NCBI GenBank assembly: GCA_021850095.1
Contig: JAJZRX010000025.1
Location: 1-38,343, forward strand
Length of the DNA: 38,343 bases
Source of the DNA: Deltaproteobacteria bacterium
Lineage (GTDB): Bacteria > Desulfobacterota > Desulfuromonadia > Geobacterales > Pseudopelobacteraceae
Reading direction: 5' to 3'
Numbering within the stretch: position 1 is the stretch's first letter; each line of letters begins with the position of its first letter. A program made the position numbers and the translations under genes. The notes under the pieces were generated by a model. It was not told the DNA's origin. It did no database searches and saw only the letters and a program-made list of their open reading frames with translations. Positions 1 to 38,343 of the stretch are shown piece by piece.

Positions 1-74
1 TGTTGCGGCAACAACTCGTTGAAAGGATAGCAGTGAGCGGCTTTATCAGCCAGACCCATACGGGACCGGCATAG
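1..74 (+). CDS. 3' end of an unidentified gene (partial)
   Basis: One + strand frame is open from the window edge to a TAG at 72-74 and ends ...SGFISQTHTGPA. It stops 13 nt before a strong intrinsic terminator on the same strand, which is what the tail of a real gene would look like. Only about 23 codons are visible, so no family can be named. Another frame also ends nearby (TAG at 28-30), so the choice of frame is uncertain. Confidence 0.3.
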   Translation, partial: LRQQLVERIAVSGFISQTHTGPA

Positions 75-87
75 CCAGTCCACATGA

Positions 88-112
88 CCACACCCGCAGG
101 GTGTGGTTTTCT
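88..112 (+). terminator. Rho-independent terminator of the gene left of the window
   Basis: A perfect 8-bp GC-rich stem (88-95 pairs with 99-106) has a 3-nt loop and is followed by TTTTCT. The U-tract lies on the + strand side, so it ends transcription entering from the left. On the minus strand no T-run follows, so it is not an obvious terminator for the converging aspA gene. Confidence 0.75.
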
Positions 113-134
113 ACGTTATGAATAAAATCCGGGG

Positions 135-1532
135 CTACTGTTTCGGCAGCCCGGGTTCGGTCAGGTGCTGCGGCTGCATGATGCTGTCCAGCTCGGCCTC
201 CGGCATCAGCCCCTGCTCCAGCACGATCTGGCGGATGCTTTTGCCGCTGGCGACCGACTGCTTGGCGATGGCGGCCGAAGCGTTGTAGCCGATGTAGGGC
301 GCCAGCACCGTCACCAGACCGAGCGATTCTTCCAGGTAGCGGCGGCAGCGCTCTTCGTTGGCAGTGATGCCGTTTATACAGGATTCGGTCAATTTCTGCA
401 CGCAATTGTTGAGCAGTTCCATGGAAAAGGTCAGGTTCCAGGCGATCAACGGCATCATCACGTTCAGCTCCAGCTGGCCGGCCTGGGTCGCCAGCATAAC
501 GGCCTGATCGCAGCCCTGCACCTGGAAGCAGACCATGTTGGTCATCTCGGCCATGGAGGGGTTGATCTTGCCCGGCATGATCGAGGAGCCGGGCTGGATG
601 GCCGGCAGCCGGATCTCGTCCAGGCCGGTGCGGGGGCCGGAGGCCAGCAGGCGCAGGTCGTTGGAAATGCGCCCGATGGTGACCGCCGTACGCCGCAGGG
701 CCGAAGAGAGCGCCAGGAAGGGATCCATGTTCTGCATGGCCTCGAACAGATCAGGGCTGGCGACCAGCGGGAAACCGGTCGCCAGGGCCAGCTGCTCGAC
801 GATGCTGGTGATGTAGTCCGGCTCGGCGTTCAGGCCGGTCCCGACGGCGGTGCCGCCGATGCCCAGCTCCAGCAGGGCCGGGATGCAGGCTTCCAGCCCC
901 TCGCGGTTTTTGCGGATTGCCGTCGCATAGGCGCCGAACTCCTGCCCCATGCGGATCGGCACCGCATCCTGCAGATGGGTGCGGCCGGATTTGAGGATGT
1001 GATCGAACTCTCTGGCCTTGGCCGCCAGGGCCAGCTCAAGACTTTCCAGGGTTTCCAGCAGCGGATCCAGCATTTCCAGCGAAGCCAGCCGGATGGCGGT
1101 CGGGATAACATCGTTGGTGGACTGGGCCATGTTGACATGGTCGTTGGGGTGCAGAGTGCTGAAGTCGCCTCTTTCCCTACCCAGCAGCTCCAGGGCCCGG
1201 TTGGCCAGTACCTCGTTGGCATTCATGTTGTGGGATGTGCCGGCCCCGGCCTGGAAGGGGTCCACCACAAACTGATCGGCCAGTCCGCCGGCCAACACCT
1301 CTTCGGCGGCGGCCACAATGGCGTTGCCGATCTCCGCCGGCAAACGTCCGGTGCTCATGTTGGCCAGCGCGGCGCAGCGCTTGATGACCACCGTGCCCCA
1401 GACAAAGGCCGGATGCGGTTTCAGGCCTGAAATGGGAAAGTTCTGCAGCGCCCGGGCGGTCTGGGCGCCGTAGTACGCCTCGGCCGGAACCGTCATTTCG
1501 CCCATGGAATCTTTTTCGATGCGTGTGGTCAT
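135..1532 (-). CDS. aspA: Aspartate ammonia-lyase (aspartase/fumarase superfamily)
   Basis: A 465-residue enzyme of the aspartase/class II fumarase superfamily. The signature loop GSSIMPGKINPS is present, with the THLQDAVP and TSHNMNANEVL substrate-site segments. Family choice: AYYGAQTARALQNFPIS near the N-terminus, TGLNAEPDY in the middle and the ...APYIGYNASAAIAKQ C-terminal region resemble aspartases more than FumC, so the predicted reaction is L-aspartate to fumarate plus ammonia in the cytosol. Class II fumarase is the alternative. The ATG at 1532 is preceded by GAGGTG at good spacing and by a sigma-70-type promoter. It is transcribed alone, convergent with the gene at the left edge. Confidence 0.85.
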   Translation of the reverse strand: MTTRIEKDSMGEMTVPAEAYYGAQTARALQNFPISGLKPHPAFVWGTVVIKRCAALANMSTGRLPAEIGNAIVAAAEEVLAGGLADQFVVDPFQAGAGTSHNMNANEVLANRALELLGRERGDFSTLHPNDHVNMAQSTNDVIPTAIRLASLEMLDPLLETLESLELALAAKAREFDHILKSGRTHLQDAVPIRMGQEFGAYATAIRKNREGLEACIPALLELGIGGTAVGTGLNAEPDYITSIVEQLALATGFPLVASPDLFEAMQNMDPFLALSSALRRTAVTIGRISNDLRLLASGPRTGLDEIRLPAIQPGSSIMPGKINPSMAEMTNMVCFQVQGCDQAVMLATQAGQLELNVMMPLIAWNLTFSMELLNNCVQKLTESCINGITANEERCRRYLEESLGLVTVLAPYIGYNASAAIAKQSVASGKSIRQIVLEQGLMPEAELDSIMQPQHLTEPGLPKQ

Positions 1533-1568
1533 GCTTCACCTCGTTAAAATCAATCTGCATTCGGTGAT

Positions 1569-1597
1569 ACTATAGGAGAGTCATATCGGGTTTTCAA
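1569..1597 (-). promoter_or_regulatory. Sigma-70-type promoter for aspA
   Basis: On the minus strand TTGAAA (1592-1597) and TATAGT (1569-1574) are separated by 17 bp, about 35 bp upstream of the aspA start codon. Both boxes are close to consensus. The assignment is by sequence match only. Confidence 0.6.
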
Positions 1598-1627
1598 CAG
1601 GTTATATACATGGAATCAATCGTAGTT

Positions 1628-1754
1628 ATACCGGTTCCAAATCAAAGATGATATCAAGGCGGCAAGGATTGAGGTGCCGAGGCGTACTATCAGTACGTTG
1701 AGGCACCGAAGACAAGCCAACGAAGATAGCGCTTTGATGTGGAATCGGAATTAC
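1628..1754 (+). repeat. Left copy of 127-bp palindromic inverted repeat flanking the restriction cassette
   Basis: This segment is the reverse complement of 9101-9227 over 127 ungapped positions with 9 differences by my count (about 93% identity). Each copy is itself an imperfect palindrome: outer arms near 1634-1647 and 1732-1745, and an inner hairpin 1673-1687/1693-1707 around the loop TATCA. It lies between aspA and hsdM. It encodes no recognisable protein and resembles a dispersed non-coding or MITE-like element. Confidence 0.9.
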
Positions 1755-1878
1755 TTCACAACATTTGCATTAAGCCGTTCTTGCTTACCTGCAATGGAAA
1801 AACATATGAATCAAGTGGCGTTTTCAGCTAAAAATGCTATTGTGCGCTACTGCCCACCCAATAAAGGAGTCTGGAAAG

Positions 1879-3672
1879 ATGGTTGATTTCAAAGGCATGG
1901 CCAACAAAATCTGGAGTGTCGCCGACTTATTGCGCGGTGATTACAAACAGTCCGATTACGGCAAGATCATTTTGCCGATGACCGTGCTCAGGCGTCTGGA
2001 TTGTATTCTTGCCCCTACCAAACAGGCCGTGCTGGATTACCTGCCAAAGGTTGAATCTCTCTCCGATAGCGCCAAAGACCTGACCTTGAACAAGGTTGCC
2101 AAGCTCAATTTTCACAACAGAAGCAAATTCGATTTTGAAAAGATCAAAGCCGACCCTACCCATGTGGCCGCCAACCTGCGCAACTATATCAACGGCTTTT
2201 CTTATGGTGCCCGTGAAATTATCGAGTATTTCAGTTTTGACGATCATATCTCCCGCATGGATGATCCGCAGACTGATCTGCTCTTTCAGGTGGTAAAAGA
2301 GTTCGCCGAGATCGACCTTACCGGCATAACCACAATGGAAATGGGGTATGTGTTCGAGGAGTTGATCAGGAAGTTTGCCGAGATTTCCAACGAAACGGCT
2401 GGGGAGCATTTTACCCCCCGCGAAGTAATCAAGCTTATGGTGAATCTGCTGTTCAAAAGCGACAACGATATCCTCACCAAAGAGGGGATAGTCAAAACAC
2501 TGTACGATCCGGCTTGCGGCACTGGCGGCATGCTTTCGGTTGCTGAAGATTATCTGAAGACCCTGAACCCTAAAGCCAAGCTGGAGGTGTTCGGTCAGGA
2601 AATCAATCCCGAATCATACGCCATCTGCAAGTCGGATATGCTGATCAAGGGGCAGAATCCGGCCAATGTGAAGATGGGCAATACATTTACTGTTGACGGA
2701 CTTGAGGGAGAGTATTTCGATTACATGCTCTCCAATCCGCCGTTTGGTGTGGACTGGAAGAAAGCGGAAAAGATCATCAAGGCCGAGGCGGAGAAAAAGG
2801 GCTATGCCGGACGCTTTGGCGCCGGTCTTCCCCGTATCAATGACGGTTCGCTGCTGTTCCTGCAACATATGATTTCCAAAATGAAGCCGGACGGCAGCCG
2901 TATCGGGATTGTCTTCAATGGCTCTCCGCTCTTTACCGGTCAGGCAGGCGGCGGTGAAAGTGAAATCCGCAAATGGATTATTGAGAATGATTGGCTGGAA
3001 GCTGTTATCGCCCTGCCGGATCAGCTTTTTTACAACACCGGCATTTCCACCTATATCTGGATTTTGACCAACCATAAGGAAAAAGAGCGCAAAGGGAAGA
3101 TTCAGCTCATCAATGCCACTGGCGGCAAGGATGATGAAAACCCGGCAATCACTGAAAACCGTTTCTGGCAAAAGATGTCTCGCAGTTTGGGGAACAAGCG
3201 GAAAGAGATACCGGAAAACGGCAATGGCCGGGGGATCGGCTTCATCACCAATATCTACGGCGACTTTTTAGAAAACGAGTTCTGCAAGATTTATCCGAAT
3301 GATTTCTTCGGTTACTGGCGGGTGACGGTGGAGCGTCCGGAGAGAGACGCTGCCGGGAAGATTGTCAAAGGGAAAAATGGTGAGCCGAAGTCCGATTCCG
3401 GCCTGCGGGATTTTGAAAACATCCCTTTCCTGCGGAAAGATGACAACGGCAAGCTGGTAAAGCAGACCATAGCCGAATACTTTGAGCGGGAAGTAAAGCC
3501 CCATGTGCCGGATGCCTGGATTGATGAGAGTAAGACCAAAGTAGGGTATGAGATCAACTTCACCAAGTACTTTTACGAGTTCAAGCCGCTGCGTTCGCTT
3601 GATGCCATCAAGGCCGACATCCTGAAGCTGGAGGAAGAAACCCTGGAGCTTGAGAAGCAGGTGCTGCTGTGA
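1879..3672 (+). CDS. hsdM: Type I restriction-modification system DNA methyltransferase subunit
   Basis: Modification subunit of a type I R-M complex that methylates adenine in the site chosen by HsdS. It has 597 residues, with an N-terminal HsdM helical domain (about 8-140) and an N6-adenine methyltransferase domain. Visible motifs are the SAM site DPACGTGG (210-217) and the catalytic NPPF (286-289). The start at 1879 is chosen because AAGGAG (1864-1869) lies 9 nt upstream; the frame is open further upstream to 1834 but without a better ribosome site. A weak promoter candidate (TTGCTT, 18 bp, TATGAA) lies between the flanking repeat and the gene. The 3' end overlaps hsdS. Confidence 0.95.
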   Translation: MVDFKGMANKIWSVADLLRGDYKQSDYGKIILPMTVLRRLDCILAPTKQAVLDYLPKVESLSDSAKDLTLNKVAKLNFHNRSKFDFEKIKADPTHVAANLRNYINGFSYGAREIIEYFSFDDHISRMDDPQTDLLFQVVKEFAEIDLTGITTMEMGYVFEELIRKFAEISNETAGEHFTPREVIKLMVNLLFKSDNDILTKEGIVKTLYDPACGTGGMLSVAEDYLKTLNPKAKLEVFGQEINPESYAICKSDMLIKGQNPANVKMGNTFTVDGLEGEYFDYMLSNPPFGVDWKKAEKIIKAEAEKKGYAGRFGAGLPRINDGSLLFLQHMISKMKPDGSRIGIVFNGSPLFTGQAGGGESEIRKWIIENDWLEAVIALPDQLFYNTGISTYIWILTNHKEKERKGKIQLINATGGKDDENPAITENRFWQKMSRSLGNKRKEIPENGNGRGIGFITNIYGDFLENEFCKIYPNDFFGYWRVTVERPERDAAGKIVKGKNGEPKSDSGLRDFENIPFLRKDDNGKLVKQTIAEYFEREVKPHVPDAWIDESKTKVGYEINFTKYFYEFKPLRSLDAIKADILKLEEETLELEKQVLL

Positions 3673-4961
3673 TGAAGCGCTATGACAGCTACAAGGATTC
3701 CGGGGTGGAGTGGATTGGGGAGATTCCGGAGGGGTGGGAAGTAAAGCGGCTGAAGTATGTTGCGAAGATATGCACAGAAAAGGCAGAAGAGGGCGCTGAA
3801 AAAGTTGCGCTGGAAAATATTGAGAGTAAGACGGGGCGTTACATTACAACTGATACGGCTTTTGAAGGTGAAGGTATCCGTTTTAATCAGGGAAACATCT
3901 TATACGGAAAACTACGACCATATTTGGCAAAAGTATGGGTAGCAGATTTTGATGGTGCGGCAGTTGGAGATTTTTTTGTAATAACAACAGAGCACCATTT
4001 TTCTTCAACCTATCTAAAATACAGGTTGTTATCAGAAGAGTTTACCGATTTGGCTAATGGCTCAACATTTGGTAGCAAAATGCCACGAGTAGACAAAGAA
4101 TTTTTGACTGATTTACCTTTTGCCGTCCCTTCCCTCCCCGAACAAACCGCCATCGCCTCATTTCTTGACCGCAAGACCGCCGAGATCGACCAGCTTATCG
4201 CCAACAAGGAAAAGCTAATTGCCCTGTATGAAGAAGAGAAAACCGCCATCATCAATCGTGCGGTGACCAGGGGGCTTGATCCGCAGGTAACGCTCAAACC
4301 TTCCGGCGTTGACTGGCTTGGGGATATTCCAGAATATTGGGAGGTGAAGCGGCTGAAGTATTTCGTGTCAAAGGTCGGTAGCGGTGTGACACCAAAAGGC
4401 GGAGCAAGCGTTTACCAGCTTGACGGCATCCCGCTGTTGAGGAGCCAGAATGTTCACTTCAGCGGGCTCAAAATGGATGATGTTGCGTACATCACCCAAG
4501 AAACTCATGATGATATGGGGAATAGCAAGGTTATGTCTGGTGATGTTCTCTTGAATATTACTGGGGCTTCAATCGGACGCTGCTACTTTACGGATGATGC
4601 TCTGGGCGAAGCGAATGTGAATCAGCATGTTTGCATCATACGCCCCACGAGTTCGATAACAACAATGTTCTTGTATTATCTACTTCGATCAGATGTAGGC
4701 CAGAAACAAATCGATATCGAGCAAACTGGAAGTGGTAGAGAGGGACTCAATTTTGAGTCACTGAAAAATTTTGTATTAATTGTACCTGAATACACTGAGC
4801 AAGCTTCCATAGTCACTCACATCGAAACCGAATGTTCTCGGCTGGATACCATCATAGATAAATTCAAACTACAGATTGAACTGTTCAAGGAGTACCGCAC
4901 CACCCTGATTTCTGAGGTGGTGACGGGTAAAATCGACGTTCGCGACGAGGTGGCGGCATGA
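3672..4961 (+). CDS. hsdS: Type I restriction-modification system specificity subunit
   Basis: The DNA-recognition subunit, about 429 residues, has the expected two-half layout. Target-recognition domain 1 (about 30-155) is followed by a conserved helical spacer beginning at PEQTAIASFLDRK. Target-recognition domain 2 (about 230-375) is followed by a second helical region ending ...VVTGKIDVRDEV. Each half opens with nearly the same peptide (GVEWIGEIPEGWEVKRLKY and GVDWLGDIPEYWEVKRLKY), the known internal symmetry of HsdS. The recognition domains are visibly richer in A+T than hsdM. An adjacent GTG (3669) is an alternative start. The gene overlaps both hsdM and the next gene by a few bases, indicating translational coupling. 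Confidence 0.95.
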   Translation: MKRYDSYKDSGVEWIGEIPEGWEVKRLKYVAKICTEKAEEGAEKVALENIESKTGRYITTDTAFEGEGIRFNQGNILYGKLRPYLAKVWVADFDGAAVGDFFVITTEHHFSSTYLKYRLLSEEFTDLANGSTFGSKMPRVDKEFLTDLPFAVPSLPEQTAIASFLDRKTAEIDQLIANKEKLIALYEEEKTAIINRAVTRGLDPQVTLKPSGVDWLGDIPEYWEVKRLKYFVSKVGSGVTPKGGASVYQLDGIPLLRSQNVHFSGLKMDDVAYITQETHDDMGNSKVMSGDVLLNITGASIGRCYFTDDALGEANVNQHVCIIRPTSSITTMFLYYLLRSDVGQKQIDIEQTGSGREGLNFESLKNFVLIVPEYTEQASIVTHIETECSRLDTIIDKFKLQIELFKEYRTTLISEVVTGKIDVRDEVAA

Positions 4962-6013
4962 GCACGCTTGAACCGCAAGGATATGGCAACCTTCTTTCAG
5001 ATCTGAAGCAACGTATCTACGCCGCTCAATATGCCGCACTTAAAGTTGTCAATCGTGAGCTGATTCAACTTTACTGGGAAATCGGCCACCGTATTGATGA
5101 ACGCCAGCAGCACGATGGATGGGGGAAATCCGTTGTCGAGCGACTCTCTCAGGATCTTAAGCTGGAGTTTGGCGAGAAGAGCGGTTTTTCGTCTCGTAAC
5201 CTTTGGAATATGCTTGATTTTTATCGCACTTATGTCAGCAGTGAAAAACTGCAACCACTGGTTGCAGAAATAAGCTGGACTAAACACATCATCATTCTAG
5301 CAAGGTGCAAAGAACCACTCCAACGCGAATTCTACCTGCGCGCCACAGCTCGCTATGGCTGGACCAAGCGGGTGTTGGAACACCAGATAGAAAATGCAAC
5401 CTACGAAAAATACCTTCTCAACCAGACCAATTTTGACGAAGTCCTGCCCAATTCAATTGCCGGCCATGCAAAACTGGCCGTAAAGGATCACTACCTTTTT
5501 GATTTCCTTGATCTGAGTGATGAACATGAAGAACGGGAGCTGGAACGGGCAATCATTGGCAATCTTCGTCAATTTCTTGCTGAAATGGGCGCAAACTTTG
5601 CCTTTCTTGGCAGCCAATACAAGCTGAAGGTCGGCCAGAATGATTATTTTATTGATCTGCTCCTGTATCATCGAGAGCTTCGCAGTCTGATTGCTATCGA
5701 ACTTAAAATCGGCGAGTTTCAGCCCGAACACAAAGGGAAAATGGAGTTTTATCTGACCGCCTTGAATGAACAGGTAAAACTGCCGGAAGAAAACGATGCC
5801 ATCGGAATAATTATCTGCAAGAGCAAGGATAAGACTGTTGTGGAATATGCCTTGAAAACAGCAACTTTACCAATTGGTATTGCCACATATAGCCTGACAC
5901 CGCATCTGCCGGATAATTACCGCAACCTTCTGCCGAGCGAAACAGAAATAGTCGAACGATTGCAGGCATGGGGACGTGATGCTCTATCTGAAATGAATCC
6001 CAATAAGGATTGA
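4958..6013 (+). CDS. PD-(D/E)XK nuclease family protein, DUF1016 (YhcG-like)
   Basis: This 351-residue protein has an N-terminal DUF1016 helical domain (about 10-165, including LYWEIGHRI and SWTKHIIIL) and a C-terminal PD-(D/E)XK nuclease fold (about 190-340). The likely catalytic segment is DYFIDLLLYH followed by AIELKIGEF, i.e. D...ExK. The start ATG overlaps the hsdS stop as ATGA, so it is co-translated with the R-M genes. DUF1016 proteins are often found inside type I R-M loci. A role as accessory nuclease or in DNA recombination or defence is inferred; it is not a standard Hsd subunit. Confidence 0.9.
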   Translation: MSTLEPQGYGNLLSDLKQRIYAAQYAALKVVNRELIQLYWEIGHRIDERQQHDGWGKSVVERLSQDLKLEFGEKSGFSSRNLWNMLDFYRTYVSSEKLQPLVAEISWTKHIIILARCKEPLQREFYLRATARYGWTKRVLEHQIENATYEKYLLNQTNFDEVLPNSIAGHAKLAVKDHYLFDFLDLSDEHEERELERAIIGNLRQFLAEMGANFAFLGSQYKLKVGQNDYFIDLLLYHRELRSLIAIELKIGEFQPEHKGKMEFYLTALNEQVKLPEENDAIGIIICKSKDKTVVEYALKTATLPIGIATYSLTPHLPDNYRNLLPSETEIVERLQAWGRDALSEMNPNKD

Positions 6014-6075
6014 TTACCTGCACGAGTTTGGTAATGACATGAATGTCCCGACCAAACTAAGAGGGAAGCCAGCGA

Positions 6076-9060
6076 ATGTCAAACATTCATACAGAAAAAA
6101 CCTTTGAAACCGCCATTATCGAATGCCTGGTTGATCAGGGTGGCTATATCCAGGGTAATGCCGATGATTACAGCGTTGAACTGGGGATGTTCAAGACCGA
6201 GGTAATCAGTTTCATCCAGGAAACCCAGCCCGAAAAATGGAGCAAACTTGAAACCATACATGGCGCCGACTGCCCCAACCGGATAATTCAGAGGCTGTAT
6301 AAGGAATTGGATCTGCGCGGTTCGCTGGACGTGCTGCGCAATGGTTTTGTTGATTATGGTATCCGGTTTCAAATGGCCTTTTTCAAGCCGGAATCCGGCT
6401 TAAACCCCGATACGCTGGCGCTGTATGAAAAGAACCGGCTGAAAGTTGTGCGTCAACTCTACTACAGCGCCAAAAACAAGAACTCGGTTGATCTGGTGCT
6501 TTCTCTTAATGGCCTGCCCGTTGCCACGCTGGAGCTGAAGAACCATTTTACCGGCCAGACGGCATCCAATGCCAGACGCCAGTACGCCCAGGATCGGGAC
6601 AACCGGGAGCTTTTGTTTGCCTTTAAGAAACGCGCCCTCGTCCATTTTGCCGTTGATCCCGACGAAGTGTATATGACAACCAGAGTGAACGGCAACAGGA
6701 CGTACTGGCTTCCGTTCAACAAGGGTTGCGACAACGGGAAGGGAAACCCGTCCAACCCTGCCGGTTACAAGACATCCTACCTGTGGGAAAGCGTGCTGAC
6801 CAAGGATAGCTGGCTAGATATCATCCACCGCTTTATTCACCTGCAAACCGAGGAATACGAGTTTGACGGCGTTATGAAGAAGAGCGAAAAACTAATCTTC
6901 CCCCGCTATCATCAGTTGGATTCTGTTCGCAAACTGACTACTGATGCGAAAGCAAGTGGTGCGGGCAAAAACTACCTGATTCAGCACTCCGCCGGTTCGG
7001 GCAAGAGCAATTCCATCGCCTGGCTGGCCTACCGGCTTTCCAGTCTGCATAATGAGCGGGATGAACGTATATTTGATAGTGTTATTGTTGTGACCGACAG
7101 AAAAGTGCTTGATAACCAGCTCCAGAACACCATCTATCAATTTGAGCATAAAACCGGTGTGGTTCAGAAGGTGGACAAAGACAGTTCCCAACTGGCCAGC
7201 GCCATCAGCTACGGCACGCATATTATCATCACCACTTTGCAGAAGTTCCCGTTTGTGATCGATAAGATTGGCGATCTGCCAGACCGCAGATATGCCGTTA
7301 TCATTGACGAAGCCCACAGTTCACAGGGGGGTGAGGCAAGCAAGAAGCTGAAAGAGGTGCTCTCTGCCAAGTCTCTTGAAACAGCTGTTGAGGACGACTT
7401 CACTGATTTTGATGATGAGGATGAAATCAACGCCGAGGTTGAAAAGTCGTGCGCGGCCAGAGGGAGGCAGCAGAACATCTCGTTCTTTGCTTTTACCGCC
7501 ACTCCCAAGTACAAGACCCTTGCCGTGTTTGGCTCCTTGAACGATGAAGGCAAGCCGCAACCGTTCCATCTGTATTCCATGCGTCAGGCCATTGAAGAAG
7601 GATTCATACTTGATGTGCTGGAAAACTACACAACCTATGAACTGTACTTCAAGTTGACCAAGGCTATCGAGGAAGACCCGCTGCTCAACAAAAAGAAGGC
7701 AGCACAGGCGATAGGCAAATATGTGTCACTGCATCCGCATAACCTTGCGCAAAAGACCGAAATCATCATTGAACATTTCCGGCAGATTGTTGCCAAAAAG
7801 ATCGGCGGCAGGGCCAAAGCTATGTTGGTGACCGGTTCGAGACTACATGCTAAGAGGTATTTTGACGAGTTCAAGCGATACATCAAGGCCAAGGAATATA
7901 CCGACATCAAGGTGTTGGTGGCTTTTTCAGGTAAAGTTATTGATGATGATTTTCCGGATGGCGTTTCCGAACCATCGTTGACGGGATATGGTGAAAGGGA
8001 ACTGCCGGAGGTATTCGATACGGAAGAGTACAAGATTCTGATAGTTGCGGATAAGTACCAGACCGGTTTTGATCAGCCCTTGCTGCATACGATGTATGTG
8101 GATAAAAAACTTTCCGGAGTTAAGGCCGTACAGACACTGTCCCGCCTGAATCGCACCTGTCCGGGCAAGGATGATACGTTTGTTTTGGATTTTGTGAATG
8201 ACCGGGAGACGATCCTTTCATCGTTCCAGCCCTATTACGAAATCACAACCGTGGTATCCGAGCCGGACCCGAACCACCTGTATGATCTGAAAGCGAAGCT
8301 GGACGAAAAGCAGATTTACTGGCAGTCGGAAATCGAGGCATTCTCCAGGGTCTATTTCAAGGACAGCCGGAGATTGACGGTTAAAGACCAGGCAGCGTTA
8401 TACGCCTGGATTGACCCAGCTGTTGACCGGTTCAAGGATATTGAGAAAAAGGAGGAAAAAGACGAGTTCAAAAAAAGTCTGCGTACCTGGACGAATCTTT
8501 ATTCTTTCCTGGCCCAGATCATGCCGTTTACCGAGCCTGACTTTGAAAAGTTTTATGCGTTTGCAAAATTACTGCAAACCAAGCTTCCGAAAATGGATTT
8601 ATCGGAGGCGCTGCAGCTTGATGACGAAGTCGCTTTGGAGTATTACCGTCTTCAGAAAATTGCTGACGGCAGCATTGAACTACAGAAAAATGAAATCGGC
8701 GAGCTTGACGGTCTGACGGAAGCAGGCATTAAACGGGCAAATGAAGAAAATGCCGTCTTGTCTGAAATCATCGAGTTATTGAATGAGCGGTTCGGCACCA
8801 GTTTTGAGCAGGCCGACAAACTTTTCTTTGACCAGATTGAGGCTGAGCTTGTCCAGGATGAAACGTTGAGAACACAGGCACAGGCCAATAAGATTGACAC
8901 CTTCAAGTATGCATTTGAAGACCAGTTTTTAAGCAAACTGATCGAACGAATGGATCAGAATCAGGAGATTTTTGAAAAGATCGTGGAGGACAAAACCTTT
9001 GGCGGTCTGGTCAGGGAATGGATGATGAAGAAGGTGTATGCGAGATTGCAGGAGAAATAA
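6076..9060 (+). CDS. hsdR: Type I restriction-modification system endonuclease/translocase subunit
   Basis: The motor and cleavage subunit, 994 residues. The N-terminal nuclease domain shows the PD-(D/E)XK pattern with D139 and E153-L-K155. The superfamily 2 helicase core follows: Walker A SAGSGKS (305-311), DEAH (411-414), TAT (474-476) and a RecA-like second half with QTGFDQP and QTLSRLNRT. The C-terminal helical region binds the methyltransferase complex in known homologues. The length is usual for the family and no frame break is seen, so the system looks intact. The start has a GAGGGA ribosome site. It begins 62 bp after the DUF1016 gene and ends 40 bp before the right flanking repeat. 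Confidence 0.95.
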   Translation: MSNIHTEKTFETAIIECLVDQGGYIQGNADDYSVELGMFKTEVISFIQETQPEKWSKLETIHGADCPNRIIQRLYKELDLRGSLDVLRNGFVDYGIRFQMAFFKPESGLNPDTLALYEKNRLKVVRQLYYSAKNKNSVDLVLSLNGLPVATLELKNHFTGQTASNARRQYAQDRDNRELLFAFKKRALVHFAVDPDEVYMTTRVNGNRTYWLPFNKGCDNGKGNPSNPAGYKTSYLWESVLTKDSWLDIIHRFIHLQTEEYEFDGVMKKSEKLIFPRYHQLDSVRKLTTDAKASGAGKNYLIQHSAGSGKSNSIAWLAYRLSSLHNERDERIFDSVIVVTDRKVLDNQLQNTIYQFEHKTGVVQKVDKDSSQLASAISYGTHIIITTLQKFPFVIDKIGDLPDRRYAVIIDEAHSSQGGEASKKLKEVLSAKSLETAVEDDFTDFDDEDEINAEVEKSCAARGRQQNISFFAFTATPKYKTLAVFGSLNDEGKPQPFHLYSMRQAIEEGFILDVLENYTTYELYFKLTKAIEEDPLLNKKKAAQAIGKYVSLHPHNLAQKTEIIIEHFRQIVAKKIGGRAKAMLVTGSRLHAKRYFDEFKRYIKAKEYTDIKVLVAFSGKVIDDDFPDGVSEPSLTGYGERELPEVFDTEEYKILIVADKYQTGFDQPLLHTMYVDKKLSGVKAVQTLSRLNRTCPGKDDTFVLDFVNDRETILSSFQPYYEITTVVSEPDPNHLYDLKAKLDEKQIYWQSEIEAFSRVYFKDSRRLTVKDQAALYAWIDPAVDRFKDIEKKEEKDEFKKSLRTWTNLYSFLAQIMPFTEPDFEKFYAFAKLLQTKLPKMDLSEALQLDDEVALEYYRLQKIADGSIELQKNEIGELDGLTEAGIKRANEENAVLSEIIELLNERFGTSFEQADKLFFDQIEAELVQDETLRTQAQANKIDTFKYAFEDQFLSKLIERMDQNQEIFEKIVEDKTFGGLVREWMMKKVYARLQEK

Positions 9061-9100
9061 CAAATACCCGTAGTTATCTACGATTGGAGCCTTCATCTGC

Positions 9101-9227
9101 GTTATTCCAATTCCAGATCAAAGCGCTATCTGCGTTGGCTCGTCTTCGGTACCTCAACGTACTGAAAGTACGCCTTGGCACCTCAATCCTTGCCGCCTTG
9201 ATATCATCTTTGATTTGGAATCGGTAT
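9101..9227 (-). repeat. Right copy of 127-bp palindromic inverted repeat flanking the restriction cassette
   Basis: The reverse complement matches 1628-1754 without gaps over 127 positions with 9 differences by my count. It sits between the hsdR stop (9060) and the draG stop (9234), leaving only 6 bp to the latter. Its fold-back structure could also act as a transcription barrier between the converging hsdR and draG, but no classic U-tract is seen. Confidence 0.9.
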
Positions 9228-9233
9228 TAGTTA

Positions 9234-10139
9234 CTAATAGCCCCTCCCGGCCGGGCTGGCGGCCACCAGTCTTTCGGTTACCGTTTCGATTTCAGCGATA
9301 ACCGCCCGGTCCATCTTCTTCAGCCAGCGCTGCGGGATGCCCTCCATGCCATGGTAGGCGCCGGCCAGCATGCCGCAAATCGCGCCGGTCGTGTCGGCGT
9401 CCGCCCCTTGGTTGACGGTTCCGACCAGGCATTCCTCAAAACTCCGGCCCCGGAAAAACCAGTGGAAAACGGTCTGCATCGTATCGACCACATAGCCGCT
9501 GGCCAAGCCTCGGTACGGTTCAAAGGCAAAGGTCGGAAAGCGGGCCGCCAGTCCGTCGGCCTGCCGTCGCAGGCGGTTTTTTTCTGCCCCGCAGATCGCC
9601 AGGTGCAGCATTTCCCCCAGGCAGAGGCAGGCAGCGTCCGAAACCGGGTTGTTGTGGGTCAGGTGGGCCTGCTCCAGCGCGTACTTTCTGAGCAGTTCCC
9701 GATCCGGCAGCGAGTAAAGCGCCACCGGCAGCATGCGCATGGCGGCGCCATTGCCGGCGTCCCATTCGTTGGGCGGTGTTTCCAGCGTGCCGTTGAGCAT
9801 ATAGGCCCGGATGCCCTTGCGGCAGGTATCGCCGCAATCCACCGGACGGGATTTGAGCCAGGCCGCGAAATTGGCGGCAATCGCCTCCAGCGACCAGGTC
9901 TGGCTGCTGATGACCGCCCGGGCGATGCAGAGCGCCATCTGGGTGTCGTCGGTGACCTGGCCCGGCTTCAGCCGCAGCCAGCCGCCGCCGATGATCTCCT
10001 TGAATGTGCCGTATTTTGCGGCAATCTCGGAGCTCGTCATGAACTCGACCGTGGCGCCCAGCGCATCGCCGATCGCCATGCCGATAAAGGCGGCCCGGGC
10101 GCGGTCGCGGATTTCGTGCGGGTTGTAGTGGTTAAACAT
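9234..10139 (-). CDS. draG: ADP-ribosylglycohydrolase family protein (DraG-like)
   Basis: DraG removes ADP-ribose from modified arginine; the classic substrate is dinitrogenase reductase (NifH), whose activity it restores. The 301-residue protein has the family's metal-site motifs: GDALGATVEF (24-33), TDDTQM (63-68) and DADTTGAICG (247-256). The start ATG at 10139 is preferred because the family's conserved N-terminus begins just after it; an upstream in-frame start at 10211 would add 24 unlike residues. It is divergent from nifB, supporting a nitrogen-fixation role. No DraT partner is visible in the window. Related ADP-ribosylglycohydrolases act on other substrates, so the exact target is inferred. 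Confidence 0.85.
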   Translation of the reverse strand: MFNHYNPHEIRDRARAAFIGMAIGDALGATVEFMTSSEIAAKYGTFKEIIGGGWLRLKPGQVTDDTQMALCIARAVISSQTWSLEAIAANFAAWLKSRPVDCGDTCRKGIRAYMLNGTLETPPNEWDAGNGAAMRMLPVALYSLPDRELLRKYALEQAHLTHNNPVSDAACLCLGEMLHLAICGAEKNRLRRQADGLAARFPTFAFEPYRGLASGYVVDTMQTVFHWFFRGRSFEECLVGTVNQGADADTTGAICGMLAGAYHGMEGIPQRWLKKMDRAVIAEIETVTERLVAASPAGRGY

Positions 10140-10159
10140 GTTCACATCCAGTCTTTTAT

Positions 10160-10334
10160 AACACAGAGCAACAGAGCAATTGAGATAAGTCTCTGCAGGA
10201 ATAAGCCACAAAGATTTGTGCTTAATAAATGTGCATAGCAGATGCTTTCAGGAGTTTTAGATCAGTTTTGGAAGCAGAATTTTTTGAAGCCGATTTATTT
10301 GTCTTTGCTTCAGTTGCTCTATTGCTCTGTGTTT
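10160..10334. repeat. 175-bp segment bounded by ~24-bp inverted repeats in the draG-nifB intergenic region
   Basis: The segment beginning ACACAGAGCAACAGAGCAA (10161 onward) is nearly the reverse complement of the segment ending TTGCTCTATTGCTCTGTGT (about 10314-10333). The inner sequence is AT-rich and has no convincing gene. It may be a small non-autonomous repeat or a long-range stem lying between two nif-related genes. The exact ends are approximate. Confidence 0.55.
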
Positions 10335-10364
10335 CAAAGTGTTTACGACAGTGTTTCGGTAAGC

Positions 10365-10380
10365 TGGCACAATCGATGCA
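10365..10380 (+). promoter_or_regulatory. Sigma-54 (RpoN) -24/-12 promoter for nifB
   Basis: TGGCACAATCGATGCA carries the invariant GG and GC exactly 10 bp apart and matches the TGGCAC half-site fully; the -12 element reads ATGC instead of TTGC. It lies 81 bp upstream of the nifB start. Transcription is expected to begin near 10390, so the following terminator would lie inside the transcript. No TGT-N10-ACA NifA site was found upstream. Confidence 0.75.
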
Positions 10381-10404
10381 AATAGCTGGCCAGTAGCGGC
10401 AACG

Positions 10405-10437
10405 ACGCCCGTGGGATAACCTCCTGCGGGCGTTTTT
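10405..10437 (+). terminator. Intrinsic terminator in the nifB leader (candidate attenuator)
   Basis: ACGCCCG (10405-10411) pairs with CGGGCGT (10427-10433); allowing two wobble pairs the stem extends to about 11 bp around the loop ATAACCT, followed by TTTTT. It lies between the sigma-54 promoter and the nifB ribosome site (10447-10452). As it stands it should stop most transcripts before nifB, so read-through probably needs an antitermination signal. Geobacter nif genes are known to be controlled by a two-component system whose ANTAR-domain regulator acts by antitermination at leader terminators; application to this site is inference. Confidence 0.7.
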
Positions 10438-10460
10438 CATTTCTGGAAGGAGAACACGTC

Positions 10461-11330
10461 ATGGCAACTGCCTGCGAGATGAAGAACAAAATTCAGGGAC
10501 ATCCCTGCTTCGGCGGCAACCACCATAAGAACGGCCGGATGCATCTGGCGGTGGCCCCCAGGTGCAACATCAAGTGCGGCTACTGCTCCCGTAAGCATGA
10601 CTGCGCCAACGAATCCCGCCCGGGTGTCACCAGCCGGATCATGACACCCCAGGAGGCGATCGAAAAGGTGCGCGAAGTCATGGCCAGCCCGATCGCCGGG
10701 CCGATCATCAAGGTGGTCGGCATCGCCGGGCCGGGAGATCCGCTGGCCAACGAGGAGACCTTTCAGACCTTCGAGCTGGTCAAGAAAGAGTTTCCGCAGC
10801 TGATGCTCTGCATGAGCACCAACGGCCTGCTGCTGCCAGAATCCATAGACCGGCTCCACGAATTGGGCCTGCACAGCCTGACCGTGACGATCAACGCCAT
10901 CGATCCGGAAGTCGGAGCAAAAATCTATGGCCACATCATCTATCACGGCAAACGATATAGCGGCGTGGAGGCTTCCCGAATCCTGATCGCCAACCAGCTT
11001 GAAGGGGTCCGGCGGGCCGGCGAGCTGGGCATGACGATCAAGATCAACTCGGTGCTGACACCCGGCATCAACGATCATCAGATCCCCGTGATCGCAGAAA
11101 AGGTCAAGGCATTGGGCGCCTTTGTGATGAACATCATGCCGATCATTCCCCAGGCCGAATTGAGCCATATCAGCCGCCCCAGCGAAGAGTACCTGGCCGA
11201 AATCCGGAAAGCCAACGAAGGCGTGATTGGCCAGTTCGCCCACTGCAAGCAGTGCCGGGCCGACGCCATCGGTCTGATCGGCCAGGATATGAACCTGACC
11301 ATCGCCGAAGCGGCCTTCCCCGCGCCATGA
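10461..11330 (+). CDS. nifB: Nitrogenase cofactor biosynthesis radical SAM protein NifB
   Basis: NifB builds the carbide-containing 8Fe core (NifB-co) used for the nitrogenase FeMo cofactor, using radical SAM chemistry. This 289-residue form has the radical SAM cysteines C35-x3-C39-x2-C42 and the family signatures CANESRPGV (48-56) and GIAGPGDPLAN (87-97). The C-terminal pair C262-x2-C265 is followed by RADAIGLIGQD. It ends there, lacking the C-terminal NifX-like domain of longer NifB proteins, a known short form. The ATG has AAGGAG 8 nt upstream. Expression is likely sigma-54 dependent and limited by the leader terminator. It is divergent from draG and overlaps the next gene by 4 bp. Confidence 0.92.
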   Translation: MATACEMKNKIQGHPCFGGNHHKNGRMHLAVAPRCNIKCGYCSRKHDCANESRPGVTSRIMTPQEAIEKVREVMASPIAGPIIKVVGIAGPGDPLANEETFQTFELVKKEFPQLMLCMSTNGLLLPESIDRLHELGLHSLTVTINAIDPEVGAKIYGHIIYHGKRYSGVEASRILIANQLEGVRRAGELGMTIKINSVLTPGINDHQIPVIAEKVKALGAFVMNIMPIIPQAELSHISRPSEEYLAEIRKANEGVIGQFAHCKQCRADAIGLIGQDMNLTIAEAAFPAP

Positions 11331-12151
11331 TCATTGATCCATTCCAGAGGGATGACTTTGCGCCCTTTCTGAAGCTGGCAACTGCGGAGAACTGGATGGT
11401 CGATCCCTGGGAATTTGAATTCCTGCTATCGGCCTTTCCCCAGGGGTGTTGTGCTGCCAGGGCTGATGGGGGGGAGCTGGCGGGATGTGTGACGTCACTG
11501 AAACACGGGTGCAGCGGCTGGATCGGCAATTTGATTGTGGCGGAGGGTTTCCGGGGGCGGGGAATCGGACAGACGCTGTTTGTCAGCGCCCTGGAGGCGT
11601 TACGGGCCGAGGGGGTTGAAACGGTCTGGCTGACCGCTTCAAAGTTGGGTCAGGCACTGTATGAGAGGCATGGCTTTAAAAGTATCGATACGATTGTTCG
11701 CTGGAGCGGGACAGGCCGGCAGCGGCATATCCGCCGGGGAGCGGTCGCTAACTGCGGCGGTCACGATACTCTGCTGAATGAGATCGATGTTCAGGCCTGG
11801 GGCGACCAGCGCGCCGCCCTGCTGGCGGCGACGGTTGCCCGCGGCAAGTTGCTGCAGCAGGCAACCGGTTTTGCCGTGCTGCAGCCCTGCGGGGATGCAC
11901 TGCAGATCGGGCCGTTTTCAGCGCTGGAGGACGCCACCGCAGATGACCTGCTGAAGGCAGCGCTGCAGTCGGCAGCCCTGGGGACGAAGCTGTACCTGGA
12001 TGCACCGGCGTCGAACCGCGCCGCACTGCGGCTCTTCAACCGCAGGGGCTTGCGCATATCCGGCCGCACCCGGCTGATGTACCGTGGCCGAAAACCGGAT
12101 TATCGGGCAGAATTTCTCTACGGCCTTGCCAGCCTGGGGAGCTGCGGCTGA
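11327..12151 (+). CDS. GNAT family N-acetyltransferase (two-domain)
   Basis: The 274-residue protein has an N-terminal GNAT domain (about 1-130) with the acetyl-CoA binding segment VAEGFRGRGIGQTLF and a typical LYERHGF end. A second, degenerate GNAT-like half (about 145-274) contains LDAPASNRAALRLFNRRGL and resembles the tandem YitH-type architecture. The substrate is unknown. The start ATG overlaps the nifB stop as ATGA, so it should be translated from the nifB transcript and share its regulation. Why an acetyltransferase is coupled to nifB is not evident from the sequence. Confidence 0.85.
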   Translation: MIIDPFQRDDFAPFLKLATAENWMVDPWEFEFLLSAFPQGCCAARADGGELAGCVTSLKHGCSGWIGNLIVAEGFRGRGIGQTLFVSALEALRAEGVETVWLTASKLGQALYERHGFKSIDTIVRWSGTGRQRHIRRGAVANCGGHDTLLNEIDVQAWGDQRAALLAATVARGKLLQQATGFAVLQPCGDALQIGPFSALEDATADDLLKAALQSAALGTKLYLDAPASNRAALRLFNRRGLRISGRTRLMYRGRKPDYRAEFLYGLASLGSCG

Positions 12152-12236
12152 CAATGTGCCCGCACTGTGCACCCGGCGTTCAGTGTAGCGCCGCCAGGGT
12201 CACCGTATTCCTCGCCAATAGTCACGGATACTCCCC

Positions 12237-14954
12237 TTAAATCCTTCTTATTACCTCTTTCAGCATATTGAGCTTGTACGGTTTCTGGATGAACCCGGCC
12301 AGCCCCTTGCCGGCGAACTTCTGGGTCACTTCCTGCTCGCTGAAGCCGCTGGACATGATGACCTTCACTTTGGGGTCGAGCTGCCGCAGTTCGCGGAAGC
12401 ATTGTTCGCCGTCCATGTGCGGCATGGTCAGGTCGAGGAGGACCAAAGCGATGCCGGGATTGTTCCGGTAGGTTTCCAGGGCTTCTCTTCCATCGTTGGC
12501 GGTGAGCACCTCGAAGCCGAGAACGTTGAGCATCTCGCCGCCGATGCCGCGCACGGTTTCTTCATCGTCCACCAGCAGCACCGTGCCGCTCCCCAGCCAG
12601 TGGTCGCTGTGATCGGTGTCGCTGAACAGTTCGGCGGGTCGTTCTGATGCCGGCAGCAGGACCTTGAAGGTGGTACCCCGGTTCGGTTCGCTGTAGACCT
12701 TGATGGCGCCTTTGTGGCCGCGCACGATGCCGAGAACGGCGGCCATGCCCAATCCCCGGCCAGTGAATTTGGTGGTGAAGAAGGGGTCGAACAACTTCGC
12801 CAGGGTCTCCTTGTCCATACCGCATCCTGTATCGGCTATTTCAAGGTAGACGTACAGCCCTTCGCTGATGTTGTCGTCCAGCCAAACATCCTTCAGGTAG
12901 TTACGGTCGCAGCCCATCACGCCGGTGGTAACGGCGATAATGCCGCTTCTGTCGCCGATGGCTTCGGATGCGTTGATAACCAGGTTCATGATGATCTGGC
13001 GGATCTGGGTGGCGTCGGCCTCCACGCTGGGGAGTGGATGGTAAGGATTGAGCTTGAGCACCGCCTTCTTGGAGATGGAAACCTCCAGCATGTGGAACAT
13101 CTCCTCAATCAGCCGGTTCAGGTCAATGGCTTCCACCACGAATTTGCCTTTTCCTGAATAGGCCAGCATCTGCCTGGCCAGGTCGGCGGCGCGGGCGGCG
13201 GCCTGCTCTATCTTGCGCAGGTTTTCCAGAACAGGGGATTCCTTGTTGAGCCGCATCAGGGCCAGGTCGGCGTTGCCGATGATGGCGGTGAGGATGTTGT
13301 TGAAGTCGTGGGCGATGCCTCCGGCCAGGACGCCCAGTGATTCCAGTTTCTGTGCATGGAGCAGCTGTTTCTCAAGAGCAAGGCGTTCCTCTTCCAACCG
13401 CTTGCGGTCGGTGACATCCTGAATGGTGCCAAACATCCGGACAGCTTTCCCGTTATCGTCGTATTCGAATTCACCGGTGCCGTAAACCCAGCGCGACTGG
13501 CCATCAACCGGCCGGACAATCAGGTACTCCATCTCAAACCATTTCCTGCTTGCCAGCAGGTCTGCAAAATAGGCCGCCATACGCTCGCGCCACTCGGGAT
13601 TGATCAGACACAACCAGTTTGAGAACGTGCGGTCATACGTGGCATCGATACCGAAAATGGTATCCAGTTCAGATGAACTGTGCCAACGGTCATGAACTAT
13701 GTCAAATTCGTAAATCCCGATGCGAGCCGATTGCTGGGCCTTGCGCAGGAAGAGCTCGCTTTCCCGAAGCGCCCGTTCTTGCTCCTTACGCAGGGTGATG
13801 TTGTGGGCGGTGCCCTGGGTGCCGACCACCTCTCCGTGATCGTCGTGGTAGAATGTGGCGTTGAACACCAGATGAACCGGGGTGCCATCCTTGCTCAAGT
13901 GGACAGTCTCATGATCTCTGACCCGGCCGCTGGTGGCGAGCAGCTGCGCGAACAGGGTGCTGTCCCGCTCCGCCTGCTCGGCGGTCATGAACTCGGTAAA
14001 GCGATGCCCCAGCATCTCGTCAAGAGAATAGCCGAAGGCGCTTTCCCAGGCCCGGTTGAGGAAAGTATAGCGCCCCTCGGTGTCGCAGCGCCAGACCAGG
14101 TCCGTTGCCGTCTCAATGAGGTCGTTATAAAGCGCTTCCCTCCGCTCCAGCTCGCGCTGTGCCCGCCGCTCGGTGGTGGTCTCCTCGAACACGACAGCAA
14201 ATTTCCCCTTTTCGGGTGAATAGGCCCGGGCCCGGTAGTAGCGGTCCAGCTCACGCACATGGCTTTCCCGCTCGTCCGGGATGCCGGTCAGGGCGACCCT
14301 GCCGAAGCACTGGATCCACTCCTCCTCGATCTCCGGCAACACTTCCCGCACCGTCCGGCCGACCGTGGTCTCCCGCTTCAAGCCGGTCAGCTGCTCGAAG
14401 GCCTGGTTCAGATCCAGGTAACGGTAGTCGGTCACTTCGCCTGCGGCGTTACAGATCACCTCGTGGAAGGCGAACCCCTCGTGCATGGTGTCGAACAGAT
14501 TGTGAAAGCGTTTTTCGGACTGCTGGAGGCGTTCTTCGGTGTTTTTCAGGTCGGTGATGTCGGTAAAGGTGGTGATAATCTGCTGCGGAACGCCGTCCCT
14601 GAAAAGGTCGGGCACCGATGAAACAATTATCCAGCGCAATTCATCCGTGTCAGGGAGATACATCCCCATGACGTTCTTGATCACCGGTCTGCCGGTGCGC
14701 AGAGCGATCATGGAAGGATGCTCGTCGCCCGAAATGTCGCTACCATCCTCACGAATGCATTTCCAGCGGGGGTCAAGGGAACTGCGCCCCATGATCTGTT
14801 CGCGGGTCAAGCCGAGGATGCGCTCTGCGGCGGGGTTGGCCCTAATGATGACACCGGCGGCGTCCTGGTAGACCACTCCCTGATCCATTGTCTCGAACAG
14901 CGAACTGAATGTTTCGTTCGATACGGTTGCAGCGGTGTTCAATGACTCTTTCAT
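12237..14954 (-). CDS. Multi-PAS hybrid sensor histidine kinase with C-terminal receiver
   Basis: A 905-residue soluble signalling protein with no membrane segment or signal peptide. Four PAS/PAC modules lie at about 12-137, 147-262, 273-391 and 400-517. The HisKA domain has phospho-acceptor H549 in GGIAHDFNNIL, followed by an HATPase domain (about 650-765) with DTGCGMD and GRGLGMAAVLG. The C-terminal receiver (790-905) has phospho-acceptor D841 (LLDLTMP) and K891. HDFNN kinases with attached receivers usually pass phosphate to a separate regulator; none is adjacent, so the target is unknown. The start has GAGGGG upstream and a strong promoter at 15069-15096. Confidence 0.92.
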   Translation of the reverse strand: MKESLNTAATVSNETFSSLFETMDQGVVYQDAAGVIIRANPAAERILGLTREQIMGRSSLDPRWKCIREDGSDISGDEHPSMIALRTGRPVIKNVMGMYLPDTDELRWIIVSSVPDLFRDGVPQQIITTFTDITDLKNTEERLQQSEKRFHNLFDTMHEGFAFHEVICNAAGEVTDYRYLDLNQAFEQLTGLKRETTVGRTVREVLPEIEEEWIQCFGRVALTGIPDERESHVRELDRYYRARAYSPEKGKFAVVFEETTTERRAQRELERREALYNDLIETATDLVWRCDTEGRYTFLNRAWESAFGYSLDEMLGHRFTEFMTAEQAERDSTLFAQLLATSGRVRDHETVHLSKDGTPVHLVFNATFYHDDHGEVVGTQGTAHNITLRKEQERALRESELFLRKAQQSARIGIYEFDIVHDRWHSSSELDTIFGIDATYDRTFSNWLCLINPEWRERMAAYFADLLASRKWFEMEYLIVRPVDGQSRWVYGTGEFEYDDNGKAVRMFGTIQDVTDRKRLEEERLALEKQLLHAQKLESLGVLAGGIAHDFNNILTAIIGNADLALMRLNKESPVLENLRKIEQAAARAADLARQMLAYSGKGKFVVEAIDLNRLIEEMFHMLEVSISKKAVLKLNPYHPLPSVEADATQIRQIIMNLVINASEAIGDRSGIIAVTTGVMGCDRNYLKDVWLDDNISEGLYVYLEIADTGCGMDKETLAKLFDPFFTTKFTGRGLGMAAVLGIVRGHKGAIKVYSEPNRGTTFKVLLPASERPAELFSDTDHSDHWLGSGTVLLVDDEETVRGIGGEMLNVLGFEVLTANDGREALETYRNNPGIALVLLDLTMPHMDGEQCFRELRQLDPKVKVIMSSGFSEQEVTQKFAGKGLAGFIQKPYKLNMLKEVIRRI

Positions 14955-15068
14955 GGCGTGCCCCTCATAATTCAGCCACCGGAATCAAAATTTCGTTGCC
15001 CCGCCTTTTCAGCGCGCCTGTCCACGCTCGATGTGAGATCGGTTATTGCAGAACAATACCGTGTAAAA

Positions 15069-15096
15069 ATTATATCCATTCTCTCCCCTTTTTCAA
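15069..15096 (-). promoter_or_regulatory. Sigma-70-type promoter for the hybrid histidine kinase
   Basis: On the minus strand TTGAAA (15091-15096) and a perfect TATAAT (15069-15074) are 16 bp apart. The -35 box overlaps the last codons of the photolyase gene, so the kinase has its own promoter although it lies downstream of the stress cluster on the same strand. The leader is about 105 bp. Confidence 0.65.
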
Positions 15097-15668
15097 TAAC
15101 GGTGCCTGCTGATATAGTCCGCCACGTCAAACTTTCGCAGGCATCCCTGGTAATTCATGTAACGAATCTTGCCGAAAACCGGGCGTTCTCCCCAGGTCCG
15201 GTCAATCCGACAGGGCACGATGTTGTGGGCATCCACCTCGATGCAGGGGATGGCCACGCTCCCTATGACCTGATCGCGCCAGCTGCGCTTGATGCGAAGT
15301 GGATCAAAATCCGTAACCAATGTGCCGACCTCCTGCTGGCGGATGAAGCGGCACATCTCTTCGGGCGGGCCGCCGCGCAGCAGGATAAAGGGGATGCCCA
15401 ACTCCCGCAGCCGCCCGGCAACGCCTGCCAGGCCGCGCAGCATGAAACCGAACTGGCGCAGGGTCGCACCAAGAAATGAATCTGCCAGAGTAAAGACAAC
15501 CGCCAGGGGTGTCTGCCGTTCCACAGCCAGGCTCTGGGCATGGAGCAGCGCCCAGTTGTCGGCCACGCGCTGGTCGCGGCTCATCCAGTAAACCACCGCT
15601 TCAGAAGTTTCCGAGGCCTGGTTTCGGCTCGTGATGCGCTGCGGATGTATTGGTTTACGAGAGCTCAA
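15093..15668 (-). CDS. phrB: Class II CPD photolyase with an in-frame internal deletion
   Basis: Class II photolyases split cyclobutane pyrimidine dimers using blue light and FAD and are usually about 450 residues. This one has 191. Residues 1-153 match the N-terminal antenna-fold domain (VVYWMSRDQRVADNWALL, then VDAHNIVPC). Residues 155-191 (DRTWGERPVFGKIRYMNY...RKFDVADYI) match the extreme C-terminus of full-length enzymes. The intervening FAD- and DNA-binding core, about 250 residues, is absent, with the junction near 15205-15212. The frame stays open. It should not work as a photolyase. The start is a TTG inside the gpx stop region with GAGG 5 nt upstream, so it is translationally coupled to gpx. 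Confidence 0.8.
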   Translation of the reverse strand: MSSRKPIHPQRITSRNQASETSEAVVYWMSRDQRVADNWALLHAQSLAVERQTPLAVVFTLADSFLGATLRQFGFMLRGLAGVAGRLRELGIPFILLRGGPPEEMCRFIRQQEVGTLVTDFDPLRIKRSWRDQVIGSVAIPCIEVDAHNIVPCRIDRTWGERPVFGKIRYMNYQGCLRKFDVADYISRHRY

Positions 15669-16140
15669 TCATGCCTCGCAGATCATCCTCAATACGTTCC
15701 GGTGTGTCGCTTGGCGCGTAACGTTTCAGAACCTGTCCGTCGCGATTGACGAGAAACTTGGTGAAATTCCACTTGATCGCCTCGCTGCCCAAAAGCCTCG
15801 GCCGGGCTTTTTTGAGGTATGCGAAGAGAGGGTGCGCACCGCTGCCGTTGACCTCTATCTTGGCAAAAAGCGGAAAGGTGACATCATAGGTAAGCGAGCA
15901 GAAGCTCCGGATCTCCGCCTCGTCGCCCGGCTCCTGATGGGCGAACTGGTCGCAGGGAAAGCCGAGAACGGTAAATCCCTTGTCCCGGTAACGGCGATAG
16001 AGCGCTTCCAGTCCCGCATATTGGGATGTGAAGCCGCACTTGCTGGCGACGTTGACGATCAGCAGCACCTGGCTGCGGTAAACCTCCATTGCCAGGGTCT
16101 GGCCATCGATGGTGGTGACGGTACATTCGTAAAAATTCAT
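15655..16140 (-). CDS. Glutathione peroxidase family protein (cysteine type)
   Basis: A 161-residue cytosolic thiol peroxidase that reduces hydroperoxides, in bacteria typically with thioredoxin. The catalytic tetrad is visible: C35 (NVASKCGFT), Q70, W124 and N125. C35 is encoded by an ordinary Cys codon, not TGA. C63 (GFPCDQF) and C81 (FCSLTY) are further conserved cysteines; C81 is the likely resolving residue. It overlaps the photolyase gene by 14 bp and follows the DUF523/DUF1722 gene after 92 bp. A role against lipid peroxides would suit the neighbouring lipid-modification genes. Confidence 0.92.
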   Translation of the reverse strand: MNFYECTVTTIDGQTLAMEVYRSQVLLIVNVASKCGFTSQYAGLEALYRRYRDKGFTVLGFPCDQFAHQEPGDEAEIRSFCSLTYDVTFPLFAKIEVNGSGAHPLFAYLKKARPRLLGSEAIKWNFTKFLVNRDGQVLKRYAPSDTPERIEDDLRGMIELS

Positions 16141-16232
16141 GACGCTCCTCGCATGCCTGGCAGAGTGAATGTTTCCAGATTAACTGCTGCCGCCGCCAGG
16201 CTGGCATAAAAACCGCTCCCGGCATCCGTTTA

Positions 16233-17180
16233 TCAGACATGATTCCGCAGCATCAGTTGTGCCGGGTGCGGTGACAGGTAGACCTGACCCTGCAGGTACT
16301 GCTGGCCATACTTGCGCACATAATGTTTGAGCAGCGTCAGCGGCACGATCAGCGGCGCCAGACCGTCATGATACTGGCCGATGACCTCCAGCAGTTCCGC
16401 CTTTTCCTCCGGGGAAAGCTGCTTCTTGAAATAGCCCATCATATGCTGCAGGACGTTGGTGTTCTTTTTGGTCGAAGCGTGCAGGGCCAGTCCTTTCATG
16501 AACAGCTCTTCGTAGCGCTGGAGCAGTTCAGAAAACGGCAGTTCCTTGCCATGGGCGACCAGCGCTCCCATGCGGCGATAAACCTCGGGACTATGGGCCA
16601 TCAGCAGCAGCTTGTGGGCGGTATGAAATTCCACCAGCGTGCCCAGGGTGGGATCAGAGGCCAGAAAATTCTTCCAGCGCCGGCAGCTGAAGACCCGTTC
16701 GATGAAGTTTTCCCGAAGATGCGGGTCATTCAGGCGCCCTTCTTCCTCCATGGGCAGCAGCGGAAAGTGGCGGGCCAGCGCTGCGGCGAACAGGCCGCTG
16801 CCGCTTTTGGCGGCAGCGCCGTTATTATAGACCTTGACCCGGAACAGGCCGGAACTGGGGGAATCCTTTTTGAAGATGAATCCGCACAGATCAGCCCCCT
16901 CCAGCTCTTTGACCTTGATCCGGCAAAATTCCAGCATCCGCTCGGTATGGTCGATGCGGCTCTTGCCAGTTATCAGGCGGGGATTGGCCGGATCGCCTTC
17001 CAGACGCATGGACTCCCGGGGAATCGGCAGTCCGCAGCCAACTTCGGGGCAGACCGGCAGAAAGCGGAAGTACTGCCCAAGGGTATCGGTGATGTAACGA
17101 TCATGTTTGTGGCCGCCGTCGTAACGGACATGCTCTCCCAGCAGGCAGGAGCTGACACCGATGATGATTGAATCTGTCAT
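16233..17180 (-). CDS. DUF523 and DUF1722 domain protein (YbgA-like)
   Basis: The 315-residue protein fuses an N-terminal DUF523 domain (about 5-150; cysteines in VSSCLLGEHVRYDGG and PVCPEVGCGLPIPRE) to a C-terminal DUF1722/YbgA domain (about 180-310). YbgA is found beside phrB in Escherichia coli and many other bacteria, and here it lies two genes upstream of the photolyase remnant. Its biochemical role is not established; the conserved cysteines suggest metal or thiol chemistry. It overlaps the upstream DUF2878 gene by 4 bp. Confidence 0.85.
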   Translation of the reverse strand: MTDSIIIGVSSCLLGEHVRYDGGHKHDRYITDTLGQYFRFLPVCPEVGCGLPIPRESMRLEGDPANPRLITGKSRIDHTERMLEFCRIKVKELEGADLCGFIFKKDSPSSGLFRVKVYNNGAAAKSGSGLFAAALARHFPLLPMEEEGRLNDPHLRENFIERVFSCRRWKNFLASDPTLGTLVEFHTAHKLLLMAHSPEVYRRMGALVAHGKELPFSELLQRYEELFMKGLALHASTKKNTNVLQHMMGYFKKQLSPEEKAELLEVIGQYHDGLAPLIVPLTLLKHYVRKYGQQYLQGQVYLSPHPAQLMLRNHV

Positions 17181-17707
17181 GGGAATACCTTTCCGGGAAA
17201 CACACGCGCCAGCCAGACCAGGAGCGGCGTCATAATCCCCCAGCCGATCGCCAGCAGCAGCATCCCGACCGTTGTCGGCAGCGCCTCAGTCGCCCCCAGT
17301 CTGGCTCCGCTGTAATATGCCAAAGGGCCGCCGACTGCGCCGAAGAGCGCTGCCAGGAGATAACGTCCGCGCAGCCAGACCATGGAGACGTTCAGGGTGG
17401 CCGCAAAATTCAGCCAGAGGCAGATCATCCATGGCGGACTGAAAGGGTGGGGAAAGAGGTGCTGCAGCGGCGTAAAGATGCCCGCCGCCACGAGCGTGGT
17501 GTCAAAAAGGAAGCCGAGCAGGCCGGCCGAAAGCAACAGTTTTGCTTCAGCCCGCCGGTTTTCCTGGAGTGCCAGATGGAGCGCCAGGGTCGGTATCATC
17601 GCCAGGGGGCCAAGCCAGAGCAGCCCGCGAGCCGCCCCCAGCACCGCAGCGAACCAGGCTGCCTGAAACAGAGCGACGTTGATCACCTTGCGGGTCAGGT
17701 CACTCAC
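17177..17707 (-). CDS. DUF2878 family membrane protein
   Basis: A 176-residue hydrophobic protein with about five predicted membrane segments, for example around residues 8-40, 55-75, 95-112, 118-135 and 145-165. It matches the pattern of DUF2878 proteins, which commonly lie beside CFA-type methyltransferase, DUF1365 and lipocalin genes. The function is unknown. It overlaps its neighbours on both sides by 4 bp, so it belongs to the same operon. Confidence 0.75.
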   Translation of the reverse strand: MSDLTRKVINVALFQAAWFAAVLGAARGLLWLGPLAMIPTLALHLALQENRRAEAKLLLSAGLLGFLFDTTLVAAGIFTPLQHLFPHPFSPPWMICLWLNFAATLNVSMVWLRGRYLLAALFGAVGGPLAYYSGARLGATEALPTTVGMLLLAIGWGIMTPLLVWLARVFPGKVFP

Positions 17708-18246
17708 GGGCGGGTCCCGTCATTCGGCCAGCGCTGGGGTACCCTGCGCAGCCTGGAAATGTCATAGCCCTGATTCTCCAGCTCCTTCACCAACCGCTGG
17801 TAATCACTCCCCGGTATCTGCGGTGTGCGCGCCATGATCCAGACGTAGTCGCGCTTGTTTCGGCCGATGACGGTCTGGGTATAATCCTGATTCAGATGGG
17901 TGATCAGGTATTCGGCTTTGATCGACCAGACGAACTGCATCCCCCAGGTGGAATTATTGACCGTGTCCAGGATAAAACCGCGCGGGTTATAGCGCTTGGG
18001 CGGTCCGTCAAAGCTCCCTTTGTTGAACGTGAAGACCGTGTCAATCGTACCGTCCGGGTTGAACGCATAGGTCTCCACGCCGTTGTAAGCTTCGGTCTCA
18101 ATGAAGGTCGGAATACAGGCGATAACGTACCACCGGCCCATGAAGCGCTGAATGTCCACATTGTCCACCGTTTTGAGCGGAGGCAGGGAAGCGGCGCAAC
18201 CGGTCATCAGCAGCAGGGCAATTGCCACGGCAAGATATTTCATCAA
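17704..18246 (-). CDS. blc: Outer-membrane lipoprotein lipocalin (Blc-like)
   Basis: A 180-residue lipoprotein with an N-terminal signal and lipobox LMTGC (C17). The lipocalin fold is shown by GRWYVIA (the GxW motif) and the C-terminal YVWIMARTPQIPG segment. Bacterial lipocalins bind fatty acids or lysophospholipids and are stress-induced. As it lies directly downstream of a fatty-acid methyltransferase, a role in handling modified or damaged lipids at the outer membrane is likely. It overlaps the neighbouring genes by 4 bp on each side. Confidence 0.9.
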   Translation of the reverse strand: MMKYLAVAIALLLMTGCAASLPPLKTVDNVDIQRFMGRWYVIACIPTFIETEAYNGVETYAFNPDGTIDTVFTFNKGSFDGPPKRYNPRGFILDTVNNSTWGMQFVWSIKAEYLITHLNQDYTQTVIGRNKRDYVWIMARTPQIPGSDYQRLVKELENQGYDISRLRRVPQRWPNDGTRP

Positions 18247-19532
18247 TGTGCACTCCCTTCCAGCGGATGCAGTAAGGCTTCCCCACGATATCCGGGTTTG
18301 GTTAACAGCAGCTGCGCCACACCGCTGAAGCGTTCCTCAAAACCTCCCTCGCAGTAACAGAGGTAATATTCCCACAGTCTGATAAACCGTTCGTCGAACC
18401 CCAGGCTCCTGACCTGCTCCAGATTGGCATGAAAGGCATGTCGCCATTCCCGCAGGGTGCGGGCGTAATGGGGCGAGAAATCCTCCAGATGGCTCAGGCG
18501 CAGGTCAGTCACCTGGGCCACGGCCTCTGAAATGGCATGCAGCGACGGACAGCAGCTGCCGGGGAAAATATGGCGGTTGATGAAGTCGGGGGTATTCAGG
18601 TAGCGCTGATAATGATGATCCGGCATGGTGATGGCCTGGATCAGTGCGGCGCCGTCAGGTTTCAGCCGCTCGGAACAGGAGCGGAAAAAGGTCGGCAGGT
18701 GGCGGTGGCCGACCGCTTCGATCATCTCGATCGAAACCAGCCGGTCGAACTGGCCGGTCAGGTCACGGTAGTCCTGCTGCAGCAGGGTGATCCGACTGTT
18801 CAAACCGCTGGCCGATATTTTTTCCGCCGCCAGTTCGTGCTGCTGCCGCGAGATCGTGGTGGTGGTGACGTGACAGCCGTACTTCCGGGCGGCGTGGATG
18901 GCGAAGCCGCCCCAGCCGGTGCCGATCTCCAGCAGTTGCATACCGGAAGCCAGCCTCAACTTGCGGCAGATCCGGTCGAACTTGGCAGTCGATGCTTCCT
19001 CCAGCGTGCTGTCGTCCCGCTCAAAAACAGCGCAGGAATAGGCCATGCTCGGATCAAGGAACAGCTGATAGAAATCGTTGCCCAGGTCGTAATGGGCGGA
19101 GATATTCCTGCGGCTGCCCCGGGGGGTGTTGTCATTCAGCCGGTGCAGCAGGCGCTGGAGCGGGACGGCCAAACGGGCCAGACCGCTCTCCAGCTGCTGT
19201 TGAGTCTCCTGATTGCGCACCATGATCCGCACCAGCGCCGTCAGGTCGCTGCAGCTCCAGAGACCGTCCCGATAGCTCTCACCGGCGGCGATGGTGCCGC
19301 CGAAAACAACCCGTCGGTAAAAGTCGGGGTGCTGCACCCGCACCGTGGCGTTCAGTTCCGAGTCGTTACGGCCGAATTCCCGGCATTCGTCCCGGTCAAC
19401 CAGAAGCAGATGACCGCTCTGAATTGTTTCCAGGCTTTTGAATACCAGACTCCGTGCCAGTCGATTGATAATGCCGGTCGTCGTTGACACGGCCTGCGGA
19501 CAGGTGCTGCAGGTCTGTTCGTTCCGATTCAT
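18243..19532 (-). CDS. cfa: Cyclopropane-fatty-acid synthase family SAM-dependent methyltransferase
   Basis: The 429-residue enzyme has an N-terminal lipid-binding-type region (about 30-125) and a methyltransferase core. The core contains HYDLGNDFY (147-155), the SAM loop EIGTGWGG (202-209) and SIEMIEAVG (267-275), all family signatures. It should transfer a methylene or methyl group from SAM to unsaturated acyl chains of membrane phospholipids. In this context (FAD oxidoreductase, DUF1365, lipocalin) the product could be a cyclopropane, a methyl-branched or a further oxidised fatty acid. It overlaps DUF1365 and the lipocalin gene by 4 bp each. Confidence 0.9.
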   Translation of the reverse strand: MNRNEQTCSTCPQAVSTTTGIINRLARSLVFKSLETIQSGHLLLVDRDECREFGRNDSELNATVRVQHPDFYRRVVFGGTIAAGESYRDGLWSCSDLTALVRIMVRNQETQQQLESGLARLAVPLQRLLHRLNDNTPRGSRRNISAHYDLGNDFYQLFLDPSMAYSCAVFERDDSTLEEASTAKFDRICRKLRLASGMQLLEIGTGWGGFAIHAARKYGCHVTTTTISRQQHELAAEKISASGLNSRITLLQQDYRDLTGQFDRLVSIEMIEAVGHRHLPTFFRSCSERLKPDGAALIQAITMPDHHYQRYLNTPDFINRHIFPGSCCPSLHAISEAVAQVTDLRLSHLEDFSPHYARTLREWRHAFHANLEQVRSLGFDERFIRLWEYYLCYCEGGFEERFSGVAQLLLTKPGYRGEALLHPLEGSAH

Positions 19533-20308
19533 CTGCTGTAACGTCCTTTCCTGATGTCAAGTTTTTCGGGGTGCGGACAGAAGGGCACCCCTTTCCATTT
19601 CAGGCGCAGCGCCTGCCAGTAGATGGCGGTGATGACCTTGGCGGTCATGAACGGCCAGCACAGAAGGGCGCCGGCCAGATTGCCCCCCGTCAGCGGCTGG
19701 CGGCGCAGCTGCAGGAAAGCGTTGAAAACCTCTGCCCCCTGGCGGGTGTTGGCCATGCGGACTGCCAACTGTTCCCCCGGCGCGGTGAAACGCCAGTCAT
19801 AGACGATATCCATCGGCATGAAGGGGGAAACGTGAAACTCCTTGTCCAGCCGGTAGCGCTGCCATTGACCGTCACTCCCGCCCCTCCGGGCATCAAAGGC
19901 CCGCAGGTATTCCTCCCCCCAGGGGGTGTTGTGAATCTCGACCAGAAACGCTTCCAGGGTCTCTCCGTCGGCGGCAAAGCAGTAATAGATGCTGATCGGG
20001 TTGAAGCAGTACCCCAGATAGCGCAGATGGGTCAGGAGCCGGACCGGCCCCTGGGGCCGACTGCCCAGCTGCCGCTCCACCTCGTCGCGCACCGCAGCGT
20101 CAAGCGCCAGCGACCCGGGGCGAAAGTGGTCCGCCCGGCGGAAGCTGGCCCAGTTCGGCTGCTCCACCGACCAGAGCCAGCGACCTGCAAATACGGTTTC
20201 CAACTCTGCCAGGTCGAGATACAGAAAAAAGAGGCTGTAGCGAAACGCGTTGCCGACCGGCGTCAGACGCTGATGTCCGACCTGTCCGCTGTACAGGCAG
20301 CTTTGCAT
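19529..20308 (-). CDS. DUF1365 family protein
   Basis: The 259-residue protein shows DUF1365 features: SCLYSGQVGHQR at the N-terminus, HLRYLGYCFNPISIYYCF and HNTPWGEEY in the middle, and HVSPFMPMD. DUF1365 genes are nearly always next to an FAD oxidoreductase and a CFA-type methyltransferase, as here, and are thought to take part in fatty-acid modification; the chemistry is not established. The start lies 2 bp after the upstream stop and the end overlaps the methyltransferase by 4 bp. Confidence 0.88.
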   Translation of the reverse strand: MQSCLYSGQVGHQRLTPVGNAFRYSLFFLYLDLAELETVFAGRWLWSVEQPNWASFRRADHFRPGSLALDAAVRDEVERQLGSRPQGPVRLLTHLRYLGYCFNPISIYYCFAADGETLEAFLVEIHNTPWGEEYLRAFDARRGGSDGQWQRYRLDKEFHVSPFMPMDIVYDWRFTAPGEQLAVRMANTRQGAEVFNAFLQLRRQPLTGGNLAGALLCWPFMTAKVITAIYWQALRLKWKGVPFCPHPEKLDIRKGRYSR

Positions 20309-20310
20309 GG

Positions 20311-21555
20311 CTAGAGCCCCTTCCCGAACTGTTGGCAGACCGCCAGGGCACTCTTGACGCCGTCTTCATGAAAGCCCCAGCTCCAGTAGGCGCCGCAATA
20401 GGAGCTGCGGTTGACGCCGCTGATCTCGTCCCGCCGTTTCTGTGCCTGGAAAGCAACGGCGGAGTAGACCGGATGGTGGTAGGTCAGGCGCCGGATGACC
20501 TTGTCTGCGGCAATGGCTTCCGGACTGTTGAGGGTCACACAGAAATCCACAGGCGCGTCAATTGTCTGCAGCAGGTTCATCCAGTAGGTCAGCACCACGC
20601 TTTCCTGCTGCCGGCGGGGAAGCAGACAGTTCCAGCTGGCGCGGGCTTTGGGAAGCGAGGGCAGCAGCCGGCTGTCGGTGTGCAGCACCGTGTCGTTTTT
20701 CTGGTACGGGATGGCCCCCAACAGTTCCCGTTCGGCATCCGACGGATCAGCCAGCAGCGCCAGCGCCTGGTCGCTGTGGCAGGCCAGCACCACATGCTCG
20801 AACGCCTCCGGTTCGCCGCCGCAGGGGGTGACTGCCACCCGGTCAGGGTAGCGCCGCACCCGTTCCACCGGCGTTGACAGGCGGATCCGGTCGCGGAAAG
20901 GACGTATCAGGGGCGCGATATACTGACGGGAACCGCCCGTGACGACCCGCCAGACCGGCTGATCGAAGGCGTTGAGCATGCCGTGATTGGTGAAAAACTG
21001 CACGAAGGCCGCCGCCGGGAATGTCAGGAACTGAGCCGGATCGGCCGACCAGACCGCCGCCCCCATGGGGACCAGGAACTTTTCAATGAACAGGGCTGAA
21101 TAGCCATGGCAACGCAGATACTCGCCCAGCGTCAGACCCAGGTCGCTGCTGCCGTACAGTTCGGCCGAGGCGCGGTTGAAGCGGAATATTTCCAGCAGCA
21201 TCCGCCAGAACGGCAGGCTGAACAGGTTCTTGCGCTGGGCAAAGAGCGTGTCCAGGTTGGTGGCGCAGTATTGCAGCCCGCTTGTTTCGCAGGCGGCTGA
21301 AAAGCTCATCACGCTTGGCTGGGAGGCAACGCCAAGCCGCTCCAGCAGTTTGATGAAATTGGGGTAGGTGCGTTCGTTGAAGACGATGAAACCGGTGTCC
21401 ACCGCGTAGCTGGTGCCGGCATGGGTCACATCCAGCGTGTTGGTGTGCCCCCCGGGATAGTCGCCCGCCTCGAACAGGGTGATGTCATGTTCGCCGCACA
21501 ACAGGTGCGCCGTTGTCAATCCGGATATGCCGCCGCCGATAATTGCTATCTTCAT
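20311..21555 (-). CDS. FAD-dependent oxidoreductase (amine-oxidase-like NAD(P)/FAD protein)
   Basis: The 414-residue protein starts with a Rossmann dinucleotide-binding motif (IIGGGISGLTTAHLL, then E in LFEAGDYPGGH), as in flavin amine oxidases and desaturase-like flavoproteins. It contains a conserved WSADPAQFLTFPA region and ends in GAYWSWGFHEDGV, typical of the family linked to DUF1365 and CFA genes. A role in oxidising or desaturating acyl chains is inferred from comparable clusters. The ATG has AAAGGTGA upstream. It is followed after 2 bp by DUF1365. Confidence 0.88.
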   Translation of the reverse strand: MKIAIIGGGISGLTTAHLLCGEHDITLFEAGDYPGGHTNTLDVTHAGTSYAVDTGFIVFNERTYPNFIKLLERLGVASQPSVMSFSAACETSGLQYCATNLDTLFAQRKNLFSLPFWRMLLEIFRFNRASAELYGSSDLGLTLGEYLRCHGYSALFIEKFLVPMGAAVWSADPAQFLTFPAAAFVQFFTNHGMLNAFDQPVWRVVTGGSRQYIAPLIRPFRDRIRLSTPVERVRRYPDRVAVTPCGGEPEAFEHVVLACHSDQALALLADPSDAERELLGAIPYQKNDTVLHTDSRLLPSLPKARASWNCLLPRRQQESVVLTYWMNLLQTIDAPVDFCVTLNSPEAIAADKVIRRLTYHHPVYSAVAFQAQKRRDEISGVNRSSYCGAYWSWGFHEDGVKSALAVCQQFGKGL

Positions 21556-21582
21556 AATTCACCTTTAACCTTCTGCTCTTTT

Positions 21583-21708
21583 TCACAGCACAGACAGGTC
21601 GCGTTTTCTGAAATTTTTTATTACTGCCATCATCGTGAGCTCTCCCTGGCTGACTTCTTTATCCGGACTTCCTAATCCTGACTTCGTTAAGATTTCCTGT
21701 CCTTTCAT
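21583..21708 (-). CDS. Small ORF coupled to the ATPase stop codon (41 aa, hypothetical)
   Basis: The ATG at 21708 overlaps the stop codon of the ATPase gene as TGATG, the classic coupling arrangement. The frame encodes 41 mostly polar residues, starting MKGQEILTKSG and ending NFRKRDLSVL. It stops 27 bp before the FAD oxidoreductase start. An internal ATG pair preceded by GGAGAG could give a 16-residue version. No family is recognised. It might be a real small protein, a translational relay between the two genes, or chance. Confidence 0.35.
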   Translation of the reverse strand: MKGQEILTKSGLGSPDKEVSQGELTMMAVIKNFRKRDLSVL

Positions 21709-24443
21709 CAACGCCGACGGTTTCGGATCCATTTGTCCAGCGATATCACCGGCAGTACAACCGCCCCGACCGCCATGGCAAACAGCCATGCCCTGGCGTC
21801 CAGAGGCGCCGAACCAAAAATCCCCTGAAATGGCGGAAGGTAGAGAAAGCAGGCCTGAAGCAGCAGCAGAACGCCAATGCCGACAAAAACGGATGGATTG
21901 CTGAAGAGTCCCTGGGACCAGAGCGAGTTACGCAGGGAGCGGCAGTTAAGCAGATAAAATATCTGGGTGAAAGTAATGCTGGTTACGCAGATGGATTGTG
22001 CTTCAGCCAGCGCGAATGCATGCCGCGACGCCGTCACCGGTTCAGGGCCGACGATCCGGAAGTACTCCCAGAGAAACAGGCCGCAGGCTCCTGCGGACAT
22101 GAGTAGCGCAACCAGTATCAGGCGTGTGACAATAAACCCGGAAAAAACCGGTTCATCGGGTGGCCGGGGTGTACGTTTCATCGCGTTCGCCTCCAGCACT
22201 TCGAAGGCCAGCGGAATGGAAAGGGTAACGCTTGCAATCAAGTTGATCCAGAGGGTCTGGCTGGGCGACATGGCCATGAGCAATTCATTGACACCATCAA
22301 CCCGAACCGTCGGAAAGAAGAACATGGCCATGGAGAGTGTGCAGGCCAGGCCAAGATTGGTGGGGAGCACGAAGGCCAGGGATCGGACGAGATTGTCATA
22401 GACCCGGCGCCCTTCTTCAACCGCGGCGGCGATGGAAGCAAAATTGTCGTCCATCAGGACAACCTTGGCCGCTTCCTTGGATACCGCCGTGCCGGTAATA
22501 CCCATGGCGACGCCGATGTCGGCCCGTTTGAGCGCCGGTGCATCGTTGACCCCGTCGCCGGTCATGGCAACCACATGCCGTTGCGCCTGGAGTGCCTGAA
22601 CCAGGGCGATTTTGTGCTCCGGAGCAACACGGGCAAAAACATTGGTACTCATGACGGCATCCTGGAGTTGCCCGGCGGAAAGACCGTCCAGATCCCTGCC
22701 CTGCATGGCTGCCTGGCCATGCTGCAGCAGCCCCAGCTGCCGGCCGATGGCTTCTGCTGTCACCGGGTGGTCGCCGGTGATCATCTTGACCGTAATCCCG
22801 GCGCTGTGACAGACCCGGATAGCTTCCATGGCTTCAGTACGGGGAGGGTCGATCATGCAGAGCAGGCCGGCAAACTGAAGATCCTTCGCAACGTCATCAG
22901 CAGAAATCTGTTCTGCCGGAAAGGCCCGGCGCTGGGCAAAGGCAATGACCCGCATCCCCTGGCGTGCATAGGTTTCCATGGCTTCATTGATGGTCTGCCG
23001 CTCTGTTTCATTGAGCGAGCAGCGTAGTGTCACGATCTCCGGAGCCCCTTTAAGCAGGATCCGGAGCTCATCGTCGATCCGGTTCAGGGTGGCCATGTAT
23101 TTTGTGTCCGACTCAAAGGGGATCACATCCAGACGTTGGTGACGGTTGCGAAGTTCCCGGGCCACAAAACCGGCTTTGTGACCGGCAGTTACCAGGGCGG
23201 CTTCCGTCGGATCGCCGGTTATGCCCCAGTGTTCTCCCTCGGATTGCAGGACGGCATCGTTACAGAGAACAGCGATTGAGAGCAGTTCCCGGAGTGCTGC
23301 CGGAATTGATGTCAGGCGGATGCCGTCGTGTTCAATGTCCCCTTCCGGAGTGTAGCCGATCCCTGAAAAACGGTATTCGTGGCCATCAAGCCATGCCGCC
23401 TGCACCGTCATTTCATTGCGGGTCAGGGTGCCGGTTTTGTCCGAACAGATAACACTGGTGGAACCCAGGGTTTCCACAGCCGGAAGGTGCCGGACAACGG
23501 CATGCCGCTCGGCCATGCGCCGGACACCCACCGCCAGACAGATGGTGATTACCGCCGGCAGCCCTTCGGGAATTGCCGCCACGGCAAGGGAAACGGCAAC
23601 CATAAGGGCTTCGCCGAGCGGAGCATCCTTGACCCAGATCCCGAAAGCGATCAGCACAGCAACGACAACTACCACGGCGACCGTGATTCCGGTACTGACC
23701 TTGGCCAGCTGTCGCGTCAGCGGGGTCTCCAGCTGCGCGGTCTGGTTCAAAAGCGCGTTGATCCGCCCCAGTTCGGTGCTGTTTCCCGTGGCGACCACTA
23801 TGCCGGTGGCGGTACCCTGCACCACCATGGTTCCGCTGTAGGCCATGCACACCCGGTCTCCCAGCGGAGCATCCGCTGGCACACTATCGATCCGTTTGGC
23901 CGTTGGCAGCGATTCACCGGTGAGAGCAGCTTCTTCAACCAGAAGGTTTTTGACCCGCATCAGGCGCAGATCAGCCGGCACCTTGTCACCACTCTGCAGG
24001 GTTACGAGGTCTCCCGGAACCAGTCCCTCGGCGGGCACAGCGATCGGACTCCCCCCCCGGATTGCCGTTGCCGCTTCGGGAATCATGGCAGAAAGTGCTT
24101 CAATGGCCTTGCCGGCCCGGTATTCCTGGATGAAGCCGATGATGGCATTGATAGCAACGGCACCGAAAACGACCGCTGCGTCGGTGGGCTTCTTCAGCGC
24201 AAGGGCCATAAACCCTGCCGCAAGCAGCAGCCAGCCGATGGGATTGTTGACCTGTCGCCAGAAGATCAGCCAGGGGCCCGCACCGTTGGCGCGGGAAAGG
24301 GAATTGGCACCGAACTGCTGCAACCTTTCAGTGATTTCGTCATCATGTAATCCGTCCGGACCGGTACCCCATCGGGCCATGACCTCCTGGTCGGATGATG
24401 CATGCCATACAATCTCACCTGGCTGCGTTAGATCCTTCTGCAT
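21708..24443 (-). CDS. P-type cation-transporting ATPase (type II, calcium-type)
   Basis: The 911-residue membrane pump has an actuator motif TGES (175-178), the membrane-4 ion-site motif PEGLP (292-296), phosphorylated D335 in DKTGTLT, TGDGVNDAP in the hinge and about ten predicted membrane segments. The PEGLP type with an N-terminal cation ATPase domain is typical of Ca2+ pumps (SERCA/PMR1 group), so Ca2+ export is likely; Mn2+ or other cations are possible. The ATG is preceded by AGGAG. A 172-bp gap separates it from the PPOX gene upstream, so it may have its own promoter and lead the lipid-modification run. Confidence 0.9.
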   Translation of the reverse strand: MQKDLTQPGEIVWHASSDQEVMARWGTGPDGLHDDEITERLQQFGANSLSRANGAGPWLIFWRQVNNPIGWLLLAAGFMALALKKPTDAAVVFGAVAINAIIGFIQEYRAGKAIEALSAMIPEAATAIRGGSPIAVPAEGLVPGDLVTLQSGDKVPADLRLMRVKNLLVEEAALTGESLPTAKRIDSVPADAPLGDRVCMAYSGTMVVQGTATGIVVATGNSTELGRINALLNQTAQLETPLTRQLAKVSTGITVAVVVVVAVLIAFGIWVKDAPLGEALMVAVSLAVAAIPEGLPAVITICLAVGVRRMAERHAVVRHLPAVETLGSTSVICSDKTGTLTRNEMTVQAAWLDGHEYRFSGIGYTPEGDIEHDGIRLTSIPAALRELLSIAVLCNDAVLQSEGEHWGITGDPTEAALVTAGHKAGFVARELRNRHQRLDVIPFESDTKYMATLNRIDDELRILLKGAPEIVTLRCSLNETERQTINEAMETYARQGMRVIAFAQRRAFPAEQISADDVAKDLQFAGLLCMIDPPRTEAMEAIRVCHSAGITVKMITGDHPVTAEAIGRQLGLLQHGQAAMQGRDLDGLSAGQLQDAVMSTNVFARVAPEHKIALVQALQAQRHVVAMTGDGVNDAPALKRADIGVAMGITGTAVSKEAAKVVLMDDNFASIAAAVEEGRRVYDNLVRSLAFVLPTNLGLACTLSMAMFFFPTVRVDGVNELLMAMSPSQTLWINLIASVTLSIPLAFEVLEANAMKRTPRPPDEPVFSGFIVTRLILVALLMSAGACGLFLWEYFRIVGPEPVTASRHAFALAEAQSICVTSITFTQIFYLLNCRSLRNSLWSQGLFSNPSVFVGIGVLLLLQACFLYLPPFQGIFGSAPLDARAWLFAMAVGAVVLPVISLDKWIRNRRR

Positions 24444-24615
24444 TGTATGTCATCTCCTGTTGTCCTTGACATTCAGTGTATACGGGTCACCGCCGACAAT
24501 ATTTCCTGAAACGTTTCTGGTCTGCAGGCCGCCAACGGTTAACGGTGCTGATGATGCTTTTTTTCCTGACAACAACCTCATTTCCGGGATACGAATGAGT
24601 TCTGGCATAACCGGC

Positions 24616-24987
24616 TTAAATCAAAGGCCGTACCTCAACGACCTTGAACCAGGCCGCATGGGTGACGCTAACGCCGGCTCCCGGCCCGACAATCTCATCG
24701 GTGTTTTTCTTGATTGTCGCCAGCAGATCGTCCTCCTCCTCGGCTTTGATCAGCTCCAGGGCCAGTCGTACGCCATTGAAGCCGGGGGAGCTGGTCTTGA
24801 ACAAAAAGGCCGCATGACGGTTGCGGCTCAGGTTCTGGTAGGTACGCTTGTCGGTCATGCCCCAGACCAGCGTCGTCTCGTCGATGACGTGCGGCCGGGC
24901 ATACACGGCACTGTTGACTTTGCCGTCCGAGGAAGAGGTGGACATCACCCCCAGGCCGGGATTGCTGAAAAGTTCTGAAAGATTCAT
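24616..24987 (-). CDS. Pyridoxamine 5'-phosphate oxidase-fold (PPOX) family protein
   Basis: The 123-residue small split-barrel protein has the PPOX-type N-terminal part (GVMSTSSSDGKVNSAVYARP) and a strand carrying MTDKRTYQNLSRNRHAAFLF. Such proteins bind FMN, F420 or haem; the ligand here is not determinable. The start at 24987 is chosen because AAGGAG lies 8 nt upstream; a longer frame begins at 25068 without a good ribosome site. It is the last gene of a five-gene run that begins at 27141. Confidence 0.82.
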   Translation of the reverse strand: MNLSELFSNPGLGVMSTSSSDGKVNSAVYARPHVIDETTLVWGMTDKRTYQNLSRNRHAAFLFKTSSPGFNGVRLALELIKAEEEDDLLATIKKNTDEIVGPGAGVSVTHAAWFKVVEVRPLI

Positions 24988-25016
24988 GGCTGCAACTCCT
25001 TTTGTTTGTTCTGTTT

Positions 25017-25433
25017 TTACTGCAGCCACTGGGATGCCCGTGCGGCAAACCAGGTCGTTACCCCGCACAGGAAGCCGCCCCAGCAGACATCGACCCAGAC
25101 CATTCTGACCGGCCAGCGTTCCAGGGTGGCCATGTTGGTCATGTCATAAACACCGTAGACGACCAGGCCGAACAGAGCACCCCACGCCAGGGAAGATGCC
25201 GCCAGATGCTCCGGATCGACCCGCGGCAGAGCGAACAGCACGATACCCAGCGGCAGCAGCAGGTAGACGATGGCGGCGGCCCAGTAGACCGGGATGATGG
25301 TGGCGCCCCGGACCCGGGCATAGGGACCGAGCTCTTTGATATAAAAGTCCTGCATCAACTTGGCCAGCCAGAGGTAGTCCAGCAGCAGCGTGAACGGCAG
25401 GCAGAGCAGGTAGACCGTGAAGGTGTGCAGCAT
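25017..25433 (-). CDS. DUF2177 family membrane protein
   Basis: The 138-residue protein has four predicted membrane segments (about 5-22, 45-68, 80-100 and 112-130). The sequences LDYLWLAKLMQDFY and YGVYDMTNMATLERWP are typical of DUF2177. The function is unknown. It starts 1 bp after the DUF1295 stop with GGAGGAG overlapping that gene's end, so the two are tightly coupled. DUF2177, DUF1295 and CFA-type genes are often neighbours. Confidence 0.85.
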   Translation of the reverse strand: MLHTFTVYLLCLPFTLLLDYLWLAKLMQDFYIKELGPYARVRGATIIPVYWAAAIVYLLLPLGIVLFALPRVDPEHLAASSLAWGALFGLVVYGVYDMTNMATLERWPVRMVWVDVCWGGFLCGVTTWFAARASQWLQ

Positions 25434-25434
25434 G

Positions 25435-26211
25435 TCAGACTCCTCCCCTGGGGGGCAGCGGGAAAAAGGCGCTGGTGCGGCGCTGGTACTCCTGGAAATC
25501 GGGGCGATCCTGATACGGCTTTTCCAGCATGGGTATGCCGGAGACCTTCAGGATCAGGAAGGTGATGGTGATCGGGCCGACAACCGTCAGCCAGCCTCCC
25601 GGCAGTGCCAGGGTCATCAGCCAGATCCCCCACCAGAGGGCCACTTCACCGAAATAATTGGGGTGACGGGTGTAGCGCCACAAGCCGCCCGTCATCAGCC
25701 GCCCCTTGTTGGCCGGGTTGCTGATGAATGCCCGCAATTGCCAGTCGCCAAGCGCCTCGAAACAGAATCCGGTCAGCCAGATCAGCAGACCGAGCAGATC
25801 AAACCAGCCCAGGGGCGCTGGCGGTGCCTGGTTGACAAAGAGCACCGGCAGGGCCACCAGCAACAGCAGTAAGCCCTGCAGCATAAAGACCTGCAGGAAT
25901 GAGCGGAGCACGAACCACCTGCCCCACTCCTCACGCCAGGCGCGGTAGCGCGGATCTTCGCCCCGGCCCCGGTTGCGGCTGTGAATGTGCACTGCCAGCC
26001 TGATTCCCCAGACCAGCACCAACCCGGAAACCAGCAGCCCCCGCAAGGGGTAGGCCCCGCCTGCCAGCAGCGAAACCGCCGCTGCCAGGATGAAGCCCAG
26101 GCCCCAGGCCACATCGGCGATGTCGTTGCGGCCGCGAACCTGGGCGGCGATGAACCAGCCGGTCATATAAAGCATAACCGCGCCGCCGCTGATCAGAAAG
26201 GTCCGCATCAT
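25435..26211 (-). CDS. DUF1295 / steroid 5-alpha-reductase-like membrane protein
   Basis: The 258-residue polytopic membrane protein belongs to the DUF1295 family. Characteristic segments are DVAWGLGFI near the N-terminus and GLWRYTRHPNYFGEVALWWGIWL near residues 180-205, the NADPH-binding part of steroid reductase and isoprenylcysteine methyltransferase-like enzymes. It may reduce or modify a lipid substrate; none is proven. It overlaps the upstream small membrane protein gene by 4 bp. Confidence 0.85.
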   Translation of the reverse strand: MMRTFLISGGAVMLYMTGWFIAAQVRGRNDIADVAWGLGFILAAAVSLLAGGAYPLRGLLVSGLVLVWGIRLAVHIHSRNRGRGEDPRYRAWREEWGRWFVLRSFLQVFMLQGLLLLLVALPVLFVNQAPPAPLGWFDLLGLLIWLTGFCFEALGDWQLRAFISNPANKGRLMTGGLWRYTRHPNYFGEVALWWGIWLMTLALPGGWLTVVGPITITFLILKVSGIPMLEKPYQDRPDFQEYQRRTSAFFPLPPRGGV

Positions 26212-26552
26212 GGCTGCAGGTCTCTGCGCCCCAGCAGAAGCGCTTCCATGCCATCACCCGGACGCAGCCGCCGCAGCTGCAGCAGCAGGTAAGCGGCCAT
26301 GGCGAAGTTGCCCAGGCTCATGATCAGAAGGAACCAGAGGATACTTCGCACTGCAGAGCCTTCGCGCCAGGCGACCCAGAGCCAGAAGAAGAGGAAGCCG
26401 AAGTAGGCGTCGGCCAGGGTGGCCCGGAACCAGGGATCGTGCCAGAGCTGCCGGGTTGCGCTGAAGACGTCCTGGTGCAGAGAGGCGCTGACCGTAACAG
26501 CCAGCATGACGGCCAGAACAAGACAGCTGATGACGGTCAGAACGGTTTTCAT
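26208..26552 (-). CDS. Small membrane protein, DUF1475-like
   Basis: The 114-residue protein has three predicted membrane segments (about 5-25, 45-62 and 70-92). The motif DPWFRATLADAYFGFLFFWLW resembles DUF1475 proteins; I am not certain of this family assignment. It overlaps the DUF1295 gene by 4 bp and lies next to the chalcone-isomerase-like gene, so all are likely co-transcribed. Confidence 0.65.
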   Translation of the reverse strand: MKTVLTVISCLVLAVMLAVTVSASLHQDVFSATRQLWHDPWFRATLADAYFGFLFFWLWVAWREGSAVRSILWFLLIMSLGNFAMAAYLLLQLRRLRPGDGMEALLLGRRDLQP

Positions 26553-26553
26553 G

Positions 26554-27141
26554 TCAGCCCCCTTTCAGCAGGTCACGTTTCAATCTGTCATCGATCGGCT
26601 TGCGCCCCAGCCAGATGCCGAAATAGGCGGAAGCGAAATCAGCTCCCTCGATGACGATCAGCGGCGTGCCGTTCAGGGCAAGTTCTGTTCCCCGCCCCGG
26701 CAGATAAGTTAGGGAATAACGGTCCCCTGGCGTGACGTCCTTGTAGGCGGCATTGATCCGGTCGATGCGCCCCTTCAGTCGGGAAAGTTCCGCAGGAGAC
26801 TGGTTGCGTTCCATCACCGGCGCGGCGCCCTTGTGGAAATCCGGCCCCTTGATCGAGACCAGGTAGCTGATCTCAAGCCGTTTCGGCACATCCGAGAGGA
26901 CATCTTCCGCCCTGACCCCCTCGGGCAGATAAAGGGCCGCCACATAGGCCTTGATAACCTTCAGGTAGCGCAGCAGGGCCGCATTGCGCAGCGGCACCGC
27001 TTTGCCCCCGATGGTGGTACTGTCGGCAAAGGTGACATTTTCAACCGTCAGGGCCTGGGCGGTTTCGGGCAGGCTGAAACTGATACCGCTGTTCAGAAGA
27101 AAAACAAGGCACAGCATCGAACCCTTGCAGACCGAGCGCAT
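26554..27141 (-). CDS. Chalcone isomerase-like family protein (exported)
   Basis: The 195-residue protein has a predicted signal peptide (about 1-30) and a chalcone isomerase-like fold: FADSTTIGGKAVPLRNAALLRYL, then KAYVAALYLPEG, then ADFASAYFGIWLGRKPI near the end. Bacterial members are not flavonoid enzymes; fatty-acid binding has been described for related plant proteins, and the lipid-gene context fits that. It is the first gene of the five-gene run and has GAGGAG before its ATG. It is divergent from the second methyltransferase. Confidence 0.82.
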   Translation of the reverse strand: MRSVCKGSMLCLVFLLNSGISFSLPETAQALTVENVTFADSTTIGGKAVPLRNAALLRYLKVIKAYVAALYLPEGVRAEDVLSDVPKRLEISYLVSIKGPDFHKGAAPVMERNQSPAELSRLKGRIDRINAAYKDVTPGDRYSLTYLPGRGTELALNGTPLIVIEGADFASAYFGIWLGRKPIDDRLKRDLLKGG

Positions 27142-27183
27142 GTGAACTCCTCAATGAAATTTTATATACGTTTTATCATAACC

Positions 27184-27192
27184 TGCTATAAA
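27184..27192 (+). promoter_or_regulatory. Possible extended -10 promoter for the second methyltransferase
   Basis: TGCTATAAA in the divergent intergenic region forms an extended -10 element on the + strand, with no strong -35 box. Start of transcription would be near 27199, giving a leader of about 105 nt before the ATG at 27305. The opposite strand also has weak boxes serving the minus-strand run. Confidence 0.3.
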
Positions 27193-27304
27193 TGACAGAG
27201 ACAAAAAGCACAACCTTCGCCAGGCGCGAAACGCTGGCAATCATCGATTCGGAGCGGGTCAGCAGCGTAGCCGGGCCGTAACTTCTCACGTTGGAGGTAA
27301 CTGC

Positions 27305-28339
27305 ATGAATATGCTGGTCGAACTGATGGAAAAAGGGATGCTGCCGGATGCGGTTATCAGGCGGGGAATCAGACGTCTGCTGCGGAAGCGTCTGCAGGAT
27401 GAATATCATGGAGATACGGAGGTCGAGCGCCAGCGGCAGAGTGAACTGTTTGCCACCCTGCGGAGCAGCCCGCTGGCGATCGAGACTGGCGCGGCCAATG
27501 ACCAGCACTATGAACTGCCGCCGGCCTTTTTCGCCCAGGTGCTGGGTCCGCGCCGGAAGTACAGCAGCTGCCTTTACCCGATCGGCGTGAACGGCATTGA
27601 GGCCGCCGAAGAAGCCATGCTGGCGGAAACCTGCCGTCGGGCCGGCCTTGCTGATGGCATGCAGGTTCTGGAGCTTGGCTGCGGCTGGGGCCCCCTGACG
27701 CTCTGGATGGCCGAACAGTACCCGGATGCCCGCATCACTGCCCTCTCCAATTCAACCCCGCAACGGGAGTATATTCAATCGGTCTGCCGCGATAAGGGTT
27801 TCAGCAACGTGCGGGTTATCACCGCCGACATGAACGATTTCTCCATCGACCAGACCTTCGACCGGATCGTCACGGTGGAGATGTTCGAGCATATGCGCAA
27901 TTACGCCGAACTGCTCCGGCGCATTTCCGGCTGGCTGAAACCGGACGGGCGTCTGTTCGTGCACATCTTCTGCCATCGCGAACTGGCCTATTTTTTCGAG
28001 ACCGAAGGTGAAGCCAACTGGATGGGACGCTATTTTTTCACCGGCGGGATCATGCCTTCCGATCACCTGCTGTTTTACTTCAACGACCATCTGCTGGTGG
28101 AAAACCACTGGCGCGTGAATGGCCGCCATTACCAGCAGACCTGCGAGGATTGGCTGCGGCTGCAGGACGCCCGGCGTGAACAGATCATGCCGATCCTGGA
28201 AGAGGTCTACGGTGAGGAGGCAGAAATCTGGTTCCAGCGCTGGAGGGTATTTTTCATGGCCTGCGCCGAACTGTTCGGCTATAACGGCGGCAATGAATGG
28301 TTCGTCAGCCACTACCTGCTGCGGAAGATTTCGTGCTGA
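27305..28339 (+). CDS. CFA synthase-like / coclaurine N-methyltransferase-like SAM methyltransferase
   Basis: The 344-residue SAM-dependent methyltransferase carries NDQHYELPPAFF (65-76), KYSSCLYP, the SAM loop LELGCGWG (122-129) and VTVEMFEHM. The shape is that of the CFA superfamily branch that also includes plant coclaurine N-methyltransferases; it lacks the long N-terminal domain of true Cfa. It differs clearly from the CFA-type enzyme at 18243-19532. The substrate is unknown; fatty-acid methylation is a reasonable guess from its neighbours. GGAGG lies 8 nt before the start. Confidence 0.88.
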   Translation: MNMLVELMEKGMLPDAVIRRGIRRLLRKRLQDEYHGDTEVERQRQSELFATLRSSPLAIETGAANDQHYELPPAFFAQVLGPRRKYSSCLYPIGVNGIEAAEEAMLAETCRRAGLADGMQVLELGCGWGPLTLWMAEQYPDARITALSNSTPQREYIQSVCRDKGFSNVRVITADMNDFSIDQTFDRIVTVEMFEHMRNYAELLRRISGWLKPDGRLFVHIFCHRELAYFFETEGEANWMGRYFFTGGIMPSDHLLFYFNDHLLVENHWRVNGRHYQQTCEDWLRLQDARREQIMPILEEVYGEEAEIWFQRWRVFFMACAELFGYNGGNEWFVSHYLLRKISC

Positions 28340-28404
28340 ACGGAACAACTCACGCTTTACATCGGCGCCATACGTAATTTCAAAAATTTTTAGGAGGTCA
28401 AACC

Positions 28405-29505
28405 ATGAAGCTTTTTTCTCCTTGCCAACTGGCCGGCACCAGGCTTGCCAATCGTATCGTCATGGCCCCCATGACCCGCTCCCGCGCCACCGGGAATATT
28501 CCCAACCGCTTAATGGCAGAGTATTACGGTCAGCGGGCATCGGCCGGCCTGATTATCACCGAGGGAACGTCACCGTCTCCCCATGGCCTCGGTTATGCCC
28601 GGATTCCCGGAATCTTTTCACCAGAGCAGATTGACGGCTGGCAGACGGTCACGGGAGCGGTGCATGGCCGGGAAGGAAAGATATTCCTGCAGATGATGCA
28701 TACCGGCAGGGTTGGCAACAGCTATAATCTTCCACCAGGCGCAACACTTCTGGGGCCGTCTGCGCTAGGGATGAAGGGAGTAATCTGGACCGACCAGGGG
28801 GGCGAGCAGCCGTACGACCTGCCCCGCGAGATGTCACTTACTGAAGTCCGTGTTGCCGTGTCGGAATACGGCAGAGGGGCTTCCAATGCCGTTGATGCGG
28901 GATTCGATGGCGTTGAAATCCATGGAGCAAACGGCTATCTGATTACCCAGTTCCTCGATCCGGGGTCCAACCAGCGTGATGACGCCTACGGAGGGGATGC
29001 GGAACGCCGCAACCGCTTTGCCCTGGATGTGGCACAGGCGGTCGTCACTGCCATCGGCGCCGAGCGGGTCGGCATCCGGCTTTCCCCCTATGGAGTGTTC
29101 AACGACATGAGCGGTGATTACCAGGGGATTGCGGAACAGTACATCGCCCTGGCGGGAGCATTGGGAACGCTGAAACTGGCATACCTGCACATGGTTGATC
29201 ACTCTGCCATGGGAGCGCCCAGACCGGACCCGGCCACTGTCCGGGCGATGTGTGCAGCGTTCCGGGCAGCCGGCGGGCAGGGGATCATCCTCTCTGGCGG
29301 TTATGACCGTGAGCGGGCCGAGTCTGACCTGGAGAACGGTGCCGCCGACCTGGTGGCCTTCGGACGTCCGTTCATTTCCAACCCTGACCTGGTGGATCGC
29401 CTGTCCGCAGGCGTGCCGCTGGCAGAGCCCGACCAGGCGACCTTCTACACCCCCGGCCCGGAAGGGTACACGGATTATCCCGCTTTCAAGGATGGAAAGG
29501 CTTGA
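28405..29505 (+). CDS. Old Yellow Enzyme family alkene reductase
   Basis: The 366-residue flavoenzyme (FMN TIM barrel) reduces activated C=C bonds with NAD(P)H. The active site is visible: H173 and N176 in EIHGANGYLITQF, proton donor Y178, FMN contacts MAPMTRSR near the N-terminus and Q97, then the family signature NQRDDAYGG and FGRPFISNPDL near the end. Substrates may be electrophilic enals, including those from lipid peroxidation. AGGAGG precedes the start. It is on the same strand as the methyltransferase, with 65 bp between them. Confidence 0.92.
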   Translation: MKLFSPCQLAGTRLANRIVMAPMTRSRATGNIPNRLMAEYYGQRASAGLIITEGTSPSPHGLGYARIPGIFSPEQIDGWQTVTGAVHGREGKIFLQMMHTGRVGNSYNLPPGATLLGPSALGMKGVIWTDQGGEQPYDLPREMSLTEVRVAVSEYGRGASNAVDAGFDGVEIHGANGYLITQFLDPGSNQRDDAYGGDAERRNRFALDVAQAVVTAIGAERVGIRLSPYGVFNDMSGDYQGIAEQYIALAGALGTLKLAYLHMVDHSAMGAPRPDPATVRAMCAAFRAAGGQGIILSGGYDRERAESDLENGAADLVAFGRPFISNPDLVDRLSAGVPLAEPDQATFYTPGPEGYTDYPAFKDGKA

Positions 29506-29625
29506 AGCGCTGGTACCCATCTACTTGACAGGGACTGAAGGCGTACTTATTTGCGGAACTGCTGGAGCGTATTGACGACCTGGAACGGAGACTTTGAGTA
29601 AAGGCGGAAAGCGGGAGAACCTGAC

Positions 29626-30069
29626 ATGGCTACGACAAACTACATGCTCTACTGCCCGTCCTGCGGCACCGGCAACCGTATCCCGGCAGACAAAGAGGGA
29701 CTGGCCGGGCGCTGCGGCAAATGCAGGTCAGCCTTGCCGCCCCTGTACTGCCATCCCCGACAGGTGAACGAGCGGAGCTTTGATGCATTCATCAGCTCCT
29801 ATCCCGGTCCGGTGCTGGCAGAGTTCTGGGCCCCGACCTGACCGCACTGCCATACCTTCGCACCGGTGGTGCGAACCGTTGCTGAAAAACTGGCCGGCCA
29901 GGCGGCGGTAGTCCAGATCAACACCCAGGAGAACCCTGACTTGGCGGCGCGCTTCGGTATTCGCGGCATCCCGGCCATTGTGCTGCTGAAGCAGGGGCGC
30001 GTTATCGATCAACTGCCGGGAGCGCAAGCGCTTGATGCGGTGCTGACATGGTTCCGCAGGAAGGTATGA
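29626..30069 (+). CDS. trxC: Thioredoxin-2 (TrxC-like) with in-frame TGA, probable selenoprotein
   Basis: Read through the TGA at 29839-29841, one frame encodes 147 residues. An N-terminal zinc ribbon (C10, C13, C30, C33) is followed by a thioredoxin fold. The active-site segment reads WAPT-(TGA)-PHC, so the TGA replaces the first catalytic cysteine of C-x-x-C (position 72, with C75 second). The fold continues in the same frame: VVQINTQENPDLAARFGI, the cis-proline segment RGIPAIVLL, then the stop TGA at 30069. A hairpin suited to a bacterial SECIS lies just downstream of the codon. UxxC thioredoxins are known among selenoproteins. Automatic annotation would cut it at 71 aa or call it a pseudogene. 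A simple nonsense mutation is the alternative. Confidence 0.85.
29857..29875 (+). promoter_or_regulatory. Candidate bacterial SECIS hairpin in trxC
   Basis: TTCGCACC (29857-29864) and GGTGCGAA (29868-29875) form a perfect 8-bp stem capped by GGT, starting 15 nt after the in-frame TGA. Bacterial SECIS elements lie immediately downstream of the UGA and need G/U in the apical loop, with the loop roughly 16-37 nt after the codon; both hold here (loop about 23 nt away). SelB binding is inferred. Confidence 0.65.
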
Positions 30070-30151
30070 TAAACCCGGATATTCTCATCTTCATCCGACA
30101 ACGCCAGAAATCCTTGCCAGTCACGTGCGATGTCACGATATCTGCTCACCG

Positions 30152-31435
30152 TCACTTGGAATCAGGCCGTTTCAGATCGAACTCGATTTCGAACTCCGTC
30201 ACTTCCTCGTTCTCTTTATTGCTTATCACCAGCACCTGCTTGTCCTTCAGCCTCTTATCCCGCACCGTGCCGGTGAAAGGGCCGAACTGCCGCTCCAGCG
30301 GAATAGTCAGCGGCTGCTTCCCGGTTTTCGGCTTCTTGTCAAGATTGTCGCACGCACCCACGGCGGTGGTAGTTTTTGTGACGTATTCCGTTCCTTCTCT
30401 TGAAACTGCGCGTACGGACACTTTGTAGGTGCCGTTTTTCGAGAAGTGCAGCCTGATGGTGGCGTCCTTGTTGTCCGATGTGCCGGTTTTCATCGACCAG
30501 GTGCTGGTGTCGAGACCGCTTACCGAACCGGCCGACTCCGTCTCGTCCCTGAAAGACCACTCCCCCTTTCGACCTGATGCACATTCGTGGCAGCCGGTAA
30601 TCTCTTCGCGGACGATCTTCTCGGTTATGTTCCCTTCCATTGTGCCATCGGTATCAGGATTGCCGTTTCTTTGGAATTTCCAGACATGCTTGCCGTCGAC
30701 AGTTACGGTTTCCGTCTTCCGTCCCTGATGATCCTGCCCGTTGCAGTAATCAGTGAAGGTCTCTTCACGCTGCTCGTTCCGTTTTGTTTTAGCTCTCACC
30801 TCAACATTACCCTTGAACGGGCACACTTCGTTATTGAGCCCTTTGTCATTAGACCCTTCTTCAACAAACGCCTTGGCCAGTTCATCCGCAATCCGCTTTA
30901 TATCCGCTATCGCCGCGCCTGTCGTAGGGTATACCTTGTTTTCCTGATAGAAGAGACCCGACCTCTTTGTCCAGAACTTATTGACAGCATTGACTCTGAC
31001 GATCACCACCGGTTTCGCTGTGGTCATTATGGTAACGATATATTTCGCATCCCCCATCTTGTTGAACTCGTCCATCTTCTTACGGAGCGACGCCTGAAAC
31101 CGCTCTTCTTCTTCGGCTGTGGTGTACCTTTCTTGTGAATCGGCATCAGAAGCATTGGCGCCGGCAATCCATTCCCCGCCGCTAGGGCCCATGAACTCCT
31201 TCTGCTTCAAGGCATCCAGCGCTTTTTGGGTTTGGCTCTTCGTAAAAATCTTAAGGCAGGGAAAGTCCTTGAGAAGCGCGTCCTCGATGGCGACCGCCGC
31301 ATCCCTCATCAGGAGTTTGGCCTCCGGGGAATTTTCGCCCGTCGTTTCATGAATGTTCAGCACATCGTTTTGATAGGCTAATGCCTCCCCATGCCCCGCC
31401 ACAAACAACAAAAATATCAATACTAATGTTTTCAT
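30152..31435 (-). CDS. Exported protein of unknown function
   Basis: The 427-residue protein has a clear signal peptide (about 1-21, cleavage after GEALA). The N-terminal half (about 35-200) has the look of proteins with repeated nucleotide- or polymer-binding alpha/beta units (AAVAIEDALLK, DAKYIVTIMTTAKPVVIVRVNAV), loosely like CsgG/TolB-type domains; this is weak. The C-terminal half is rich in Ser, Thr and charged residues, is probably beta, and has a CHEC motif. It is the last gene of a four-gene operon, overlapping the LRR gene by 4 bp. It converges with trxC. Confidence 0.7.
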   Translation of the reverse strand: MKTLVLIFLLFVAGHGEALAYQNDVLNIHETTGENSPEAKLLMRDAAVAIEDALLKDFPCLKIFTKSQTQKALDALKQKEFMGPSGGEWIAGANASDADSQERYTTAEEEERFQASLRKKMDEFNKMGDAKYIVTIMTTAKPVVIVRVNAVNKFWTKRSGLFYQENKVYPTTGAAIADIKRIADELAKAFVEEGSNDKGLNNEVCPFKGNVEVRAKTKRNEQREETFTDYCNGQDHQGRKTETVTVDGKHVWKFQRNGNPDTDGTMEGNITEKIVREEITGCHECASGRKGEWSFRDETESAGSVSGLDTSTWSMKTGTSDNKDATIRLHFSKNGTYKVSVRAVSREGTEYVTKTTTAVGACDNLDKKPKTGKQPLTIPLERQFGPFTGTVRDKRLKDKQVLVISNKENEEVTEFEIEFDLKRPDSK

Positions 31436-32358
31436 TCGGTTACGATCCTGCAGTTCGGTAGCAGTTTGGCAATCTGCCGCAGTTCTGTCGCGCTGATTCC
31501 GGTTTTAATGACGCCTAATTCCTCCAGGAACAGAAGCTCCGTAACCGTCGGCAACAGAGTGGCGATTGGATTCATGTCCAGCTGAAGGCTTTGCAGCTGT
31601 TTCAACGATCCGACAGCCGCCGGAAGCTTTCCGATACTGTTGTTGAAGATTGAAAGCATCGTCAGGCCCTCGAAGGCGCCGATCGATTCAGGGATTGAGG
31701 TAAGAAATCCGCGAAAATTGAAGATGTACAGTTCGGTCAGCGGCAGATGCTTGGCCCTGTCCAGAATGAGGGGCAGATTAACCGGAGTGCCGTTGACTCC
31801 ACCGGTCAGGATCAGGGTGGTGATGCCGGTGAATTTATCCAGCAGGTCGATGAGGGTCTGCGCTTCATCCCGGGAAAGGTCGATGAACAGAACCTTTGCC
31901 TCCTGATAATAGGCGCTGTTCCTGACCGACTTGTCCCGATCCTCCTCGTACTCTTCCGTGACCCTCGTGCGAACCGGTCCCGCAAGGTCGAGCTTCGCCC
32001 CCTTCCCCTTGGCAGCCGCTTCCCCGACTGTTTCCCACATTGCCTCACGAGTCATCACCGCCTGGTCTTCTTCGCTGTCAGGCCGCTCCTCCCCACGGGC
32101 CCGGGACTCTGCCGCATCCCGCTGTGCCTGCAGTTTCTGCAGCTGCATCATCAACGCGTCAATGCGTGCCCGCACCCTTTTGTCATTGTCGGCCGTTTTT
32201 TTCCGCAGGGCGCGCAGTTCATTCCGAATGGCCAGCGGATCGGTGGGGAGCGGCGGCTCCGCCGCAACAGCCAGGAGCGGGAGCAGCAGGAACGTGAGCA
32301 CTGCAAGGAGGCGTCGTGCGCGCTGTGCGCTCAACCTGTGGCCGTATTTCCCGCTCAC
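31432..32358 (-). CDS. Exported leucine-rich repeat protein
   Basis: The 308-residue protein has an N-terminal hydrophobic segment (about 15-33, cleavable at AVA-A), a charged coiled-coil stretch (about 45-90) and a C-terminal leucine-rich repeat domain (about 165-305). Repeat units read, for example, LTMLSIFNNSIGKLPAAVGS and LQSLQLDMNPIATLLPTV. LRRs are protein-binding surfaces; the partner may be one of the co-encoded exported proteins. Neighbouring genes overlap by 4 bp on both sides. Confidence 0.78.
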   Translation of the reverse strand: MSGKYGHRLSAQRARRLLAVLTFLLLPLLAVAAEPPLPTDPLAIRNELRALRKKTADNDKRVRARIDALMMQLQKLQAQRDAAESRARGEERPDSEEDQAVMTREAMWETVGEAAAKGKGAKLDLAGPVRTRVTEEYEEDRDKSVRNSAYYQEAKVLFIDLSRDEAQTLIDLLDKFTGITTLILTGGVNGTPVNLPLILDRAKHLPLTELYIFNFRGFLTSIPESIGAFEGLTMLSIFNNSIGKLPAAVGSLKQLQSLQLDMNPIATLLPTVTELLFLEELGVIKTGISATELRQIAKLLPNCRIVTE

Positions 32359-33590
32359 TGCGCCTCACCCCCGGACCCTGGCTGCTCGCCGCCGCAGAAG
32401 CGGTCTTTGCAGCGGTCTTCTCCAGGATTGTATTGATAGGCACTTCCCAATACCCCGACATACCTCTGGATCGCTTCCAGGCCGGAGAGCCCGCTGCTCG
32501 CATCCGGGAGTCCGATCCCTGTCTGGGCCTTCTGCAACTCGCCGGTAATCCGGTCAAGCTCCTTGTAACGGCCCTGGGAAATCAACAGCGAAGACTGCCA
32601 GTCACGGAGGATATCAAGCAGCTTCGGCGCCATGTAATTGCAGTAGCTCATTCGCGCGGAGTGAATACTGCTGCACTGATCTTCCTTTGCCTGGCAAGAG
32701 GACTTGATTGGGGTCTCGTGCTGGGTTGTTTGCGGGAGCGCGTCCAGCTCCGCCGCCAGGTTCGTGCCTCCGAAGTCGGATTGATAGCCATCCTCTAGCT
32801 TCCCCTGTCTTTTGAGCACATCGATAATCTTGCTGTAGTCGACGTCTTTAGGGCGTTTGTAGGCAGAACCAAGCATTGCCGCCAGTGCATTCTCCTGATC
32901 GTATATCTGCTCACGCATGTTCTTCGCGTACGTATCCTTGTCCAATTCCTCAAATTGGCCGGCGGCTTTTGCTTCAACGGCACGATACAGCTTCTGCGAC
33001 AGTTCGGCCTGCTCTTTCGCAAGTTTCCCGGCATCGGCGATCTTCCGCTTATCGGCTTCACGCTCCCCTTTCGATTTCATCAGGTCGTTGACCTGCAGCT
33101 CGCCCGCCATGGTCTTGGCAAAATCAACATTGGCCATGGTTTTTCCTTCTTTGTTCGCCTTTTTCTGAGCCTTCAGGTCATCCATGGAAACGCCGAACTT
33201 CTCCTGCATCATCTGTTCAGCCATCTTCTTACGCTCGGCCTTGGACATCTTCTTCATTTCCGCCTGGCTCTTCCCCTCGAACCCCGGCATGTCGACCGCG
33301 TTTTCCATCATCTTTTTACTGTTCTGCTCATTCCACTTTTTAAGCGCCCGCCGCCGCTTGCCGACTTCATCCTTCAGTTCCTTCTGCGCTTTCAGGAATT
33401 TTTCACGAAACTGCTTGATGTCGTCATCCTTGCCCGGACAACCGTTTCTGGGCGGAGATGGGATCACGTTGAGAAAATAATCCGGAGACTTGCCAACCCA
33501 GGAACTCTGCCCTATGGCCCCGTCTCCGAGGTCGCTGCAATAGCCGGTTGTAGTCCAGACGAGGCTTATTGTAATTAATAATTTTTTCAT
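32355..33590 (-). CDS. Exported lysine-rich helical protein of unknown function
   Basis: The 411-residue protein has a signal peptide (about 1-18, TTGYCS). It has a long, highly charged, probably alpha-helical middle (about 40-230; many K, E and A with repeated KKM, AEQ and EAK patterns). The C-terminal part carries several cysteines (SSCQAKEDQCSSIH and DRCKDRFCGG). The basic tail could bind anionic polymers. No family is recognised. It is the second gene of the operon, 18 bp after the first gene and overlapping the LRR gene by 4 bp. Confidence 0.7.
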   Translation of the reverse strand: MKKLLITISLVWTTTGYCSDLGDGAIGQSSWVGKSPDYFLNVIPSPPRNGCPGKDDDIKQFREKFLKAQKELKDEVGKRRRALKKWNEQNSKKMMENAVDMPGFEGKSQAEMKKMSKAERKKMAEQMMQEKFGVSMDDLKAQKKANKEGKTMANVDFAKTMAGELQVNDLMKSKGEREADKRKIADAGKLAKEQAELSQKLYRAVEAKAAGQFEELDKDTYAKNMREQIYDQENALAAMLGSAYKRPKDVDYSKIIDVLKRQGKLEDGYQSDFGGTNLAAELDALPQTTQHETPIKSSCQAKEDQCSSIHSARMSYCNYMAPKLLDILRDWQSSLLISQGRYKELDRITGELQKAQTGIGLPDASSGLSGLEAIQRYVGVLGSAYQYNPGEDRCKDRFCGGEQPGSGGEAQ

Positions 33591-33608
33591 GTTTCAGCAA
33601 CCTCTCGT

Positions 33609-34676
33609 CTATTTTTCAGTCAACGCTCCGCTGATCTCTTTCCAGTTCGACGTATGCAGCGCCTGCCAGACCCGATAGGGAGCAATGTCCCCCTGCTCGC
33701 TCGGCCCCGGTTTCTCTCCTTCAAAGCTGCCTGACCGGCTGAAGGTGACGGTAACCAACTGGAACGCAGAACGGGGGAGCTTCGGATCGAACCACGAAGG
33801 ATTCACCCGGACCAGAGGTTCTCCTTCGTCGCTCCCCACCGGCGCCAGGGCGGGCTGCATCGGGTCCCATTCGAACTTGCGTGCCCGCATCTTCCGCTCT
33901 TCCGCCGACATGGCTGCCAGAGCATCCTGATGATTCCTCACGATCAGGGGAGTGATCGTATCAATGGCCGGGGAATCAGCCGCTTCCCTCTGCCAACGCT
34001 TCAGCTCTGCTGTTATGAATTCCTCCCGGGTGACCGGTATCCATATCGGTTTATTGCTCCGATTCAGAATGATGGTCTCGGTGCCGCCGCGTGTACGGTA
34101 AATCGGAAATCCGGCAAGTTCTCCCACCCGTTCAGGCTCGTACATCGCCTTCGTCGGAAAAGTCGAACCTCCCAAAAGCTCGAACCCCACCCCCGGATCA
34201 TTGACAGCGACATGCAGCTCGTCGGTAGTGCAGCAGATAGAGACCGGCTTTCCCGTCTTTGGAGCGCGATGATAAAAGTGAAAGCGCAGGTAGCCAAAGC
34301 CGGGAATGGGAACCTTGTTTGTTTTCGGCTGTTCATCGTTCGGGCGGAAATAGCCTTTTATCTCAACCCCTTGCGGTGACCTGAATACCGGCTGTTTGGC
34401 CAGAATGTCGCGCAACCGTTCCAGGTTGCGGCTGAATACCGCAGCGTCCGATTTTTTCAAAGTGGAGTTGGAGGAGACCGTAGCGCTGAATTTACCGGGA
34501 TGATCGTGAAGAAAAGTGAATTCTCCGGCAAAGAGAAGCGTATTTTTGAAAAGCAAGGAGAGAATGAGTGAACAGAGAAGAAGTGCGCGCAAATTCCGAT
34601 TGAGGGAGGAAGATTGAGACCGGGTTGAAATTCGCAGGTTATGCAGCCAGACAATCAAACGTAACCGCAGCGGCAT
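33609..34676 (-). CDS. Exported or membrane-anchored protein of unknown function
   Basis: The 355-residue protein starts with basic residues followed by a hydrophobic stretch (about 30-48, LLLCSLILSLLF), giving a signal peptide or anchor. The rest is globular and soluble, with no motif I recognise. The ATG at 34676 is preferred because AGGGGGG lies 9 nt upstream; a longer frame reaches 34733. It is the first gene of a four-gene run with a promoter candidate about 85 bp upstream. Confidence 0.65.
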   Translation of the reverse strand: MPLRLRLIVWLHNLRISTRSQSSSLNRNLRALLLCSLILSLLFKNTLLFAGEFTFLHDHPGKFSATVSSNSTLKKSDAAVFSRNLERLRDILAKQPVFRSPQGVEIKGYFRPNDEQPKTNKVPIPGFGYLRFHFYHRAPKTGKPVSICCTTDELHVAVNDPGVGFELLGGSTFPTKAMYEPERVGELAGFPIYRTRGGTETIILNRSNKPIWIPVTREEFITAELKRWQREAADSPAIDTITPLIVRNHQDALAAMSAEERKMRARKFEWDPMQPALAPVGSDEGEPLVRVNPSWFDPKLPRSAFQLVTVTFSRSGSFEGEKPGPSEQGDIAPYRVWQALHTSNWKEISGALTEK

Positions 34677-34759
34677 ATGAAGCATCCCCCCTGGCAATAT
34701 CAAGTACATGAAAGCAGCACCGACTCCGAACAAAAATCAGCGCAGTACCATAAATGTCC

Positions 34760-34788
34760 TTTTAAGCAATAATCCACCGGGGAGTCAA
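34760..34788 (-). promoter_or_regulatory. Promoter candidate for the four-gene exported-protein operon
   Basis: On the minus strand TTGACT (34783-34788) is followed after 17 bp by TTAAAA (34760-34765). The -35 box is good and the -10 box weak. A 12-bp word, GGCACTCGTTCT, lies just upstream at about 34796-34807 and recurs at the right window edge. Confidence 0.4.
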
Positions 34789-34893
34789 TATATTTGGCAC
34801 TCGTTCTCAATCGGGCACCACCTGATATAAGAGATTAGGGTACGTTTCACCAGCAGAATATGAGAGGGAGTGCTACGGACAACTGAAAGCTGC

Positions 34894-35184
34894 ATGACTC
34901 AACATATGGTGTTCGTTATTGACAGCACACGTCATATTTTCAACTTTGATGAAAAAGGGCGTTCTTACGGCCTCAAACCTTCCCAGTACCACTGGGCATT
35001 GAAGAAAGATGGGGATGCCGCCTAGAAGGAAGCAGATTGGCAAGCCATCTGGCCTTGGGAAAAAGGTGATTTTCGAGAAGAAATGTATGACAGTTTCCGT
35101 TGGAGCCAAGCCCTGGGAAATGTAAATATCGAAGCTGCCTCTAGCGGCGCTGCCATCGGCAGCGCCCTCGTCTTTGGCCATTAA
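34894..35184 (+). pseudogene. Broken ORF next to the insertion sequence
   Basis: A + strand frame starts ATG (34894; GTG at 34870 is possible) and encodes MTQHMVFVIDSTRHIFNFDE..., interrupted by a TAG at 35023-35025. The frame continues afterwards with protein-like sequence (DWQAIWPWEKGDFREEMYDSFRW) and runs into the left end of the insertion sequence. Composition on both sides of the TAG looks coding. I do not recognise the family. It appears to be the remnant of a gene with a nonsense mutation and perhaps truncation by the element. Confidence 0.4.
35146..35178 (+). repeat. Left terminal inverted repeat of the insertion sequence
   Basis: It pairs with 36889-36921 in inverted orientation over 33 bp, with differences only in the 3-nt centre of an internal hairpin (GGCGCTGCC / GGCAGCGCC). 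The hairpin inside the repeat is unusual for a simple IS end and could also stop transcription. Confidence 0.7.
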
Positions 35185-35198
35185 CTAGATAAAATTAC

Positions 35199-35226
35199 GC
35201 CGAGAGCTTGCAAGTCTCGGCTTTTT
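35199..35226 (+). terminator. Terminator inside the left end of the insertion sequence
   Basis: GCCGAGA (35199-35205) and TCTCGGC (35215-35221) form a 7-bp stem around a 9-nt loop, followed by TTTTT. It lies upstream of the element's genes on the coding strand, so it would block read-through into the transposase from outside, a known self-limiting device of insertion sequences. Confidence 0.65.
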
Positions 35227-35240
35227 CTGTATTATTGTAT

Positions 35241-35256
35241 CTAGTAATATCACTAG
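35241..35256. promoter_or_regulatory. Small palindrome before the AbrB-like gene (possible operator)
   Basis: CTAGT-AATATC-ACTAG is a perfect 5-bp inverted repeat in AT-rich DNA 15 bp before the AbrB-like start, near possible -10 elements. AbrB-type proteins often bind such sites, so autoregulation is conceivable. Confidence 0.35.
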
Positions 35257-35270
35257 ACATGGGGGGGCAT

Positions 35271-35471
35271 ATGGGATACCCGACAAAAGTTCAGTTGATC
35301 AAGCGCAAGCAGAGCGAGCAGTGGTATATCAATTTCCCTGCCGCGGTGGCCCAAGCGATGGAGTTCGAACGGGGCGAGACGGTCGAATGGATTGTCGAGG
35401 ATAAGGAGAGCCTAGTTCTCCGTCGCCAGAAGGTACCACCATCAGCGATGAAAAAAAAACGGCTGGAATGA
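35271..35471 (+). CDS. AbrB/SpoVT-like small DNA-binding protein encoded by the insertion sequence
   Basis: The 66-residue protein resembles swapped-hairpin AbrB/MazE-type DNA-binding domains: VQLIKRKQSEQWYINFPAAV followed by FERGETVEWIVED and a basic tail. The start at 35271 follows a G-rich ribosome site; ATG 35259 is in frame. It overlaps the transposase start as ATGA, so it is probably a regulator or DNA-binding partner of the transposase. A run of nine A precedes its stop and could allow a frameshift into the transposase frame. Confidence 0.7.
   Translation: MGYPTKVQLIKRKQSEQWYINFPAAVAQAMEFERGETVEWIVEDKESLVLRRQKVPPSAMKKKRLE
35451..35459 (+). other. A9 run: candidate programmed -1 frameshift site
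   Basis: Nine consecutive A (codons AAA AAA AAA in the AbrB-like frame) lie 9 nt before that gene's stop. A -1 shift here enters the transposase frame, which is open across the junction, and would yield a fused AbrB-transposase protein. Runs of this kind drive frameshifting in several insertion sequence families. The ATGA overlap offers a simpler way to make the transposase, so this is speculative. Confidence 0.35.
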
Positions 35472-36889
35472 TCGCATCATTCAACCGCCTCTTCGACCAA
35501 ACCAAGCCGGCCTTCGTCCAAGAGCGCACTTTCGAACGTGCTCGAACCCTGGCAATGAGTTCTTTGGTTGGGTTGGGGCGTCGCACAGTGAGTGGCATGC
35601 TGTGCGCCAGTGCCCAGCAGTTCACCGACTGGTCGGCAGCCTACCGACTTTTTGAGCAGCAGAGATTTGACGCGAAAGCTCTCTTTGCGCCGATACGCAG
35701 GGAAGTAGTTGAGCGTCTTGGTCCAGAGGAGCCGCTGGTGGTAATGATGGACGACACCTTGATGCGCAAACGTGGGCGCAAGATCCACGGTACCGGCTGG
35801 AAGCGTGATCCTCTGGGACCGGCTTTCTGCAAGAATTTTGTCTGGGGGCAGCGCTTTCTTCAAGTCTCGGCGGCACTACCTGATCCAGCTACAGTTGGTC
35901 TGGCCAGGGGGATACCAATCGATATGACTCACGCACCGTCACCTGCCAAACCCGGCAAGAAGGCATCCGAGGAAGCCTGGAAGGAGTACCGGGTACAGCA
36001 GCAGGCCATGAAGGTGAGCAGTGTCGGGGCTGAGCGGATTACGGAACTCAGGGAGCAGCTTGACCGGGATGACGCTGGTCGTCGCCTGATCATCTCGGTG
36101 GATGGTGGCTTTACCAACCGCACTGTGTTTCGGAATCTGCCCCATAATACGGTGGCAATCGGCCGCATTCGCAAGGATGCCAAGCTGTTCCTCCCTCCAG
36201 CCGATGGGTCCATCCCCCGCCGTGGTCGCCGACGCTGGTATGGAGCTTCTCTGCCCACCCCTGAACAGATACGTCAGGATGCAGCAATTCCGTGGGAAAC
36301 CGTCACTGCCTTTGCTGCTGGGAAGACTCATTCCTTTGAAGTAAAGACTGTTGCCCCTGTTCGTTGGCTTGGTACCGGTGCAACAGATGTTCGCGTGGTT
36401 GTCGTTCGTCCCTTGGCATACAGACCGAGAAAAGGTGCTCATCTTCTCTATCGTAATCCGGCTTACCTGCTCTGCACCGATCCGAATCTGCCACTTGATA
36501 GCTTGTTGCAGTCATATCTCTGGAGGTGGGAAGTGGAATTGAACTTCAGGGATGAAAAGACAGTAATGGGTGTCGGCGAGGCTCAAGTCCGCAACAAAGC
36601 GGCTGTCGAAGCCGTACCGGCATTTATCGTTGCAGCCTATGCCTTCCTGCTGTTAGCAGGCACGGAAAACAATAAAAGTGAATTGCTGTTGCCAAAACCA
36701 AAATGGCGGGCCACTGCGTCGCCTGGACGGCTAAGTACTGCCAGCATGATCGGGATGTTTCGATCTCAACTGTGGGGGAAGGCAATGGGAGTCAATTTAA
36801 GGGACTTCGTTGATAAGAAAACCGCAGGGACGAAGTCGGTTTTATTCGACAAGTCATTGTCGTCAGCGGTTTGTTATGCGTTCAGATAG
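35468..36889 (+). CDS. DDE transposase (IS701/IS4-like)
   Basis: The 473-residue intact transposase has a DDE-type catalytic set: D95/D96 in VVMMDDTLMRKRG, D212 in SVDGGFTN, and a glutamate in RWEVELNFRDEKT (E357 or E363). The order and spacing match DDE_5 or IS4-clan enzymes. The ATG overlaps the stop of the AbrB-like gene. The stop is at the edge of the right inverted repeat. Confidence 0.88.
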   Translation: MIASFNRLFDQTKPAFVQERTFERARTLAMSSLVGLGRRTVSGMLCASAQQFTDWSAAYRLFEQQRFDAKALFAPIRREVVERLGPEEPLVVMMDDTLMRKRGRKIHGTGWKRDPLGPAFCKNFVWGQRFLQVSAALPDPATVGLARGIPIDMTHAPSPAKPGKKASEEAWKEYRVQQQAMKVSSVGAERITELREQLDRDDAGRRLIISVDGGFTNRTVFRNLPHNTVAIGRIRKDAKLFLPPADGSIPRRGRRRWYGASLPTPEQIRQDAAIPWETVTAFAAGKTHSFEVKTVAPVRWLGTGATDVRVVVVRPLAYRPRKGAHLLYRNPAYLLCTDPNLPLDSLLQSYLWRWEVELNFRDEKTVMGVGEAQVRNKAAVEAVPAFIVAAYAFLLLAGTENNKSELLLPKPKWRATASPGRLSTASMIGMFRSQLWGKAMGVNLRDFVDKKTAGTKSVLFDKSLSSAVCYAFR

Positions 36890-36921
36890 CCAAAGACGAG
36901 GGCGCTGCCATCGGCAGCGCC
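36889..36921 (-). repeat. Right terminal inverted repeat of the insertion sequence
   Basis: The inverted counterpart of 35146-35178. It begins at the transposase stop codon and contains a 9-bp hairpin followed by GTTCCTTGTTT, so it could also terminate the transposase transcript. Confidence 0.7.
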
Positions 36922-36996
36922 GTTCCTTGTTTACGTCGATTTCGCATCATCGAACTGTCCGGAGAGTCCCTGCCTCAACCGGTTTCCGACAGGCAT

Positions 36997-37143
36997 ATGA
37001 GCAGCCTGCACATTTTCATGATCTTTCTGTGCCTTGGCATTACGTCATTCGGAGGTCCGGTTGCCCACATCGGATATTTCCGGCAGGAGTTCGTGGAGTC
37101 GATGTATTTCCTGTCAAACCAGTCTCTCCAACTCTGCACATAA
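36997..37143 (+). pseudogene. chrA: N-terminal fragment of a chromate transporter (ChrA family)
   Basis: The first 34 codons (MSSLHIFMIFLCLGITSFGG, then PVAHIGYFRQEFVE) match the conserved N-terminus of ChrA chromate/sulphate-type transporters, including the SFGGPVAH motif. The match then breaks off (SMYFLSNQSLQLCT, stop at 37143) where the converging HepT gene begins. Intact transporters are near 200 or 400 residues. This is a remnant left after deletion or rearrangement. Confidence 0.7.
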
Positions 37144-37443
37144 AGGCTTCAAATCATACAGAACCGTATCCCAAACCCTGTCCAGATCAATATCAAAATA
37201 GCCATGCGTCAGACGGTTGCGCATTCCAACTATATCTGTCCATGGAATGTGCGGTAGCCCGGCTTTAAATTCGGGTGTAAGCTTCGATGCGGCTTCGCCG
37301 ATAATTTCCAACTCCTTTATGATTGCCAAGGTCAGCATTCGGTTGTTTTCCAGATCCTCCCTTCTCTTATCAATCGTGAATGCAAGAGCCTCCTTGACGG
37401 CTTCGAGCATATGACGAATACGTATCCTGTCTTCAGATGTCAT
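37114..37443 (-). CDS. hepT: HepT-like HEPN ribonuclease toxin (DUF86)
   Basis: The 109-residue protein is of the DUF86/HEPN family. The catalytic and modification motif is complete: R75-x4-H80-x-Y82 (RNRLTHGY), as in MntA/HepT pairs where the HEPN RNase is silenced by AMP addition to the tyrosine. The start at 37443 is chosen by homology; a longer frame reaches 37473. It overlaps the upstream antitoxin gene by 11 bp, typical for this module. Confidence 0.88.
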   Translation of the reverse strand: MTSEDRIRIRHMLEAVKEALAFTIDKRREDLENNRMLTLAIIKELEIIGEAASKLTPEFKAGLPHIPWTDIVGMRNRLTHGYFDIDLDRVWDTVLYDLKPLCAELERLV

Positions 37444-37732
37444 AAAAAACCTCGGCCTTTTGCAGAACATCATGGCGGAAATAGCGACTTAACTCTGCAG
37501 GGGTACGCAGGTCTACCTTTCTTCCTTCGAATATCTGCGACAATTCACGTTCAATACGTGCCATGGTCAGCATGCCGACACGTGCGTCCGGCATGAACTC
37601 CACAATGATGTCAATATCACTATCAGCGCGAAAATCATCTCGCAAGACCGATCCGAACAGGGCGAGCTTTTTGATTTGGTTGTGAATGCAGAACTGTCTG
37701 ATGTTCGCCTCAGGAATCGCTATTTGAGCCAT
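37433..37732 (-). CDS. mntA: MntA-like nucleotidyltransferase antitoxin
   Basis: The 99-residue minimal nucleotidyltransferase has the GS-x10-D-x-D motif (G27, S28, D39, D41; FGSVLRDDFRADSDIDIIVEF region). In known pairs it AMPylates the HEPN toxin and neutralises it. The ATG at 37732 has GGAGG 5 nt upstream. It is the first gene of the toxin-antitoxin operon. Confidence 0.88.
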   Translation of the reverse strand: MAQIAIPEANIRQFCIHNQIKKLALFGSVLRDDFRADSDIDIIVEFMPDARVGMLTMARIERELSQIFEGRKVDLRTPAELSRYFRHDVLQKAEVFYDI

Positions 37733-37815
37733 GATTTCCTCCATACTTTGACTTTATTTCCGGATAAGGTGCTTGCACTACCTGCAGGATAATTACATGG
37801 TATTACCACCAGGAT

Positions 37816-38343
37816 TCAACTGGTTTTCCTGTCCAGACTCCGATACTGGATCGCCTCGGCGATATGCTGTTCGCGGATCGAATCACTGCCGTCCAGATCG
37901 GCAATGGTGCGGGCGACTTTGAGGATGCGGGTGTAGGTGCGGGCCGAGAAACCAAGCCGGTCAGTCACCAGCTCCAGCATGCGGTTGCCGGCCGGGTCCA
38001 GTTCGCAGTATTTCTTGATGAAGCGGGGCGTCATCTGGGCGTTGCAGTGGATTTTGGTGCCTTTGTATCTTTCCAGCTGCAATTCGCGGGACTGCTCCAC
38101 CCTTTGCGCGATGGCGGCGGAACTCTCTGCTTCTCCACGATCCGCAAGGTCACGATACTTGACTGCGGGGACTTCGATGTGGATATCGATCCGGTCGAGC
38201 AATGGGCCGGATATGCGGGAACGGTAGCGATGAATGGCGACGGGAGTACAGGTGCACGGGTGGGTCGGATCAGAAAGGTACCCACAGGGACAGGGGTGTG
38301 TTAACCTTTCTCTACGATTCTTATATAAAACGGCACTCGTTCT
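37816..38343 (-). pseudogene. comM: 3' part of comM/yifB (Mg-chelatase-like AAA ATPase), 5' side non-homologous
   Basis: From about residue HPCPCGYLSDP (near 38305) to the stop, the frame matches the C-terminal part of ComM/YifB: two CxC clusters, HRYRSRISGPLLDRIDIH and the C-terminal helical lid (RTYTRILKVARTIADL). ComM is a helicase aiding recombination in transformation. Upstream of that point the frame stays open to the window edge but reads TSAVLYKNRRERLT instead of the usual ...AAMN before PCPCGY. The gene therefore looks interrupted at about 38302-38305. Sequence beyond the edge could change this. Confidence 0.65.

Follow-up and report, generated by a model that had tools for sequence, protein, structure and literature searches.

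Does an in-frame TGA in a thioredoxin gene end the protein, or is it read as selenocysteine (Sec)? The question is raised by a gene in a window of 38,343 nucleotides (the whole stretch of DNA that was analysed), contig C22 of an assembly that totals 3.4 Mb in 118 contigs and is 90% complete. The named records closest to this gene point to a Geobacter relative as its source. An annotation that takes every TGA as a stop would yield a 71-residue fragment or a pseudogene; the sequence-only reading of this locus had warned of such a truncation, and plain translation does end at the TGA after 71 residues.

Reading frame and homologues

Translated as a whole, the frame runs through 71 residues to WAPT, continues beyond the TGA with PHC...RRKV and closes at a second stop (Table 1). 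The read-through protein matches the family Zn_ribbon_Thio2 (PF21352) with 33.5 bits against a cut-off of 27.1 and belongs to the family Thioredoxin (PF00085) with 82.8 bits against a cut-off of 23.5 (2e-23). Translation and Pfam bear out the order of parts read from the letters alone, i.e., a zinc ribbon, WAPT-TGA-PHC and an uninterrupted thioredoxin fold up to the second stop. The locus is a zinc-ribbon thioredoxin gene in which TGA stands exactly at the first catalytic cysteine, as had been claimed. In a 14-row alignment, the zinc-ribbon cysteines C10, C13, C30 and C33 are invariant, and so are C75, P116, G132 and W142 downstream of the TGA. The predicted structure of the read-through protein has a model pLDDT of 91.5, and its residues 42-147 match thioredoxins structurally. 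The earlier name, thioredoxin-2, is a fair nickname, but the score against the TrxC equivalog of NCBIfam (NF008229) was 105.4 bits with a cut-off of 125. The protein is therefore named TrxC-like rather than TrxC.

Table 1. Features of the predicted Sec-thioredoxin locus, in positions of the window.
Feature	Position	Strand	Basis
Shine-Dalgarno-like GGGAG, ATG 8 nt further on	29613..29617	+	sequence reading
Predicted Sec-thioredoxin gene, 147 residues and TGA stop (30067-30069)	29626..30069	+	translation, Pfam, homologues, structure model
N-terminal zinc ribbon CPSC...CGKC, residues 10-34	29653..29727	+	PF21352; invariant cysteines
Thioredoxin domain, residues 46-142	29761..30051	+	PF00085; structural matches
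TGA, almost certainly read as selenocysteine, residue 72, probable attacking residue of UPHC	29839..29841	+	TGA/Cys pairing in homologues
Probable resolving cysteine, residue 75	29848..29850	+	conservation
Predicted bacterial SECIS hairpin, 8 bp, GGU loop (29865-29867), UGA-to-loop spacing 23 nt	29857..29875	+	published limits, conservation

To collect homologues, the protein of the window was run by tblastn against every fetched locus; with an E limit of 1e-20 and only the best row of each locus kept, 129 rows were obtained. Two loci of the thioredoxin-1 type (L045 and L046) were dropped by a 45% identity limit, and the remaining 127, in which many places occur twice (as a genome and as a named record), reduce to 89 distinct stretches of 183 nt, the window included. 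Counts over these 89 are counts of related sequences and not of independent events. The focal codon is TGA in 77 of them, TGC in eight and TGT in four. The alignment that had been proposed as a check thus pairs TGA with a Cys codon (12 sequences) and with no third kind. The tail behind the Sec or Cys is common to both forms, being PHC in 88 of the 89 and THC in one, and the printed motif of all 89 has the resolving cysteine.

Among 39 genomes (that of the window and its relatives), a close homologue (E < 1e-50) is present in 23, in 16 with the TGA and in seven without it; in named genomes, 22 loci came up. When 277 genomes of the class were searched with a profile (E up to 1e-40), 87 of them yielded 92 matches. 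Of these matches, 80 hold a TGA, one of the 80 having another TGA and a TAA in addition, and the remaining 12 have no stop. Five of the 87 matched genomes (G030, G036, G176, G188 and G243) carry two TGA copies each. L063, a 3.5-kb contig whose title names the planctomycete Phycisphaera mikurensis, has a 77% identical gene that is nested among Geobacter relatives; this contig is probably misbinned.

A sequencing or assembly error for TGC or TGT could be imagined in so fragmented an assembly, the more so as genuine Cys homologues exist, and it had been named in advance as an outcome that would undo the case; this least credible of the explanations is excluded in effect because the TGA recurs in 77 of the 89 distinct sequences, from metagenome assemblies as well as independent isolates such as Geomobilimonas luticola (L054), Geomesophilobacter sediminis (L065) and Geobacter sp. 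OR-1 (L067).

The hairpin behind the UGA

An 8-bp hairpin with a GGT cap, said to begin 15 nt past the TGA, was found in that place (TTCGCACC-GGT-GGTGCGAA). For bacterial SECIS elements, the legend of Fig. 2 in PMC13188914 gives a loop of 3-9 nt, a stem of 4-16 bp, a spacing of 16-37 nt, a G within loop positions 1-2 and an energy of at most -7.5 kcal/mol. With its 3-nt loop starting with G, its spacing of 23 nt and its energy of -10.8 kcal/mol, the window hairpin lies inside all of these limits. When the amino acids FAPVVRT were held fixed and codons were drawn from seven neighbouring ORFs and the remainder of the Sec-thioredoxin gene, an 8-bp stem with an apical G arose in 1.1% of 100,000 random draws. 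At minimum energy, the 62 nt from the TGA onward favour a competing helix, and the stability of this fold is no better than that of shuffles (z = -0.44); the energy of the window sequence alone would therefore not have proved the hairpin. An Rfam scan of positions 29500-30100 returned three miRNA/IRES matches only (E 4-7), which were taken as chance. Nine TGA read-through frames with a SECIS-like hairpin came up as candidates in the window, that of the thioredoxin among them, and the other eight look, by eye, out-of-frame or antisense.

The homologues retain the hairpin, which together with the codon draws upholds the earlier view that it is unlikely to be accidental. The SECIS limits are passed by 76 of the 77 TGA sequences, each with a spacing of 23 nt and a 3-nt loop, the single failure being L118 at -7.4, and by two of the 12 Cys sequences, both of which are placed among Sec relatives in the tree. 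Of 6,793 control codons taken from elsewhere in these TGA genes, 568 pass, most commonly those that lie 9-12 codons downstream (26-31 sequences each). Across the 77 TGA sequences, the stem has 8 bp in 70, seven in six and six in one; the first loop position is always G, and the loops are GGC (39), GGU (33), GUC (4) and GGG (1). Two-sided compensatory changes were seen in pair 1 (U-A to C-G, three sequences), pair 2 (U-A to A-U, one sequence) and pair 3 (C-G to U-A, four sequences), and a shift of the 3' arm by 1-3 nt lowers the pairing from 98.6% to 34.6-61.7%. This shift and the two tests that follow were confined to sequences whose stretch is complete, 74 with TGA and 12 with Cys. When 6- or 8-bp hairpins were placed in 4,770 ways along the 74 full-length TGA genes, no 8-bp placement did better than the SECIS site (67 of 74 genes); the runner-up reaches 13 of 74, and the top 6-bp placement elsewhere reaches 26. 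The codons in the hairpin are nearly frozen, with a mean top-codon share of 0.92 over five near-invariant columns versus 0.60 over 54 conserved columns elsewhere.

A nonsense mutation, which would leave a pseudogene or the 71-residue fragment as the sole product, fits the default translation that ends at the TGA, but it is hardly believable given a TGA at the same codon in most of the distinct sequences and the conservation of both the hairpin and the residues past the TGA. Decay elsewhere in the gene, which had been named as a sign against a selenoprotein, was seen in one of the 89 distinct sequences: the aligned stretch of L056/L091 contains two more stops, and L056 has a low coverage of 2.3. 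A pseudogene, a sequencing error and an ordinary stop are effectively excluded as explanations of the locus.

Selenocysteine machinery and the Cys forms

The sequence-only reading had staked its case on the presence of selA, selB, selC and selD, and the window's genome has all four above the family cut-offs. The scores are 611 bits for selA (cut-off 268), 362 bits for selB when the neighbouring stretch in frame is included (cut-off 242), 77.5 bits for tRNA-Sec (selC; cut-off 47), with the anticodon UCA according to ARAGORN, and 362 bits for selD (cut-off 125). The selD gene (L010:1411-2343, minus strand) has an in-frame TGA of its own, in MIKLTQLVKAAG-U-AAKLGPGGL, followed by a hairpin with a CGGGU loop, so that selD is probably a second selenoprotein of this genome.

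If the UGA were read as some other amino acid, by a reassigned code or by near-cognate read-through, the frame would likewise be maintained. This is very improbable, however, as TGA still serves as an ordinary stop in the adjacent upstream gene (29503-29505) and at the end of the Sec-thioredoxin gene itself, relatives replace the focal TGA by Cys codons only, and there is a hairpin of the SECIS type as well as a complete sel set. From its sequence context, the UGA at codon 72 is almost certainly decoded as Sec.

The presence of selA is a weak correlate of the TGA: it was found in 14 of the 16 TGA genomes, five of the seven Cys genomes and 11 of the 16 genomes without a close homologue. Since five of the seven Cys genomes retain selA, the switch to Cys needs no loss of the machinery. 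One genome with a Sec gene and an intact hairpin does not fit (G023, loci L024/L058, 96% complete): in it, selA, selB and tRNA-Sec were not found, 150 of 332 tRNA candidates having been scored. Because only about 3 kb separate selA from selB in G019, a missing contig in G023 is possible; a real recent loss of the Sec machinery is also conceivable. Genome G254, whose thioredoxin is the Cys form, has two tRNA-Sec genes about 2.5 kb apart (G254:C43:6528-6621 and 9019-9112).

Trees of 35 and 93 rows were made with the focal residue masked, and in both of them three changes are required to explain the Cys label, two or more of which are forced by supported branches. L069 (whose stretch is identical to that of L029) and L121 are single Cys rows surrounded by Sec sequences, and both still have all of the hairpin; L029/L069 and L121 have probably switched from Sec to Cys recently and retain the SECIS as a relict. 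The alignment of L029 starts only at residue 23, and its zinc ribbon may be incomplete. The other ten Cys sequences form one group in the 93-row tree (SH-aLRT 94, not starred), while the 35-row tree places one Sec row, L072, among the grouped Cys rows with weak support. None of the ten passes the SECIS limits, but seven of the eight pairs are kept in L098, L102 and L105, and the apical G in L105 and L041. In G005 and G016, which belong to this group, selA, selB and tRNA-Sec were not found. Rooting with thioredoxin-1 puts Sec at the base with weak support. In the 93-row tree 18 of the 90 inner branches are starred, and with such poor resolution an ancestral Sec is likely rather than proven. The 77 Sec and 12 Cys sequences offer a clean natural series for gauging what benefit selenium brings to a thioredoxin, and the relict hairpins of the two probable recent converts a gauge of how fast a SECIS decays once it is unneeded.

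Function and comparison with known thioredoxins

With nearly the same assurance as the decoding itself, the gene can be taken to encode a cytoplasmic zinc-ribbon thioredoxin with Sec as its attacking residue, inserted in a SelB-dependent manner; by eye no signal peptide is seen, which is consistent with the presumed location. SelB with Sec-tRNA(UCA) would bind the hairpin just past the UGA, Sec would go in at codon 72, and the release factor would not act. By fold position and thioredoxin chemistry, Sec72 should be the exposed attacking position and Cys75 the resolving one. Sec72, as a selenolate, would attack substrate disulfides (or selenium/peroxide species), Cys75 would resolve the mixed selenosulfide, and a reductase, presumably thioredoxin reductase, would reset the protein. 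No thioredoxin reductase above the cut-off was found in the window's 90%-complete genome; 35 of the 39 genomes have one.

The neighbours do not tell the function, since among 193 flanking ORFs of 35 loci (with flanks of roughly 1.5-3 kb, or less) no cluster is common to more than five loci. Just 5' of the gene (29559-29597, plus strand), the window holds LLERIDDLERRL-stop, which is like the C-terminus of a protein, presumably CbpM-like, that lies 2.0-2.6 kb upstream of the TGA in L053, L056, L061, L062 and L065. It is as if an operon had been cut down at the window locus; most other loci have too little flank to compare. On the minus strand at 30152-33590, three ORFs of 427, 308 and 411 aa with successive 4-nt overlaps look like an operon, and for the 427-aa ORF Pfam gave no match (E up to 0.001).

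The protein is somewhat more readily seen as a disulfide reductase in the main than as an oxidant or isomerase. Its rival accepts Sec insertion but makes the UPHC protein an oxidant or isomerase, or a selenium-handling protein, and not a general reductase; the nearly constant PHC beside the Sec or Cys speaks for this possible but less favoured reading. Sec usually lowers the redox potential, which counts against an oxidant or isomerase, and neither a partner gene nor a shared neighbour cluster points that way. Placed in an archaeal thioredoxin, CPHC shifted the potential from -287 to -221 mV, i.e., by +66 mV in the oxidising direction, yet this mutant stays far from DsbA at -89 to -124 mV (PMC4395160). 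PHC is the DsbA dipeptide, but the archaeal thioredoxin with CPHC is not a DsbA, so that a reductase is the first guess and an isomerase, oxidant or selenium-handling protein is a live rival. A bolder proposal, which we put forward tentatively and consider doubtful, is that cytoplasmic selenothioredoxins which combine a zinc ribbon with a DsbA-type UPHC make up a separate family centred on Geobacter. Its members would not be housekeeping reductases but fast, relatively oxidising thiol-selenol isomerases, or would handle selenium, and Sec-to-Cys switches would be caught midway in L029/L069 and L121 (a Cys codon beside a complete, apparently useless hairpin).

Thioredoxins of the UxxC type were said at the outset to be known from selenoprotein surveys, and this is so. 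The tables of PMC1794560 list thioredoxin as a selenoprotein of G. metallireducens, G. sulfurreducens and G. uraniumreducens, a G. sulfurreducens candidate is named after a thiol-disulfide isomerase/thioredoxin homologue in PMC1242214, and a table of PMC1914089, the only paper found in the literature search for GSU3446, lists this Geobacter sulfurreducens gene with TGA. In two reviews (PMC9312934 and PMC13188914), Trx with UxxC is listed above the heading 'predicted', and the first of them cites Kim 2015 for the family. Excerpts of the literature searched held no mention of the zinc ribbon, the UPHC motif or the relict hairpins of the Sec-thioredoxin family, and a search for thioredoxin 2 with selenium, zinc or Geobacter gave nothing relevant among the matches listed. 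The Kim 2015 study reportedly concerns a Treponema denticola protein. Since thioredoxin selenoproteins of Geobacter were already in the surveys of 2006-2007, the find is less novel than first judged.

Like the UxxC Trx selenoproteins, the window protein has its predicted Sec first in the redox motif of a PF00085 domain; unlike GSU3446, the gene comes from another genome, and it is likened to these proteins by their published listing, in the available parts of which a zinc ribbon and UPHC are unstated. The window hairpin resembles bacterial SECIS elements in its G-first 3-nt loop, 8-bp stem, spacing and energy, as judged here from sequence. With the Cys-containing TrxC (thioredoxin 2), the protein shares a zinc ribbon and a thioredoxin domain, and the solved Trx2-type chains 7d6l_A, 3p2a_A and 2ppt_A match it across both parts. 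It differs from TrxC in having Sec for Cys and PHC for the usual GPC, and in its score below the NCBIfam cut-off. That Geobacter has a thioredoxin selenoprotein is old knowledge, to which the window gene adds a member with unusually clear comparative evidence.
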